Assembly: GCA_017620475.1 (NCBI GenBank)
Contig: JAFZQI010000014.1
Location: 1-64,000, forward strand
Direction of reading: 5' to 3'
Source of the DNA: Clostridiales bacterium
GTDB lineage: Bacteria > Bacillota > Clostridia > Saccharofermentanales > Saccharofermentanaceae
DNA: 64,000 nucleotides
Shown here: in pieces, positions 1-64,000 of the stretch
Layout: every line of letters begins with the position of its first letter
Numbering within the stretch: the first letter of the stretch is position 1
Position numbers and translations under genes: made by a program
The notes under the pieces: model-generated
Told to the model about the DNA's origin: nothing
The model's database searches: none
Seen by the model: the letters and a program-made list of their open reading frames with translations, nothing else

Positions 1-786
1 TATATACGGTTCACCGTCGAATGCCTCTTCGTAGGCCTCGTCTTCATCTACATACTCAATATTTTCTGGGGCCTCATCTTCTATTTCTTCCTCAAACTCG
101 TCCTCCGGCTCATCTTCAAACTCTTCCATATCTTCGAGCTTCGCATCATTCATGAACTGATAGAATTCTTCGAGAAGATCAGCTTCCGGAGAACCGGAGT
201 ACATGATGATCGTGATAACCTTACCCTCACGAACCATGTAGTAATCTACTGCCATGCCGTAGTCCTCAGAGTAAACAGCCATAACGAACTTGTCGTCGCT
301 CTCATCGTCGATGTTGTACTCGAGATCAGAGTTCTTCGCTGCAGACTTAAGGTCCTTCTCATCGAGATCTTCAGTCATCTTAAGAGCACCCTCGAAGATA
401 TCCTCAGCGGCATCCTCGTCCTTAGCCTCGAGAACGATAGCTACCAGCATGGATTTACCGTCTTCGTTCTTCGCGAAAATTGTGACATTCTTCAGATCAT
501 CTGTATCGACCTCATCGTCACCACCCAGTTCGAACTTGAAGTCTTCTACATCGTCAGAACTGAACTTATAGTATGCACCATCTTCATAAAGATCATCAGT
601 CGGATCAAAATCCTTGATCATGTTCTTCTTGACCTTCTTGTCTGCTTCCTGCGCATCGCAAGCACTCTCAGCAGCCTTTACGATCTTATCGGATGTCTTC
701 TTGAACTTGCTTCCGCCAACAAGAGAACAGCCGGAAAGACCAACAACCATAACAACAGCCATCGCTGCAGCCAATTTCTTTTTCAT
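1..786 (-). CDS. Acidic lipoprotein, 3' end outside window
   Basis: Reverse-strand frame open from the ATG at 786 to the window edge, so the C-terminus is missing (262 codons visible). The start follows a good ribosome site (GGAGGT, 7 nt away). Residues 1-20 form a lipoprotein signal peptide with lipobox LSGC and the lipidated Cys at 20, so the mature protein should be anchored to the outer face of the membrane. The middle resembles no enzyme I recognise; the last visible 60 residues are dominated by Asp and Glu. It is divergent from the alarmone synthetase gene and has its own promoter-like -10 at 831-836. Function unknown. Confidence 0.85.
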   Translation of the reverse strand, partial: MKKKLAAAMAVVMVVGLSGCSLVGGSKFKKTSDKIVKAAESACDAQEADKKVKKNMIKDFDPTDDLYEDGAYYKFSSDDVEDFKFELGGDDEVDTDDLKNVTIFAKNEDGKSMLVAIVLEAKDEDAAEDIFEGALKMTEDLDEKDLKSAAKNSDLEYNIDDESDDKFVMAVYSEDYGMAVDYYMVREGKVITIIMYSGSPEADLLEEFYQFMNDAKLEDMEEFEDEPEDEFEEEIEDEAPENIEYVDEDEAYEEAFDGEPYI

Positions 787-830
787 ATCCTTTACCTCCG
801 AAATAATTAAAATTTCCGAATATTCGCCTT

Positions 831-869
831 ATTATATCACAAAGAATTTAGTTTCACCATATTGTGAAA
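831..869 (-). promoter_or_regulatory. Promoter -10 and operator-like inverted repeat upstream of the lipoprotein gene
   Basis: On the minus strand a perfect TATAAT -10 (831-836) is followed, where a -35 would sit, by a perfect 6-bp inverted repeat with a 6-bp spacer (TTTCAC-N6-GTGAAA, 852-869). No good -35 hexamer is visible, so the repeat may bind an activator or repressor. It lies in the 232-bp gap between two divergent genes and could act on either one. Confidence 0.45.
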
Positions 870-1018
870 GAAACGCTGTCAAAAAATCTACACAAAAAGA
901 CGCCGATATTTATGAAAATTAACAAACTCTTAGTACATCGGGAAGGGCTTTGGTATAAAATGTTCAAAGATCAAGCGCCGTGCAGCGGGCCTTTCTGTAT
1001 GGGCCAAAGGAGAAAAAT

Positions 1019-1798
1019 ATGAATCATGATGAGAATACGCCCTTAATGGACGAGATGGAAAATACACTTACGAATTATCAGGAAGAGTTTGTCCGCGAGA
1101 GCTTAATGTCCGATGCTTTCCTGGATTTTGTTGAGGAGAACACCAAGCCGATCGATCAGCTCTTCGCCTATTACCGATGTGCCACCATGGAAGTCGAGAC
1201 GAAATTCAGGGTCCTCGATGAGTCTTTGTCAGTGGAACTGGACAGAAACCCGATCGAGAACATCCAGACACGTGTCAAGTCCGTGGACAGCCTTCTGCGT
1301 AAGATGAAAAGGAAGAACATCTCCCTGAATCTTAACGATATCGAAGAGAAGATCAATGATATCGCCGGCGTTCGGGTGATCTGTTCTTTTCCCGACGACA
1401 TCTATGAACTGGCCAGAGCTTTTCTTGCCCAGGATGACATCACGCTCATCCAGCAGAAGGACTACATCAAAGACCCTAAGCCAAGCGGTTACCGGAGTCT
1501 GCACCTGATCGTGGAAGTGCCGATCTTCTTAAAAAACGAGAAGCGGAACATGAAGGTGGAAGTGCAGTTCAGAACCATCGCCATGGATTTCTGGGCAAGT
1601 CTCGAACACAAGCTTCACTATAAGCATGACCTTCCGCCGGAAAGAGCGAAAGCACTGGCAGATGAGCTTCGCGACTGTGCCGAGCAGATCGAGATCCTCG
1701 ACCAGCGGATGCAGGCCGTAAGAAACGAGATCGTGACCTATAACGAAGAAAATCCCAAGGAAACTTCTTTCCCGGGATTCCCTCTTCTTGGTTCCTGA
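1019..1798 (+). CDS. Small alarmone synthetase (GTP pyrophosphokinase, RelQ/YjbM type)
   Basis: A 259-residue protein with one RelA/SpoT synthetase domain (about residues 60-205). It should transfer pyrophosphate from ATP to GTP or GDP to make (p)ppGpp in the cytoplasm. Family motifs seen: the NDIAGVRV block (113-120), GYRSLH (157-162) and EVQFRT (181-186), which carries the catalytic Glu. There is no HD hydrolase, TGS or ACT domain, so it is the small single-domain type, though with about 45 extra N-terminal residues compared with RelQ. I chose the ATG at 1019 because AAAGGAG lies just upstream; a GTG at 980 would add 13 residues without a ribosome site. Convergent with lepA. Confidence 0.9.
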   Translation: MNHDENTPLMDEMENTLTNYQEEFVRESLMSDAFLDFVEENTKPIDQLFAYYRCATMEVETKFRVLDESLSVELDRNPIENIQTRVKSVDSLLRKMKRKNISLNLNDIEEKINDIAGVRVICSFPDDIYELARAFLAQDDITLIQQKDYIKDPKPSGYRSLHLIVEVPIFLKNEKRNMKVEVQFRTIAMDFWASLEHKLHYKHDLPPERAKALADELRDCAEQIEILDQRMQAVRNEIVTYNEENPKETSFPGFPLLGS

Positions 1799-1804
1799 TT
1801 TTTC

Positions 1805-1854
1805 TGATACAGCCGATCAGTCTTTTCTCTATTTTGATGCAGCCGATCAGTCTT
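1805..1854. repeat. 20-bp near-perfect direct repeat at the lepA 3' end
   Basis: Two copies (1805-1824 and 1835-1854) differ at one base and are offset by 30 bp; the second contains the lepA stop codon. Each copy holds a 5-bp stem (CTGAT/ATCAG). On the plus strand the first copy is followed by a T-rich stretch, so it may act as a weak terminator for the alarmone synthetase gene. It looks like a local tandem duplication. Confidence 0.6.
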
Positions 1855-3655
1855 CATCGAGGCGCAGTACGCTCATGAAAGCTTCCTGCGGAACTTCGAT
1901 CGAGCCTACCTGACGCATGCGTTTCTTACCCTCTTTCTGTTTCTCGAGGAGTTTCTTCTTACGCGTGATGTCACCGCCATAGCACTTCGCCAAAACGTCT
2001 TTGCGGAATGCACGGATCGTCTCTCTTGCAATGACCTTGCCGCCGATGGCCGCCTGTACCGGCACTTCGAACTGCTGTCTCGGAATATTCTCTTTGAGTT
2101 TCTCTGTCATGCGGCGGCCTCTGGCGTAAGCCTTATCCTTATGTACGATAAAGGACAGTGCATCAACAACGTCACCGTTAAGAAGGATATCGAGTTTCAC
2201 CAGATCACTCTTCTGGTATCCGTCCATTTCATAGTCGAGAGAACCATAGCCGCGCGTTCTGGATTTGAGGGCATCGAAGAAATCGTAGATGATCTCATTT
2301 AACGGCATCTTATAGTGGAGCATAACACGAATATCGTCCATATACTCCATGTTGATGTATTCCCCTCTTCTATCCTGACAGAGTTCCATCAGGTTACCGA
2401 CATATTCTTTCGGCGTCATGATGGTACACTTAACGATCGGTTCTTCGATATAGTCGATCTCCGCAGGATCCGGCATATTCGTCGGGTTATCCATGCGGAT
2501 CTCTTCACCCGCTGTCGTATAGACCTTGTATACTACAGAAGGTGCCGTGGAGATCAGGTCGAGATTGAATTCCCTTTCCAGTCTTTCCTGGATGACTTCA
2601 TAGTGCAGAAGGCCGAGGAATCCGCATCGGAAACCGAAGCCCAGTGCCGCCGAGGTCTCCGCTTCAAAAGAAAGTGCGGCATCGTTGAGCTGGAGTTTTT
2701 CCAGTGCATCACGAAGATCCGGATACTTGGCTCCATCGACAGGATAGAGTCCGCAGAATACCATCTGCTGGATCGGTTTATATCCGGACAGCGGTTCCGA
2801 AGCCGGGTTATCGGCCAGCGTCACCGTATCGCCCGGCGCCGTGTCGCGGACGTTTTTAATGGAGGCACAGATATAACCTACCTCGCCGGTCAGAAGCGAT
2901 CTTGAAGGGACAAACTCTCCCGGATGGAAGTATCCCAGTTCCGTCACCGTAAACTCCGCGCCGGTATTCATCATGCGGATCCGATCACCTAAACTTACGG
3001 ATCCTTCCTTAATGCGGACATTTACGATAACGCCTTTATACGAATCGTATTTTGAGTCGAAAATAAGTGCACGCAGCGGCTTATTCTCATCGCCTTTCGG
3101 CGGCGGGAGGAACTTCACGATGCCCTCAAGGACATCGTCGATCCCGACATTATTCTTGGCAGAGATAAGAGGCGCTTCGGAGGCATCCAATCCGATCACA
3201 TCCTCGATTTCCTTCTTTACCTCTTCCGGCTGCGCCGATGGCAGGTCGATCTTGTTGATGACCGGTAATATCTCCAGATTGGCATCCACCGCCAGATATG
3301 CATTTGCCAGCGTCTGTGCTTCGATTCCCTGGGCGGCATCCACGATCAGGATCGCACCGTCACAGGCCGCCAGGCTTCGACTGACTTCGTAGTTAAAGTC
3401 GACGTGGCCGGGGGTATCGATCAGGTTCAGGATGTACTCTTCTCCGTCCTTTGCTTTATAAAGAAGTCTGGTTGACTGGGATTTAATGGTAATACCACGT
3501 TCCCTCTCGATATCCATATTATCGAGGATCTGGTTCTGCATCTCACGTGACTCGACCACGCCCGTATTCTCGATCAGGCGGTCAGCCAAAGTGCTTTTGC
3601 CATGGTCAATGTGGGCAACGATACAGAAATTCCGAATTTTGTCCTGTCTATTCAT
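1847..3655 (-). CDS. lepA: Elongation factor 4 (LepA), ribosomal back-translocase GTPase
   Basis: A 602-residue translational GTPase, full length for LepA. GTP-binding motifs are the P-loop AHIDHGKS (14-21), DTPGH (80-84) and NKID (134-137). The C-terminal LepA-specific domain, with its basic end, is present. It acts on stalled or mistranslocated ribosomes. It starts 21 nt after the lepB stop, so it is probably the last gene of rsmE-hisS-lepB-lepA, and LepA-signal peptidase pairing is common. The start codon lacks a strong ribosome site, but the N-terminus matches the family. Confidence 0.97.
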
Positions 3656-3676
3656 GTTCTAAGTAAATACTCTCAA

Positions 3677-4969
3677 TCAGAAAAATTTCATCTTGTTGAA
3701 GGGATAGATCCTTGCCAGTACTTTCGCGTCGATCTGACTCTTCTTGAACGGTCCCATTCTACGGCTGTCATTACTGCCGCCACGGTTATCACCCATGCAA
3801 TAGTACTCGTCAGGTCCGAGTGTGATCTCCGCATATCCGCGGCTCTGTCCCTCTGCTCCGACATAGGTCATCGTTCCGGCAGGAAGATATGCGGACTCAT
3901 CAAGAAGCTGTCCGTTGATGTAGACATTTCCGTCTGCGATCTTGATCGTTTCTCCGGGAAGACCCACGATTCGCTTGATAAGATTCTCTTCGTGCGAGTA
4001 CCCTTCCATGCCCTTGGCATCGATCGTGACGATATCACCGCGGCTGAAGTTGCCGGTATAAACGGAGATCATCTCCACGAATACCGCATCACCCGTGTGA
4101 AGCGTCGGCTCCATGGAGCTTCCGTACACATCGTTTCTCTGGATAACAAAGACGACAAGAAGAATACCGATCAGAAGACCGATCGCCACGAACTTCACGG
4201 TATCAAAGAACATATAGAGGGCGCTCTTTTCCTTTTCTGTTTCCTCTTTGTCCTTCTTCTCCTCCTCCGACTTTTCCTCGGATTCTTCCGGCTTTTCGTC
4301 AGACTCCTCCGGTTTTTCTTTGGATTCGTTTTTCGTTTCTGCCTCAGACTCTTCCGAAGATTCATCCTTGGATTCTTCCTTAGTTTCTTCCTTCGCTTCT
4401 TTATCTGTTTCTTCCTTGGTGTCTTCCTCGGATTCCACGACAGCTGCTTTCGAAGTATCTGTTTCTACATCTGCTTCTTCCTTAGCATCTTCGCTACTAT
4501 CCTCTTCAATCTCCTCAGAGATATCCGTTTCAGTTTCCTCAGAGTTATCCTCTTCCGCCGTTTCTTCCGAAGGTTCCTCAGAAGCTTCTTCAACGATTTC
4601 TTCTATCGTCTCATCAGTCTTCTCTTCGACAATCTCGTCGTCCGTTTCTTCGATCTTTTCTTTGATAATTTCTTCAACAGAATCGTCCGAAGGAACCTCA
4701 GAAGATTCTTCCAGTTTTTTCACGATATCATCGATCTTCTCAACAGAGTCTTCCACCGTCTCAACGGTCTGCTCAGGAATCTGTGCCAGCTCATCCGTGT
4801 CAACGGATTCGACTACCGACGCAACCGCATCCTCCGCACTGTCCGCAGCTGATTCAGCTGCATCTGAAACTTCATCTGTAGCCTCGTCTGCCATATCGAG
4901 CATCTCTTTATCCAGATCCAGGATCTTCTCCTCTTTATTGGACTCTTTTTTATCACCGTGTTTCTTCAT
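3677..4969 (-). CDS. lepB: Signal peptidase I with a very long acidic cytoplasmic extension
   Basis: A 430-residue protein. Only the last ~180 residues are the type I signal peptidase: one membrane segment (about 257-276), catalytic Ser285 in GSSMEP, catalytic Lys332 in LIKRIVGLPGE and the GDNRGGSNDSR box (393-403). It removes signal peptides at the outer membrane face. The first ~248 residues are almost entirely Glu, Asp, Ser, Lys and Thr, with no globular look. The membrane orientation puts this tail in the cytoplasm. The start is supported by GGAGGT 6 nt upstream, and the extension is in frame with no internal start that has a better ribosome site. Typical Bacillota enzymes are about 180 residues. 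Confidence 0.95.
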   Translation of the reverse strand: MKKHGDKKESNKEEKILDLDKEMLDMADEATDEVSDAAESAADSAEDAVASVVESVDTDELAQIPEQTVETVEDSVEKIDDIVKKLEESSEVPSDDSVEEIIKEKIEETDDEIVEEKTDETIEEIVEEASEEPSEETAEEDNSEETETDISEEIEEDSSEDAKEEADVETDTSKAAVVESEEDTKEETDKEAKEETKEESKDESSEESEAETKNESKEKPEESDEKPEESEEKSEEEKKDKEETEKEKSALYMFFDTVKFVAIGLLIGILLVVFVIQRNDVYGSSMEPTLHTGDAVFVEMISVYTGNFSRGDIVTIDAKGMEGYSHEENLIKRIVGLPGETIKIADGNVYINGQLLDESAYLPAGTMTYVGAEGQSRGYAEITLGPDEYYCMGDNRGGSNDSRRMGPFKKSQIDAKVLARIYPFNKMKFF

Positions 4970-5000
4970 CTGTACCTCCGGTTCCTATCAATACTCTGCC

Positions 5001-6260
5001 TTAATTCCAGCTTCGGATCGCCTCCGCCAGTTCCGCAAGCGCAATCTCTTTCTCTGTACTGTCAGCCATCGCCTTCAGTTTCGCCTTGCCGGAAGAGATC
5101 TCTTCATCGCCAAGCACCAGAAGGAACGGGATCCCCGTCTTGCCGGCATATTTCATCTGCGCACGGAAAGAACGGTTCATCAGGTCGATCTCGCATCCGA
5201 TACCCTGCTTTCTCAGTGCAAAAGCCAGTTTCTGCGCCTCGATTCCGTTCTCCGGAGAAAGGTTCGCAATATAAAGCTGTACAGGCTGATCCTTCTCGAT
5301 CTCGATGCCCTGTGCCTCCATCTCCAAAAGGAATCTCTCCGCACCCATGGCAAATCCGATACCCGGAGTCGGCTGGCCGCCGATTTCGGAAACCAATCCG
5401 TCGTAGCGTCCGCCGCCACAGATCGTGCCCTGAGAGCCTACATTTTCGGACTTAAACTCAAAAACGGTACGCGTATAATAATCCAGACCTCGAACGATTC
5501 CGGAATCGATCGTATAGGCAATGCCCAACGCTTCCAGATTCGCCTTCAGTCCTTCAAAATGCGCTTTACAGTCATCGCACAGATAATCGATGAGACGCGG
5601 AGCTCCTTGTGCGATCGCACCGCACTTCTCTTCTTTACAGTCGATCATGCGAAGCGGATTTTTCTCGAAACGGGCCTGACAGTCCTCACACATCTTATCG
5701 AGGTTCGGACGGAAATAATCCTTCAGGATCTTGTTATACTCGGCACGGCAGGTGGGGCATCCGATACTGTTGATGCACAGTTTCGTCTTCTTCAGTCCCA
5801 TGCGCTCGAAGAAAGCCACCAGAATGCTGATGATCTCCGCATCGATCGCCGGGCCCTCTGCTCCGAAAGCCTCCACGCCGAACTGATGAAATTCACGATA
5901 ACGGCCCTTCTGCATCTTCTCATAGCGGAAAGCCGTAATGTTATAGAAAAGTCTGACCGGGCTGGGAAGAGACGACATGCCGTTTTCCACAAAGCTTCTT
6001 ACCACACCGGCGGTTCCTTCCGGGCGAAGAGTGATCGAGCGTCCGCCCTTATCTTCGAAGGTATACATCTCTTTTTGTACTACGTCCGTCGTATCCCCCA
6101 CGGAACGCATGAACAGATCCGTCTGCTCAAATGTCGGGATCCGGATCTCCTTGTATCCGTACTGCCCGCATATCTCGGCAAAAGCTTTCTCCGCTTTCTG
6201 CCATTTATAGATCTCCTCGGGAAGAATATCCTTCGTTCCCTTTTGACAACTGTATTTCAT
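5001..6260 (-). CDS. hisS: Histidyl-tRNA synthetase
   Basis: A class II aminoacyl-tRNA synthetase of 419 residues that charges tRNA-His. Seen are motif 2 (FRYEKMQKGRYREF), the histidine-specific GLDYYTRTVFEF block and the motif 3 region GFAMGAERFL near residue 315, followed by the anticodon-binding domain. The ribosome site AGGAGAG lies 6 nt before the ATG. rsmE is immediately upstream and lepB downstream. A TATAAT-like sequence just before the gene (reverse complement near 6293-6298) could give it its own promoter, but no matching -35 is evident and no T-box leader was seen. Confidence 0.97.
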   Translation of the reverse strand: MKYSCQKGTKDILPEEIYKWQKAEKAFAEICGQYGYKEIRIPTFEQTDLFMRSVGDTTDVVQKEMYTFEDKGGRSITLRPEGTAGVVRSFVENGMSSLPSPVRLFYNITAFRYEKMQKGRYREFHQFGVEAFGAEGPAIDAEIISILVAFFERMGLKKTKLCINSIGCPTCRAEYNKILKDYFRPNLDKMCEDCQARFEKNPLRMIDCKEEKCGAIAQGAPRLIDYLCDDCKAHFEGLKANLEALGIAYTIDSGIVRGLDYYTRTVFEFKSENVGSQGTICGGGRYDGLVSEIGGQPTPGIGFAMGAERFLLEMEAQGIEIEKDQPVQLYIANLSPENGIEAQKLAFALRKQGIGCEIDLMNRSFRAQMKYAGKTGIPFLLVLGDEEISSGKAKLKAMADSTEKEIALAELAEAIRSWN

Positions 6261-6338
6261 AAGTATCTCTCCTACTTGTAACTAAACAATTTATTATACA
6301 TCAAATCGGCTTTTTCCGATAGTCTGCCGGTTCTTCAA

Positions 6339-7151
6339 TCAGACAAGTTCGCTCGCGTATACCAGCATCGCCAGAACCGCAGGCGCAGCGGTCTCCGTCC
6401 GCAGGATCCTTCTTCCGAGGGTCACAAGCTTCGCGCCGTATTTCTGCGCCAGTGCCGCCTCTTCTTCCGAGAATCCCCCCTCCGGACCGATGAAAATGCC
6501 GATCTTCGGGTTGGACTTAAAATCCAGCGTCCCCAGGATCTCTCCCAGTTTCCCTTCTTTTTCCTCTTCCCATGGGAAAAGCACCAGGTCGCAGGTTCCG
6601 CTAGCCTCTTTGAGTGCTTCTTCCAAATTCATCGGCGTATCCACAACGGGCACGATCCCCCGGCCGCACTGTCTTGCCGCCTCAAGAGCGATAGCCTGCC
6701 AGCGGCCGGTCTTCCCGGCGCTTTTTTTCTCACCTTTACCGGAACCGGACTCTCCGCCCCGCTCCGCTTTTTCGGGTCTTCTGTTTTTTTCTTCCTTGAT
6801 CTTTACGATCGAGCGGCTGCACGCCGTCGGCACATAGCGGGAAACGCCCAGTTCCACCGACTTCTGGATCGAAATATCCATCCGCTCGCCTTTTGCCAGT
6901 CCCTGATAAACGGTAGCGGTAAACTTCGGTTCATTGCGATTGGGATGTCGGTCACGAATCGACACGGCGACCAGTCCTTTTGACGCGGAAAGGATCTCAC
7001 AGACATAGTCGACCCGATCCGGATCACAGAGGATCAGTTCCTCCCCGGGGCGCATCCGAAGCACATCCGTCAGATATCTCGCCTCATCGCCCGTGATCTC
7101 GTACGTATTTTCCGTCTCATCTATCCTGTTGTCGATAAAAAGCCTGGTCAT
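6339..7151 (-). CDS. rsmE: 16S rRNA (uracil-1498-N3)-methyltransferase RsmE
   Basis: A 270-residue SPOUT-class methyltransferase that modifies U1498 of 16S rRNA using S-adenosylmethionine. Family motifs are GPEGGFS and LGRRILRTETA near the C-terminus, which build the knotted cofactor site, and an N-terminal PUA-like domain. Between the conserved SIVKIKEEK and GRWQAIALEAA blocks there is an unusual insert of about 20 Lys/Glu/Gly-rich residues. The ATG has a strong AAGGAGAG site. It is the likely first gene of rsmE-hisS-lepB-lepA. Confidence 0.95.
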   Translation of the reverse strand: MTRLFIDNRIDETENTYEITGDEARYLTDVLRMRPGEELILCDPDRVDYVCEILSASKGLVAVSIRDRHPNRNEPKFTATVYQGLAKGERMDISIQKSVELGVSRYVPTACSRSIVKIKEEKNRRPEKAERGGESGSGKGEKKSAGKTGRWQAIALEAARQCGRGIVPVVDTPMNLEEALKEASGTCDLVLFPWEEEKEGKLGEILGTLDFKSNPKIGIFIGPEGGFSEEEAALAQKYGAKLVTLGRRILRTETAAPAVLAMLVYASELV

Positions 7152-7171
7152 GGTTTCTCTCCTTTCCTACC

Positions 7172-7200
7172 ATTATACCGTTTTCGCCCAAAATGATAAG
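7172..7200 (-). promoter_or_regulatory. Candidate promoter of rsmE
   Basis: On the minus strand a perfect TATAAT -10 (7172-7177) lies about 20 bp upstream of the rsmE start. A weak -35 (CTTATC, 7195-7200) sits 17 bp away. It is downstream of the terminator of the preceding gene, which is where a promoter is expected. Confidence 0.45.
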
Positions 7201-7235
7201 AGCCTGACAATATAAGGCATCACATCTCATGACAC

Positions 7236-7270
7236 ACAAAAAGGACTGCCCTCTTGCGAGAGCAGTCCTC
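7236..7270 (-). terminator. Rho-independent terminator of the AIM24-family gene
   Basis: Perfect 8-bp stem AGGACTGC/GCAGTCCT (7242-7249 and 7262-7269), with a small inner CTC/GAG pairing, followed on the minus strand by five T residues. It lies 30 nt after the stop codon at 7301. Confidence 0.82.
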
Positions 7271-7300
7271 CGATTCGCTTTGAATAATCCTTCCTTTTGA

Positions 7301-7975
7301 TTATTTGGTAGGAAGTCTTGTCGCGATGATGCTGGCAACAGCAGAGATCGGCATGGTCTGGATCCATACACGGCCGGGGCCCGTTACCTTCGTGTTGAAC
7401 ATTCCCTCACCACCGAGGATGATGTTCTTGACGCCCTTAACCATCTCGATATCCATGGAAACGGTCTCGTCCATCATTGCGAGATAACCGGTATCAAGGA
7501 GCATTGTCTGGCCGGCCTGAAGCTGGTACTCAACAACGGAACCGTCGATTTCAACGAAAGCCGTACCGGAACCGGAAAGTTTCTGCATGATGAAACCTTC
7601 TCCGCCGAAGAAGCCTGCGCCGAGTTTCTTCTTGAAGTGGATGCTGAGCTCTACGCCCGGCTCTGCAGCAAGGAAAGCACTCTTCTGAGCGATGATGCTC
7701 TGTCCGGGAGCGATCTGAAGCGCACGGATCTCGCCCGGGAAGCTGCTGGCAAATGCAATAAGGCCCTGAGAACCTTCTGCGGTGTACTTGTTCTGGAAGA
7801 TCGACTCACCGGAGAACATACGGCCAAGAGCTTTGCCGACGCCACCCGCCTGGGTTTCCATCTTCATGTTGGATGTCATCCAGCTCATCGCGCCACGCTC
7901 AGTGATCATCGACTCGCCCGGATTCAATGTGCAAACGACTACCGGTAACTGATCGCCTTTGATTTCATATTGCAT
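7301..7975 (-). CDS. AIM24/TIGR00266-family protein
   Basis: A 224-residue protein of the AIM24 family, recognised by its N-terminal ERGAMSWMTSNM stretch, repeated Gly-rich beta strands (AGFFGGEGFIMQKLSG) and the end VWIQTMPIS. The fold is a double-stranded beta barrel; the biochemical role in bacteria is not established. The ATG at 7975 was preferred to a GTG five codons earlier because GGAGGG stands 7 nt before it. The gene is a single transcription unit, with its own promoter (8013-8041) and its own terminator. Confidence 0.9.
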   Translation of the reverse strand: MQYEIKGDQLPVVVCTLNPGESMITERGAMSWMTSNMKMETQAGGVGKALGRMFSGESIFQNKYTAEGSQGLIAFASSFPGEIRALQIAPGQSIIAQKSAFLAAEPGVELSIHFKKKLGAGFFGGEGFIMQKLSGSGTAFVEIDGSVVEYQLQAGQTMLLDTGYLAMMDETVSMDIEMVKGVKNIILGGEGMFNTKVTGPGRVWIQTMPISAVASIIATRLPTK

Positions 7976-8012
7976 AAATTTACCCTCCACACATTTGGAT
8001 TTTTATGTTTTC

Positions 8013-8041
8013 ATTCTACCATTCACAAAAAACTCTGACAA
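8013..8041 (-). promoter_or_regulatory. Sigma-A-type promoter of the AIM24-family gene
   Basis: Minus-strand TTGTCA (8036-8041), 17-bp spacer, TAGAAT (8013-8018): one mismatch from consensus in each hexamer, 38 bp before the start codon. Confidence 0.7.
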
Positions 8042-8101
8042 CAAAAAGATATCACTCGCTCGGCTATTTTTCCGCATGCACATCACGTCTTGAAAAGAAA
8101 C

Positions 8102-8169
8102 AAAAAACATCTCTCGCTCGGCGAGTTTTGCCGAAGGCAAACTGTCTGAAGCCGAAGAGAGATGTTTTT
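8102..8169 (-). terminator. xylB: Long branched terminator after xylB
   Basis: Thirteen-bp outer stem including the A and T runs (8103-8115 pairs with 8157-8169), with inner pairings TCGGC/GCCGA and TTTGCC/GGCAAA. T-rich tracts on both strands make it potentially bidirectional. It lies about 22 nt past the xylB stop. Confidence 0.82.
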
Positions 8170-8191
8170 GTTAATTCAAATCAAGGCGAGA

Positions 8192-9715
8192 TTAGAGATT
8201 CGCAAGTCTCTTAAAGTTGTCTGCCATCGGTGCGTACAGATCCTTGTAGAGCTGATAGAACGGCTCATACTGGGCATGTACGTCGGCTCTGGCATCCATG
8301 GAGGAAGCGGAGAAGATCGTCGCGCCGCAGGCTTCCTGGATCGTCGGGTATACGCCCGCCGCAACAGAAGCCAGAAGAGCCGCACCAAGTGCTCCGCCCT
8401 GATCAGAAGCGCAGGTATTCACTGTGCAATCGAATACATCTGCCAGCATCTGTCTCCAGAATTCACTCTTGGAACCGCCGCCGCAAGCGTACATGGAATC
8501 GATCTTTACACCGAGGTTGTTGAAGATATCGATGGAGTCACGCAGTGCATATACAACACCTTCCATAACGGCACGGAGCATATCCTTTCTCTCGTGCATC
8601 GCAGACAGACCGAAGAAAACGCCACGCGCATTCGGATCGAGGTGCGGTGTTCTCTCACCCATCAGATAAGGCAGGTACAGAAGACGGTTTGCACCGATCG
8701 GAACTTCCTGAGCGATCTCATCCAGGAGACGATATACATCGATACCGCGCTTATCAGCCTCGATCACCTCTGCATCACAACAGGTGTTCTTGAACCACTT
8801 CAGGGACAGGCAGGCAGCCTGATGAACGCCCATCACGTGCCATGCACCCGGAACTGCGGAACAGAAAGTATGCACACGGCCCTTCGGGTCGACCTGCATA
8901 TCATCGGTATGCGCAAATACAACACCGGAAGTACCGAGTGTAGCAAAAGCAGTACCTTCCTTCACGACGCCGCATCCGATTGCAGCAGCCGCATTGTCAC
9001 CGGCACCGGCAGCAACCGGAATACCTGCCGGAAGTCCTGTCTCCGCAGCGATCTCTTCGGTTACGCGGCCGGAAACTTCCACAGACTCATACACTTTTGC
9101 AAGCCATTCCTTCTTGATATCGAGAAGCTCGAGGACCTCATCGGACCAGTCACGGTTCTTGATGTCCAGAAGCTGCATACCGGAAGCATCGGAAACGTCC
9201 GTTGCGAATTCACCGGTAAGTCTGTAACGTACATAGTCCTTCGGCAGAAGGATGTGTGCGCACTGAGCATAGATCTCGGGCTCATTATTTCTCACCCACA
9301 GGATCTTACTTGCGGTAAAGCCGGTAAGCGCCGGAGAAGCCGTGATCGCCATGAGCTTATCCAGGCCGACCTTCTCGGTGATCTCTTCGCACTCTTTCGC
9401 GGTTCTCTGGTCGCACCAGATAATGGACTTACGAAGGACTTTTCCATCCTTGTCCAGCATTACGAGACCGTGCATCTGGCCGGAAAGACCGATACCCGCG
9501 ATATCATCCTTGTTCACGCCGCTGTCCGCAACGACCTTCTTCAAGCCGGTAAGCGCCGCATTCCACCAATCGTCAGGCTCCTGCTCCGCATAGCCGTTCT
9601 GCGGCTGATAAAGCGGATACTCCACGGTATGTGCCGCAACCAGTTTTCCATCCTGGGAGAACAGCGCCGTCTTTGTACCTGATGTTCCAATGTCGATACC
9701 AATAAGATATTTCAT
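8192..9715 (-). CDS. xylB: Xylulokinase
   Basis: A 507-residue FGGY-family sugar kinase that phosphorylates D-xylulose to xylulose 5-phosphate with ATP. The N-terminal phosphate-binding motif GIDIGTSGTKTALF (residues 6-19) and the C-terminal block with YACGGGSKSEFWRQ are intact. The ATG at 9715 follows AAGGAG 8 nt upstream; an upstream start would add 19 unconserved residues. It lies directly after the GH3 xylosidase gene and a LacI regulator and ends the operon. Its product feeds the transketolase encoded nearby. Xylose isomerase is not in the window. Confidence 0.93.
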   Translation of the reverse strand: MKYLIGIDIGTSGTKTALFSQDGKLVAAHTVEYPLYQPQNGYAEQEPDDWWNAALTGLKKVVADSGVNKDDIAGIGLSGQMHGLVMLDKDGKVLRKSIIWCDQRTAKECEEITEKVGLDKLMAITASPALTGFTASKILWVRNNEPEIYAQCAHILLPKDYVRYRLTGEFATDVSDASGMQLLDIKNRDWSDEVLELLDIKKEWLAKVYESVEVSGRVTEEIAAETGLPAGIPVAAGAGDNAAAAIGCGVVKEGTAFATLGTSGVVFAHTDDMQVDPKGRVHTFCSAVPGAWHVMGVHQAACLSLKWFKNTCCDAEVIEADKRGIDVYRLLDEIAQEVPIGANRLLYLPYLMGERTPHLDPNARGVFFGLSAMHERKDMLRAVMEGVVYALRDSIDIFNNLGVKIDSMYACGGGSKSEFWRQMLADVFDCTVNTCASDQGGALGAALLASVAAGVYPTIQEACGATIFSASSMDARADVHAQYEPFYQLYKDLYAPMADNFKRLANL

Positions 9716-9772
9716 ATTATTCTCTCCTTGTGCTTTATATTTAAGGGGCATCCCCCTTTGTTCACTTATCAA

Positions 9773-11866
9773 TTATTTTACTACGGAAACCGAAACGCAG
9801 GGAATACCGGTCAGGGATTCCGACAGCGGATCAGGCTGGGAAGTTCCGGCATAGAATACGAATTCAGAACCTCCATCGATGACCTCGCCTTCGTCATTTA
9901 CTACGGTAAAAGCACTGTCACCGATACTGATCTGCACTTCTTCTTCCGATCCGGCGGCCAGCGCGACACGCTTGAACCCGCAGAGTTTCGGGAAGGGCGT
10001 CGCATCTTTTGACTTGCTTTGAATATAGATCTGCACCACATCTTCCGTATCGGTGTCACCGGCATTCTTGACCGTAACGCGCATCTTCTTTTCTTCGATA
10101 TCGAAGATACAGTCGGAAACCACCACTTTGGAATAGGTAAGTCCATATCCGAACGGATAAAGGATATTGTCCCTTGTATACCGGTAGGTGCGATCCTTCA
10201 TGGAATAATCGTCAAAGGCCGGGATCTTCTCAACCGTCTCGTAGAACGTGAGCGGAAGCTTACCGGACGGCGACACTTTACCAAAGAGGATATTCGCCAT
10301 CGCCACGCCGCCGAGTTCACCCGGATACCAGGCCTGGATCAGGGCATCCGCCTTATCACACAGCGGATTGATCGAAGAACCTGCCGCCAGAACTACAACA
10401 GTCGGCTTACCCAGTGCAAGGACCTTCTCTAGAAGGACGCGCTGGCCCAAAGGCAGAAGAAGATCTCTCTTATCGCCTGAATCGAAGGCATTACCGGTAT
10501 CACCCTGCTCGCCCTCCAAAGTCGCATCCAGGCCCACACAAAGTACGACCACATCGCTCATCTGCGCGAGGATCAGTGCCTCGGCAATACCATCCTCCGC
10601 CATCGCCAGCGGCTGAATACGGTCATTACTCAGGTGCGCGCCTTCCGCGTAGTACACACGGATATCGGAACCGGCCTCTTCGGTGATCCCCTCAAGGAAA
10701 GTCTTCGGTGCACGGCTTGTTCCATAGTAATTACCACGGAGCGCATCGATACTGTCGCTGTTCGGGCCGATCACTGCGATAGACTTGATCTCGTCTTTCT
10801 TAAGCGGAAGCAGCCCGTCATTTTTAAGAAGAACCATAGACTTCTCGGCGCACTCCAGCGATACTTTCCGATGTTCATCGCAGGCCACGACATCATAGGG
10901 GATATCGTCGAACTCGGTATGCTCCTCGAAAAGTCCGAGTCTCATACGGGTACGCATCAGGCGCACCACCGCATTACGGATCGTCTCTTTGCTGACCAGG
11001 CCTTCCTGCTCGGCTTCGATCGCATGAATATAGGTGCAGCCGCAGTTAAGGTCGCATCCGGCATTCAGCGCCATCGCCGCCGATTCGGTCGGAGTCTTCG
11101 TTACGTGATGGGACTCATGGAAATCACGGATCGCCCAGCAGTCGGAAACGAAGTACCCGTCGAAGCCCCACTCTTTCAATTTTCCCATGAGAAAAGAACT
11201 GGCGCATGTCGGTTCGCCGTTGAGTCTTGTGTAGGCACCCATGACTCCCTCGACCTTCGCTTCTTTTACAAGTGCCTCGAAAGCCGGAAGATACGTTTCC
11301 GCCAGATCTTTCTTGGAAGCAATGGTATTAAACTCATGGCGTAGCGCTTCCGGTCCGCTATGTGCGGCAAAGTGCTTCGCACATCCGGCGGAAAGCATAT
11401 ATTTTCCGTCGCCCTGCAATCCCTTAACAAAGGAAACTCCTAAACGCGTGGTCAGATACGGATCTTCGCCGTAAGTCTCATGACCTCTTCCCCATCTCGG
11501 GTCACGGAAGATATTGATATTCGGGCTCCAAAGTGTAAGGCCCTTATAGATGTCACGGTCACCTTTTTTCGAGGAAGCATTGTACTTCGCACGGGCTTCC
11601 GTACCGATAATACGTGCCACTTTACCAAGAAGAGCATCGTCGAACATGGCAGCCAGCCCGATCGCCTGAGGGAACATCGTAGCCGTTCCGGAGCGGGCCA
11701 CACCGTGAAGGCCCTCGTTCCACCAGTTATAGGCAGGAACACCGAGACGGTCGATCGCGGGTGCACCGTAACTCAACTGCGGCACCTGTTCTTCAAATGT
11801 CATCTTATCTGCAAGATCTTCTGCTCTTTCCTGGAAAGAATAATTCGGATCCAAATACTTCTCCAT
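9773..11866 (-). CDS. Glycoside hydrolase family 3, probable cytoplasmic beta-xylosidase
   Basis: About 697 residues: GH3 barrel, alpha/beta sandwich and C-terminal fibronectin-like domain. The predicted nucleophile is Asp242 in FVSDCW; the KHFAAHS motif is at 164-170. The N-terminal YNWWNEGLHGVARSG block (46-60) is characteristic of GH3 beta-xylosidases and their plant relatives. There is no signal peptide, so imported xylooligosaccharides are probably cleaved inside the cell. The ATG at 11866 has AGGTG upstream; an alternative GTG overlaps the lacI stop. It sits between the LacI regulator and xylulokinase. Exact specificity (xylosidase, arabinosidase or glucosidase) is inferred. Confidence 0.9.
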   Translation of the reverse strand: MEKYLDPNYSFQERAEDLADKMTFEEQVPQLSYGAPAIDRLGVPAYNWWNEGLHGVARSGTATMFPQAIGLAAMFDDALLGKVARIIGTEARAKYNASSKKGDRDIYKGLTLWSPNINIFRDPRWGRGHETYGEDPYLTTRLGVSFVKGLQGDGKYMLSAGCAKHFAAHSGPEALRHEFNTIASKKDLAETYLPAFEALVKEAKVEGVMGAYTRLNGEPTCASSFLMGKLKEWGFDGYFVSDCWAIRDFHESHHVTKTPTESAAMALNAGCDLNCGCTYIHAIEAEQEGLVSKETIRNAVVRLMRTRMRLGLFEEHTEFDDIPYDVVACDEHRKVSLECAEKSMVLLKNDGLLPLKKDEIKSIAVIGPNSDSIDALRGNYYGTSRAPKTFLEGITEEAGSDIRVYYAEGAHLSNDRIQPLAMAEDGIAEALILAQMSDVVVLCVGLDATLEGEQGDTGNAFDSGDKRDLLLPLGQRVLLEKVLALGKPTVVVLAAGSSINPLCDKADALIQAWYPGELGGVAMANILFGKVSPSGKLPLTFYETVEKIPAFDDYSMKDRTYRYTRDNILYPFGYGLTYSKVVVSDCIFDIEEKKMRVTVKNAGDTDTEDVVQIYIQSKSKDATPFPKLCGFKRVALAAGSEEEVQISIGDSAFTVVNDEGEVIDGGSEFVFYAGTSQPDPLSESLTGIPCVSVSVVK

Positions 11867-11883
11867 GTAGTCACCTGCCTTTG

Positions 11884-12903
11884 TCACTTATTCACTGTCG
11901 TGCAGCTTTCTCCAAGAACAAGCTGCGGTTTTAGGGATATTGTCTTCTGAACATTCTCTTCGCCGGCGATCTGGGCAAGGAGATTTTGTGCCGCCGCTTC
12001 TCCGATCGCCTTCGTATCCTGGCGGATCGTTGTCAGGTTCGGGCTTGTACGCTGGGTGATTTCAATACCGTCAAAGCCAACCACGGAAATATCGTCCGGC
12101 ACGGAAAGTCCCGCATCCCTGATGGCGCTGATCACACCGATTGCAGAATAGTCATCGCTGGCGATCACGGCCGTCGGACGGTCATCCGGCGTTGCCTCAA
12201 GGAGCTTCTTCATGGAATCATATCCGCCTTCGATCGAATAATACCGCGACGGGAAAAGCCGGAGATTCACTGACTTATCCGAAGCATCTGCCGCTGCTTT
12301 TTCCAAAGCGGAAATACGCTCTTCGGTGATGAATTTTCCTCGCTCACCGTGAAGGTACACGATGTTCCGATGTCCCTGATCATAAAGATGGGAAAACAGA
12401 AGGCGCATACTTTCACAAGGGTCGGTCATCACACAGCCGATACTTTTATTTTCGAAATCAATGGCGATCTTCGGAAGATTGCTTTCGATCAGTTCTCTGG
12501 CATCCTTCTGGGAATGATCGGTATTGACAATGAAAACACCGTCCACCCGGCGATACCGGCAGTGGCCGAGATACGAAAGTCCCATATTTCCGACTTTATT
12601 GGAGATAAACACGATGTCGTAACCGTGTTGTTCCACGTAGTCCTTGAAGCTTTCGATCACCTGGGCAAAAAGATAGTGCCAAAGACCCATCTGCGAAGCG
12701 TCCTGGCACAACACACCGATCGACCAGGTTCGGCTTTGAGAGAGGGCCCTCGCACCGGCATTGGGAACATAATCCAATTCCTGTGCGATACGGCGTACAC
12801 GCTCACGTGTTGCCGCACTAACATCACTGGCATTCGACAACGCTTTGGAAACAGTTGCCGGAGAAAGGCCACAAGCCTTCGCTATGTCATAGATCGTCGC
12901 CAT
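11884..12903 (-). CDS. LacI-family transcriptional regulator of the xyloside operon
   Basis: A 339-residue regulator. The helix-turn-helix at residues 3-25 (TIYDIAKACGLSPATVSKAL) is classic LacI/GalR, followed by the hinge helix and a periplasmic-binding-like sensor domain. It should bind operator DNA as a dimer and release it on binding a sugar or sugar phosphate. It is the first gene of lacI-GH3-xylB, only 17 nt from the next start, so it probably controls its own operon. The effector cannot be read from the sequence; a xylose-derived ligand is an inference. Confidence 0.92.
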   Translation of the reverse strand: MATIYDIAKACGLSPATVSKALSNASDVSAATRERVRRIAQELDYVPNAGARALSQSRTWSIGVLCQDASQMGLWHYLFAQVIESFKDYVEQHGYDIVFISNKVGNMGLSYLGHCRYRRVDGVFIVNTDHSQKDARELIESNLPKIAIDFENKSIGCVMTDPCESMRLLFSHLYDQGHRNIVYLHGERGKFITEERISALEKAAADASDKSVNLRLFPSRYYSIEGGYDSMKKLLEATPDDRPTAVIASDDYSAIGVISAIRDAGLSVPDDISVVGFDGIEITQRTSPNLTTIRQDTKAIGEAAAQNLLAQIAGEENVQKTISLKPQLVLGESCTTVNK

Positions 12904-12950
12904 CGCTTATACCTGATCCTTCGTTTGAAATTTGTTTTGGAGAAAGTGAT

Positions 12951-12989
12951 AAAAATCCGCCGGAACCCGTTTCCCGGATCCCGGCGGAT
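12951..12989 (-). terminator. tkt: Rho-independent terminator of tkt
   Basis: Nine-bp stem ATCCGCCGG/CCGGCGGAT (12955-12963 and 12981-12989) followed on the minus strand by five T residues, 8 nt past the tkt stop. It separates tkt from the lacI operon. Confidence 0.85.
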
Positions 12990-12996
12990 AATCAGA

Positions 12997-15000
12997 TCAC
13001 TTATTGACTACTGCTTTGCAGGTAGCTACTACATTAGAAACGGTGAAGCCGAACTTCTCCATCAGCATGGACGGCTTGCCGCTTGCGCCGAAGGTATCCA
13101 TGGTAACGTAACCGCCGTCGATACCTGCGAGTTTGCCCCAGGAGTAGGAAGAACCGGCCTCAATAGCCACACGGGCGGTTACATCCGGAAGCAGGATGGA
13201 ATCGCGGTATGCCTTATCCTGAGCAAGGAATACATCCAGACACGGTACGCTGACAACGCGGGCATCGATACCCTCAGCAGCCAGCTCGTCCTTCGCCTTG
13301 ATACCGAGCTCAACTTCGGAACCGGAAGCCATGATGATCACGTCCGGCTTCTCCTTGGATTCCTTCGCTACGATGTATGCACCCTTGAGAGCTTCCTTAG
13401 AGGAAGTGGTCAGCGGCATGAGGTTCTGACGGGAAAGTACCAGTGCGGACGGAGTCTTCTCGGAAGAGATCGCCGCTACCCAGGAAGCAACCGTTTCAGT
13501 TGCATCACACGGACGCCATACATTGAAGTTCGGCATGGAGCGGAGCATGGTCAGCTGCTCAACCGGCTCATGTGTCGGTCCGTCTTCACCTACACCGATA
13601 CTATCGTGTGTAAACATGAAGATCTGCGGGATATTCATCAGCGCCGAGAGACGTGCCATCGGCTTGGTGTAATCAGAGAATACAAAGAAGGTTGCGCAGT
13701 AGGTACGCAGACCGCCATGGAGAAGCATACCGTTGGAGATACCGGACATGGCAAGCTCACGGACACCGAAGTGCATGTTTCTGCCGGCACGGTCAGCCTT
13801 GCTGAAATCGCCCTTACCGTTCATATAGGACTTATTGGACGGAGCCAGGTCAGCAGAACCGCCGATGAGGTTCGCGATACGGTCAGCAAGCTTATTGAGG
13901 ACTTTTCCTCCGAGAGCACGGGAAGCCTGCGGCTTGTCGTCTACGGTCCAGAGGTCTTCATCATCAAGAAGAGCGGTGTAATCGTTGCTGAAGAACTTAT
14001 CCCACAGATCCTTCAGATCCGGATAAGCCTTGCAGTACTCGGCAAACATGGCATCCCACTTCGCGTGAGCGTCTGTGCCCTTCGCACCCAGCTCGGCATA
14101 GTGATCGTAGATCTCCTGCGGTACGACGAAGGACTCTTCGCACGGCCAGCCCAGGGTCTTTCTCATAGCGGCGATGTTCTCTTCACCCAGCGGCTCACCG
14201 TGAGCGGAAGCGGTACCCTGCTTTGCTTCACAGCCGTAACCGATGATGGAACGGATCTCAATGAAGGACGGCTTGGTCTTCTCAGCCTTAGCTTCTTCGA
14301 TCGCCTTAGCGATGGCTTCGATATCGTTACCGTCTTCTACAAGGATCGTCTGGAATCCGCAAGCCTCCATACGGCCGCGTACGTTCTCGGTAAAAGCGAT
14401 ATCGGTAGAACCCTCGATAGAGATGCTGTTGGAGTCATAAAGAACGATAAGCTTGTCGAGGCCCAGTGTTCCGGCAAGAGAGAGAGCTTCCTCGGAGATA
14501 CCTTCCATCAGGCAGCCGTCGCCGCACTCTACGAAAGTGTAGTGGTCAATGACCGGGAACTCAGGCTTGTTGAAGGTCTCAGCCAGGTGAGCCTCAGCGA
14601 TCGCCATACCGACTGCCATAGAAAGACCGGCACCCAGAGGACCTGTTGTTGCGTCGATACCTGCAGTATGACCGTACTCCGGATGACCCGGTGTCTTACT
14701 GTCCATCTGACGGAACTGCTTAAGATCTTCGATAGACAGACCGCCAACACCAAAGAGGTGCAGCAGAGAATAGTAAAGTGCGGAACCGTGGCCGCCGGAA
14801 AGAACGAAACGGTCTCTGTTTATCCACATCGGATCCTTCGGGTCAAAAGCCATTTCCTTTCCCCATACCGTGTAAGCCATAGCGGCTGCACCAAGCGGCA
14901 GACCCGGATGTCCGGAATTTGCTTTCTGAATCATATCCGCGGAAAGAACACGGATGGCGGAGATTGCGTTTTGTTCAATTTGTGTACTCATAGGTTCCAT
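12997..15000 (-). CDS. tkt: Transketolase
   Basis: A 667-residue thiamine-diphosphate enzyme of the pentose phosphate pathway that moves two-carbon units between ketose and aldose phosphates. Seen are the cofactor-binding motif starting GDGCLMEGISEEA, the substrate-binding HGSALYYSLLHL and the pyrimidine-domain stretch FTHDSIGVGEDGPTHEPVEQ. The ATG at 15000 follows AAGGAG. It is transcribed alone, between a promoter near 15180 and the terminator at 12951. The position beside xylB suits xylose catabolism. Codon use is strongly biased, which leaves a long spurious antisense frame. Confidence 0.97.
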   Translation of the reverse strand: MEPMSTQIEQNAISAIRVLSADMIQKANSGHPGLPLGAAAMAYTVWGKEMAFDPKDPMWINRDRFVLSGGHGSALYYSLLHLFGVGGLSIEDLKQFRQMDSKTPGHPEYGHTAGIDATTGPLGAGLSMAVGMAIAEAHLAETFNKPEFPVIDHYTFVECGDGCLMEGISEEALSLAGTLGLDKLIVLYDSNSISIEGSTDIAFTENVRGRMEACGFQTILVEDGNDIEAIAKAIEEAKAEKTKPSFIEIRSIIGYGCEAKQGTASAHGEPLGEENIAAMRKTLGWPCEESFVVPQEIYDHYAELGAKGTDAHAKWDAMFAEYCKAYPDLKDLWDKFFSNDYTALLDDEDLWTVDDKPQASRALGGKVLNKLADRIANLIGGSADLAPSNKSYMNGKGDFSKADRAGRNMHFGVRELAMSGISNGMLLHGGLRTYCATFFVFSDYTKPMARLSALMNIPQIFMFTHDSIGVGEDGPTHEPVEQLTMLRSMPNFNVWRPCDATETVASWVAAISSEKTPSALVLSRQNLMPLTTSSKEALKGAYIVAKESKEKPDVIIMASGSEVELGIKAKDELAAEGIDARVVSVPCLDVFLAQDKAYRDSILLPDVTARVAIEAGSSYSWGKLAGIDGGYVTMDTFGASGKPSMLMEKFGFTVSNVVATCKAVVNK

Positions 15001-15062
15001 ACACTCCTTCTGTCAAGATTGAAATATGTGATACGCGCTCGTGGCGCCGTATTGACAAATGT

Positions 15063-15158
15063 AAGTGGCCTGCGCTCCCATCTTTTTCTGAGGAGAAGGG
15101 ATCCGTTTCGAAATCGCTTTCGAAAGGAGAGCAAAAAAATGGGAGCACCAGCTCACTT
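15063..15158 (-). promoter_or_regulatory. tkt: Structured 5' leader of tkt, possible attenuator
   Basis: The leader begins with a long imperfect hairpin: AAGTG, GC, TG and GCTCCCAT on the 5' arm pair with complementary blocks on the 3' arm (outer ends 15063 and 15158; core 15074-15081 with 15139-15146), and A/T runs extend the stem. Within the 5' arm a competing small hairpin GAGC-TGGT-GCTC is followed, in the transcript, by CCATTTTTTT, resembling a weak terminator. The two structures use the same GCTC bases and exclude each other. Two TTTCGAAA palindromes sit in the loop. I recognise no known riboswitch class. Confidence 0.5.
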
Positions 15159-15166
15159 GCCTATTC

Positions 15167-15195
15167 AGTTTATATTCTCGAGGCCAAAGTGTCAA
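15167..15195 (-). promoter_or_regulatory. tkt: Promoter of tkt
   Basis: Minus-strand consensus TTGACA (15190-15195) with TAAACT 17 bp away (15167-15172), or TATAAA at 15 bp spacing. The predicted RNA start is close to 15160, right at the foot of the leader hairpin. The 360-bp gap 15001-15360 holds this promoter, the leader and a divergent promoter for the HD gene; nothing else was seen in it. Confidence 0.6.
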
Positions 15196-15288
15196 TAAAA
15201 AAGCCATGCTTTCTTAAGACGGAACGATACGTTTTCAAACGCAATTCCCGATTCAAAACGAATTCATTCTTTCTTTACAATTACCTCA

Positions 15289-15316
15289 TTGCCAAACGGC
15301 GAGGATATGTTATCTT
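15289..15316 (+). promoter_or_regulatory. Candidate promoter of the HD-domain/mutY genes
   Basis: TTGCCA (15289-15294), 16-bp spacer, TATCTT (15311-15316). It supports a start at 15361 for the HD gene, because earlier possible starts would lie within or before the promoter. Confidence 0.45.
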
Positions 15317-15360
15317 TATATAGGATTTTCGACGGGCTACTGCATCTTTGGGAGACAAAA

Positions 15361-15906
15361 GTGAAACTTAAAATCAAGCGCGACATTCTATTTGAACATC
15401 TTTCCGAACCGGTCTTCCGTACCGGACTTCTCGAACAGCTCAAGGAATTTAATCAGCACGGATCGAGCAACTGCTACGACCATAGCGTTTCCGTCGCCAA
15501 GGCATCTCTTTATATTGCGATGCTCCTTCCTTTCCATTTCAAAATGGAGCAGCTGGTCCGCGGCGCATTGCTTCACGACTACTTCCTTTACGATTGGCAT
15601 GTCACCAAACCGGAGAAGCTTCACGGCTTTTCCCATCCCCATACGGCCTGCCGTAACGCCAAGCGCGATTTTGACATTACGCCGTTAGAAGAGAACATCA
15701 TTAAGAGACACATGTTCCCGCTGACTCCCGTTCCGCCGAGATTTAAAGAGAGTTACCTGGTCACCCTCGCCGACAAGTACATCGCGACTAAGGAGTTTTT
15801 CGCCGCACTCAGACAGCGTCTGCATCCGGCGCGTGCCTTAAGGCTGTTCTCCCGATCGGTTCCTTATGTCTTTTCATTTATGATCGTCTTCCTGCCATGG
15901 AAATGA
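15361..15906 (+). CDS. HD-domain phosphohydrolase family protein
   Basis: A 181-residue protein with a metal-dependent HD fold: His41 (NCYDHS), the His72-Asp73 pair in ALLHDYF, a His in RHMFPL and a downstream Asp in TLADKYIA, which match the usual metal ligands. Such proteins act as phosphohydrolases or nucleotidases in the cytoplasm; the substrate is unknown. A GTG start at 15361 is chosen because GGGAG lies 6 nt before it and the promoter is at 15289-15316. The last 10 nt overlap the start of mutY, implying translational coupling. Confidence 0.8.
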   Translation: MKLKIKRDILFEHLSEPVFRTGLLEQLKEFNQHGSSNCYDHSVSVAKASLYIAMLLPFHFKMEQLVRGALLHDYFLYDWHVTKPEKLHGFSHPHTACRNAKRDFDITPLEENIIKRHMFPLTPVPPRFKESYLVTLADKYIATKEFFAALRQRLHPARALRLFSRSVPYVFSFMIVFLPWK

Positions 15907-17024
15907 CGGACCTTCTTACCTGGTATCTCGAAAACCGGCGTGACCTTCCCTGGCGGAAGCACCGCACGCCCTATTCCACCTGGATCTCAGAAGCCATGCT
16001 TCAGCAGACCCGAGTCACGACCGTACTGGACTATTATCCCCGTTTTCTAAAACGCTTTCCCGATCCGGCTTCTTTGGCTGCGGCATCGGAAGATGAAGTT
16101 TTTAAGTACTGGGAAGGTCTGGGATATTACTCCCGTGCCCGAAACCTCATGCGCGGCGCCGCCTATATCTGTGAACATTTCGACGGAAGTCTTCCCTCCC
16201 GTCCCGACCTTCTGCTTGAGATCCCCGGCATCGGTCCTTACATGTCCGGCGCGATCGCGTCTCTTGCCTTCGACTATCCCGAGCCGGCCGTTGACGGAAA
16301 CTGCATCCGGATCTACAGCCGCCTTCATGCTCTTCCCGTTGTCCCCTCCGAGAAAAGAACTTACGACGAGATCTATTCCCGCGTGAAAAAGGATATGCCG
16401 GAAGAAAACCCGGGAGACTTTAACGAAGCCCTCATGGATCTCGGCTCCCTTGTCTGTACACCCAAATCTCCACGATGCAGTCTCTGCCCGTTTTCTACAA
16501 CATGCAGTGCCCATCTTCTTGGAAAAGAGACGGACTTCCCGCTTAAAAAGCCGAAGAAAGAGACACCCGTCGAAGAGCATACGATCCTGAAGATCTATGC
16601 CGGTGACCGTATTCTGGTCAGGAAACGCCCATCTCAAGGGCTTCTCGCCGGGCTTTTCGAGCTGATCGACCTCCCCGGAAATCTCACGCAGGAGGAAGTC
16701 TCTGAATGGCTTCTCTCCATTCTTGGGACACCGGCACCGAAGGCCGAAGAATCCTTCACATCTGAAAAAGCACCATCAGATCCGACAAAACCTAAAGCGG
16801 ATATCCGCTCTTTAGGCGCCAGCCGACATATCTTTTCGCATCTGCGGTGGAATATGGTGGGATATGAGATCCGTTTGTCCTCTTCTTCCCCCTCCGGATC
16901 CTCCGCCGATACTTCTTCACTGTCCGATGACATTTCCGCCATGCTTCAAAAACTCGGAACACTTGTCACCCCTGAAGAGTATTCCTCCCTTGCTTTTGCC
17001 TCCGCCCTTTCAGCCTACCGCTGA
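15897..17024 (+). CDS. mutY: A/G-specific adenine glycosylase MutY
   Basis: A 375-residue DNA repair enzyme that removes adenine mispaired with 8-oxoguanine. Catalytic Glu32 lies in SEAMLQQTRV, the helix-hairpin-helix is IPGIGPYMSGAIA (109-121) and Asp133 is in AVDGN. The 4Fe-4S cluster ligands are Cys187, Cys194, Cys197 and Cys203 (C-X6-C-X2-C-X5-C). The C-terminal third is the Nudix-like 8-oxoguanine recognition domain, with a low-complexity Ser/Pro/Asp stretch around 320-345. It overlaps the HD gene and is followed by tandem small hairpins. Confidence 0.96.
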   Translation: MEMTDLLTWYLENRRDLPWRKHRTPYSTWISEAMLQQTRVTTVLDYYPRFLKRFPDPASLAAASEDEVFKYWEGLGYYSRARNLMRGAAYICEHFDGSLPSRPDLLLEIPGIGPYMSGAIASLAFDYPEPAVDGNCIRIYSRLHALPVVPSEKRTYDEIYSRVKKDMPEENPGDFNEALMDLGSLVCTPKSPRCSLCPFSTTCSAHLLGKETDFPLKKPKKETPVEEHTILKIYAGDRILVRKRPSQGLLAGLFELIDLPGNLTQEEVSEWLLSILGTPAPKAEESFTSEKAPSDPTKPKADIRSLGASRHIFSHLRWNMVGYEIRLSSSSPSGSSADTSSLSDDISAMLQKLGTLVTPEEYSSLAFASALSAYR

Positions 17025-17074
17025 TCCTTCGGATCTTTTTCTTTCGCCCTGCCGTTGATCCTTCGGATCCTTTT
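17021..17074 (+). terminator. mutY: Tandem terminator hairpins after mutY
   Basis: Two copies of GATCC-TTC-GGATC followed by T runs (17023-17040 and 17057-17074), each inside a longer direct repeat of about 30 bp. The first overlaps the mutY stop codon. The stems are short (5 bp) but doubled. The rest of the gap up to 17190 contains only a 13-bp palindrome (TTGCAT-A-ATGCAA, 17099-17111) and no clear promoter hexamers. Confidence 0.6.
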
Positions 17075-17190
17075 CGAAGCGGATTCTTTTCGATTTTTTT
17101 GCATAATGCAACAAATCTCTTTTTTGTCTCGTCTTATTATCAGAACCGCAGAAGAAGCCTTTTCTTCTGAAGACAAAGGAGATATATAAA

Positions 17191-18486
17191 ATGAAAAAAG
17201 TAATCGCCACTTTATTATCCATATCGATGCTGATCGCACTTCCCTGCGGATGCACAAAGAAGTCCGGAAAAACAAAACGCAGCAGCAAGCCGACAAAGCG
17301 CAGCGAAGAACCCGGCAATGCCTCAAACTCTGCCATCTTTAAGATCGATCCGGCAGAAGCGGCTAAGTATTCCGAAGAGGAACTCAAGAAGATGTATTCC
17401 CAGTTCGTCTTCGGCGTGATGGCCATATGCGCCAAGAATGCCAACGGAAGAAATGTCATGATCTCTCCGGACTCGATCCTTTTCGCGCTGGAAATGGCGG
17501 CAGCCGGGGCAAGCGGAGATACACTGGACCAGATGCTCCAGACGCTCCTTCCCGGAGCCGATAATCCGACAGCCTTCCAGTTTGCCGTGGAGAGAATGAA
17601 TAATCTTCAGGGCGAGTCTTTGTCGATCGCGAACTCCGCATGGATCAACGAGAACCTGGCGGATTCGGTGTATGAGGATTACCTTGAATATGTACAGAAG
17701 CACTTTGATGCCGAGATCCGCACGCTCCCCTTCAATAAAGCCGCCGTCAAGACCATCAACGATTGGGTCGAGGATAAGACCAACGGCAAGATCCACGACC
17801 TCATCAGTGAAGTCAATAACGACGACCTCATGGTCCTCATTAACGCCATTGCGTTCAACGGCCAGTGGAAACTGGGCTATGCCGAAGAAGATATTCTGGA
17901 CCATGTATTTACGACTACGAATGGGGATGAACAGGAAGCCACTTTCCTTTATAGCCGCGAAGGCACATATCTTTACAGCGAGTCGGCCACAGGTTTTCTT
18001 AAGCCCTACGCGGATGAACAGTACGGTTTCGTCGTGATCCTTCCGGACGACCCGACCATCGATATCAACGAGTACATAGCCAATCTTTCTCCGGAAGAAT
18101 ACTGGGAGTTCTGGAACAACCGGACGGCCAACAAAGAAGTGTATGCGATGATGCCGGAATTCCGAAGCGAGTACAGCGTGACGCTCAATGATATCCTCTG
18201 CAACATGGGCATGGATCTTCCCTTCAGCATCAATAAATCCGACTTCAGCAACCTTTGCAAAGAACGCGTCTATATCAGCCAGGCCGTTCATAAGACATAT
18301 ATCGACGTCAACAGAAACGGCACCGAAGCGGCTGCCGCAACCGCGCTGACCATGACCTGCGGGGCTTCGATCGGAGAAGAGCAGCATACATTCTATGTCA
18401 CATGCGACCGCCCGTACGCCTATGCGATCGTGGATCTGCAAACAGGTCTTCCGGTATTCCTCGGAACCGTAGAGTCCGTCAAGTAA
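17191..18486 (+). CDS. Secreted serpin (serine protease inhibitor)
   Basis: A 431-residue protein. The N-terminus is an export signal ending in CGC (Cys21), suggesting a lipoprotein, then a basic linker and a full serpin domain from about residue 55. Serpin hallmarks are NVMISPDSI, LINAIAFNGQW (the conserved beta-sheet strand), the inhibitory hinge NGTEAAAATA (about 375-385), and the C-terminal RPYAYAIVD and PVFLGTVESV. The small alanine-rich hinge predicts a true inhibitor that traps a protease by loop insertion. Counting from the hinge puts Gly near the scissile P1 site, but that placement is uncertain. Serpins are rare in bacteria; in fibre-degrading clostridia they are thought to protect extracellular enzymes. 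Confidence 0.95.
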   Translation: MKKVIATLLSISMLIALPCGCTKKSGKTKRSSKPTKRSEEPGNASNSAIFKIDPAEAAKYSEEELKKMYSQFVFGVMAICAKNANGRNVMISPDSILFALEMAAAGASGDTLDQMLQTLLPGADNPTAFQFAVERMNNLQGESLSIANSAWINENLADSVYEDYLEYVQKHFDAEIRTLPFNKAAVKTINDWVEDKTNGKIHDLISEVNNDDLMVLINAIAFNGQWKLGYAEEDILDHVFTTTNGDEQEATFLYSREGTYLYSESATGFLKPYADEQYGFVVILPDDPTIDINEYIANLSPEEYWEFWNNRTANKEVYAMMPEFRSEYSVTLNDILCNMGMDLPFSINKSDFSNLCKERVYISQAVHKTYIDVNRNGTEAAAATALTMTCGASIGEEQHTFYVTCDRPYAYAIVDLQTGLPVFLGTVESVK

Positions 18487-18498
18487 ACCGAAAGCAGT

Positions 18499-19530
18499 TT
18501 ATACTTTCACCCTTCCCTCAATAATGTCCTTATAGTCGAGATAGTTCTTCCGAAGAAGATTCGGGGTATCGAGGCCATAGGGACATTTTGATTTGCAAAG
18601 GCCGCAGTCCACACAGTTTTCGATCTTTGCCATCTCCCCCTGCCAGAACTCGCCTTTGAAATTCTCGGACGGTGCACGGCGGATCAGCTGGGACATTCTT
18701 GCACACTGGGCGATCTGGATACCTGCCGTACAGGGCATACAGTAGCCGCACCCGCGGCAGAAATCACCCTGAAGAGTCTCTTTATCCTTTTCGATAAATG
18801 CGCGGAGCTCTTCTGTCATTTCCGGTTCGGAACGGAAAAATGAGAGCCACTGCTCGAGTTCTTCCTCGCGCTGGATCCCCCAGATGGGAAGCGCCTCGTA
18901 TTGACTCATGAACGCCATACATGCACGGCTGTTGGTAAGAAGTCCTCCGGCCAATCCCTTCATGGCGATAAAGCCCATGCCTGCCTTTTCACAGGAGCGG
19001 GCCAGTTCGATCTCTCTTTCGGAGGCCAGATAAGAAAACGGAAACTGGAGTGTCTCATAAAGGCCGGACTTTACGATTTCTTCCGCCACTGCGATCAGGT
19101 GAGCCGTGATGCCGATATGACGCACTTTCCCCTGCGCCTTTGCTTCCTGCATCGCCTCATACATCCCCGTCCCGTCACCCGGCGCGAAGCACCTGTCCGC
19201 ACAGTGGAACTGATAGATATCCAGATAATCGGTCCTAAGGTTGGCAAGCGTGGTGTCAAGATCCTTCCAAAACTGCTCCGGTGTTTTCGCCTGGGTCTTA
19301 CTGGCAATAAACACTTTTTCCCGCATGCCGTCGAAAGCCTCGCCGACTTTCACCTCACTGTCCGAATAGGCACGGGCGGTATCGAAGAATGTCATTCCGC
19401 CCTCGTAGGCACGCCGCAAAAGCTTGACTGCGTACTCTTGGCTGACCCGCTGAATCGGCAGCGCACCAAATGCATTCTGCGGAGTAGTAATTCCGGTTTG
19501 TCCAAGTGTAATCGATTTCATTGCAGGCAC
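18499..19530 (-). CDS. Aldo/keto reductase with C-terminal 4Fe-4S ferredoxin-type domain
   Basis: A 343-residue protein. Residues 1-240 form the aldo/keto reductase barrel with the catalytic Asp-Tyr-Lys-His set visible in FDTARAYSDSE, FIASKTQ and IYQFHCAD. Two cysteine clusters follow, CRGCGYCMPC and CVDCGLCKSKCPYGLDTP, the second typical of 4Fe-4S binding. This fused class is frequent in anaerobes and probably passes electrons between a nicotinamide cofactor or substrate and a ferredoxin-like cluster; the physiological substrate is unknown. It is convergent with the serpin gene (12 bp gap) and lies just downstream of the radical-SAM gene on the same strand, possibly co-transcribed. Confidence 0.92.
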   Translation of the reverse strand: MPAMKSITLGQTGITTPQNAFGALPIQRVSQEYAVKLLRRAYEGGMTFFDTARAYSDSEVKVGEAFDGMREKVFIASKTQAKTPEQFWKDLDTTLANLRTDYLDIYQFHCADRCFAPGDGTGMYEAMQEAKAQGKVRHIGITAHLIAVAEEIVKSGLYETLQFPFSYLASEREIELARSCEKAGMGFIAMKGLAGGLLTNSRACMAFMSQYEALPIWGIQREEELEQWLSFFRSEPEMTEELRAFIEKDKETLQGDFCRGCGYCMPCTAGIQIAQCARMSQLIRRAPSENFKGEFWQGEMAKIENCVDCGLCKSKCPYGLDTPNLLRKNYLDYKDIIEGRVKV

Positions 19531-19552
19531 CTCCTTAAAATGCTGTTTCCAT

Positions 19553-20428
19553 TCACATATCCCATAGGCTCATCTGCCTGTATTTTTCCGGAAGCTCGTT
19601 CATGTACCGGAACACATCGTCCGCCTTATACATGATCCCGTTCGCCTCACACGTATCCCGAAGGATCGTAAGTAATTCTTTGGAATTCGGACTGGGAACC
19701 TCATAACTGTTCCCGTATGTCCGGATATACTTTTCCTTCAGTCCCGGGAAAGACCGGTCGAGAGCTTCGTAGAAATACTCCCTGTCCCCTTCACGAAGCG
19801 TCAGTCCCATCCCGAAGTCGATGATTCCCTTTACGCCCACGCGCACGCATTCGTTGAGGATCGCCGAAACATTCTCTTTCGTGTCGTTAATGAACGGCAG
19901 GATCGGTGTGAGCCAGACCACAGTCGGAATGCCCCGTTTCTGCATCTCCTCCAGCACCTCGATCCGGCGTTTCGTATTGCACACATGCGGTTCAAGGATC
20001 GAACAGAGTTCATCGTCATATGTCGTCAGCGTCATCTGCACCACGCACTTGGCATTCCGGTTGATCTTCTCCAGCAGATCGATATCCGCAAGGATCCGGT
20101 CGGACTTTGTCTGCACGGCCGCACCGAACCCGTACTTCAATATGACCTCGAGACACTGCCTGGTGATGTGAAGTTTCTCCTCGCAATGCATATACGGGTC
20201 GGACATCGAGCCGGTACCGATCATGCACTTTTTGCGTTTACTTCGAAGGGCCTGCTCCAGAAGTACAGGTGCATTTCTTTTGACTTCGATATCTTCAAAA
20301 TCGTGGGTAAACTGATAACAGGCGCTCCGGCTATCGCAGTAGATACAGCCGTGTGTGCACCCGCGGTAGACATTCATCCCCGTGCCGTGATTGCTTGTCA
20401 GAATGCCCTTGGCGTCAACAAAATGCAC
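19553..20428 (-). CDS. SPL-family (Rv2578c-like) radical-SAM protein
   Basis: A 291-residue radical S-adenosylmethionine protein with the cluster motif C24-X3-C28-X2-C31 in YRGCTHGCIYC. The layout (DAKGIL near the N-terminus, then the cysteine motif, then GTGSMSDPY) is that of the spore-photoproduct-lyase-like Rv2578c family, whose members are often of unknown activity. It lacks the features needed to call it a true spore photoproduct lyase. The GTG start at 20428 is supported by GGGAG 6 nt upstream. A TATAAT-like -10 lies at 20461-20466. Confidence 0.88.
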   Translation of the reverse strand: MHFVDAKGILTSNHGTGMNVYRGCTHGCIYCDSRSACYQFTHDFEDIEVKRNAPVLLEQALRSKRKKCMIGTGSMSDPYMHCEEKLHITRQCLEVILKYGFGAAVQTKSDRILADIDLLEKINRNAKCVVQMTLTTYDDELCSILEPHVCNTKRRIEVLEEMQKRGIPTVVWLTPILPFINDTKENVSAILNECVRVGVKGIIDFGMGLTLREGDREYFYEALDRSFPGLKEKYIRTYGNSYEVPSPNSKELLTILRDTCEANGIMYKADDVFRYMNELPEKYRQMSLWDM

Positions 20429-20502
20429 TTTCTGCTCCCTCTCTTTCTGCTGTTGAAAATATTATAGCATGATAGAAAAAAGAAGACGGAATCCGCGCGC
20501 TT

Positions 20503-20522
20503 AGTTCTTTTCGAAAAGAACT
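20503..20522. promoter_or_regulatory. Perfect 20-bp palindrome between divergent genes
   Basis: AGTTCTTTTC followed immediately by its exact reverse complement. With no loop it is better suited to binding a dimeric regulator than to forming an RNA hairpin. It sits between the -10 of the radical-SAM gene (20461-20466) and the candidate promoter of the Nudix gene (20535-20563), so one protein could control both. Confidence 0.5.
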
Positions 20523-20534
20523 GTGAAAAAGCTC

Positions 20535-20563
20535 TTGCGTTCGGTCACGAAGAGTGGTATTTT
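20535..20563 (+). promoter_or_regulatory. Candidate promoter of the double-Nudix gene
   Basis: TTGCGT (20535-20540), 17-bp spacer, TATTTT (20558-20563), about 75 bp before the start codon. Both hexamers match 4 of 6 consensus bases. Confidence 0.4.
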
Positions 20564-20638
20564 TGTAGTCCGTTTTATTTTTCAGACCACGCCGCGCACC
20601 TCGGAAAACGGTGCACAAACAGAAAGGATGGATGACAC

Positions 20639-21649
20639 ATGAATGAGCAATTTACATGGCAGCTGCACCTTCAGGACAACGAGTGGCCTCTTGAGAAGAT
20701 CGACCACGACAGAAACATCGTTCGCGCAATCGTGGTCGATGACGAAGGGTCTTTCTACTTTGTGCGTGTACACCGTGACGACTACTTCGGCAAGGCTACA
20801 CTGATCGAGACCGCAGGCGGCGGAGTCGAGCCGGGCGAGGACCTTTCTGAAGCAATACAAAGAGAGCTGAAAGAAGAGCTGGGCGTGGAGGTCGAGATCT
20901 TAAGCGAGATCGGTCTTGTTGACGATTACTATAACCTGATCCACCGGCATAACCTGAACCACTATTTCCTTTGCCGGATCCGTTCTTTCGGGGAAACGAA
21001 TATGACACAGCAGGAGATCGAAGATTTCCATCTTTCCACACTGAAAATGAGTTATCAGGAAGCGGCGGACGAGTACAGAAAATGTGCCTGCACCAAGCTC
21101 GGAAGGCTCCTTGCGCAAAGAGAACTTCCGGTTCTGGAAAGAGCGAAGGATCTTCTTAACCTCGATTGCAAAATGGTAAAACAGAACCGGTACTTCCGCC
21201 TTCGTGCCGGTGCCCTTCCGATGCATGACGGAAAGATCCTCTTTGTTAAGTGCAGTGTGAGCGATTATTACTACGTGATGGGCGGGGCGATCCAGTTGTG
21301 CGAAACCTCGAAGGACTGCATCGAGCGTGAGATCGTCGAAGAGACCGGAGTAGCGGTCAAAGCGGGCCGTCTGGCACTGGTTACCGAGAACTTTTTTACC
21401 GGAGCCGGCGGATCCATCGATACCTATGACTGCCACACCATCGAGTTCTACTATCTCATGGAACTTTCCGACGAGCAGGCCGCATCCTGCAAGAGTTCTA
21501 CCGACGAAAACGAAGAACTGGCATGGCTTCCCATCAGCGATATCCAAAGTTACAACATCAAGCCGGCTTTTGTGAAAGAGCGGCTGGATGAGATCTTATC
21601 TTCCGACCATGTTCTTCACATCCTGGAAGACCGGGACAAGCGGAAATAA
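20639..21649 (+). CDS. Protein with two complete Nudix hydrolase domains
   Basis: A 336-residue protein. The first Nudix box (about 61-83, with EPGEDLSEAIQRELKEELGV) and the second (about 215-237, with CETSKDCIEREIVEETGV) both keep the GX5EX7REUXEEXGU pattern, so both could bind metal and cleave nucleoside diphosphate-linked substrates. The two halves are dissimilar outside the boxes, so this is a fusion or an old duplication. The substrate is unknown; nucleotide-pool cleaning is typical of the superfamily. The ATG at 20639 has AAAGGA about 11 nt upstream. Convergent with a GNAT gene. Confidence 0.88.
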   Translation: MNEQFTWQLHLQDNEWPLEKIDHDRNIVRAIVVDDEGSFYFVRVHRDDYFGKATLIETAGGGVEPGEDLSEAIQRELKEELGVEVEILSEIGLVDDYYNLIHRHNLNHYFLCRIRSFGETNMTQQEIEDFHLSTLKMSYQEAADEYRKCACTKLGRLLAQRELPVLERAKDLLNLDCKMVKQNRYFRLRAGALPMHDGKILFVKCSVSDYYYVMGGAIQLCETSKDCIEREIVEETGVAVKAGRLALVTENFFTGAGGSIDTYDCHTIEFYYLMELSDEQAASCKSSTDENEELAWLPISDIQSYNIKPAFVKERLDEILSSDHVLHILEDRDKRK

Positions 21650-21691
21650 TTAACTGCACAATATTGCAGGCAGATCTGTGAAATAAGGTAG

Positions 21692-21720
21692 ACGGGAGCA
21701 GGTTATTTCTCCCCGTTTTT
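21692..21720 (+). terminator. Terminator of the double-Nudix gene, inside the 3' end of the convergent GNAT gene
   Basis: Stem ACGGGAG (21692-21698) pairs with CTCCCCGT (21709-21716), one bulged base, then a run of five T residues on the plus strand. The hairpin overlaps the last codons of the opposing gene. Confidence 0.6.
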
Positions 21721-22233
21721 AAGAAGCGCTTCCCACTCGGAGCGCGTGATGGCATATGCGTACGAGATCTCATTCTTCGGATCCGGATACTCCTTCACCT
21801 TCTTCATGCCGTTGGCGATGGCCGTGGAATACGAGCCGACATTCGTATACTTCATATACGAATAGATCGTGTCATAAGAGGTATTCCGGAATACCCAGTC
21901 CCGGCATGCCCGGGCGGCTTCCTTTCCGAAGCCTCTTCTCCAGTATTTCTTATGAATGTGATACCCGATCTCGGGAAGCATCTCACCATCGATATTCTGG
22001 ATCGTGATTCCGCAGTCGCCGATAAATTCCCCCGTCTCCTTCAGCACGACAGCCCATAGCCCAAAGCCGTACTTTTCATAGTTTTCAAGATTCCAGGTGA
22101 TCCATGCACGCGTTTTTTCCTCGGAAAAAGGCGCAGGATAGTGCTGCATCGTCTCGGGATCCGACACGATCTCATAAAGGGCATCAAAGTCATCCATCGT
22201 ATACTTCCGAAGGATCAGTCTTTCCGTTTCCAT
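21703..22233 (-). CDS. GNAT acetyltransferase, RimJ/RimL type
   Basis: About 176 residues, with the RimJ-like opening METERLILRKYTMDDFDALY and the acetyl-CoA-binding region around YHIHKKYWRRGFGKEAARA. It would transfer an acetyl group to a protein N-terminus or small amine; the substrate cannot be told. The ATG at 22233 follows AGGAG 7 nt upstream; a GTG five codons earlier lacks a site. Eleven nt separate it from the stop of the preceding gene, suggesting co-transcription in a run of acetyltransferase genes. The spacer between ribosome site and start contains one copy of the AAAAGCACT word. Confidence 0.88.
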   Translation of the reverse strand: METERLILRKYTMDDFDALYEIVSDPETMQHYPAPFSEEKTRAWITWNLENYEKYGFGLWAVVLKETGEFIGDCGITIQNIDGEMLPEIGYHIHKKYWRRGFGKEAARACRDWVFRNTSYDTIYSYMKYTNVGSYSTAIANGMKKVKEYPDPKNEISYAYAITRSEWEALLKNGEK

Positions 22234-22244
22234 AAAAGCACTCC

Positions 22245-23165
22245 TCACGACTCATTTACGAGTTTCCCCGTCATATGCTCCACCGTAAGTTCCAGACACA
22301 GTACCCTCGGCAGCGCATGCTTAAGCTCATGCTGCAGATACTCCTCATCGTCCGAGAACTTCTTAAGAAGATTCGTGCAGATCCACTTCGTTTTCTCCAG
22401 ATCCGTTACCTGCTTTATCCGCCCGAAAAGCACTACGCTTCGGATGTTTAATGCCCAGTCTCCTTCTTTTCTGAAACCCTCATCCATGACGCAGTAGCTG
22501 ACCTTGTCGCAATCCGTAATGGCATCCAGTTTATGCCCTTCTTTGGCACAGTGGAAATAAAGTTTCCCATCCTCTTTGCAGTACCAGTGATCCAGCGGAA
22601 CGCCATACGGATACCCGCCGTCGCCGATCATGGAAAGAACGCCCCGGGGCTGTTCCGTAAGTACCTTATCACATTCTTCTTCACTGATCATCTGTTTAAA
22701 TCTTCGCATGGGGCGGAAAATCCGGGGAAGGATCAGGACCTGGTTCGGATACCCGAATTCCACCGTAAGGTCCCCCTCCACAAAACCGAACTTCTTATAG
22801 AGTGCACGGGGCGCATTCCCCTTTTCATCGTCTTCGCGGAACGTCGAGACTGTAATATCACGATAACGGTCCAGTTCATCCAGTGCTTTTTCCATAAGAG
22901 CGGTAGCAATATGGTTTCTCCTTCGATCCGGCGCCACAGCCAGAAAACAGATCATATTGCGGTTCCTCGAAAAGAGCAGAACGCCGGAGATCCCGTCGTC
23001 TTCTTTCACGCAGATCGCCTGCATCTTCTCCATAAAACGAAGGACCGTCTTCTCATGATCCTGAAGAGATTCCTCGGTCTCCAGACCCGGAAACTCATCC
23101 CGTACCAGACGGACCAGTTTCATCCAATTCTGAATATCATTCTTATTGCCGTATACTGCCTGCAT
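22245..23165 (-). CDS. GNAT acetyltransferase fused to a pyridoxamine-phosphate-oxidase-like flavin domain
   Basis: A 306-residue fusion. Residues 1-150 are a GNAT domain with the acetyl-CoA loop AVAPDRRRNHIATALMEKAL. Residues 160-306 resemble the 5-nitroimidazole-resistance/PNPOx-like split barrel (VLTEQPRGVLSMIGDGGYPY, then LYFHCAKEGHKLDAI), which binds FMN or F420-type cofactors. The flavin half may detoxify or reduce small molecules; how it works with acetylation is unknown. The ATG at 23165 was chosen for its GAGG site; an ATG 12 codons earlier lacks one. Confidence 0.85.
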   Translation of the reverse strand: MQAVYGNKNDIQNWMKLVRLVRDEFPGLETEESLQDHEKTVLRFMEKMQAICVKEDDGISGVLLFSRNRNMICFLAVAPDRRRNHIATALMEKALDELDRYRDITVSTFREDDEKGNAPRALYKKFGFVEGDLTVEFGYPNQVLILPRIFRPMRRFKQMISEEECDKVLTEQPRGVLSMIGDGGYPYGVPLDHWYCKEDGKLYFHCAKEGHKLDAITDCDKVSYCVMDEGFRKEGDWALNIRSVVLFGRIKQVTDLEKTKWICTNLLKKFSDDEEYLQHELKHALPRVLCLELTVEHMTGKLVNES

Positions 23166-23230
23166 TTCATCATCCTCTTTATTGGCTTTCGCCTGATTCA
23201 TTATCTTTCATTTCGTACGGACGATCAGGT

Positions 23231-24010
23231 TCAGATGATTGCGTCCGGATCGTTATACCCCTTTGATGGAAGGATCGTCGTCCTGTCTTTGAAAAACATA
23301 TCACAGATGCGAAGCTCCAGTTCCTGTCTGTGGGCAAAGTGCCTGATCAGATCTTTTTCTCCGGACCGTCCGTTTTCTTTCGCATAAGGACAGTTCTCGA
23401 AAAACTCCATCATCAGCGGAAACCAGATTTCCACACCGTTTTCATCTGACCGTTCTTTCCGGATCACGGAGAGATTCCCTTCTATATCTGAGGCTTTCAG
23501 GTAGAATATCCGGAAATCCTTTCCAGACAGGGCCTCCCGGACCTCCTCATAGAAAGCAAAGATTTCTTCGTCTGACAGATTCCGGAAGAGCATCAGGTCC
23601 TCCACTATGTTTTGAAACAGTGAACACTCAAAGATATTCCCGTCAGTGTTCCATGCCCGGAACCGGCGGAGAATGATCGTCTTGAATTCCTCAAAAGAGA
23701 CCCGGTTATTATAGATCTCATACTGCTCCAGATCCTGATAGAAAGATCGGTCCTCTGTTCTGATCTTAGTATACATAACAATGCGTTTATCGCCTTCTTT
23801 TACCGTTTTCTCCTCGATTTCTTTCCGAAGAGACGGGTATTTTGAAACCACCTCCGGATACTTCTTCTCATCCAGATACGCACACCAGGCCAGTTCCACA
23901 GGGGAATACTCGCCCTCCCGGATCGCCGTAAGATCCGGTTTCTTCTCCGAAAGTTTCTGTACCAAAGTACTTTTTCCGCTGCCCTGCAGCCCTTCCACAA
24001 AGTAATTCAT
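23231..24010 (-). CDS. P-loop NTPase, small-molecule kinase-like
   Basis: About 259 residues with a Walker A motif right at the N-terminus (EGLQGSGKSTLVQKL), as in nucleoside, gluconate or antibiotic kinases. There is no recognisable Walker B of the helicase or ABC type and no clear family assignment. The start is placed at the ATG at 24010, which has AAGGA 9 nt upstream; the ATG at 24019 overlaps the previous stop and would be too near that site. It lies between GNAT genes and resembles, in its N-terminal half, the kinase part of the fusion at 28890-30347. Substrate unknown. Confidence 0.75.
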   Translation of the reverse strand: MNYFVEGLQGSGKSTLVQKLSEKKPDLTAIREGEYSPVELAWCAYLDEKKYPEVVSKYPSLRKEIEEKTVKEGDKRIVMYTKIRTEDRSFYQDLEQYEIYNNRVSFEEFKTIILRRFRAWNTDGNIFECSLFQNIVEDLMLFRNLSDEEIFAFYEEVREALSGKDFRIFYLKASDIEGNLSVIRKERSDENGVEIWFPLMMEFFENCPYAKENGRSGEKDLIRHFAHRQELELRICDMFFKDRTTILPSKGYNDPDAII

Positions 24011-24015
24011 AGGTA

Positions 24016-24510
24016 TCATTCCTTGACGCGTCTTCCGATCACATCGCTGTAGTCCTTATTCTCCACGATCATGCGGTACACCCGGCTGGTGCCGCCGTAG
24101 ATGCTCTTCATATCCTTCCAGTACGTAAAACCGTACTTCTCGTAAAGCCCTTCTTCCTCTGTAGACACATAAAGGAACGGATGTCCCTCCTTCTTGGCCA
24201 GTCCGTAAGCATACTCCACAAGTTTCCCCATACGTCTTGCCCCGCGGAACTTCGGGAAAGTATACACAAATCCCACCCATGGAGTAAGAGACGGATCATC
24301 GATCTCATCCTTAGGAGCATACGTACAGAAAGCCATCAGTTCCTCTCCTTCTGTCAGAAGAAGCAGTTTCGCAGGATCTCCTACGTGCTCGAAAAAACGG
24401 TTCTCCGTCAGGAGCTCGCAGAGAAACGCCGCCGCACGCCAGTCGCTTTTCCTGATTTCATCTCGCCAGTATTCCTGATTATTCAGTTCGAAATAATCGT
24501 GTACTTCCAT
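24016..24510 (-). CDS. GNAT acetyltransferase
   Basis: About 164 residues with GNAT core features: FVYTFPKFRGARRMGKLVEY (acetyl-CoA binding) and ending YEKYGFTYWKD. The ATG at 24510 has AAAGGA 8 nt upstream and is preferred over one 10 codons earlier without a site. The stop is 5 nt before the following P-loop gene, so the two are probably translated from one message. Substrate unknown. Confidence 0.85.
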   Translation of the reverse strand: MEVHDYFELNNQEYWRDEIRKSDWRAAAFLCELLTENRFFEHVGDPAKLLLLTEGEELMAFCTYAPKDEIDDPSLTPWVGFVYTFPKFRGARRMGKLVEYAYGLAKKEGHPFLYVSTEEEGLYEKYGFTYWKDMKSIYGGTSRVYRMIVENKDYSDVIGRRVKE

Positions 24511-24546
24511 CCATTTTTTCCTTTCCGATTGCGCATCCATTTTGAT

Positions 24547-24618
24547 CTAGCATCGCTTCAGGGTACTTCCGTCCACATCGATCCAGTAACGCTTCAAGAT
24601 GCATCCGTCCACATCGAC
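24547..24618 (-). repeat. 36-bp tandem duplication at the 3' end of a GNAT gene
   Basis: Two adjacent 36-bp units (24583-24618 and 24547-24582) encode DVDGCILKRY-W and DVDGSTLKRC-stop. The tryptophan codon TGG in the first unit corresponds to the TAG stop of the second, as expected if the end of the gene was duplicated and the old stop mutated. Confidence 0.7.
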
Positions 24619-25128
24619 CGTCTTTTCGAATACTCCCCCGTTACTGAGGATCGTCTTTTCGCTTCTTTCGTTTGTTGCATCGCAGGTCACCAGAAGTTTC
24701 GGTATACCCATCTCCCGGGCCTTTTCGATATTGAGGCGGAGCATCTCTTTGGCATAGCCTCTTCCCCGCTCCGACGGACGCACCGTATACCCGCAGTGCC
24801 CGCCCCATGTTCCGAGGATCGGGTGGTCGATATGGTGGCGAAGATCGATGATACCCACAAGTCGTCCGTCACTTTCACGTATAGCAAAGTAGGTCGTTGA
24901 AGGCACATCGACCCCGGCCTTCTTACACGTCTCCGGATTCTTTCTGAGCATGCAGAGACGGATCCAGTCTCCGGCAGAAAGTCCCTCGTCACCAAGCAAC
25001 ATGCATCCTGCAAAACGGTCGTCATTGTCCGCATCGCATTCCAGCACTTCCTTTCGAAAAGCACTGACTTCCTGCTCGTATTCCAGGCCCGCTTCCACCA
25101 GCCTGATTGCGTCTGTTTTTTCTTCCAT
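24547..25128 (-). CDS. GNAT acetyltransferase with duplicated C-terminal tail
   Basis: A 193-residue GNAT protein: LVGIIDLRHHIDHPILGTWG, then GYTVRPSERGRGYAKEML as the acetyl-CoA site. The last 24 residues are two versions of one 12-residue unit. The gene ends with TAG, showing TAG is a working stop codon in this genome. The ribosome site is weak (AGGA, 11 nt from the ATG). It is tightly packed between other GNAT genes (8 nt after the preceding stop). Substrate unknown. Confidence 0.87.
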   Translation of the reverse strand: MEEKTDAIRLVEAGLEYEQEVSAFRKEVLECDADNDDRFAGCMLLGDEGLSAGDWIRLCMLRKNPETCKKAGVDVPSTTYFAIRESDGRLVGIIDLRHHIDHPILGTWGGHCGYTVRPSERGRGYAKEMLRLNIEKAREMGIPKLLVTCDATNERSEKTILSNGGVFEKTVDVDGCILKRYWIDVDGSTLKRC

Positions 25129-25136
25129 GATTTCTT

Positions 25137-25664
25137 TTATCCTGCGTCTTTCCGGTAGATCAGCATCCCGTTGTTATAAGGATCATCCTCCGCACCGAAT
25201 TCCTCTTTGACAAACACATATCCGTTTTTTTCAAGCACCCGTACCGAGGCATCGTTTCCTTTCATGACACGGCCGTAGAGTGTCTTTACATGAAACTTCT
25301 TTACCACAAACTCCGTCATTGTACGGACCAGCTCGGTTGCATAGCCTTTCCCGCTATATGCCTGACTGATCACGTAGCCGATCTCGACCTGCGACGGATC
25401 GCCTTCAACCTCATTAATGCCGGTGTCCCCGATCAGTTCGCCGGTCATTTTGGATTCCACCGCCAGTACATACGGAAGGGTCTCCTGACGGGAACGATCC
25501 AGGAAGAACTGTACCGCATCTTTGGTTTCATCGATATCGGCATAGCTTTCATTGGGGATCCATCTTTTCACTTCATCTTCCAGATGGATCTCGTAAAGAC
25601 GCTCGGCGTCAACGGATACAAACTTTCTGATTTTCAGGTTTTCCGTTTCAAACAAATACTCCAT
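25137..25664 (-). CDS. GNAT acetyltransferase, RimJ/RimL type
   Basis: A 175-residue protein opening with METLxI-like FETENLKIRKFVSVDAERLY and carrying the acetyl-CoA motif VISQAYSGKGYATELVRTM. It is a ribosomal-protein-acetyltransferase-like GNAT, but the true target could be an antibiotic or metabolite. AAGGAG lies before the ATG at 25664. It appears to head the GNAT/P-loop run that extends down to 21703, although no clear promoter is seen in the short gap upstream. Confidence 0.87.
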   Translation of the reverse strand: MEYLFETENLKIRKFVSVDAERLYEIHLEDEVKRWIPNESYADIDETKDAVQFFLDRSRQETLPYVLAVESKMTGELIGDTGINEVEGDPSQVEIGYVISQAYSGKGYATELVRTMTEFVVKKFHVKTLYGRVMKGNDASVRVLEKNGYVFVKEEFGAEDDPYNNGMLIYRKDAG

Positions 25665-25695
25665 GCAAAGAGCTCCTTCATCCCACCCGAAGTTT

Positions 25696-26310
25696 TTACT
25701 TCAGATCATCCATATGCGGCAGGCTGTCTACCTTCTTGTTATCCGAGCTATTATACAGTTTTCCATCTTCGGAGTAGTACGTCTTATTCTTTTGACTGCA
25801 CTCTACCTCGAAGAAGACCTGATAGAAGATGACGCTTCCATCTTCCTGCGTAACGCCGATATAGTTTGCGTCTTTACGCACGGTTCCCGAAACATATTGG
25901 GTATGTATCTCTCCGATATTCTTACCCAGTTTCAGCGTAAATACGATCTTTTCAAAGGATACCGGAACCTCGTATTTCGACTCTTCCAGGCCCTTATACG
26001 GCACATCGCAGTCCGTCTCGACAACGAACGCCAGAATTGGTGCATTGGTGCCGTAAGCTCCACCCAGCGCATCGATGGGGATCCCGTTATAGTCGTCCGG
26101 TACATCGATTACACTATTCTCCGGATCGCCGTCCCAATGCCACGATGTCAGGGTTCCATGTGTCTCCTTCTTATCCAGTTTAAACTCGAAGTCTCCGGAC
26201 TTCTTGTAATCTCCGTCATAAAGCTTGCACGAGGCAAGGGCCGGCACCAATAAAGAGATCACAAGGACAAGTGCCAGTGCTTTTCCGATGGAATACGCGT
26301 TTTTCTTCAT
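25696..26310 (-). CDS. Lipoprotein of unknown function
   Basis: A 204-residue protein with a lipoprotein signal (residues 1-28, lipobox LASC, lipidated Cys28). The mature part is polar, beta-rich-looking and resembles nothing I recognise. GGAGG stands 7 nt before the ATG. It lies between a GNAT gene and a larger lipoprotein gene on the same strand. Confidence 0.8.
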   Translation of the reverse strand: MKKNAYSIGKALALVLVISLLVPALASCKLYDGDYKKSGDFEFKLDKKETHGTLTSWHWDGDPENSVIDVPDDYNGIPIDALGGAYGTNAPILAFVVETDCDVPYKGLEESKYEVPVSFEKIVFTLKLGKNIGEIHTQYVSGTVRKDANYIGVTQEDGSVIFYQVFFEVECSQKNKTYYSEDGKLYNSSDNKKVDSLPHMDDLK

Positions 26311-26382
26311 TTTCCCATCCTCCAGGGTTTCCCGGTGTCTTTTTAATGTCCGGTTTCTACTTCTTCATTCTACCACGAAACA

Positions 26383-27549
26383 TCAGGATGCTTCGTATTT
26401 TTCCCATTCCGTTCCGTCGATCGTCTTAAGTCCCGCAAGCTCCGGATCAAGGTTATCCGACGGATAGATCGCGATTGTAACAAATCCGTCCAGAGCCTCC
26501 GGAACCATATCATCCGGATCCGGATCAGAGCAGTCATCGGAAGGCCGGAAATAGTATACGTCGTCTTCAATGATCAATCCGTCATAGCTCCGGTCATGGC
26601 CCATCGTTGAGAACAGATCGAATTGGACAAATACCGGAAGAGACAGATAGAAATCATCATCGGTCAGATCCAGTTCCGCCATGTCAAGTCCCCAGTCTGA
26701 AGCCGCTTTCAGGAAAGCCTCATAATTCGGGAAAACATACTTCCCGGAACTTCCGGACGGAAGGTCGATGTATCCGCAGTGGATCGTCTTCATCGGAAGT
26801 GTGGATGCAGGATAGCCGCATGTTACAGCGTTTCCGCCGTTATCGTGAATATGGTAGAAAAGATCACTCCAGAGATACGCCACATCCGAAGCGTTCGTAT
26901 CGTTAATGGTGTACCTCATATCCCCTTCACTTGAACATAGGACTTTTTCTCCTTTCTCATTCCAAAAGAACAGCTCCTTCTGCCCGTAGTCACACATCAC
27001 CTGCTCACCCGTTTTTCCCGCATTCGGATCCACCTGTGACGCCTTCTTATATAGTTCCAGAAGATAATCCTCATCTAAGGAAACCGCCGCTTCCGTCTTG
27101 GAGATCAGCTTCACGTTTTCCAAAAGAATATCCTCGTAGGTCATTCCATTACCGGTAGCCGCCGGCGTCAGGGAAACCGAGAAAATATACATCCGGCCGT
27201 CACCCATCACTGCGTAGACTTCATTTTGGTATCCCCATGCATAATTGTTATATTCATAAGTGAAAAGCACCCGGTCCGGATCAAGATCAAGCACATCTTC
27301 ACCCGTCGCATCCGACCGGCTGCCTTTGCTGTTACTGTTCACGGGTTCCTGCCCGTCCGCCGGATCTCCCTGATAGGGCGGATACGAAGCCAGGGGATCA
27401 TCCTGCTCCTCTTCCGATTCTGATGTGGCCGCCTCGGATGTTTTCTTCACGGTTTTCTTCTTTTTCGTCTCCTCGGATCTCCGGCACCCGGCGAGTATTC
27501 CGCCGCAAATGGCGATAACGGTAATAAGACTGATCAAACGTCGATTCAT
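26383..27549 (-). CDS. Lipoprotein of unknown function
   Basis: A 388-residue protein with lipobox LAGC (Cys22) and a low-complexity Lys/Ser/Glu linker up to about residue 55, then a globular part of unknown type. The C-terminal half has many Asp residues (DCSDPDPDDM). No homology is recognised. It probably sits on the outer membrane face. There is no obvious terminator after the upstream MTAN-GNAT gene, so it could share that transcript. Confidence 0.8.
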   Translation of the reverse strand: MNRRLISLITVIAICGGILAGCRRSEETKKKKTVKKTSEAATSESEEEQDDPLASYPPYQGDPADGQEPVNSNSKGSRSDATGEDVLDLDPDRVLFTYEYNNYAWGYQNEVYAVMGDGRMYIFSVSLTPAATGNGMTYEDILLENVKLISKTEAAVSLDEDYLLELYKKASQVDPNAGKTGEQVMCDYGQKELFFWNEKGEKVLCSSEGDMRYTINDTNASDVAYLWSDLFYHIHDNGGNAVTCGYPASTLPMKTIHCGYIDLPSGSSGKYVFPNYEAFLKAASDWGLDMAELDLTDDDFYLSLPVFVQFDLFSTMGHDRSYDGLIIEDDVYYFRPSDDCSDPDPDDMVPEALDGFVTIAIYPSDNLDPELAGLKTIDGTEWEKYEAS

Positions 27550-27687
27550 AGATACTTCTCCTCGTTTCCCATAATCTTTTCAAAGATAAGACGAAAAAAG
27601 CCTCTTTTCCGTTGCATTTTCCCTATGGAGAAACAGCATGAACCGGAGCATGGGATCCTCGGATAAACGTGCCGAACCAAACGGGTC

Positions 27688-28854
27688 TCAGGAACCTTCG
27701 AGCCACTGATGCATACCGCATCCGAACTGCTCGCTCGGGCGCTCAACAAAGCCGAACTTTTTGTAGAATTCCTCTTTGCCTTTTGCCGCCATGAGACTGA
27801 CCATCATAAGGTATCCGGGGGCAAGCTTTTTTCGGATCTCCTCCATCAGGTATTCCATCACCCTCCGGCCGAGGCCCTGTCCCTGATACTCCGGCACGAC
27901 GATCACATCGGCAATATAGACCACATATCCGTGATCCCAAAGCGCCCTTCCCAGCGCGACCGGTTTTCCGTCTTTTCTAAGGCAATAAAGGATCGCCGTC
28001 CGCTTTAATCCGGCAGAAGCTTCCTCTAAGGGGAAGTCATGCCAGCCGACGACTTTCCGAAGGTTCATGTATTCCTCCGGCGTAATGGAGTTCGTCACTT
28101 CGAAGTCCGGCTCCGGTTTTGCCGTCTTTGTATCCGGCTCTTCCGCGATTACCTCTTCGGATCCGCCCTCCGAAAGTTCAAGAAGGAATGCTTTTGTGAG
28201 ATCTTTTACGATTCTTACCGCTTTCATCAGGTTTTCTTCGTAGGTGTCCGAACCGCTGTATTCCGCCGTATCCGTGATCGTCCGGATCGACAGGAACGGC
28301 ACTTGATTTACATAGCATACATGGGCCATGCTTCCGGTCTCCATGTCTACCGACAGCGGATGGAACCTCTCCATGATACTGTCTCTTCCCTCATCTTCGA
28401 TAAACACATCGCCCGTGACCATCCGTCCGAAGAAGATATTCCCCTCTAAAGTGGTTTTGGACGCCATACTCTTTGCCATCTTCAAAAGCCGCTCATCCGA
28501 TGCGATCCACTCCGACTTCATCCAGGGATGAAATCCGGTCAGTACGCCCGGCTGAATATCGTGGTATGTCACTTCCGTCGAGATCACGGTGTCAAAGATC
28601 TTCACTTTCGGATCCATGCCGCCGGCAACGCCCACATTGAGCACGGCATCGACCTTAAAAAGATCGATGAGAAGTTGTGTTGCAAGCGCCGCATTGACCT
28701 TGCAGGCACCGCAGTATAATGCCACGACTTCTTTTCCGCAAATTGTTCCTTCGCAAATTTTCAGCATCGCTTTTTCCAATGTACGGGTGATCTCCATCTC
28801 ACTTAAGATGGGTGTGATCTCGTCGATGTCTGCACTGATGATTCCAATCTTCAT
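27688..28854 (-). CDS. Methylthioadenosine/S-adenosylhomocysteine nucleosidase fused to a GNAT acetyltransferase
   Basis: A 388-residue fusion. Residues 1-235 match MTAN/purine nucleoside phosphorylase: NVGVAGGMD, VDMETGSMAHVC (ribose-binding Glu) and TITDTAEYSG (catalytic Asp). These cleave adenine from methylthioadenosine or S-adenosylhomocysteine. After an acidic linker, residues 260-388 form a GNAT domain (VIVVPEYQGQGLGRRVMEYL). The ATG at 28854 has AAGGA 9 nt upstream; earlier in-frame starts lack a site. It follows the P-loop/HAD fusion gene by 35 nt. Joint function is unknown. Confidence 0.88.
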   Translation of the reverse strand: MKIGIISADIDEITPILSEMEITRTLEKAMLKICEGTICGKEVVALYCGACKVNAALATQLLIDLFKVDAVLNVGVAGGMDPKVKIFDTVISTEVTYHDIQPGVLTGFHPWMKSEWIASDERLLKMAKSMASKTTLEGNIFFGRMVTGDVFIEDEGRDSIMERFHPLSVDMETGSMAHVCYVNQVPFLSIRTITDTAEYSGSDTYEENLMKAVRIVKDLTKAFLLELSEGGSEEVIAEEPDTKTAKPEPDFEVTNSITPEEYMNLRKVVGWHDFPLEEASAGLKRTAILYCLRKDGKPVALGRALWDHGYVVYIADVIVVPEYQGQGLGRRVMEYLMEEIRKKLAPGYLMMVSLMAAKGKEEFYKKFGFVERPSEQFGCGMHQWLEGS

Positions 28855-28889
28855 ATCCATTCTTCCTTTCATCCTGTTTTCCGGGATTA

Positions 28890-30347
28890 TTACGCCTTTT
28901 CTTCCAGCCATTTCGCAACGCCGTCTTCGTCATTGGAAGAGGTCACGTGATTGGCGATACTTCTCACTTCCGGGATCGCATTACTTACCGCTACTCCCAT
29001 ACCGCACAGTGTCAGCATATCGACGTCATTTATATCGTCGCCGAATGCCACCATCTCGTGAAGGGAGATGCCGCTTTCTTTTGACAGGGCTTCGATGGCC
29101 TGTTTCTTCCCACCGTCTTTCGGAAGGAAAGCATACATATTCTCGCCGCGGTAACGGATAAGTTTCGCCCCGGTTTTCGAAGCGATCTTTACCGCCGTTT
29201 CCTCGTCATCCAGATACGCGGCGATCTTGTTGGCCCGGCAGGTCAGCGGCTCCGAATAGTCACAGTATACGGCTTTATGAAGTCTTTCCGATTCGGCGAT
29301 GTGCTCGCTGTTCCAGTACACCGTTTTCCCGGAGGCCACGGTGATTTCGGCATCCTTTTCATAAAAAAGGATCCCTGAAACGATCGCATTTGTCTCTTCT
29401 TCTGAAAAAGAACTGCTGTAGATACAGTTGTCTCCACGCCCGTTCATCGCTTCTTCACTTCTGTTTTCCCCTGCGTGGATCAGCGTACCGTCAGTCGTGA
29501 TCTCATAGTCCGGCGCAAGGATCCGGATATACTTTTCCGCACCGATCCAGTATCTGGCCGTGGCAATTGCCAGTTTTGTCCCTTTTTCCCGGAGTTTCCC
29601 AAGCACATCCAGAGTATGTTCCGAGATCGTCCCGTCGGAACGAAGAAGCGTGTGATCGAGATCCGTAAGGATCATTTTCGGAGAACGAAGTTTAAACGCG
29701 ATCTCCGCAAGTTCCACCGTCTCTTCCTGGGTGCGTTCCTCATCACGAAGCAGCACTTTGAAGCCGCTGTACCGGAGATGCTCGTAGTTCTCCCTGGAGT
29801 TGATCATCCGCAGGGTCGCCCGATAATTCGCTATCGCCGCCTCGGGATCCGGCTCTTCCAGAAGGAGCCGGTAGATCATCTGTTTCTCCGGATCCGGCCG
29901 GTCGAAGAACCGCTTCTCGGAGATCTCCGGATCCGCCAGCATGATCAGTACATGGTCATCGTCGGTGAATTCCTTTAGCGTCTCCACATAAATGTTCGTA
30001 TCCACAAAGATCAGTTTTCCCCGGGCCTCCGGTTTTACAAGAAGTTCCGGAATCATCTGAAGTTCCAGTTTCTCACACTCCGTCTTCGCCCCCCAGATCC
30101 AGGCGGTATACTCCTCAGGAGTCCGCCTTACAAACTGATGCCAGTCCTGAAGGTCACGTGTATACGTCAGATTCGGGTATTCTTCCTTATCCAGTTCCGG
30201 GAGTTTCGCATCGTGATAATTCTCTTCCAGCGCGATCCCGTTATGTTTCTTCGCCAGATTCTTCACGACCGTGGATTTCCCGGCATACGCCGATCCGGTC
30301 ACAAAGTATACCCGGCTCCAATCGATATTCTTTATATCATTCATCAT
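28890..30347 (-). CDS. P-loop kinase-like domain fused to a Cof-type HAD phosphatase
   Basis: A 485-residue fusion. The N-terminal half has Walker A GSAYAGKST (18-26) like small-molecule kinases. The C-terminal half is a HAD-IIB (Cof) phosphatase: DLDHTLL (229-235), a Lys in the middle, and GDDINDVDML near 440. One chain could thus both add and remove phosphate, or act on a phosphorylated intermediate. The substrate is unknown. Its start overlaps the stop of the EamA transporter gene (ATGA), showing tight coupling. Confidence 0.87.
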   Translation of the reverse strand: MMNDIKNIDWSRVYFVTGSAYAGKSTVVKNLAKKHNGIALEENYHDAKLPELDKEEYPNLTYTRDLQDWHQFVRRTPEEYTAWIWGAKTECEKLELQMIPELLVKPEARGKLIFVDTNIYVETLKEFTDDDHVLIMLADPEISEKRFFDRPDPEKQMIYRLLLEEPDPEAAIANYRATLRMINSRENYEHLRYSGFKVLLRDEERTQEETVELAEIAFKLRSPKMILTDLDHTLLRSDGTISEHTLDVLGKLREKGTKLAIATARYWIGAEKYIRILAPDYEITTDGTLIHAGENRSEEAMNGRGDNCIYSSSFSEEETNAIVSGILFYEKDAEITVASGKTVYWNSEHIAESERLHKAVYCDYSEPLTCRANKIAAYLDDEETAVKIASKTGAKLIRYRGENMYAFLPKDGGKKQAIEALSKESGISLHEMVAFGDDINDVDMLTLCGMGVAVSNAIPEVRSIANHVTSSNDEDGVAKWLEEKA

Positions 30348-31264
30348 GTCCCTTCTTCTCCCTTGTTCACCGTGGACTTCTTTCCCGACGAAGTATTACT
30401 CAGTACGATTCCCAGAAGCACCATCACGATACCAGCCGCCACGCCTGCGCTCATCGATTCCGAGAACCACAGGATCCCGTTGACCGTGGCGACCACCGGT
30501 TCGATCGATGCTATGATCGCCGCCTGTCCGTTCTCCACATTCTTCAGTCCGAGTGTATAGACCAGATACGGGATCACCGTGGAAATCAGCACAAAGGCCG
30601 CCGCCAGAAGGATATCTTTTCCCGATCCGGTTGCCGCATTCCACACCTGATCCGGCTTCGCGAAAAGCACTGTGCCGAAAGTGGCAAACAAAAACGTGTA
30701 GAAACTGATCGTAGAAGATTCGTATCCCCTCTCCAGCGCATATCTTCCGAAGATGGAATAGAGTGCGTACCCCAGACCTGCCCCCAGTCCGATGAAGATC
30801 TTTGCAGCAGTAAGCTTTTCTGATCCGCCCAGAACGCCCGTCACGAAAACGAGGCCGAGGAATGAAACGCCGAGGGCAAGTGCTTTTCGAGTGGTGATCT
30901 TCTCTTTGAAACAGAAGGCGGAGATCACCATGACGAATGCCGGCGCCGTATAAAGAAGGATCGCCGCGACGGACAGCGAAGTGATCGTGATCTCCTTGAA
31001 GTAACAGAGATTGAAGAACACGATGGAAAGAAGACCAGTCCCGAGAAAACACCAGATGTCCTTAAGGCGTATCTTAAAGAGTTTTCTGTCGCGGACCAGA
31101 AGGAATACAGCCATAAAGGCCGTGGTCAGCACCGCCCGGAGAAAAACGATGTCCCAGGAGGACAATCCGTTGTCGTTCAGGGGACGCACAAACAGACCCA
31201 TGCACCCCCAAAGGATGCCGGCCAGAAGGATCAGAAGTTTACTGCCGAAAGATTTTCTGTTCAT
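30344..31264 (-). CDS. EamA-family (DMT) transporter
   Basis: A 306-residue membrane protein with about ten hydrophobic segments in two five-helix repeats, typical of drug/metabolite transporters that export amino acids or related compounds. The start overlaps the stop of the carbon-nitrogen hydrolase gene and its stop overlaps the next start, so hydrolase, exporter and kinase/phosphatase are translationally coupled. The cargo is unknown. Confidence 0.9.
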   Translation of the reverse strand: MNRKSFGSKLLILLAGILWGCMGLFVRPLNDNGLSSWDIVFLRAVLTTAFMAVFLLVRDRKLFKIRLKDIWCFLGTGLLSIVFFNLCYFKEITITSLSVAAILLYTAPAFVMVISAFCFKEKITTRKALALGVSFLGLVFVTGVLGGSEKLTAAKIFIGLGAGLGYALYSIFGRYALERGYESSTISFYTFLFATFGTVLFAKPDQVWNAATGSGKDILLAAAFVLISTVIPYLVYTLGLKNVENGQAAIIASIEPVVATVNGILWFSESMSAGVAAGIVMVLLGIVLSNTSSGKKSTVNKGEEGT

Positions 31265-32097
31265 AGAATCGGTCCGTAGGTTTCTTTTCTTCTGTATTTG
31301 CTGCCCATTACGTCGCGCTCTCTATGCGCACGGAGCCTGTCCAAATCAAGAGAAGCCACATAGACCCCCTCTTCTCCCGGAGCTTCGAATGCGCACATAT
31401 CCCGTACGCCGGGTTCATCCGGAAGCCACGGCACGCCATCGAAAAGCACAGAATGACCGTTGCAGTCCGGCTGGCCTTCTGCATAGTTGCAGGTCGCTAC
31501 CGCCACCATATTCTCGTAGGCGCGTGTACGAAGGGCCGCCAAACGGTTGATCTCCAGCGGACAGGCGTTGGGCTGAAGGATCAGTTCCGCGCCCTTGAGC
31601 ATGAGGAGCCGCGCGCTTTCCGGGAATTCTCTGTCGAAGCAGATCATGGAGCCGAACTTGACGCTGCCGCGCCCGAAATCAAGATCCGCCACATAGAAAT
31701 CCTTTCCGGGAGCGAGCATGATCTCATCGGCAAAGGCACAGATATGCACCTTACTGTAGTGCAGGATCTCTTCCCCGTTTCTGTCGAAGAAAACGACAGA
31801 GTTGAGGGGTTTCTCTTCCTTCAGATCTTTCTCCAGAAATGTGATCCCGATAGCCATCTGAATTTCCCCTGCCAGATCCCGGAACGCCTGAACAAAACGG
31901 CTGTCTTTCTCAATCGCCAGGGCCATAAGTGCCTCTGCATCCTGTGGGATCGCATATCCGTCATTCCACATCTCCGGGAATAACGCAACATCCGCGCCCA
32001 TCTCCTTGGCCTTTCTGCAGGAGGCCAAACCATTTTCCAGATTCTCCTCCTGTGTTTTTCCGGGTATCAGCTGTAAAAATGCGATTCTTATTTCCAT
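31261..32097 (-). CDS. Carbon-nitrogen hydrolase (nitrilase superfamily)
   Basis: A 278-residue enzyme with the Glu-Lys-Cys triad: Glu in FPEMW, Lys in YSKVHIC and Cys in MICFDREFPE. This superfamily cleaves non-peptide C-N bonds (amidases, carbamoylases, omega-amidase, N-carbamylputrescine amidohydrolase). The specific substrate cannot be told. AAGGAG precedes the ATG at 32097. It is the probable first gene of the coupled hydrolase-EamA-P-loop/HAD-MTAN/GNAT operon. A second, only distantly similar nitrilase-family gene is at 41845-42669. Confidence 0.9.
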   Translation of the reverse strand: MEIRIAFLQLIPGKTQEENLENGLASCRKAKEMGADVALFPEMWNDGYAIPQDAEALMALAIEKDSRFVQAFRDLAGEIQMAIGITFLEKDLKEEKPLNSVVFFDRNGEEILHYSKVHICAFADEIMLAPGKDFYVADLDFGRGSVKFGSMICFDREFPESARLLMLKGAELILQPNACPLEINRLAALRTRAYENMVAVATCNYAEGQPDCNGHSVLFDGVPWLPDEPGVRDMCAFEAPGEEGVYVASLDLDRLRAHRERDVMGSKYRRKETYGPIL

Positions 32098-32172
32098 GTA
32101 TTCTCCTTCACCCGATGGCGCGGCCGCCGGTGCTTTTCTTTACTTGCCCGTTTCCAGCTTGCTGTTCGGATG

Positions 32173-32640
32173 TCAAAGCTTCATCTGCATGAAGTTGCCA
32201 TTGGGGGCAAATCCGAAATCCCTATATAGAAGCACGCCCATATCCGAAGCCGTGATATGGATGACTCCGCATCCGTAGTTTCTTGCTTCTTCCACGACCC
32301 GCGACAGAAGCTCTTTCGCGATCCCCATCCTGCGGTAATCGGGATCCGTGAACATACTCGACAGAAGACCTATCCGGCCTTTGGGGCTGCTGAAATACGG
32401 CGGCTTCTCCACAAAGGACATGCCGCTGGTCCCCACGATCTTCTCCCCGTCCATGGCGAGCCAGGAGACAAACGTCCCGTCTGCCATATGTCTTTTATAG
32501 TAATCGATCAGTTCCGGCAGAAGATCAATGTCCTCAGTGGTCCTTCCCTCTGCCTCGGCTTCTTCCTTAAGATGGCGGATACGGATACCGGCCACCTCAT
32601 CGATCTGGTCCATCGTCATTTTCTGATATGTGATCTGCAT
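32173..32640 (-). CDS. GNAT acetyltransferase
   Basis: A 155-residue GNAT protein (MFTDPDYRRMGIAKELLSRV is the acetyl-CoA motif; the end is LYRDFGFAPNGNFMQMKL). The ATG at 32640 has GAGGAG upstream and is the clear start, although the frame stays open for about 50 codons before it, as far as the GH32 stop. It is followed after 75 nt by the nitrilase gene. Substrate unknown. Confidence 0.86.
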   Translation of the reverse strand: MQITYQKMTMDQIDEVAGIRIRHLKEEAEAEGRTTEDIDLLPELIDYYKRHMADGTFVSWLAMDGEKIVGTSGMSFVEKPPYFSSPKGRIGLLSSMFTDPDYRRMGIAKELLSRVVEEARNYGCGVIHITASDMGVLLYRDFGFAPNGNFMQMKL

Positions 32641-32793
32641 GTCCTGCTCCTCGTTTCTCTCTATACTTTCGCTATTCTTTCTCTTTCCGTCAGGCCATCT
32701 CTGCTTCATCCTGCTGCTTCTTTTATTCACCCACACCCTGCGGTAAACGTCAATGTCCGCGTGGTATACTTTCAGGACAAAACGGTCTTTCCA

Positions 32794-33987
32794 TCATCTG
32801 TAAGATGTTGCCGCCCAAAGGCCGTCCTTACGGATCACTTCACGGACACATCCATCCAGAAGGATCTCTTCCTCTTTTTCTTTTCGAAGAATCATTCCGG
32901 GATCCTTACCGTCTGTCCCGGCCGTTTCAGGCGACGGATAGAATTCATGGTGCAGCCTCCATCCGTTTTCCGTTTTGCAAAGCGTCAGCTTCCGCGGAAA
33001 ACTCAATATCCCCCGGAAACCCTCGTTCTCTGTCGGTGTCTTCCTCGCGCCTTCCGAGAAGTCCCCCAGCCACGCAATCAGGATCGTTTCTTTCACATTC
33101 GCAAAAACCGTGCCCGCATAGAAATCCGGCCCGTGATCCACGAGCAGCACTTCTTTTTGCTCATCGCCTGCCCGAAAAGCACTTCCGTCGAATTTTCCTA
33201 CGAAGTATTGCATCACGCGGTGGTGAGGTGCCACGGGAACGGTATTTTCCGATGGATCATCGCACTTTAGAAACTTCGGAAACTCCGATTCCGGCACATC
33301 CATACTGAGCATCAGGACATAAGGCGGATCTTCCCTGTCCAAACACGCGCATCCGGCTTCGTTTTCCACCTCGGCCCGGAACATGCACGGACACTCGATC
33401 ATGCCCTGGAGCGCATAGGAAGGAAGCAAAAACTCTCCGGTCCTTTTCCAGTGGAGCAGGTCGAAGGAGTGGTAAAACTCCACCACATTCTCCCGGGTAA
33501 GGCACAAAGAATACCCGCCGAGGAACGGATTTTTAAACACCTGGGGATCTCTTGCCGGCGTGTGGTCTGCTCCCGGAATGATCGGATTTCCTTCATACTT
33601 ATGGAAGGTCATCCCATCCGTGCTCCAGGCAAGGCACTGCATCTCCCGCATCGTCTTCATGTTGTGAGAGGTATAAAAGAGCAGCAGCGCCGGTTCCTCC
33701 TTCGATCCAAAGCCGGATACATTCTCTTCATCCACGAATGCCGAGCCCGAATAGATCACGCCCTGCTCATCCGGGAAAAGCGCAATCGGAAGTTCCTCCC
33801 AGGAAAGAAGATCCACGGACTTTGCATGTCCCCAGTGCATCGTATTCCACACCAGAGAATCCGGATCGTGCTGGAAGAAAATATGGTATTCGCCCCGGAA
33901 GAATACCGGACCGTTGGGATCGTTCATCCAGCCCTTCTTCGGGGTGAAGTGGTACCTGGGGCGAAGTGTTGTTTTCTGTTCTTCCAT
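32794..33987 (-). CDS. Glycoside hydrolase family 32, beta-fructosidase/sucrose-6-phosphate hydrolase
   Basis: A 397-residue enzyme with all three GH32 catalytic carboxylates: Asp23 in WMNDPNG, Asp147 in the RDP motif and Glu198 in MIECPC. It should hydrolyse beta-fructosides (sucrose, sucrose phosphate or fructans). There is no signal peptide, so it acts in the cytoplasm. The C-terminal beta-sandwich is much shorter than usual, but the final strands (ILLDG, then DGLWAATS) are recognisable, so the gene ends naturally. The ATG at 33987 has GGAG upstream. It starts 16 nt after the GH127 gene, so they form one operon. Confidence 0.92.
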   Translation of the reverse strand: MEEQKTTLRPRYHFTPKKGWMNDPNGPVFFRGEYHIFFQHDPDSLVWNTMHWGHAKSVDLLSWEELPIALFPDEQGVIYSGSAFVDEENVSGFGSKEEPALLLFYTSHNMKTMREMQCLAWSTDGMTFHKYEGNPIIPGADHTPARDPQVFKNPFLGGYSLCLTRENVVEFYHSFDLLHWKRTGEFLLPSYALQGMIECPCMFRAEVENEAGCACLDREDPPYVLMLSMDVPESEFPKFLKCDDPSENTVPVAPHHRVMQYFVGKFDGSAFRAGDEQKEVLLVDHGPDFYAGTVFANVKETILIAWLGDFSEGARKTPTENEGFRGILSFPRKLTLCKTENGWRLHHEFYPSPETAGTDGKDPGMILRKEKEEEILLDGCVREVIRKDGLWAATSYR

Positions 33988-34003
33988 GCTCTCTCCCATG
34001 TCT

Positions 34004-36079
34004 TTACTTCACATTAAGATACACCCGCATTTCCCCCTCGCCACGGTTAGCCCAGAGGCGGTAGGGTATCAGGCGGATCCTGAGTTCTTCCATATTTCTG
34101 CCTTGCCATGTGCGGTAAAGCAGACTGATATATTCATTTCCTTCCTTCGGAGAGCATCTCCATCCGAGAAGATCTAATGCGATGGTTTTTCTTCCGAAGT
34201 CATCGCAGATCACCTCCCCGATGGGAGCCTCACTATCCAGCATCAGTTCTCCAAGGCCCTTACCGTTATCGGCTTCCTCCGCGCAATACACGATGGGGCC
34301 GCGGACAATGGCGGCTCTGCCCAGATCCTCGGTTACTCGGCGGTCCGCGGCAATAAGCTTCGGTTTCATGTCAAACTCCATTCCGATCAACGTTTCCTCG
34401 TCCGGAACCGTGACATAAAGATACCCGTCCTTTACCGTCCCGACGATTTCTTTTCCGTTCGATAAGCACGGTTCCCCACCGTTTTCTTCGCATCGGGAAA
34501 GGCTCTTTCCATCGATGGTGATCGTGTATTTCTCTTCACACCAGGAAGGGATCCGAAGTGCAAGTTTGATTCCTTCGGCCGCTTCTTTTCTTTCACCGGA
34601 AGAAATCGAGATCTTCACCTTTCCGTTTTCGGGAAGGCCGCTCTCGATACGGATACGGCGCCCGTTTTTACTCAGTTCCGCACCCATGTAAAGGTGCACA
34701 AACAGGCTATCGTCATTCTCGGTAAAGGCATAGGATCCGATCGATGCAACCAGTCTTGCCAGATTCGGCGGACAGCACGCGCAGCCGAACCACTTCTGCC
34801 GAACGGGTTTGACATGCATCTTCCGCTCATCCTTATGACAGGCTTCCGGAAGGACCTCTAGAGGATTGACATAGAAGAAGCTCTTGCCGTCGAGTGCGAT
34901 GCCGGAAAGGATCCCGTTATATAGCGCCAGCTCCATCACATCCGCGTATTCTCGTTTGGCCTCGATCTGAAGCATTCTCCGCGCGAAGAACACAAGTCCG
35001 ATGGATGCACAGGTTTCCGCATAGGCCGTGTCATTGGGAAGGTCAAACGGGAACGAAAAGGCTTCGCCCATATGTGTCGCACCAACGCCGCCGGTGATAT
35101 ACATCTTTTCCCGGACAGTGCTTTTCCAAAGGGAACGGCAGGCATCCAGGAGCGCATCCTCCCCGGTCCTTCTGGCCAGATCCGCCATGCCGGAGTATAG
35201 GTACATCGCGCGGACTGCGTGTCCAACCGCTTCGTGCTGCTGCCGAACCGGAATATGTGCCTGATGGTAGTAGTCCACCTTATACTCTTCCCCCTTCGGC
35301 GTCGGGTGTTCGATATCAAAATACAGCGGCGCCTGACCACGCTGATCGATAAAGTATTCCGCCAGTTCCGCGTACTTTTCCCTGCCGGTCACTTCGCTTA
35401 ACCGAAGGAGCGCCATCTCCGCGATCTCATGTCCGGGATACCCGTGGATCTTTCCCTCCTGCGATCCGAATCGCTCCGCCACATAGTCGGCAAACCGCAT
35501 TGCGGCACGAAGAAGTTTATCCTTTCCCGTACCCTCATAATAGGCGATCGCGCCCTCGATCAGATGCCCCAGGCAATAAAGCTCGTGATGGTCGCGCAGG
35601 TTGGTAAAGACCTGATCCATCCCGTTGATGATGTAGTACGTATCCAGATAACCGTTCTGTGCCTGCGCCCGGCAAACGATGTCAATGGCTTCGTCAGCGG
35701 TCTTCTCCAGTTCCGGATCGGGATGGGGCGCAAGCGAATACCCCACCGCTTCGATCCATTTGGCAAAATCACTGTCCTGAAATACGAAGCCGTAGAACTC
35801 GTCGTCTTTCGGTGCACGCGGGTCCTCCGGAAGTACATTGAATCCGCGGTATGAATACTTCGGCGGAACAAACGCCGTGCCCTGTTTTTGTGATTTTTCC
35901 TGGAGCGCTCCCGCCGCGCGGAAATTATGCATACAGTAGCTCGGAGAGGCCTCCGGTACGCGGTCATTAAGGACTTCCCACTAATAGGGGATCACTTCCT
36001 TTCGGATCAGTTCCTGCTTTTTCGCCCAGAAATCATCCGTGATCTTTACTTTCCTGATATCGATCGGTCTGCTCGTCAT
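34004..36079 (-). pseudogene. GH127 beta-L-arabinofuranosidase gene interrupted by one in-frame TAG
   Basis: The real start is the ATG at 36079 (GAGGTG site, 7 nt). Codon 33 is TAG (35981-35983), after which the frame is open for about 659 codons with no other defect. The amber lies in VIPY-*-WEVLNDR; in GH127 enzymes such as HypBA1 this position is Gln (PYQW), so one C-to-T change explains it. Downstream family motifs are intact: metal/catalytic cysteines in YAETCAS and WFGCACCPP. No ribosome site precedes the next Met (35932). Either a very recent null mutation or a gene needing amber readthrough; TAG ends other genes here. Confidence 0.88.
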
Positions 36080-36154
36080 TTTAAGCACCTCATACCACTT
36101 GAAATGTCTTCTATCATTGTACACGAAACCTATCCGAAAAATCTGCTTTCGAAT

Positions 36155-36194
36155 AAAAAAGCACGGGGCGTCCCGTGAAGAGATCGCCCCGTGC
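36155..36194 (-). terminator. Rho-independent terminator of the HEAT-like lipoprotein gene
   Basis: Perfect 10-bp GC-rich stem GCACGGGGCG/CGCCCCGTGC (36161-36170 and 36185-36194) followed by six T residues on the minus strand, 25 nt past the stop. Downstream a TACAAT -10 (36116-36121) may start the GH127-GH32 transcript. Confidence 0.87.
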
Positions 36195-36219
36195 GATAAC
36201 GTCGTATCTAAAAAGTAGA

Positions 36220-37518
36220 TTACGCGGCTTTAGCAGCCATATCGTTGTACTCCTTCTGTACCGATTCAGCATCCTTATCCTCGAGCGCATTCACTACATC
36301 TGCGAGGGCAGCAAACTGCTCCGGCGAGCACTGTGCATATACCGCATCAATGGCATAATTTCTGTGTACGTAGAGTACATCCGCATCCTTGATGATATCC
36401 ACCATAAGATCATAGAATTCACCCTTATCGAAGAATGAAGCCATCTCGCACCATGCGTCATAACTCTTCGAAGACTTGCTGGCAAGATCATGAAGGATAC
36501 CAAGCTGTGTAGATGTGGTACGCGGCTTCATCGAGAAGTATTCCTTCAGAACATTCCATGCCGCTTCGCTGGTATGCTCGTTGAACGGGCTATCGTAGAA
36601 AAGAAGCATCAGGCCCTGTGTGCAGGCATACTTCAGTTCTTTGCTCTCCTCTTCGCTGAAAAGGAAATTCTTCAGAGGTTCAATGACTGTTTCATCGTGA
36701 AGCTTACCGCAGAGATGGCATGCTACCTTACGAACGGACTCGTCCTCGTCATTCATCATTTCCATGATTCTCTCGACGCAGCCGTCAACACCCTGAGAGT
36801 AAGAACTGCCGATAGCGGTAACCGTCTTATAACGGACCTGCTCGATATCACTGTGGGACTGCTCAAAGATGAAAGCCGCAACATCCGGATTGCTCATTTT
36901 GGTTGCAAGTGAAGAGATGCAGCTGCAGAGTACCATCGGCTCGGTCTCACCCTTGATATGGTCCAGTGCCAGCTCGATACTGCTGCTGTCTGCACCAAGT
37001 ACCGACTCGATCAGGGAATAGCCGTAGTATCTGACTTCCTTGTACTCACTTTCCATGAAGTAACCGGCCTTTTCATATCTTTCAGAAGGAAGTCCGTTAC
37101 GAAGCTCACTAAGTGCTTTTCTCGTATTGCTTTCCGGATCCGGCCAAACACTTGTCTTATCCTGCTTGGTTTCTGCAAAACGCATCGTCTCAACAAGCCA
37201 GATATACTGATCCATCGTCACATTCTCAGGATCGGTGATTCCGCCGAACTCGAGGAACTCTTCCAAAGACATGGAATCGTACATTTCCTTCGTCAGTTCC
37301 TTGGATTCTTCTGTTGTCTCTGCTGTGGTTTCTTCGGACTCGGTCGCTTCTGTCGTGGTCTCTTCCTTGGAGGTTTCCTCCGTGTCGGATCCTACGTCTT
37401 CCGTCTTTTCCGTCTTACCTGCCTTCTCCGTCTCGTCCTCGTCCTTCTTGGAACAAGCTGCCATGGAGAAGAGCATTGTGGCGGCCATCAGGACTGCCAC
37501 CAGTTTTGTCTTTTTCAT
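36220..37518 (-). CDS. Lipoprotein with HEAT-like helical repeats
   Basis: A 432-residue protein. The lipoprotein signal ends MAAC (Cys22), followed by a Glu/Thr-rich linker to about residue 75. The rest is helical with repeats reminiscent of HEAT/PBS-lyase units (for example ESVRKVACHLCGKLHDETVI and the preceding DIEQVRYKTVTAIGSS). Such scaffolds bind other proteins; no enzyme motif is seen. It has its own strong promoter and terminator, so it is a single-gene unit. Function unknown. Confidence 0.82.
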   Translation of the reverse strand: MKKTKLVAVLMAATMLFSMAACSKKDEDETEKAGKTEKTEDVGSDTEETSKEETTTEATESEETTAETTEESKELTKEMYDSMSLEEFLEFGGITDPENVTMDQYIWLVETMRFAETKQDKTSVWPDPESNTRKALSELRNGLPSERYEKAGYFMESEYKEVRYYGYSLIESVLGADSSSIELALDHIKGETEPMVLCSCISSLATKMSNPDVAAFIFEQSHSDIEQVRYKTVTAIGSSYSQGVDGCVERIMEMMNDEDESVRKVACHLCGKLHDETVIEPLKNFLFSEEESKELKYACTQGLMLLFYDSPFNEHTSEAAWNVLKEYFSMKPRTTSTQLGILHDLASKSSKSYDAWCEMASFFDKGEFYDLMVDIIKDADVLYVHRNYAIDAVYAQCSPEQFAALADVVNALEDKDAESVQKEYNDMAAKAA

Positions 37519-37594
37519 GTGTTTTCCTCCCTGTCAATTTATTCCGGGAAAGAAAAAGCAAAGCCTCATCCCCCCGGCTTCCAAAAACACGGAT

Positions 37595-37623
37595 ATTGTA
37601 CCACTCCACATGCGATTTATCAA
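37595..37623 (-). promoter_or_regulatory. Sigma-A-type promoter of the HEAT-like lipoprotein gene
   Basis: Minus-strand TTGATA (37618-37623), 17-bp spacer, TACAAT (37595-37600): one mismatch from consensus in each hexamer. Confidence 0.75.
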
Positions 37624-37690
37624 TGAAACTTTAGAACTTATCTTCTATCGAAAAGCACTAAACTTTTCTCGTATATGTCCGTTTTTTTCG

Positions 37691-39856
37691 TCAGTGTTTC
37701 TCGAGCAAGGCCATGATTCTCTCAAAATCATACTCATGTATGACTTCACGGTCATCCCTTTTTCCCGCCGTTACAGAAGGCGGCTCAACAATGACATCCG
37801 CTTCTTGCCGATCCTCTACGACCTTTTCGGCCAGCATCTCAAAGAGGACCCGAAGGTTGAGGCTATCCGTAATGTGGAACTTTTCGATCAGGAAACGAAG
37901 AGGTGTCTCTCCCGCAACGGCCGTATTCCCTTCACGTGCCATATTCAGCCAGACAAATCTGTTTGTCTCAAGGTCGATCCCGAAAAGGTAACAGAATCTC
38001 GCCGGCGCATTGACCGTAAAAGACGACTCCACCGTCTTCGGCTCGAAGATCTCCCCCGAATCCTCATTATCCCGGATCATGTATCCCGCCCGGCAGACAC
38101 ACTCGGCAAAGGTCAAGTACGAGAATACATTATCGCAGAATATCAGATAGCGGACTTCCGGATGCTCTTTTCTAAACTGCGGTACATCGATATCGAAGAA
38201 TTCCGATCCCCCGTTATATCCGCTGGTCTGATCCCCCGAGTAGGTGATGCCTTCACTTTGTTCCCCGGACATCGTTCTCCAGGAAAACTCCACCTGTATG
38301 CCTTCCGGAGTCAATCCGATCACCGAAAGATCGATATCATCAACCTTCTCCCAGTACGTAAATCCACGGATCTTTTTTGCCTTCGGAATCGCACACCAGG
38401 ATCCGGAAGAAAGAACGCCGAATCCACCTTGGGATGCACTCTCATTAATCGGTACGGCATAGCGCTCCATATCGGGGTGAATATATACTTTTCCAAGCCG
38501 GCCGAAGAGGGTTTCCTTCAGGCACTGTCTGACTGCATCCAGAAGAAGTTCTCTCTGCCGGGGAAGAAGCTTCGATCTGCGTTTCTTCTCCTCTTCCTCC
38601 GTTTCCTCATGTACGCGGAGCTGATTGAATTTCGTAAACTGGAATGTCCTTCCGATCGTAAAAGTCCGCTCATATCCCGCATACATAAGAAGCATCTGCA
38701 TCAAAATGACGGGCTTGTGATCCTTCTCTTCTCTAAGGATCCGAATCAGCTTTGACAGTTCCTCCTCCGATTCACACCGGCTGGCCAGATAATTGAGGTG
38801 ACGGAGAAGTGCGCCGCTTCCCTTGCTCTGCTTCAGGAAATACGCCGCATCCGCCGGTCCGTCCTCGGCAAGGATCTTTTCAAACATCGAGTATACCGAG
38901 TAATTCTTCTTCCCGCGCATCGCATCCAGGAACCCCTGCGCCTTCGTCGTCTTCGCCTGATAGTGGATGTGGTGGAGAAGTCCCGCCCAGGTCTTTTTCT
39001 TCTCGTAGCAGGCCGCCATATCCACACGGTTGCTCTCGAATATCTCATCCATCACCTTCGTGATAAGTTTTCTCGTCTGATTCGGGAAGTTGACCTTACA
39101 GGTCGAAAAACGATCAGCAGATCCGATCTCATTTGCCCGAAGCCGGAAGTTCGCCTCTTCCATGATTTTGATCACATCCGACAGCATCAATGTCTTCGCG
39201 CACGCCGTATCCCGGGTCTCAAGAAGAAGCCGGACCGCAGTCGTCTTCGATGCGATATTCGATGGAAGAGTCCCGTGATCCTGATACCAGAGGGCCGCCA
39301 CTTTCATATTCCGGTCATTCAGGGGACGCGTGGAAGAAAGCATATCCGCGATATACTTCTGAAGCGTCTTTTCCGCCTCATCCTGCGGAAGGATCACAAA
39401 ATCCTTGACCGTTCCTTCTTCTTTAAAGACCGAGCGTTCCAGTTCCTCTTTCTTTTCGAATACGGAATACTGAGGCGCGGAAAAATCGCCCAATCCATAG
39501 GTCACAAAATAGCTCAACACCTGATCATAAAGAAGGTCCTGAAACGACAGTTTTTTCACGCTTTTCGGGAAGCCCTGATAAAACGCCATGGGAACATTTT
39601 CGCCGATCATTTCGGCAGAAAAGGGTATCATCTCCGGCTGTGCCAATTCCCCTCCGGATGTGATCCGGATATTCAGAAGTCTGGCCAGGGATAGAAGCGT
39701 CTCCGCCGCGTATTGATTCGAATGACTGATCCTCTCGGGAATCAGGGAGGAATAAGAAGGATCATCCACCGGCTTTTGCCCCTCTCCCTCTTCATGGACG
39801 AGGATATGCTTGGAAAACAGATACTCCAGATATTCGTTTCGAAGCTTTGCGGCCAT
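37691..39856 (-). CDS. Large protein with C-terminal TerD-like domain
   Basis: A 721-residue cytoplasmic protein. About 490 N-terminal residues are mostly helical with no family I can name. From roughly 494 to 640 the sequence follows the TerD fold: DDIDLSVIGLTPEG, then TYSGDQTSGYNGGSEFFDID, then YLIFCDNVFS, matching the Asp-rich calcium-binding strands of tellurite-resistance/stress proteins. The C-terminal 80 residues are unassigned. The ATG at 39856 is chosen for its AAGGTG site; an upstream TTG adds 21 residues. No other ter gene is nearby. The TerD assignment rests on motif pattern only. Confidence 0.7.
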   Translation of the reverse strand: MAAKLRNEYLEYLFSKHILVHEEGEGQKPVDDPSYSSLIPERISHSNQYAAETLLSLARLLNIRITSGGELAQPEMIPFSAEMIGENVPMAFYQGFPKSVKKLSFQDLLYDQVLSYFVTYGLGDFSAPQYSVFEKKEELERSVFKEEGTVKDFVILPQDEAEKTLQKYIADMLSSTRPLNDRNMKVAALWYQDHGTLPSNIASKTTAVRLLLETRDTACAKTLMLSDVIKIMEEANFRLRANEIGSADRFSTCKVNFPNQTRKLITKVMDEIFESNRVDMAACYEKKKTWAGLLHHIHYQAKTTKAQGFLDAMRGKKNYSVYSMFEKILAEDGPADAAYFLKQSKGSGALLRHLNYLASRCESEEELSKLIRILREEKDHKPVILMQMLLMYAGYERTFTIGRTFQFTKFNQLRVHEETEEEEKKRRSKLLPRQRELLLDAVRQCLKETLFGRLGKVYIHPDMERYAVPINESASQGGFGVLSSGSWCAIPKAKKIRGFTYWEKVDDIDLSVIGLTPEGIQVEFSWRTMSGEQSEGITYSGDQTSGYNGGSEFFDIDVPQFRKEHPEVRYLIFCDNVFSYLTFAECVCRAGYMIRDNEDSGEIFEPKTVESSFTVNAPARFCYLFGIDLETNRFVWLNMAREGNTAVAGETPLRFLIEKFHITDSLNLRVLFEMLAEKVVEDRQEADVIVEPPSVTAGKRDDREVIHEYDFERIMALLEKH

Positions 39857-39880
39857 GTGTGTCACCTTCTTCCAACCGTA

Positions 39881-39953
39881 AAAAGAAAAAAGCCGATGAT
39901 ATTGCCGGATTGCTTTCAAAACGAAAAGAAGTAAACCCGACTAGCTATCGGCT
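39881..39953 (-). terminator. Possible terminator after the transglutaminase-like gene
   Basis: Seven-bp arms AGCCGAT/ATCGGCT (39891-39897 and 39947-39953) with a large loop, followed on the minus strand by TTTTTTCTTTTT. The long loop makes it uncertain; part of it also overlaps the upstream region of the TerD-like gene. Confidence 0.4.
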
Positions 39954-40029
39954 ATTTCCAATATATACTCATTTGCCCGGAATGACAATACGGGACATAT
40001 GACGGGTCCTTCCCGCCTTTTGAAAAGCA

Positions 40030-41760
40030 CTAGATCCTTGCACCGTCTGCGCCGAAAGCATACTGCTGCCCGTCGATCGTCACCTTTCCCCGGACCATAT
40101 CGCCTTCAGGATTGAAATAGTATTGTTTTCCATCGATGGTCTGCCAGCCTGTCCGGCGGACACCGTCATCTCCGAAATAGTATCTTCTTCCGTAGAGATC
40201 CTGCCAGCCTTTCAGTGCCACGCCATCCGAGCCGATATAATACCACTGCCCGGAGATGCACTTCCAGCCGTAAGACTCATTCTTTGTTGCTTTAGCGGTG
40301 ACCGTAATGCTGTAATGTGCCCGAAACCCGTTTGACGTCACGGTCAGGACCGCCATCCGTGAACGGGAAGTATCAAAACCGGATACCATATCTTCTGTAA
40401 GATCCACTTCTTCCCGGGTATCGTCGCTATAAACCAGAAGGACTTTTCCGCCGGTAACATCCAGGTCATCCTCTCCCACCTGATATTCGATCTTGATCGG
40501 AAGTGTCTTCAAAGAAACGCGGACCAGATTTACTTCGGATGGCGGTGTATACACAGAACTGCTGATAGTCAGAAGCTCTGTGGGGAAAGTATTGGTCGTT
40601 TCCGTTTTATACTTGAATTGCACAGGAGTCGATCCGCACATAACGGTATATCCGCTGCTCACGCTTCCCGATGCACCCGTCATGAAGAGCTTATCCGGAT
40701 ATCCTACGCTATCGGAATCACAGTTCGTCACATCCACAATATAGTTCTTCCCGTCTTCCATCCGCATGATATTCCACATGTGTCCTCCGTTTGTTCCCTG
40801 ACAGATCAGGTTGCCGCTGGAAAGGATACAGGAAATATCGTTACGGAAATCAGAAAGATCGCAGAGGTACTTAAACGCCTTGGAATATCCTTCACATACC
40901 ACATTCGTCGACGGATCCTCATCAAATACCCAGATGATCTGCCAGGGATCGCCGTAGTCAAGAGAAGCGGTATTGTGATTATAGGAGACCAGATCACAGA
41001 TGGCCTCCTTATAGGCCGAAAGCTTCCCGTAATCCGACAGGGATGCATACTGCGATACGATCGATGCCGCCTTGACCGGAATATTCTGTATAGCCTTTCC
41101 GATAGAAGTATCGAACACATAGGATCCGGCATCGTAATCAACGGACACCGGGAAATACACCTCGAAATTTCCCGTGATGTAAAGATAGTACTCTTCCCTG
41201 TCATAATCGTATCTTCCGCCTACACTGTAACCGGGGAATGTACAGGAAGTCGTCTTATCAAACCAGTAAAGCTCGTATGGCAGATCCGCCAGAAGCGCCT
41301 TCACGATCCGATTGCCGTCATAACCGAGGTCCTCTCCAATGGCCGTCATCGCCGCATTCGAAATCGCACCACCCGAAACAACAGGCATCCCCAGATCATC
41401 TTCATACCATCTGACCCCATCGTATCCCAGTTCCGCTACCGAGAAAACAAAATGCGTAGATGCGCGGTTTCCCGCGGCAACTTCACGGATCTGCGAAGAA
41501 AGAAGCGTATACATGGTCGCGTTTATGCCGTCTAATCCGGATCCCACCGTCCAGGCCCGTCTTCTAAGGGGCTGCGGGTACATGATCTTCTCTTCATAAC
41601 CGGCAAGAAGATCATCCGGATCAGCAAGATCATCTTCGACATTCACTTCAACAGGGGGAACCGTTACCGTTTCAAGATCTTCGTTGTCTGCCAGAACGAA
41701 AGACGGAACGGCAGCAAGCACAAGAACTAAACTTACGATCAAACTGAATAATTTCTTCAT
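40030..41760 (-). CDS. Secreted transglutaminase-like protein with Ig-like domain and cell-wall-binding repeats
   Basis: A 576-residue exported protein with a signal peptide cleaved after about residue 24. The middle holds a transglutaminase/protease-like core with a probable triad of Cys289 (VVCEGYSKAF), His327 (GGHMWN) and Asp343 (YIVDVTNCD). Residues about 412-490 look like a bacterial Ig-like domain (a GGKVLLVYSDDTREEVDL strand pattern). The end (about 498-576) has four glucan/choline-binding-type repeats (GQWYYIGSDGVALKGWQ, RRYYFGDDGVRRTGWQ and two more), which would hold it on the wall. The activity is probably proteolytic or crosslinking; the target is unknown. Ends with TAG. Confidence 0.9.
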   Translation of the reverse strand: MKKLFSLIVSLVLVLAAVPSFVLADNEDLETVTVPPVEVNVEDDLADPDDLLAGYEEKIMYPQPLRRRAWTVGSGLDGINATMYTLLSSQIREVAAGNRASTHFVFSVAELGYDGVRWYEDDLGMPVVSGGAISNAAMTAIGEDLGYDGNRIVKALLADLPYELYWFDKTTSCTFPGYSVGGRYDYDREEYYLYITGNFEVYFPVSVDYDAGSYVFDTSIGKAIQNIPVKAASIVSQYASLSDYGKLSAYKEAICDLVSYNHNTASLDYGDPWQIIWVFDEDPSTNVVCEGYSKAFKYLCDLSDFRNDISCILSSGNLICQGTNGGHMWNIMRMEDGKNYIVDVTNCDSDSVGYPDKLFMTGASGSVSSGYTVMCGSTPVQFKYKTETTNTFPTELLTISSSVYTPPSEVNLVRVSLKTLPIKIEYQVGEDDLDVTGGKVLLVYSDDTREEVDLTEDMVSGFDTSRSRMAVLTVTSNGFRAHYSITVTAKATKNESYGWKCISGQWYYIGSDGVALKGWQDLYGRRYYFGDDGVRRTGWQTIDGKQYYFNPEGDMVRGKVTIDGQQYAFGADGARI

Positions 41761-41781
41761 GCTCTCACCCCTCTCTTCCTA

Positions 41782-41810
41782 AGGATAACTTCGATCCTCA
41801 TAGAAATCAA
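41782..41810 (-). promoter_or_regulatory. Candidate promoter of the transglutaminase-like gene
   Basis: Minus-strand TTGATT (41805-41810), 17-bp spacer, TATCCT (41782-41787). Both hexamers match 4 of 6 consensus bases. Confidence 0.35.
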
Positions 41811-41844
41811 CCTGTCCTTTACGGACGATCCGAGGAGGATCCTA

Positions 41845-42669
41845 CTAAACAAGTTTATTGGAGATCTCGATCCGCCCGGCTTCACCGAAGTCCGGTCTTC
41901 CGGGATCGAAGTCATATACCAGGATCCCTTCCTGGCCTACCGGCAGCGTCGCCAGCATCCGGCCCGACCGGTCGCAGAGCATCGTCGGTGCCGTCTGATA
42001 CGGAGCCGTAGCATTACTCGTCAGGGTATAGCACACATTTTCCACCGCCCGGGTTCGGATATGACCTCGGATCAGGTTATATCTGTCCGGATCCTCATTA
42101 TCGGAAACATCATAGAACATGATGATATTCAGATCCGTTTTCTCTCTATACAGCTCACGGAAGAATTCAGGGAAACGCACTTCGAAGCAGATCCGTACCC
42201 CCACCAGATAATCATCGATGCGGAAGATCCCCAGTTCCTGACCTACGGAAAAATTGTCCTTATCCCAGCCCCAGAGGGCTCTCTTGCTGTACCGGTCGAC
42301 CTGTCCGTCCGGCGTGAAAAGAAGAGCCGTGTTATAGAAGACCTCTTCAATCCGGGGCTTGGCCAGACCGCCCATCAGAAGGGACTTATCTTCTACGGCA
42401 CACTCTTCTTTAACGATCGTACCTACGATTACATATATGTGGTTATTCCATGCGGCCTGGGCGATCGCCGTATGGGCACGCATCACCGCATCGAAATCCA
42501 CATTACGGGAAGAAGCCACATCTCTGGGAGGATATCCCGTAATTGCGCATTCCGGGCACACGAGAAGACGCACCCCTGCCGCCGCGGCTTTCTCCACAGC
42601 CTTAAGGATACGTGCGCAGTTACCTGGCACATCGCCGGATATAGGAAACTGATAAGATGCGATCTTCAT
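41845..42669 (-). CDS. Carbon-nitrogen hydrolase (nitrilase superfamily)
   Basis: A 274-residue member with the triad Glu in CPECAITG, Lys in YSKRALW and Cys in VRICFEVRFPE. It opens MKIASYQFPISGD, as in amidohydrolases of this class. The substrate is not evident. It lies downstream of prmA; a TATCAT sequence in the 57-bp gap could be a -10, but no -35 is seen, so it may be the last gene of the heat-shock transcript or separately expressed. Confidence 0.88.
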   Translation of the reverse strand: MKIASYQFPISGDVPGNCARILKAVEKAAAAGVRLLVCPECAITGYPPRDVASSRNVDFDAVMRAHTAIAQAAWNNHIYVIVGTIVKEECAVEDKSLLMGGLAKPRIEEVFYNTALLFTPDGQVDRYSKRALWGWDKDNFSVGQELGIFRIDDYLVGVRICFEVRFPEFFRELYREKTDLNIIMFYDVSDNEDPDRYNLIRGHIRTRAVENVCYTLTSNATAPYQTAPTMLCDRSGRMLATLPVGQEGILVYDFDPGRPDFGEAGRIEISNKLV

Positions 42670-42726
42670 GTCCTAAATGAGGGCTCCTTCAAAATTCTCA
42701 TAAAAACATGATACCACAAAGGCGCT

Positions 42727-43758
42727 TTATTTCTTCTCGAAATAATATGCGTGCCAATCACCCTTCTGCTTTTCTTCCAAAAGCCGGAGTCCCGCGGCCT
42801 CACAGGCCGAAAGAGCGATCTCTTTCTTATGGTCGATGATTCCGCTTGCTATGAAGTGTCCGCCGGGAAGGAGTTTTTCCGGGATCATCGGAGCAATACC
42901 TGCGATGATCTCCGCCACGATATTGGCAATGATCAGGCTATAACCTTCTTTTTTTGCATCTTTCAGTTCGCCTGTATAACAATCCACCTCAACGCCGTTT
43001 TCTTTACAGTTCGTGATTGCTACATCCACCGCCATACGATCGATGTCACAGGCCTCGACTTCTTTGGCTCCCAGTTTGGCGGCAATAATAGAAAGGATCC
43101 CCGAGCCGCAGCCGACATCCAGGACCGTATCTGAAGTGGTCAGATGTTCATCGATCAGCTCTGCGCACATCGAAGTGGTCTCGTGGGTTCCGGTCCCGAA
43201 GGCCGAACCCGGATCAAGATAGACTACTTTCTTTCCTTCTTCGGATGCATCCGAAACAGTGTCTCTTTCCCAGGAAGGTGCGATGATCACATTCTCGGAA
43301 ACGGAGAAGGCATGGTAATCCTTCTTCCACTCATTTTCCCAGTCTTCATCCTTGACATACTTATAGCCGACTTTCCCGTTTCCAACAGGCAGGAATTCCG
43401 AAATCGCCGCGAGGCGTTCTTCCAGAAGGGCGATCGTCTCTTCCAGAGTCTTACTTCCGGTAGCGATGTTCCCGTAAATGGTGCCGACGCCTTCCGGATT
43501 CTCGTATTCTTCCTCTTTGGCTCCCAGCCGGATGCCGTCATCGAACTCGGCAAAATAACCGTGTATCGTGACATCCGTCCCCAGCGAATCTACAAAACCG
43601 TCATCCGCATATGCAAGAGAATCCGGATCGTCAATGATCCTCTTGATCTCCAGCGGATCACATACGGCGATCCCGTCTGCTCCCAGCTGGGAAAGCATCT
43701 CGCAGATCGCGTCCGAAGCTTCTTCCGTCGTTACGATTTCAATCTCTACCCATTTCAT
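42727..43758 (-). CDS. prmA: Ribosomal protein L11 methyltransferase PrmA
   Basis: A 343-residue S-adenosylmethionine-dependent enzyme that methylates ribosomal protein L11. The cofactor motif LDVGCGSGILSIIAAKLGA and the upstream AFGTGTHETT block are diagnostic, and the N-terminal L11-recognition domain is present. It starts 9 nt after dnaJ, the position prmA takes in many Bacillota heat-shock operons. Confidence 0.95.
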   Translation of the reverse strand: MKWVEIEIVTTEEASDAICEMLSQLGADGIAVCDPLEIKRIIDDPDSLAYADDGFVDSLGTDVTIHGYFAEFDDGIRLGAKEEEYENPEGVGTIYGNIATGSKTLEETIALLEERLAAISEFLPVGNGKVGYKYVKDEDWENEWKKDYHAFSVSENVIIAPSWERDTVSDASEEGKKVVYLDPGSAFGTGTHETTSMCAELIDEHLTTSDTVLDVGCGSGILSIIAAKLGAKEVEACDIDRMAVDVAITNCKENGVEVDCYTGELKDAKKEGYSLIIANIVAEIIAGIAPMIPEKLLPGGHFIASGIIDHKKEIALSACEAAGLRLLEEKQKGDWHAYYFEKK

Positions 43759-43767
43759 TTTTTACTC

Positions 43768-44895
43768 TCACTTGAACATATTCTTCATGCGATCGATGAA
43801 TCCGCCTCTCTTCTGATAGTTCTTTTCCGTCAGAGATGTGTCGAAAGCACGGATCTTGGCCTTCTGGTCTTCAGAAAGCTTAATCGGCACTTCCACGGAG
43901 AAACGTACCGTATGGTCACCACGGGCACCTGCGCGGTTCTTAAGAGGAATACCTTTTCCGCGAAGCGTCAGTGTATCACCGGGCTGAGTTCCCTCTTTCA
44001 CATGTACCATCTGCTCTCCGTCGATCGTCACGATATTGACATCTGCGCCAAGCGCCGCCTGCGCGAACGTGATCGGAACTTCACAGTAGGTGTTGTTGCC
44101 CTGTCTTTGCAGGATCGGATGCGGCTTAACACGGAACTGGATATAAAGCGTCCCGTAAGGACCGCCGTGTGTCCCCGGCTCGCCTTCGCCCGCAACCGGA
44201 AGCATATCTCCGGTATCCACGCCCGCAGGGATGTGGACTTTCAGTTCTTTACGGATCACCGCACGGCCCTTGCCTCGGCAGTTCGGGCACGGATTCTTGA
44301 TGACGGTACCACGTCCGTTACAAGCCGGACAGTCACGGGTGACCATCGTCATACCAAAAAGGGTCTGCGTCTGCTGCTGAACACGTCCGCTGCCCCGGCA
44401 GGTCGGACAGGTCTCGGGAGAGGAGCCCGCGGCCGCGCCGCTGCCCTTACAAACTCCGCAGATGTCTTCCTTATTGATGGTGATGGTCTTATCCACACCG
44501 AAAGCCGCTTCCATAAACTCGAGCGACATATTGTACTTGAGGTCGGCACCACGTTGCGGCCCACTGCGGCGTCTGCCGCCTCCGCCGAAAGCTCCGCCGA
44601 AGAAAGATCCGAAGATATCCCCCAGATCGACGCCCATTCCGTTGAACCCGGAGAATCCCTGTCCGTCTACACCAGCATGACCGAACTGGTCGTAAGCCCT
44701 TCTCTTTTCCGCATCGGACAGGACCGCATAGGCTTCGTTACACTCCTTGAACTTTGCTTCTGCTTCCTTGTCTCCCGGATGCAGGTCCGGATGGTATTGC
44801 TTGGCCATCTTACGATAGGCCTTCTTGAGATCCTCATCCGACACGCCCTTATTGACGCCCAGAACCTCATAATAATCGCGCTTCTGCTCAGCCAA
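43768..44895 (-). CDS. dnaJ: Chaperone DnaJ
   Basis: A 375-residue type I J-protein. The J domain with HPD (in YHPDLHPGD, near residue 35) stimulates DnaK ATPase. A Gly/Phe-rich linker follows, then four CXXCXGXG zinc-finger repeats and two beta-domains for substrate binding. It starts about 114 nt after dnaK, with a hairpin between them, in the HrcA-controlled operon. Confidence 0.98.
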
Positions 44896-44921
44896 AGCCC
44901 TTTTCCTCCTTTATCGGCAGA

Positions 44922-44951
44922 AGGCTGTGCACGAAAAGTCGTGTACAGCCT
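44922..44951 (-). other. Intercistronic hairpin between dnaK and dnaJ
   Basis: AGGCTGT/ACAGCCT with further ACGA/TCGT pairing around an AAAG loop (44922-44951). There is no T run, so it is more likely an mRNA stability or processing element than a terminator. Confidence 0.55.
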
Positions 44952-45009
44952 CGCCGTCTGTTACTTCTTGTTGCCGTACTCTTTCGATGTCACGGTCTTG
45001 TTCCGGTTA

Positions 45010-46965
<1,956 letters not shown>

Positions 46966-47568
46966 TTAAGATCTCTTCTCCATGATGTGGTCAACAAGAC
47001 CGTACTTCAGTGCTTCTTCCGCTGTCATCCAGTTGTCACGCTCCACATCCTTCTCGATGGTCTCGAGGGATTGTCCGGAAGCATCCGCCAGGATCTTGTT
47101 GAGTTTCTGCTTCGTTCTCTTAATGTGATCCGCTGCGATCAGGATATCCGTAGCCTGACCCTGTGCACCGCCCAAAGGCTGATGGATCATGACTTCCGCA
47201 TTCGGAAGGATGAATCTCTTGCCCTTTGTGCCTGCGGTAAGAAGTACGGCACCCATGGAAGCGGCCATACCCATGCAGATCGTCTGCACGTCCGGCTTAA
47301 TGTGCTGCATGGTATCGTAGATCATCATGCCGTCGGTTACAGATCCTCCCGGGCTATTGATATAGAACTGAATATCCTTATCCGGATCCTCGGCCTCGAG
47401 GAACAGGAGCTGTGCGGTAATCAGGCTTGCCGTAACGGCATTGACCTCTTCAGAGAGGATAACGATTCTTTCCTTCAGAAGACGGGAGAAGATATCGTAC
47501 GCGCGTTCGCCACGGTTTGTGGATTCGATAACGGTTGGGACCAGACTCATTCTTTCAAAGTTTTCCAT
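46966..47568 (-). CDS. clpP: ATP-dependent Clp protease proteolytic subunit ClpP
   Basis: A 200-residue serine peptidase with the triad Ser104 (MAASMG), His129 (MIHQP) and Asp178, at the same spacing as in E. coli ClpP. It forms the double-heptamer barrel that degrades proteins fed by ClpX or ClpC. It lies between grpE and dnaK in the CIRCE-controlled operon, whereas clpP is normally alone or beside clpX or tig. Co-regulation would tie proteolysis and refolding to HrcA. Confidence 0.97.
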
Positions 47569-47631
47569 AGTGTGTACTCCTTTACTATTAAAATCTTGCT
47601 TATCGTTCTTTCTATTTCTTTTGCGTACAGA

Positions 47632-48285
47632 TCAGTTCGCGACCTTCACGACGGAATGACGGATAACTCTTCCTCTGCAGGAATATCCTTTCTGGAAGAC
47701 CTGTGCGATCTGCTGCTCGCCCAGGGAATCATCCTCCACATGCATTACCGCCTCATGAAGATTCGGATCAAACTCCGTTCCCTGCTCGCTTTCGATCTCC
47801 TTCACATCGAGTTTCCCGAGCACATTTCCGACCTGTTTTCCGATCAGGCGGATCCCCTCGGCGACCTTCTCTACAGATGTTTCATCCATGTTTTCAGAGG
47901 AAGCCACGGCACGCTCGATATCGTCGACCAGTGGGAGCCACTCCTTCACGACTTCGGCAACCGCATCAGAATAGATATTCTCTTTCTCCTTCTGCGTACG
48001 TCTTCTGAAGTTGTCGTACTCTGCAAGAAGTCTCATGTACCGGTCCTTCATCTCGGCAAGTTCTTTTGCCGTAGGATCTTCTTCTGATTCGTTCTCTTCG
48101 GATGTCTCTTCCGATGCCTCCGAGGTCTCTTCTTCGGAGCCTTCGTCCACATCATCGCGGATATCGATATCCTCTAACGTTTTTCTGATCTCTTCCTCCG
48201 AGCATTGAATCGTATCTTCTACCGGAATCTCTCCCATCAATTCAAGATCCTCTTCGGAAGCATTCTTCTTATCATGTTTCTTCAT
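47632..48285 (-). CDS. grpE: Nucleotide exchange factor GrpE
   Basis: A 217-residue protein: acidic, disordered N-terminal ~75 residues, the long coiled-coil helix (MKDRYMRLLAEYDNFRRRTQ) and the beta-domain ending HSVVKVAN. It releases ADP from DnaK. It is separated from hrcA by 16 nt. Confidence 0.95.
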   Translation of the reverse strand: MKKHDKKNASEEDLELMGEIPVEDTIQCSEEEIRKTLEDIDIRDDVDEGSEEETSEASEETSEENESEEDPTAKELAEMKDRYMRLLAEYDNFRRRTQKEKENIYSDAVAEVVKEWLPLVDDIERAVASSENMDETSVEKVAEGIRLIGKQVGNVLGKLDVKEIESEQGTEFDPNLHEAVMHVEDDSLGEQQIAQVFQKGYSCRGRVIRHSVVKVAN

Positions 48286-48301
48286 TTCCTATCCTCTTTT
48301 C

Positions 48302-49345
48302 TTATTGTTTCAGTTTCTCATCAAGCATCATCCGCACGAAATTGATCTGGGAGATGACCTTGGCATATTCCATTCTCTTCGGCCCGATCACTCCGATATT
48401 TCCGGCCACCTTGCCTCCGACGTTATAGGTCGTAGTAATAAAGCTGCAGTCATCCAGGCCTTCCAGCGTGATCTCCTGGCCGATGCGGATCATGTACTCC
48501 TTCTGTCCGTCCTGCTGAGCGACCTCATCCACATAACCGGCCACCAGCCCGTCGTGCGACAGCGTATCGAAAAGCCCCTGTGCCCTTCTGGTATCAGAGA
48601 ACTCCGGCAGTGCCAGCATTCTGTGTTTCCCTTCCATATACACATCCAGGTTATCCGCCTGCTTGATCGCCGTATAGGCTTCATACAGGACCTGATTCAA
48701 AAGTGCATCCGGAAGCTCGACCTTCTTGTTATCCTTCGCCGCCGTAGCCACCGTGATCATCGAGATCTCCGAAAGCGGCATACCGCTCAGTCCCTGTTCC
48801 ACAGCATTACTGATCTGCAGGATCTGCTCCTGGGTCAGGAAATCCGGGATACGCACCATGCGGTTCTTCACCACACCCGCCGACAGCACCACGACCACCA
48901 GGACCTTGCCGGGTTCGATCATGAGCATCTTCAGCTGAGTCAGGTAACTGCTGGTAAGTTTCGGCGTCATGGCCAGGGAAATATACCCGGTCTTATCCGC
49001 CAGTGCCGAAGAGGCCGCCCTCAGAAGGCTCGCGATCTCATCGAAGCTCTTACTGAGTTTCTCCTTAATCTCTTTCCCCTCTTCATCCGAAAGGTGATCC
49101 ACCTTCATCAGCGAATTCACATATTCGCGGTATCCCTTGTCCGACGGAATACGTCCCGCCGACGTATGAGGCTGTTCAAGATAGCCCATCCGCTCGAGTT
49201 CAGCCATATCGTTGCGAAGCGTTGCGGAGCTGACCATGAAGTCATGACGGTCGATCAAAGCCTTCGAACCCACAGGTTCACAAGTGGCAACATAATCATC
49301 TACGATTGCCTGAAGTACTTCCTTCTTCCGATTATCTAAGCCCAT
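48302..49345 (-). CDS. hrcA: Heat-inducible repressor HrcA
   Basis: A 347-residue repressor with an N-terminal winged helix (VLQAIVDDYVATCEPVGSKA, then TLRNDMAELERMGYL) and a GAF-like dimerisation domain. It binds the CIRCE element at 49381-49407 and is kept active by GroEL in other species. The ATG at 49345 follows AAGGAGGTG. First gene of hrcA-grpE-clpP-dnaK-dnaJ-prmA. Confidence 0.97.
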   Translation of the reverse strand: MGLDNRKKEVLQAIVDDYVATCEPVGSKALIDRHDFMVSSATLRNDMAELERMGYLEQPHTSAGRIPSDKGYREYVNSLMKVDHLSDEEGKEIKEKLSKSFDEIASLLRAASSALADKTGYISLAMTPKLTSSYLTQLKMLMIEPGKVLVVVVLSAGVVKNRMVRIPDFLTQEQILQISNAVEQGLSGMPLSEISMITVATAAKDNKKVELPDALLNQVLYEAYTAIKQADNLDVYMEGKHRMLALPEFSDTRRAQGLFDTLSHDGLVAGYVDEVAQQDGQKEYMIRIGQEITLEGLDDCSFITTTYNVGGKVAGNIGVIGPKRMEYAKVISQINFVRMMLDEKLKQ

Positions 49346-49380
49346 GTCCGCACCTCCTTCGCTATAGTTCAAAGTACGGT

Positions 49381-49407
49381 TTAGCACTCTATCCCTCCGA
49401 GTGCTAA
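49381..49407 (-). promoter_or_regulatory. CIRCE operator of the heat-shock operon
   Basis: Perfect TTAGCACTC-N9-GAGTGCTAA (49381-49389 and 49399-49407), the HrcA binding site, lying just downstream of the promoter and upstream of hrcA. Confidence 0.97.
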
Positions 49408-49411
49408 ACCA

Positions 49412-49440
49412 ACAATAACACTATAGTCAAAGAATGTCAA
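49412..49440 (-). promoter_or_regulatory. Vegetative promoter of the hrcA operon
   Basis: Minus-strand TTGACA (49435-49440), 17-bp spacer, TATTGT (49412-49417). It lies immediately upstream of CIRCE, the arrangement known from HrcA operons, so repressor binding would block transcription initiation. Confidence 0.85.
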
Positions 49441-49460
49441 ACATATTCTGCAAAACTTCT

Positions 49461-50627
49461 TCAGATATAATCCTGGAAGACTTGGTTGGCCAGGTCGAAA
49501 CCCTTTTCTGTCAGGCGCCAGAAGCCCTTTTCATAAAGGATCAGCCCGGCTTCCCTTTCTTTTTTTAGCACATCGGCAAAAGCACTGTCCATTGTGACAC
49601 CGAACCGTTCTTCGAAGTCTTTGTCGTTCACGCCGCATCCCATACGAAAGCCCAGCATCATAAATTCTTTCATCCGGTCCTCTTTAGTAAGGACCTCTTC
49701 CGGTATATGAAAATCTTCAAGGGAAATGTCCCCGGACCAGGAATCACCGGCCACTCCCAGAATATCCATATACTCCTTTAGGCTTTCGGTATGCCGGCCT
49801 CTCTCATTTCCGAGATAATAGTGGGCACCGACACCGAAGCCATAGTAGTTCTCTGCCCTCCAGTAGAGCGTATTGTGGCGGCTCTCATAACCCGGGAGCG
49901 CCATATTACTGATCTCGTAGTGTTCATACCCTTTTGACGCAAGAGTGTCCACAACATAGTGGTACATCTCCCGATCCTGTTCCTGCGATACGTATTTCTC
50001 CACATCTCCCCCGTAACGCTCATACATCGGCGTCCCCTCTTCCAGAATGAGCGAGTAAAGTGAGATATGCGGGATCTTACGAAGAAGAAAAAAATCCAGT
50101 GTTTCCTTCACATCCTCCATCGTCTGCCCGGGGATCCCCAGCATTATGTCGCAGGAAAGATTCCTAAAACCCGCCTCCTGCGCCGCCTCGATCGCTTTTT
50201 TCCCTGTTTCGGCATCATGGATCCGTCCCAAAGTCTGAAGGACCAGGTCACTCAAACTCTGTATCCCCAAAGAAAGGCGGTTGACTCCTATCTTTTTAAG
50301 TGCGGAAAGTGAAGGTTCATCCAGTGTTCCGGGATTTCCTTCGATCGTGATCTCACAATCGGGACCGATCGTAAAGGCATCAGAAAGCGCCGAAAGGATA
50401 CGGCTTATCATTTCGGCATCAAGCACCGTTGGCGTTCCGCCCCCCAGATAAATCGATGAGAGGGTGTCGTTTTTATTGGAAGAAAGTGCGATCTCCCTAC
50501 AGAGCGCTTCGACATACCCGGAACGCTTATCAAGCTGTCCCGGGAAAGAAAGGAAATCACAGTACGCACACTTTCGCACGCAGAAAGGTATATGGATATA
50601 GGCGCCACGGGGTGTCACGATACTCAC
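49461..50627 (-). CDS. hemW: HemW-like radical-SAM protein
   Basis: A 388-residue protein with the cluster motif CVRKCAYCDF near the N-terminus, followed by YLGGGTPTVL and the EGNPGTL block typical of the HemN/HemW family. HemW is a heme chaperone rather than the coproporphyrinogen oxidase HemN. The GTG start overlaps the stop of the TOPRIM-like gene by 4 nt, so translation is coupled to that gene, which is unusual; hemW more often follows lepA in Bacillota. Confidence 0.9.
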   Translation of the reverse strand: MSIVTPRGAYIHIPFCVRKCAYCDFLSFPGQLDKRSGYVEALCREIALSSNKNDTLSSIYLGGGTPTVLDAEMISRILSALSDAFTIGPDCEITIEGNPGTLDEPSLSALKKIGVNRLSLGIQSLSDLVLQTLGRIHDAETGKKAIEAAQEAGFRNLSCDIMLGIPGQTMEDVKETLDFFLLRKIPHISLYSLILEEGTPMYERYGGDVEKYVSQEQDREMYHYVVDTLASKGYEHYEISNMALPGYESRHNTLYWRAENYYGFGVGAHYYLGNERGRHTESLKEYMDILGVAGDSWSGDISLEDFHIPEEVLTKEDRMKEFMMLGFRMGCGVNDKDFEERFGVTMDSAFADVLKKEREAGLILYEKGFWRLTEKGFDLANQVFQDYI

Positions 50628-51361
50628 TCCGCAACCATTTTCTTGACTGCTCCGGAAAGAGCCAGTTCATACTGCTTGAAACTCGGGGAACGGTTATTGC
50701 TCGGCAGCATATATTTCGAGATCTTCTCCGCCCAGGTTGCTTTGTACTGGCCGATAGCGGGATACCCTATACGCTTGATCCTGGCGGAATGCTCCTGGAG
50801 AAGTACATCGCACAGCACCTCCCAGGTCCCGCAAACACTGTCCTGTTCGTACTGTTCCCATCTTTCCATATCCGCATCCGGATACGCAAGAAGGATCGCA
50901 TTCCGGTCAGCCAGCATCCAGCTCTCCATCTCTTCAACAGAGATCGCAATCACCGTGCGGATCCCCGGTCCGAATTGACGGCAGGTCGCCTTCAGTTTCG
51001 AAAGAAGTTCCGCCGGATCTTTATCATCGGAATCGATACAAACGATCACGATGGTCTGGGTTCCGGCATAGACTTTATCGTATGCACGAAGTTTTGCCGG
51101 GAGAAGCTCCAGAAGCCCTGCAGCAAGTGGCTCCGGTTTTGCCGTCGGATCAGAAGGCCAATACCCGCATCCACGATGAGGACGCAGATAGCATGAGAAA
51201 CGGGATGTATATTCACGAAGGATACACCGGGTCAGCCGTTCCAGCACCACGCCTCCCGAACGGTCCTCGCTCAATATCTCGACCCGGATCGGCAGGGTAT
51301 TTCCCTGCTCTTCCGTTATTTCCGTTTTATCGATCATTCTTTCTTCCATGTCTAATCTCAA
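50624..51361 (-). CDS. DUF4276-like TOPRIM-type protein, partner of the adjacent ATPase
   Basis: About 245 residues. It follows the DUF4276/RloB-like pattern: an early acidic motif (VEILSEDRSG), DSDD at 110-113, the EEMESWMLAD block (about 143-152) and a Lys/Phe-rich end (SPSFKQYELAL). These acidic sites resemble TOPRIM nuclease or primase metal sites. The start is uncertain: a TTG at 51361 has AGGTG 4 nt upstream, and an ATG at 51349 lacks a site. It begins 7 nt after the ATPase stop and overlaps hemW. Likely acts with the ATPase on nucleic acid, but no activity is proven. Confidence 0.72.
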   Translation of the reverse strand: MRLDMEERMIDKTEITEEQGNTLPIRVEILSEDRSGGVVLERLTRCILREYTSRFSCYLRPHRGCGYWPSDPTAKPEPLAAGLLELLPAKLRAYDKVYAGTQTIVIVCIDSDDKDPAELLSKLKATCRQFGPGIRTVIAISVEEMESWMLADRNAILLAYPDADMERWEQYEQDSVCGTWEVLCDVLLQEHSARIKRIGYPAIGQYKATWAEKISKYMLPSNNRSPSFKQYELALSGAVKKMVAE

Positions 51362-51368
51362 CTGTCAC

Positions 51369-52553
51369 CTAGTCGTCAAAATGTCCTGCATACCAGATCG
51401 CACCCATGCCGACTCCCTGCTTATAGAGTTCCTGCACGATCGGAATCGAGCCGGCGCATCGGATATCGATACTTCCCTTCTTCCCCCGGCAGAATACCCA
51501 GATCTCATCCGGCGAGAGATTCTCAATGATGTACGGATTATGTGTAGTAAACATGATCTGGCAGTGCGGATTCAGGATCGTGAAATTCCTCATCTGGCTT
51601 CCCAGTTCATCCACCATATCATGGTAAAGCCCTTCATCCGGCGCCTCGATCAGAAGAAGCGGACGGGGTGAAGGATCCGACAGAAGCAGAAGGAAAAGGG
51701 CAAGGATATCCGGCTTTTTGAAAAAGTCGAGCACATCTTTTTCTTCTTTTCCGCGAAGTCCCGGAATCACTTCCAGCATTCGCGCCACGAGCTGCTTGTA
51801 CTCTCCCGGACGTTCCTGCTTCATGTAAAGAAGTACATTTCTAGCATTCGTCCCGTCGCTGTTCAGGTGCTTATGTCCGCCCGGCGCCACATCTTCCGGC
51901 AAAGACCGGGCATGCTCGCGGGAGAATCTCACGAAGAACCATCCGCAGATCTCACGATAGGTGCAGTTGGTGAAATAGAACTGTTTCATTGAACCATAAG
52001 CATGCAGGGCCGATGTCTGCGGATCGTTCATCTCACCCTCCATCGGCTCGCCCTTCATAAGGATCGTGCCTTTGCCTTTTTCAAAGTGCAATATCTCCTT
52101 GGGCTCTTCCATATCCGCACGCCACAGCCGCAGGATCTCCTCTTCAAAGTGGGGTTTCCCGTGCTGATTGGCCGCCAGGACAAGCTCATACTCGCAGTAT
52201 GTTTTCTCTTTGGTTTCCGGATGGATAAACAGGAAGCAGATCGTGGCACGGATCGGTTTTTCCGGATCGAGGACCAGGTTGGCAAAGCCGGCCCTTCCCG
52301 ATTCCGTAGAAGCATACGCCGGTCCCGAGATCACCGTGCTCTGCACGAAGGAAAGAAACGAGAAAAACATCGTCTTTCCGGTGTGGTTTCTTCCGATCAG
52401 GGCTTCCATGCCGTTAAGGGGATGCGGGATCTCCATTCCCGCCTCATAAGCAAGAGATGACTGCTCCGGTGCCCTGCGGATATCATCCAGAAGTGCACCT
52501 AAACAGTCATCTTCAAATAGTCCGAAGTTCTGTATATGAACGCCTATCAACAT
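51369..52553 (-). CDS. OLD/AAA15-type ATPase, partner of the TOPRIM-like protein
   Basis: About 394 residues of the SMC/ABC-like ATPase class found in OLD nucleases and abortive-infection systems. The opening MLIGVHIQNFGLFED is the usual start. Walker A is IGRNHTGKT (53-61); the signature-like HLNSDGTNARN is near 229-239; Walker B is PLLLIEAPDEGLY (about 298-310); the switch is TTHNP (336-340). It lacks a fused nuclease domain; the separate TOPRIM-like protein directly downstream would supply it. The ATG at 52553 is preferred over a GTG three codons earlier. Ends with TAG. Confidence 0.85.
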   Translation of the reverse strand: MLIGVHIQNFGLFEDDCLGALLDDIRRAPEQSSLAYEAGMEIPHPLNGMEALIGRNHTGKTMFFSFLSFVQSTVISGPAYASTESGRAGFANLVLDPEKPIRATICFLFIHPETKEKTYCEYELVLAANQHGKPHFEEEILRLWRADMEEPKEILHFEKGKGTILMKGEPMEGEMNDPQTSALHAYGSMKQFYFTNCTYREICGWFFVRFSREHARSLPEDVAPGGHKHLNSDGTNARNVLLYMKQERPGEYKQLVARMLEVIPGLRGKEEKDVLDFFKKPDILALFLLLLSDPSPRPLLLIEAPDEGLYHDMVDELGSQMRNFTILNPHCQIMFTTHNPYIIENLSPDEIWVFCRGKKGSIDIRCAGSIPIVQELYKQGVGMGAIWYAGHFDD

Positions 52554-52633
52554 ATGCTCCACACCCTCGACTTTCTATTAAGGCGCTATTCTCATGGAAC
52601 ATATCAAGGTATTCCAGGAAAGAAGAGCTACTA

Positions 52634-53101
52634 TTATTTTAACTCTTTCTTGTCCTTTTGGATACGTACAAGAATGTCCGTCAGCTCATTTTCAAGATCA
52701 GTGAGCTTTCTTCTTGCATAATCGATGGAACGGGTGTAGATATCTTCCGCCTGCTGATTCGCCTCGGTCAGGATCTTCTCACGCTGCTCCTTCGCCAGGA
52801 TCGTCACCTGATGTTCATCTACCATGATCGCCTGACGCTGCTCGGATTCACGAAGGATACTCTCCGCCTTCTGTCTGGCAGAAGCCACGACCTGACGCTG
52901 CTGATCGACGATCCACTTAGCCTGCTGTACTTCCGACGGGAAACTCGCCCGGATCTGCTTGATCCAATACAGCGCATCCGCACGATCCACCAGGCAGTTA
53001 TCGGAGAAAGGCACTCCCTTGGCCTGCTCGATGGTCGCCTGCAATTGATCCAGCAGTTCGTAAAGATCCTTATCTGTTGCTCTCACATTTCCATCCGGCA
53101 T
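52634..53101 (-). CDS. Coiled-coil protein of unknown function downstream of coaD
   Basis: A 155-residue, highly helical, Gln/Glu/Lys-rich protein from about residue 58 to the end (QQAKWIVDQQRQVVASARQK and similar), resembling ATP-synthase B-subunit or DivIVA-like coiled coils but with no membrane segment. Similar small coiled-coil genes often follow coaD in clostridia. GGGAGG lies 8 nt before the ATG. It starts 14 nt after coaD. A scaffold or cell-envelope role is a guess. Confidence 0.75.
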   Translation of the reverse strand: MPDGNVRATDKDLYELLDQLQATIEQAKGVPFSDNCLVDRADALYWIKQIRASFPSEVQQAKWIVDQQRQVVASARQKAESILRESEQRQAIMVDEHQVTILAKEQREKILTEANQQAEDIYTRSIDYARRKLTDLENELTDILVRIQKDKKELK

Positions 53102-53115
53102 ATGAAAAACCTCCC

Positions 53116-53613
53116 TTATGACTTACTTTCCTTATTGGAAAGCAGTTTTTGATGTACCATTTCCTCCACGGCCGGAACGACCATTCTGGATATATCTCCG
53201 CCGTAGTAAGCCACTTCCTTGATGATCGACGAACTGGTAAACGCCAGATCCGCCCGACAAGGAAGGAAAACCACCTGATATTTCGGAAGCAGCAATGTGT
53301 TCGCCGCATTCATCTCCGCCTCATACCGGAAATCCGACTCGCTCCGAAGGCCACGTACAACGGCAGAAGCGCCCAGCTCCTGATAAAGATCCACCAGAAG
53401 CGTCTCTCTGGAGATGACTTCGATATTGGGAACATCCGCAAGACAGATCCGTGCCATCTCCACCCGTTCTTCCACAGTAAACAAAGAGGTCTTGGAGCGG
53501 TTGATCATGACCGCGACCACCAGTTTATCACAAAGGTTAGAAGCGCGCTTGGCAATGTCCAGGTGTCCCAGCGAGAACGGGTCAAAACTACCTGGAAAAA
53601 TGAATGTTTTCAC
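53116..53613 (-). CDS. coaD: Phosphopantetheine adenylyltransferase
   Basis: A 165-residue enzyme that makes dephospho-CoA from phosphopantetheine and ATP. The nucleotidyltransferase motif SFDPFSLGHLDI and the later signature with SSSIIKEVA are present. The GTG at 53613 is the start (GAGGAG 7 nt upstream); an in-frame ATG five codons earlier overlaps that ribosome site. It follows rsmD, the usual pairing. Confidence 0.95.
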   Translation of the reverse strand: MKTFIFPGSFDPFSLGHLDIAKRASNLCDKLVVAVMINRSKTSLFTVEERVEMARICLADVPNIEVISRETLLVDLYQELGASAVVRGLRSESDFRYEAEMNAANTLLLPKYQVVFLPCRADLAFTSSSIIKEVAYYGGDISRMVVPAVEEMVHQKLLSNKESKS

Positions 53614-53642
53614 GGTATCTCTCCTCATTGCGCATAGTTTTC

Positions 53643-54200
53643 TTATTCTACAAAGAATGTTATCAAAGTTGAGCCGTACTTACAACTCTTTATACATGTC
53701 ATATTGGTTACATTCTCTTGTATCGATGTATTGGCATCCGACTCCACGATGAAAAGCCCGTCCTTCCTAAGAAGTCCGTATTCTCCGATCAGCTGCGATG
53801 CCTTCCCCGCATACTGGGCCGCCATAGCATAAGGCGGGTCCATGAAGATGATGTCAAAGCTCTCCTTCTCCTTACCAAGAAGCTTCAGCCCTTCGGCAAA
53901 CGGCATCTTCAGCACTCTGGCCGACTCTTCCAGATGCGTTTTTTCTAAGTTTTTCCGGATCACCCGGATGCTTGGGGAGGCCTGATCGATCAGCACCGCC
54001 CGTTCCGCTCCGCGGCTCAGAGCTTCAATGCCCATCTGTCCGGTTCCCGAGAATACATCCAGAAAAGCACTATCCGGCACATGCATTTGTATGCTGGAGA
54101 ACAGCGCCTCCTTGACTTTATCCGTTGTAGGACGCGTTGCTTCCCCTTTAGGCGCTTCCAGTATGGTTCCGCGGCACTTTCCTGCCACCACTCTCGGCAT
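53643..54200 (-). CDS. rsmD: 16S rRNA (guanine-966-N2)-methyltransferase RsmD
   Basis: A 185-residue Rossmann-fold methyltransferase with the opening MPRVVAGKCRGTILEAPKG, cofactor motif FLDVFSGTGQMGIEALSRGA and catalytic DPPY. It modifies G966 of 16S rRNA during 30S assembly. It lies between recG and coaD, as in many Bacillota. Confidence 0.95.
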   Translation of the reverse strand: MPRVVAGKCRGTILEAPKGEATRPTTDKVKEALFSSIQMHVPDSAFLDVFSGTGQMGIEALSRGAERAVLIDQASPSIRVIRKNLEKTHLEESARVLKMPFAEGLKLLGKEKESFDIIFMDPPYAMAAQYAGKASQLIGEYGLLRKDGLFIVESDANTSIQENVTNMTCIKSCKYGSTLITFFVE

Positions 54201-54212
54201 CTTTCTTCCTCC

Positions 54213-56336
54213 TTATAAGCTCGGCTTCTGCCAGGCATCCCCGAAATGATTATGGAACGCCTCGAGCATCTTTTGGGCCTCCGGGCTCTGAAGCTTCGGG
54301 TCCTCTTCTATCATCTTGTCCAGTGCTTTTTCAATAGGATCCAGGCATCCGGCATCCCGATAAAGATTCGCCATCTTTAATTGCGGAATACCATGCTGCT
54401 TCGTTCCGAAGAAATCTCCGGTTCCGCGAAGGAGCATATCCTTCTCCGCAAGACGGAAACCATCTGTGGTGGTGCACATCATGTCGATTCTTTCCTGCGC
54501 GACCCCTTCGTATTTATCCGTTTCAAAAATACAGGCCGAAGGCAGATTACCGCGCCCGATACGTCCGCGGAGCTGATGCAAAGTCGAAAGGCCGAATCTC
54601 TCCGCATTTCTTATAATCATCAGCGTGGCATTCGGATTATCCACTCCGACTTCGATGACGGTCGTGGATACCAGCACATCGATCTTTCCTTCGCTGAAAT
54701 CCTTCATGACCTGCTCCTTCTCCGCAGCTTTCATCTTACCGTGAAGTAGTCCGACCTGCATATCCGAAAGCGCCCCCTCTTTCAGGGATTCATAGTACTG
54801 TACCGCCGACTCCAGATCGGCTTTCATCCGAAGTGCCAGCGTTCCTTCTTCATCTTCGTAGGCATCTTCCTGGAGCTCATCGATCATCGGGCAGACGATA
54901 TACGCCTGATGTCCCTTTTCCACTTCGCTTCGGATCGTTGCGATCACACGTCCGTCTTCCGAAGACGACGTACGGAAAGTCTTGATGGGAATACGCCCCT
55001 TCGGCATACTATGGATCACCGAAACATCCATATCGCCGAAGATCACAAGGCCCAGCGTACGGGGGATCGGAGTGGCGGACATGACCAGGGTATGGATTCC
55101 GTGACGGCTTCTTTCTTCCGTAGCTGCACGCTGTTTTACACCGAAACGGTGCTGCTCGTCCGTCACCATCAGAGCCAGGTTCGGAAGGACATTCTTCTCC
55201 GACAGAACGGCATGTGTACCGACCAGGATCTTCGTATTTCCGGAAAGAAGGCTCTTTCTAATTTCTGTTTTCTTCTTGGCCGTTGTACTTCCCAGCATGA
55301 GTTCCACGCCGATATCCCGATCTTTCAGGAATTTACGGAATGTCTCGAAGTGCTGGGATGCCAGGATGGCCGTCGGCGCCATAAAGACCGACTGATATCC
55401 GGCAAGGGCACAGGCCACCATACTAAGGAAAGCGACTACCGTCTTACCTGAACCTACATCTCCCTGCACCAGGCGGTTCATCGGGTGATTATCGGAGATA
55501 TCCCTAAGGATCTCCCTTGTCACTTTAAGCTGATCCTCCGTCAGCTGGAAAGGAAGTCCGTGAATGATCGTCTGGAACTGTTCCATCGCCTCTTTATCCG
55601 CCCGGATCGGAAAGGATGCCCGAAAATCTTTCTGTTCCAGTTTATAAACGCTTAACGCCCCGCGAAGAAGGAAAAGCTCTTCGAACACCAGATACTTCCT
55701 GGCGATCTCGATCTCCTCCATGGACTTCGGCTGATGGATCTTCTCATAGGCATACTGGATGGAGCACAGTTTCTGTTCTTTCCGGAAGAACAGCGGCAGC
55801 ACCTCCGAAAGAAGTGGAAGCGCACGTTCCAGCGCCACCTGAACGATGGCCCGGATATGTCCCTGTTTCAGTCCCGAAGTCAGCGGATAGATGGGCTGGA
55901 TCAGTGATGAATCTTCTCCTGTCTGCTGGCGCTGATTAAATACCGGGTTTACGACCTGAAAGTGAAAGCCGTCCCGTGTGACCTTCCCGTGAAAGAAGAA
56001 TTCCTCGCCCGCTTTAAGCTTATCCGCCACATATGGCTGATTGAACCACACCGCCTGAATGCTGCAGGAACCGTCCGATAATGTGGCAAACACCGTAGTC
56101 CTTCCCCGGTTTCTGGACACTCTCGGATCGGCAACGATTTTGGCGATGAAAGACTGCTCTTTATCATGCACCAGATGGAAAAGCGGAACACACTCTGACC
56201 AGTCCTCGTACCGTCTCGGAAAAAAAGTCAGAAGATCATATACCCGGTATATCCCGAGTTTTTCCAGCAGTTTGGCACGTTTCTCGCCCACCTTTGGAAG
56301 AAACTGTACAGATGTTTCCAGAGTGATGGCTGCCAT
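54213..56336 (-). CDS. recG: ATP-dependent DNA helicase RecG
   Basis: A 707-residue superfamily 2 helicase that remodels stalled forks and recombination junctions. The N-terminal wedge domain (about 60-165) is followed by helicase lobes with GDVGSGKT (Walker A), TDEQHRFG (DEQH-like box II), SATPIPRTL (motif III) and GRIGRG (motif VI). The ATG at 56336 has GAAGGTG upstream and directly follows the nth stop. Upstream in-frame codons are not conserved. Confidence 0.97.
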   Translation of the reverse strand: MAAITLETSVQFLPKVGEKRAKLLEKLGIYRVYDLLTFFPRRYEDWSECVPLFHLVHDKEQSFIAKIVADPRVSRNRGRTTVFATLSDGSCSIQAVWFNQPYVADKLKAGEEFFFHGKVTRDGFHFQVVNPVFNQRQQTGEDSSLIQPIYPLTSGLKQGHIRAIVQVALERALPLLSEVLPLFFRKEQKLCSIQYAYEKIHQPKSMEEIEIARKYLVFEELFLLRGALSVYKLEQKDFRASFPIRADKEAMEQFQTIIHGLPFQLTEDQLKVTREILRDISDNHPMNRLVQGDVGSGKTVVAFLSMVACALAGYQSVFMAPTAILASQHFETFRKFLKDRDIGVELMLGSTTAKKKTEIRKSLLSGNTKILVGTHAVLSEKNVLPNLALMVTDEQHRFGVKQRAATEERSRHGIHTLVMSATPIPRTLGLVIFGDMDVSVIHSMPKGRIPIKTFRTSSSEDGRVIATIRSEVEKGHQAYIVCPMIDELQEDAYEDEEGTLALRMKADLESAVQYYESLKEGALSDMQVGLLHGKMKAAEKEQVMKDFSEGKIDVLVSTTVIEVGVDNPNATLMIIRNAERFGLSTLHQLRGRIGRGNLPSACIFETDKYEGVAQERIDMMCTTTDGFRLAEKDMLLRGTGDFFGTKQHGIPQLKMANLYRDAGCLDPIEKALDKMIEEDPKLQSPEAQKMLEAFHNHFGDAWQKPSL

Positions 56337-56337
56337 A

Positions 56338-56976
56338 TCACACCTTCTTACCGCAGGAAGGACAAATGTCAGAAAGCCCGCACGAAGCACATTTCGGGCT
56401 CCGTGCCGTGCATACCGCCCGTCCGTGATCCACCATCCGGTGTCCGAAAGGCGCCCACTCTTCTTCGGGCAGGACTTTCATCAGTTCCTTCTCGATCACA
56501 GCAGGATTTTTACTCGAACTTAGTCCCAGACGCCCGGATACACGCATACAGTGCGTATCCACCACCACGGCCGGAACCCCGAACACTTCCGAGACGATCA
56601 GATTTGCGACTTTTCGTCCCACGCCCGGAAACCTCTCCAGTTCATCCTGTGTTTGCGGCACTTCGCCTCCGAAATCATCCCGGATCATGCGGGCGATCTC
56701 ATAGAGATAACGGGATTTTGCCCGGAAGAATCCGCACGGCTTGATGATCCTTCCGATCTCTTCTTCCCCTGCCTCGAGGAAATCCGTATAGTCCGGATAC
56801 TTCTCGAAAAGCACTTTCGACACTTCATTTACGCGCACATCCGTGCACTGGGCCGACAATACCGCCCGCACCACCAGATGAAACACATTCTCATCAATAT
56901 CAAGTGTACACGCCGTTTGCGGATACAGCTCGTGAAGGCGGGCCAGTATCGCATCTGCGCGTTCTTTCTTTCTCAT
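56338..56976 (-). CDS. nth: Endonuclease III
   Basis: A 212-residue base-excision repair glycosylase/lyase for oxidised pyrimidines. The helix-hairpin-helix is LERFPGVGRKVANLI, with catalytic Lys in the preceding LSAQCTDVRVNEV region (in family terms) and Asp in VVDTHCMRVSGRL. The 4Fe-4S ligands follow C-X6-C-X2-C-X5-C near the C-terminus. Its start overlaps the stop of the histidine kinase gene (ATGA). Confidence 0.96.
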   Translation of the reverse strand: MRKKERADAILARLHELYPQTACTLDIDENVFHLVVRAVLSAQCTDVRVNEVSKVLFEKYPDYTDFLEAGEEEIGRIIKPCGFFRAKSRYLYEIARMIRDDFGGEVPQTQDELERFPGVGRKVANLIVSEVFGVPAVVVDTHCMRVSGRLGLSSSKNPAVIEKELMKVLPEEEWAPFGHRMVDHGRAVCTARSPKCASCGLSDICPSCGKKV

Positions 56977-58487
56977 TTGTTCTCCTTATGACGATAGTCT
57001 TTCAATGTATAGATGAATCTGGCGCCTCCCAGATCGTCGCTGTTTTCTGCCCAGATCTTCTCCCCGTGTGCGGTGATGATCTCACGGCAGATATAAAGGC
57101 CCAGACCGAACCCGCTCTCCGTACGGGAAGGATCCACCTTATAAAAGCTCTCGAACACGCGATCCAGTTTGTCTTCGGGAATGCCCGAACCCGAGTCCTC
57201 GATAGATACATATACCTTTCCGTCTTCATGATTATAGGAAGTGGAGATCCCGATGATCCCGTCCACCGGCGTAAACTTCACGGCGTTGGTCAGGAGATTA
57301 TAGAACACCCGATAAAGAAGCTGCGATTCTCCGAACACCAGCATCTTGGAATCCGTATTCATTCCGAGATCCACATTCACGCTGATATTCTTGTCGTTGA
57401 GAAGATTCTCCACGTTCTGGACCGTGTCATGGATCATCTCATTGATATCGAATTCCTCCATCTTATCCGGATCGACCTGACTTAAGGAGGACGCCTCCGT
57501 CATCGATGTGATCAGCTGCTGGATACGGCTGACCTGGGTCTGAATGATCTCCATATACTTCGGATAACTCTCCGGCGGGATCGTCCCGTCCGAGATTGCA
57601 CTGAGGAAGCCCTTGATGGAAGTCAGCGGGGTCCGAAGATCATGAGCAATACTCGAAATAAACACTTTACGGTCCGCTTCCTGACGTTCAAGACGTTCAA
57701 TCATGTTATTTACCGTCGAAACCATATTGGTGATCTCATCGGTAAGCATATATTTCAGGGCCGATTCTTTTCGAAGTTCAGGAATATCGATACGTGCGGA
57801 AAGATCGCCTTTCGTCACCTGAACCGCTGCATCCGAAAGCGCACGCAGAGGCCGGATCAGGGAACGGGCCATCAGCGAGAAGAACAGAAGCGCCATAGAA
57901 AAGGAGATCAGTATCGGCATCATCAGCGCGTTGGACAAACGCCAGAACACTTCCTCTTCCACATTGATCGTGTTAAAGAGCACCACATTGATATCTTTCT
58001 GGGATGTGGGAACAGCCACGGATACGGACACGCTTCGCGCATTGGCAAATATCCCGTTAGTTACATCCGAGGTATATACTTCGCCCTTATTCTGATAAAT
58101 GTTCCGGATCCACTCTCCGCCCAGATAGACCTGATCGCCCGTCTTAAGGATATCGTCGCGGACGAAGCTCGGAACCGAAGTGGAGTACATGATCTTTCCG
58201 TCATTATGGACAAACCATACCGAACACTGTTCCGTGCGCGCAAAGGAATTCGCGAACGCCTGTATCGCCGTGTCAGAAACAGAAGAATCCTCTGACAGCG
58301 AATCATATGCCAGCTGCAAAGATTCTGCCTGTCTTCGGATCTTCTCCTTGCTTTCCGAAATAAGAGACATTGTTGTCTGGCGGACAAAGACCATCACCAG
58401 CACAACAAAAACAAGTATCGTTCCCACAGCGAGAGATATCGTCGCTCGAAAAAGCACGGATTGTGATTTCTTCGAAGGATCTTTCAT
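56973..58487 (-). CDS. Membrane sensor histidine kinase
   Basis: A 504-residue kinase. Membrane helices at about 15-35 and 187-207 flank an extracellular sensor of ~150 residues; a HAMP domain follows (208-272), then the HisKA domain with His282 in IAHDLRTPLTS and a HATPase_c domain with the N, G1 and G2 boxes (NLLTNAVKFTP, then DSGSGI, then GFGLGLYI). It phosphorylates the response regulator encoded 20 nt upstream. The layout is like PhoR/WalK-type kinases but lacks an obvious PAS domain. The stimulus is unknown. Confidence 0.95.
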   Translation of the reverse strand: MKDPSKKSQSVLFRATISLAVGTILVFVVLVMVFVRQTTMSLISESKEKIRRQAESLQLAYDSLSEDSSVSDTAIQAFANSFARTEQCSVWFVHNDGKIMYSTSVPSFVRDDILKTGDQVYLGGEWIRNIYQNKGEVYTSDVTNGIFANARSVSVSVAVPTSQKDINVVLFNTINVEEEVFWRLSNALMMPILISFSMALLFFSLMARSLIRPLRALSDAAVQVTKGDLSARIDIPELRKESALKYMLTDEITNMVSTVNNMIERLERQEADRKVFISSIAHDLRTPLTSIKGFLSAISDGTIPPESYPKYMEIIQTQVSRIQQLITSMTEASSLSQVDPDKMEEFDINEMIHDTVQNVENLLNDKNISVNVDLGMNTDSKMLVFGESQLLYRVFYNLLTNAVKFTPVDGIIGISTSYNHEDGKVYVSIEDSGSGIPEDKLDRVFESFYKVDPSRTESGFGLGLYICREIITAHGEKIWAENSDDLGGARFIYTLKDYRHKENK

Positions 58488-58506
58488 ATCTCACCTTCAA
58501 GACCGA

Positions 58507-59226
58507 TCAGGTATTATCCGTCTCGAACTTATACCCTACACCCCAAACTGTCTTGATCTGCCAGTTTGTCTTAACATTCGGTTTTTCCAGTTTCTCACGG
58601 ATACGCTTAACATGCACGTCGACCGTACGGGACTCTCCGTAGAAATCATATCCCCAGACATTCTCCAGAAGCTGTTCACGTGTGAATACACGGTTCGGGT
58701 GGGATGCCAGGAAGAAAAGAAGTTCCAGCTCCTTTGGCGGAATGTCGATCTCTTTGCCGTCTACCGTCACCACATAACGGGCCATATCGACAGTGAAACC
58801 TTCATAAGAGATCACTTCATTATTTTCTTTCGCTTCAGAAGAATCAGAAGATGCCGCATCGCGTTTCTCGGTTCTTCTCAGGATAGCTTTGACACGGGCC
58901 AGAAGCTCCTTAGGTTCGAAGGGTTTCTGAACATAGTCATCTGCTCCGAGTTCCAATCCGACGACCTTATCCAGCGTATCGGAACGGGCTGTAAGCATGA
59001 CGATCGGCACATCGGAAGTCTTGCGGATCTCACGGCAAATGTCGTAACCATCCTTGCCCGGAAGCATAAGATCCAGAACCACAAGATCCGGCTGGGAAGA
59101 CTGGAACGCTTCTAACGCCCGGTCACCGGAAAGGCAGCTGGTCACGGCAAACCCGTCTTTGTCGAAGTAAAGGCGAAGCACCTCTACAATATTGGGATCA
59201 TCATCTACCACTAATACCTTCTTCAT
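58507..59226 (-). CDS. OmpR/PhoB-family response regulator
   Basis: A 239-residue regulator: receiver domain with phospho-acceptor Asp52 (VVLDLMLPG) and Lys in VQKPFEPKEL, and a C-terminal winged helix (PPKELELLFFLASHPNRVFT, then VDVHVKRIREKLEK). An unusual Ser/Glu/Asn-rich linker joins them. It is paired with the kinase at 56973-58487. Target genes are unknown. Confidence 0.95.
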   Translation of the reverse strand: MKKVLVVDDDPNIVEVLRLYFDKDGFAVTSCLSGDRALEAFQSSQPDLVVLDLMLPGKDGYDICREIRKTSDVPIVMLTARSDTLDKVVGLELGADDYVQKPFEPKELLARVKAILRRTEKRDAASSDSSEAKENNEVISYEGFTVDMARYVVTVDGKEIDIPPKELELLFFLASHPNRVFTREQLLENVWGYDFYGESRTVDVHVKRIREKLEKPNVKTNWQIKTVWGVGYKFETDNT

Positions 59227-59244
59227 TCTCCATACCTCTCTCCC

Positions 59245-59697
59245 TTATTTTTTGAGCATGTCCTTGAGCTCATCCATAAACGAATTCACATCTTTGAACT
59301 GACGGTACACAGATGCGAATCGTACATAGGCTACCTCATCGATCTCCTTCAGCTGCTGCATCACCATTTCCCCGATCTCATTAGTTGAGATCTCGCGTTT
59401 TGCTGAATTCTGGATCTGATTCTCCACATAAGCAACGATCCCCTGCAGCTGCTCACTGGAAACCGGTCTCTTCTCACAGGCCTTCATCAGACCGCCGAGA
59501 AGTTTTTCCTGATTATAGACTTCACGCGTCCCGTCTTTCTTGACCACCAGCAGCGGCAGAAGTTCTACCTTCTCATACGTGGTAAATCTCGAAGAACAGG
59601 ATAAACATTCACGCCTGCGGCGGATGGATGAACCATCCTCCGCAGGCCGCGAATCAATTACTTTATCTTCAATATGTCCGCAAAAAGGGCACTTCAT
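59245..59697 (-). CDS. nrdR: Transcriptional repressor NrdR
   Basis: A 150-residue regulator of ribonucleotide reductase genes. The N-terminal zinc ribbon (CPFCGH, then CLSCSSRF) and the ATP-cone domain ([20 protein letters not shown]) are intact. It lies 8 nt downstream of ftsZ and upstream of the two-component genes. No nrd gene is in the window. Confidence 0.95.
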
Positions 59698-59704
59698 ATC
59701 CTAA

Positions 59705-61186
59705 TCACTCATCCAGATTATCGTTATCACTTAAGAACCAGGGGAGGATCCTCTTCTTCTCCGCCTTGCTCGGAGCCGGAGCTTCTACTGTCTTCGGGAT
59801 CGAAACCTGGGGCTGTGTTCTCGGAGCCGGTGTCGGAACTACGTTCGGCTGCGGTCTGCCGCCCTGCTGGACGGGTGCCGGGGCCGGAGCAGGTGCCGGT
59901 GCAGCGTATGTGGGCTGCGGACGGGCTACCGGAGTTACCGGAGCAACCGGAGCCGGTTTACTCGGAGAATATACCTTGGCATCATCTACGCGGGACTGTC
60001 CTGCCGGTTCCGGATCACCAAAGAGGAACTCCGGGACTTCCGGCTTCGGAGCCGGAGCGGAAGGAACGACCGGTGCAGGAGCAGCCGGCTTCTCGTATGA
60101 AGGTGTCGCAACAGATACCGGACGGGATGTGGAAGTAGACGGAGTGCTGCTTCCGATGATCGTCGGATTCTGTTTGGAGATGATCGATGTTGCCGGACGG
60201 AACGCCGCAGAAGCATTCTCTGTGTTATCAAATCCGGATGCGATAACGGTGATCATGATCTCGTCCTCGAGTGTCGGGTCAGTAACCGCACCAACGATGA
60301 TGTCGGCATCACCGGCAACTGCATCACGTACAACGGAAGCAGCCACATCGATCTCGTGGAGTTTCATGTTTCTGGAACCTGTGAAGTTGATGATTACGCC
60401 GCGGGCGCCTTCGATCGTTGTATCGAGGAGCGGGCTGTTGATGGCCTGCTTAACGGCGGCAGACGCTCTGCCCTCACCTGAAGCACGGCCGATACCCATA
60501 TGGCAGATACCGGCATTCGTCATGATACGGCGAACATCGGCCAGGTCGAGGTTAATAAGACCCGGAATAGCAACGAGGTCGGAAATACCGGCTACACCGA
60601 ACTTCAGAACCTGGTCAGCCATATTGAATGCATCATCGATGGATGTATCTTCATCTGTAATATCGAGGAGCTTATCGTTGGCAACTACAATGAGGGAGTC
60701 AACATACTTCTCGATCTCGCGGATACCGCGTTCTGCGTTCATCGCACGGCGCGGGCCTTCGAAACGGAACGGACGGGTAACAACAGCAACAGTCAGGATA
60801 CCCAGTTCACGAGCGATCTGAGCGACTACCGGAGCAGCACCTGTACCTGTACCACCGCCCATACCGGCTGTGATGAACAGCATATCGGTTCCGCGGATCG
60901 CCTGAGCGATCTCATCCTTGCTCTCCTCTGCGGCTTTCTCACCTACCGTCGGGTCAGCACCGCAGCCCAATCCACGGGTGATCTTCTCACCGATCTGGAT
61001 AGTGATCTGTGCCTTAGAACGAGCCAATGCCTGATGGTCAGTGTTGATAGAAATAAAATCGATGCCCTGAACGGAGCTCTCGATCATACGGTCAACCGCA
61101 TTACATCCGCCACCGCCGACACCGATTACCTTTATCGCTGCAAATGGTTCGTCGTCCATAGAGTATCCGAGTTTAAAATCTGACAT
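59705..61186 (-). CDS. ftsZ: Cell division protein FtsZ with long Pro/Ala-rich linker
   Basis: A 493-residue tubulin-like GTPase. The GTP-binding motif [10 protein letters not shown] starts at about residue 110 and the T7 loop is [10 protein letters not shown]. The core ends near 325, followed by about 150 residues of Pro/Ala/Val-rich linker and a C-terminal peptide ([10 protein letters not shown]) that would bind FtsA or SepF-like partners. The linker is far longer than in B. subtilis. The ATG at 61186 has GGAGG 10 nt upstream; a TTG two codons earlier is possible. Confidence 0.97.
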
Positions 61187-61255
61187 AACCAACTATCCTC
61201 CGTCTCGCATAGTTTATATATATATTCATTATCAGCTTCTTAGCTATCTTTTACA

Positions 61256-61284
61256 ATTCTACACTAAATGTTGTGGTCAAGCAA
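61256..61284 (-). promoter_or_regulatory. ftsZ: Candidate promoter of ftsZ
   Basis: Minus-strand TTGCTT (61279-61284), 17-bp spacer, TAGAAT (61256-61261), about 70 bp before the start. A TTGACC hexamer overlaps but is only 13 bp away. The 197-bp gap between ftsQ and ftsZ has otherwise only an AT-rich (TA)n stretch. Confidence 0.4.
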
Positions 61285-61383
61285 TAGAGGGGAAAATTCG
61301 CACAAAATTAGATTACGGTTTGATTACCGCAGTTTTTCAGGCATGTGTTTCTCGTGTTTCCGGACGCTAAATGTAGTATCGGG

Positions 61384-62385
61384 TCAGCGAAGGATATACT
61401 CCTTACCTGTCATGTCCAGTACCGAGCCGGACATATTATCAAAATAGCCCGAAGTTATGGCATATCTGAGCCAGTTCATATCATCCGAAATCGTCGTCAG
61501 CGAGCCGATCTTCACCGAAATCGTATGTAAAATACCGGGAACATCCAGGTCGACGAAAGTTGTCATATTGTCACAATAACGCACGCAGATCACGTGGGAA
61601 AGGAAATCAAAATCATTCCCGTCTTCTGACGAAGTCGCATCTGCACCAAGGATCGCACCGAGGATCGTAATACAGATATCGTATCCTTCCGTGGACGTCA
61701 GATCCAGTTTTTTGCCGATTTGTGCCGAACGCACGGGCAATCCGCGGATCTCGGGAACACCTTCCGGAACATCTCCCTGCAGGATCTCCAGCACCACGGA
61801 ATCCTCGGAAATGATGGCATAACCGTCAGGGATAGCAATGTAAGCTACTTTTTTTCTTTCTGTAATCTCAATGTAAACTTCTCCGGGATATTTCGGGTAT
61901 ACTTGCGCATCGGCAATATAAGGATCCCACTTCAGGATCTCTTCCCGGACTCCGCCGTACTTCAATGTCAGGCGCTCCTTCAGCGAGCCTCCGACATGGG
62001 CATACAGATGATCGCCCTCATGGATATCGCTGACCTGAAGGATCTGTTCTGTCGTAAACCTTTTATTCCCGCTTACATAGATCTTCTGTACCCGGAAATC
62101 CGGATTCAAAAGCAGAAATACCGCCAGGATCGAAAGGAGAAGCACAAGCACGATGGCCAGCCATGCACGAAGAGGGATCTTACGAATAAATGCCCCCAGA
62201 TCAAAAGGTCTTTCCGTAGGAAGCGCTTCTTCGATCTCATCCTCTTTAGCAAGATCCTGTGCCGTATTCGAAGGCACCGGTGCCGGTCTTCCCTGTTTTG
62301 GGGATGCAGAAGCCGGCGCCTCGTTTTTCTTCTCGGCGCTTCCATCGGGAACCGGTATTCTCCTGATCTCGTCATTATCGGGCAA
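61384..62385 (-). CDS. ftsQ: Cell division protein FtsQ/DivIB
   Basis: A 333-residue bitopic membrane protein: acidic/Pro-rich cytoplasmic N-terminus (1-70), one membrane helix (74-93), POTRA domain (about 98-166, VQKIYVSGNKRFTTEQI) and the FtsQ beta domain. It bridges the divisome outside the membrane. The start overlaps the end of murG by 11 nt. Confidence 0.93.
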   Translation of the reverse strand: MPDNDEIRRIPVPDGSAEKKNEAPASASPKQGRPAPVPSNTAQDLAKEDEIEEALPTERPFDLGAFIRKIPLRAWLAIVLVLLLSILAVFLLLNPDFRVQKIYVSGNKRFTTEQILQVSDIHEGDHLYAHVGGSLKERLTLKYGGVREEILKWDPYIADAQVYPKYPGEVYIEITERKKVAYIAIPDGYAIISEDSVVLEILQGDVPEGVPEIRGLPVRSAQIGKKLDLTSTEGYDICITILGAILGADATSSEDGNDFDFLSHVICVRYCDNMTTFVDLDVPGILHTISVKIGSLTTISDDMNWLRYAITSGYFDNMSGSVLDMTGKEYILR

Positions 62386-63460
62386 GAGCTTTCACCTCAT
62401 CACAAATCCGCGCAGCGGCATCGTAGATCGCCAGTTTCAGCGCATTCTCACGCATCTTCTGCAGTTCCTCGGGCTTGGACAGGATATCTTTCACGATACC
62501 CGGAAGTTTCTCGACCGCCTGGTCATCCGGCAGCAGCACTCCCGCCTTCCCGTCTTCAAAAGTTCTGGCATTGTATGTCTGATGATCCTGTGCCGCATAC
62601 GGGTACGGAATGAGAACAGACGGCGCTCCCACTGCCTGGATCTCCGCACATGTGATGGCTCCGGCTCTTCCGACGAAAAGATCCGCCGCGGCAAGATACA
62701 CTTCAGGGTCCTGGATATACTCGAATACCTTTATGGATTTCGGCCAGTCCTTCGCTTCCTGTATTACTTCTTTATATCGCTGTTTTCCCACGCTTAAGAT
62801 GATCTTCACACGGGGATCGTCACATTTCTTTGCAAACTCGACGATCGCCGAGTTCACGGTCCTTGCACCGAGGCTTCCACCCATCGCCAGGATCAGAATA
62901 TCTGAATCTTCCAGGCCGATCTTCTTTCGGCATTCTTCACGGTTCACGTGCGCAAACACACCACGTATCGGGTTCCCCGTAAAGACCACTTTCGCATGCT
63001 TATGGAAATAGTGTTCGATATTCGGGAAGCTGGTACATACCGTTTCCGCATACCGGGACATCATGCGGTTCGAACGTCCCGGAAAAGCATTCTGCTCATG
63101 AAGAAGGATCGGCACCTTCTCTTTATGGGCCGCCGCAATCAGTGGACTGCAAACGAATCCGCCCGTTCCGATGACCACATCCGGTTTCTGTTCACGGATC
63201 AGTTTCCGGCACATCTTTCTTCCTGCCAGGAACTCCCTGACCGCCTTGAATGTCTTCGGCGAAAGTTTCATTGGAAGTTGTGCCGCCCGGATCACTTCGA
63301 AAGGATATCCCATCGAAGGGATGATCTGTGACTCCAATCCTTTTTCCGTCCCACAGAAAAGAACTTCGGTCGAAGCATCCTGCTTCTTCAGTTCATCCGC
63401 GATCGCTACCGCAGGATGTATATGTCCGCTCGTGCCACCCCCGGCAAGAAATACTTTCAT
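62375..63460 (-). CDS. murG: UDP-N-acetylglucosamine transferase MurG
   Basis: A 361-residue GT28 glycosyltransferase that converts lipid I to lipid II at the inner membrane face. The N-terminal GGGTSGHIHPA and C-terminal RAGAITCAEIQAVG motifs are intact. It lies directly after ftsW (1-nt gap). Confidence 0.97.
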   Translation of the reverse strand: MKVFLAGGGTSGHIHPAVAIADELKKQDASTEVLFCGTEKGLESQIIPSMGYPFEVIRAAQLPMKLSPKTFKAVREFLAGRKMCRKLIREQKPDVVIGTGGFVCSPLIAAAHKEKVPILLHEQNAFPGRSNRMMSRYAETVCTSFPNIEHYFHKHAKVVFTGNPIRGVFAHVNREECRKKIGLEDSDILILAMGGSLGARTVNSAIVEFAKKCDDPRVKIILSVGKQRYKEVIQEAKDWPKSIKVFEYIQDPEVYLAAADLFVGRAGAITCAEIQAVGAPSVLIPYPYAAQDHQTYNARTFEDGKAGVLLPDDQAVEKLPGIVKDILSKPEELQKMRENALKLAIYDAAARICDEVKALAR

Positions 63461-63461
63461 C

Positions 63462-64000
63462 TTATACCACCAGCTTTACTGTTTTTCTCTTTCGGCCCGT
63501 CTTGGAAACCGACAATATCATGCCCACCGCTATCATAAAGAAGAAGTTCGCCGTTCCGCCGTAACTGAAGAACGGAAGCGTAATACCCGTCGGAGGGATC
63601 GCGCCGATCGCCACGCCGATATTCAGGAAGGCCTGAAGCGTGATCAATGTCGTATACCCTGCCGTAAGTACCCGTGTAAAAAGACTGTCCGCCTGCCAGG
63701 AAACGATGAATCCGCAAGCGGCGAATCCCCAGAATAATAGCATGACCACCAGTCCTCCGGCAAATCCGAGTTCCTCACAGATGATCGAATACACATAGTC
63801 ATTATGGGCTTCCGGAAGGTACATATATTTCTGACGGCTGTTTCCGAATCCTACGCCCGTGATGCCGCCGGAGCCGATGGCGATGATCGATTGCTCACTC
63901 TGGTACATCTCATCTTCATCGGCTTTCTTCTCTTCCTCGTCTTCCGCCTTCATCGTGGCAAAAATATTCAGACGCGTCACAACATGGGAGAAGTTCTGTT
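63462..64000 (-). CDS. ftsW: Peptidoglycan glycosyltransferase FtsW, 5' end outside window
   Basis: About 179 C-terminal residues of a SEDS-family polymerase. The motif IAIGSGGITGVGFGNSRQKY, then YLPEAHNDYVYSIICEELG, then PPTGITLPFFSYGG is characteristic. It polymerises lipid II with a partner transpeptidase. The frame runs past the window edge. A charged insert of about 20 residues (KAEDEEEKKADEDEM) stands just before the conserved motif. Beside murG and ftsQ it is more likely FtsW than RodA. Confidence 0.93.
   Translation of the reverse strand, partial: QNFSHVVTRLNIFATMKAEDEEEKKADEDEMYQSEQSIIAIGSGGITGVGFGNSRQKYMYLPEAHNDYVYSIICEELGFAGGLVVMLLFWGFAACGFIVSWQADSLFTRVLTAGYTTLITLQAFLNIGVAIGAIPPTGITLPFFSYGGTANFFFMIAVGMILSVSKTGRKRKTVKLVV

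Follow-up and report, generated by a model that had tools for sequence, protein, structure and literature searches.

A GH127 reading frame broken by one TAG codon

The window, a stretch of 64,000 nucleotides from a rumen-type Clostridiales bacterium, carries on its minus strand a frame for a beta-L-arabinofuranosidase of family GH127 that is broken at a single codon, with a GH32-type gene directly downstream. The features discussed here are as follows.

34004 to 36079, minus strand: GH127 beta-L-arabinofuranosidase frame of 691 codons and a TAA terminator, interrupted at codon 33
36077 to 36079, minus strand: probable true ATG start with AGGTG 5' of it, at the same position as in relatives
35981 to 35983, minus strand: in-frame TAG (codon 33), a glutamine codon (CAG or CAA) in relatives
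35930 to 35932, minus strand: internal ATG (Met50), the apparent start of the open reading frame downstream of the TAG
34775 to 34777, minus strand: intact codon of Cys435, which the alignment pairs with the HypBA1 nucleophile Cys417
32794 to 33999, minus strand: GH32-type gene, which starts 4 bases past the GH127 stop

Read from 36079 to 34004, the GH127 frame contains exactly one internal stop, the TAG, in the context VIPY-*-WEVLND, which confirms the position and codon number given in the original prediction. No frameshift or further stop was found elsewhere in the 691 codons, 658 of which lie past the TAG (about 659 had been claimed). The proposal that translation begins at the ATG at 36079, served by a ribosome site, is likely correct as well: AGGTG lies a few bases 5' of this codon, and the start position agrees with that of relatives. 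The base right after the TAG is T, and U following a stop codon favours termination in bacteria. A GH127-family search of the genome returned the TAG-bearing gene as its sole match.

Domain composition and catalytic residues

When the TAG is read through, the frame matches the catalytic, middle, and C-terminal domains of GH127 in Pfam (PF07944, E value 2.6e-116; PF20737, 1.2e-22; PF20736, 1e-10). The read-through protein also aligns with two enzymes of solved structure, the GH127 protein of PDB 4QJY and HypBA1 from Bifidobacterium longum (PDB 3WKW), both of which have the same full-length Pfam domains. The cysteine nucleophile and the zinc site of GH127 enzymes have been described (PMC10728902). 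E339, E355, C357, C435, and C436 of the read-through protein align with E322, E338, C340, C417, and C418 of HypBA1, so that all five residues are kept; the catalytic cysteine and glutamate positions are the same in HypBA1, 4QJY, and the TAG-bearing gene. The three cysteines in this set (C357, C435, and C436) bear out the earlier claim that the gene is otherwise intact, including its catalytic cysteines. The residue replaced by the TAG is the glutamine of PYQW, a motif common to GH127 relatives; a literature search found nothing on an active-site role for this glutamine.

Conservation of the glutamine codon and of the internal methionine

Homologs were drawn from genome collections at genus, family, and order level and beyond (rumen metagenome genomes account for many of the named records), and 13 full-length close homologs were aligned by codon. 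The codon at the TAG site is CAG in 12 of these relatives and CAA in the remaining one. Glutamine also occupies the aligned site in 4QJY and 3WKW, and every more distant homolog with an ungapped alignment at this point has it too (the remote homolog L031 is gapped in this region). Because nearly all relatives have CAG, one C-to-T change suffices to produce the TAG, as had been proposed from the PYQW motif. A second TAG, reported inside the GH127 relative L013, was rejected as a comparable case: it is that gene's own terminator.

The first in-frame start past the TAG is the ATG at 35932, 48 bases or 16 codons downstream of the stop, and initiation or reinitiation there might produce a functional truncated enzyme of 642 residues. 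Three observations make this improbable. The codon is ATG in all 13 codon-aligned relatives, and it is therefore an internal methionine rather than an alternative start used by this clade; the nearest GGAGG lies about 17 bases upstream of it and is not well spaced; and residues 10 to 49 fall within the conserved catalytic-domain match of the read-through frame. Annotations of such genes call for caution, as automatic gene callers may start a GH127 protein of 642 residues at the conserved internal methionine and so present the gene as intact.

Constraint on the interrupted gene

Judged from its alignment with relatives, the GH127 gene is strongly constrained apart from the TAG. Compared with the nearest relative, codons 1 to 49 show 79% identity and the remainder 80%. 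Pairwise dN/dS values against four relatives range from 0.076 to 0.096 and are not above those between intact relatives, with the qualification that synonymous sites are near saturation and the ratios are therefore rough. Private amino acid changes number 15 on the TAG-bearing branch and 11 on the sister branch. Of 277 alignment columns that are invariant in the relatives, four are changed in the gene in addition to the TAG column; intact relatives have zero to eight such changes. Thus, neither the search for stops and frameshifts nor the dN/dS values, private changes, or invariant columns show any sign of long-term pseudogene decay, and the stop, if real, would be recent on the scale of these comparisons.

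Use of TAG in the genome

Terminators and interrupted genes were scanned in a sampled 464 kb, which corresponds to 17% of the genome. TAG terminates 29 of the 345 genes of at least 150 amino acids in this sample (about 8%); one TAG stands, according to Pfam matches, at the normal protein end of an isopropylmalate dehydrogenase-type gene that is followed by Ppx/GppA. Stops with in-frame coding signal on both sides were sought in the same 464 kb with a phased Markov model, the thresholds of which were loosened until the known GH127 site passed, so that the resulting 22 stops should be taken as a survey rather than as the outcome of a calibrated test. Two earlier versions of the scan had failed, the first being swamped by antisense shadows and the second being too strict and missing the GH127 site. 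On inspection, 21 of the 22 stops proved to mark the end of a gene or a junction between genes, which leaves the GH127 TAG alone as an interruption within one protein.

One further TAG, at position 24549, was considered as an interrupted gene and rejected, as Pfam matches place a complete GNAT gene on either side of it. This part of the window (24016 to 25128, minus strand) contains two GNAT acetyltransferase genes in the same frame with the TAG and a few bases between them, an ordinary junction.

These data bear on whether the TAG belongs to the organism at all. The main alternative to a recent nonsense allele, and the one ranking next after it, is a base-call, assembly, or strain-consensus error, in which case the gene would be intact in the organism or in the bulk of its population. 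On the one hand, the source is a draft assembly of 50 contigs, 82% complete, and the remainder of the GH127 gene is under full constraint. On the other hand, a single interruption of this kind in 464 kb indicates that the assembly is not visibly error-rich, and no positive evidence for an error was found. We regard a base error or a mixed-strain consensus as unlikely, but as deserving more weight than any of the other alternatives.

Amber readthrough and suppressor tRNAs

A different explanation is that amber readthrough or suppression, with glutamine inserted at the site, still yields the enzyme. Conservation of the rest of the gene is consistent with this, and so is the presence of tRNA-Gln with TTG and with CTG anticodons, since these tRNAs might misread UAG at a low level; a literature search on basal rates of UAG readthrough yielded no usable figure. 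There is also a resemblance to natural amber recoding, as known from pyrrolysine genes and TAG-reassigned phage codes: the TAG likewise lies in a conserved frame, and glutamine is the residue expected at the site. However, several hallmarks of such systems were not found. None of the 45 tRNA matches in the 82%-complete genome (one of them a contig-end fragment) has a CUA anticodon, although the missing part may encode a suppressor tRNA; a search for PylS gave nothing above the cutoff (best match, 21 bits; cutoff, 178); no second TAG-split gene was detected in the 464 kb; and TAG is an ordinary stop in this genome. The TAG is absent from relatives, and since all aligned ones have a sense codon at the site, there is no conserved recoding.

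The original prediction had left two branches standing, a very recent mutation or sequencing error and amber readthrough. The lack of a detectable CUA tRNA or PylS, together with the ordinary use of TAG as a terminator, favours the first branch, and the search for a suppressor tRNA that had been suggested for the second came out negative among the 45 tRNA matches. Readthrough thus appears highly improbable, somewhat more so than the truncated enzyme.

Absence of release factor 1 from the assembly

One observation initially seemed to support readthrough: release factor 1 is missing from the assembly, where the prfA model gave a release-factor-2-like match only. A full prfA match was obtained in most members of the genus, G009 (the nearest relative) among them; no full match was obtained in G012 and G004, both of which are 92% complete. 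In G009, G002, and G003, the neighbors of prfA are a shared gene of about 205 residues and a Sua5-type gene, and searches of the present assembly, run without a positive control, found neither of them. To our knowledge, Sua5-type genes are nearly universal, which makes an unassembled segment the simplest reading. With the neighbors missing as well, and with prfA present in most of the genus, its absence looks like a gap in the 82%-complete draft, a better reading than recoding. The least probable of all the readings that we considered is a lineage that has lost release factor 1, or whose unassembled sequence encodes a suppressor tRNA, in which glutamine would be inserted at UAG and the amber codon would lower GH127 expression.

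The prfA shortfalls in this assembly and in G012 and G004 are probably assembly gaps.

A recent nonsense allele as the preferred explanation

We consider it probable that, in the sequenced strain, the one GH127 gene detected has been hit very recently by a nonsense mutation that turned CAG at codon 33 into TAG. Ribosomes starting at the ATG at 36079 would then make a 32-residue peptide and stop, with UAG read as a stop as usual, and the gene would be functionally null or nearly so, save for basal near-cognate readthrough. Its intact look might reflect too little time for further decay, or the allele might be a within-species polymorphism. A single recent nonsense allele accounts for everything seen, and both loss of GH127 function and the recency of that loss are probable. 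Recent nonsense pseudogenes and null alleles in bacteria offer a close parallel: there too, one change disables a gene that is under constraint in all other respects, and TAG is otherwise a normal stop, as it is in this genome. The predicted consequence is a loss of beta-L-arabinofuranosidase activity, and the TAG, be it a strain-level null allele or a draft base error, would have little wider import.

Neighboring genes

The GH32-type gene has a GGAG-type site close before its own (second) ATG. It is probably still translated, which makes the original remark on its expressibility plausible, perhaps at a lower level if coupled: the two genes are close enough for translational coupling, so partial polarity is possible. 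The GH127-GH32 gene order is kept in the nearest relative, L032, and is not kept in L043.

Two other minus-strand genes in the window are worth recording. An open reading frame of 742 residues without a Pfam match (37691 to 39919) lies upstream of a HEAT-repeat gene, and positions 40030 to 41760 encode what is probably a surface protein, with repeats of the choline-binding type and a Big_3 domain.
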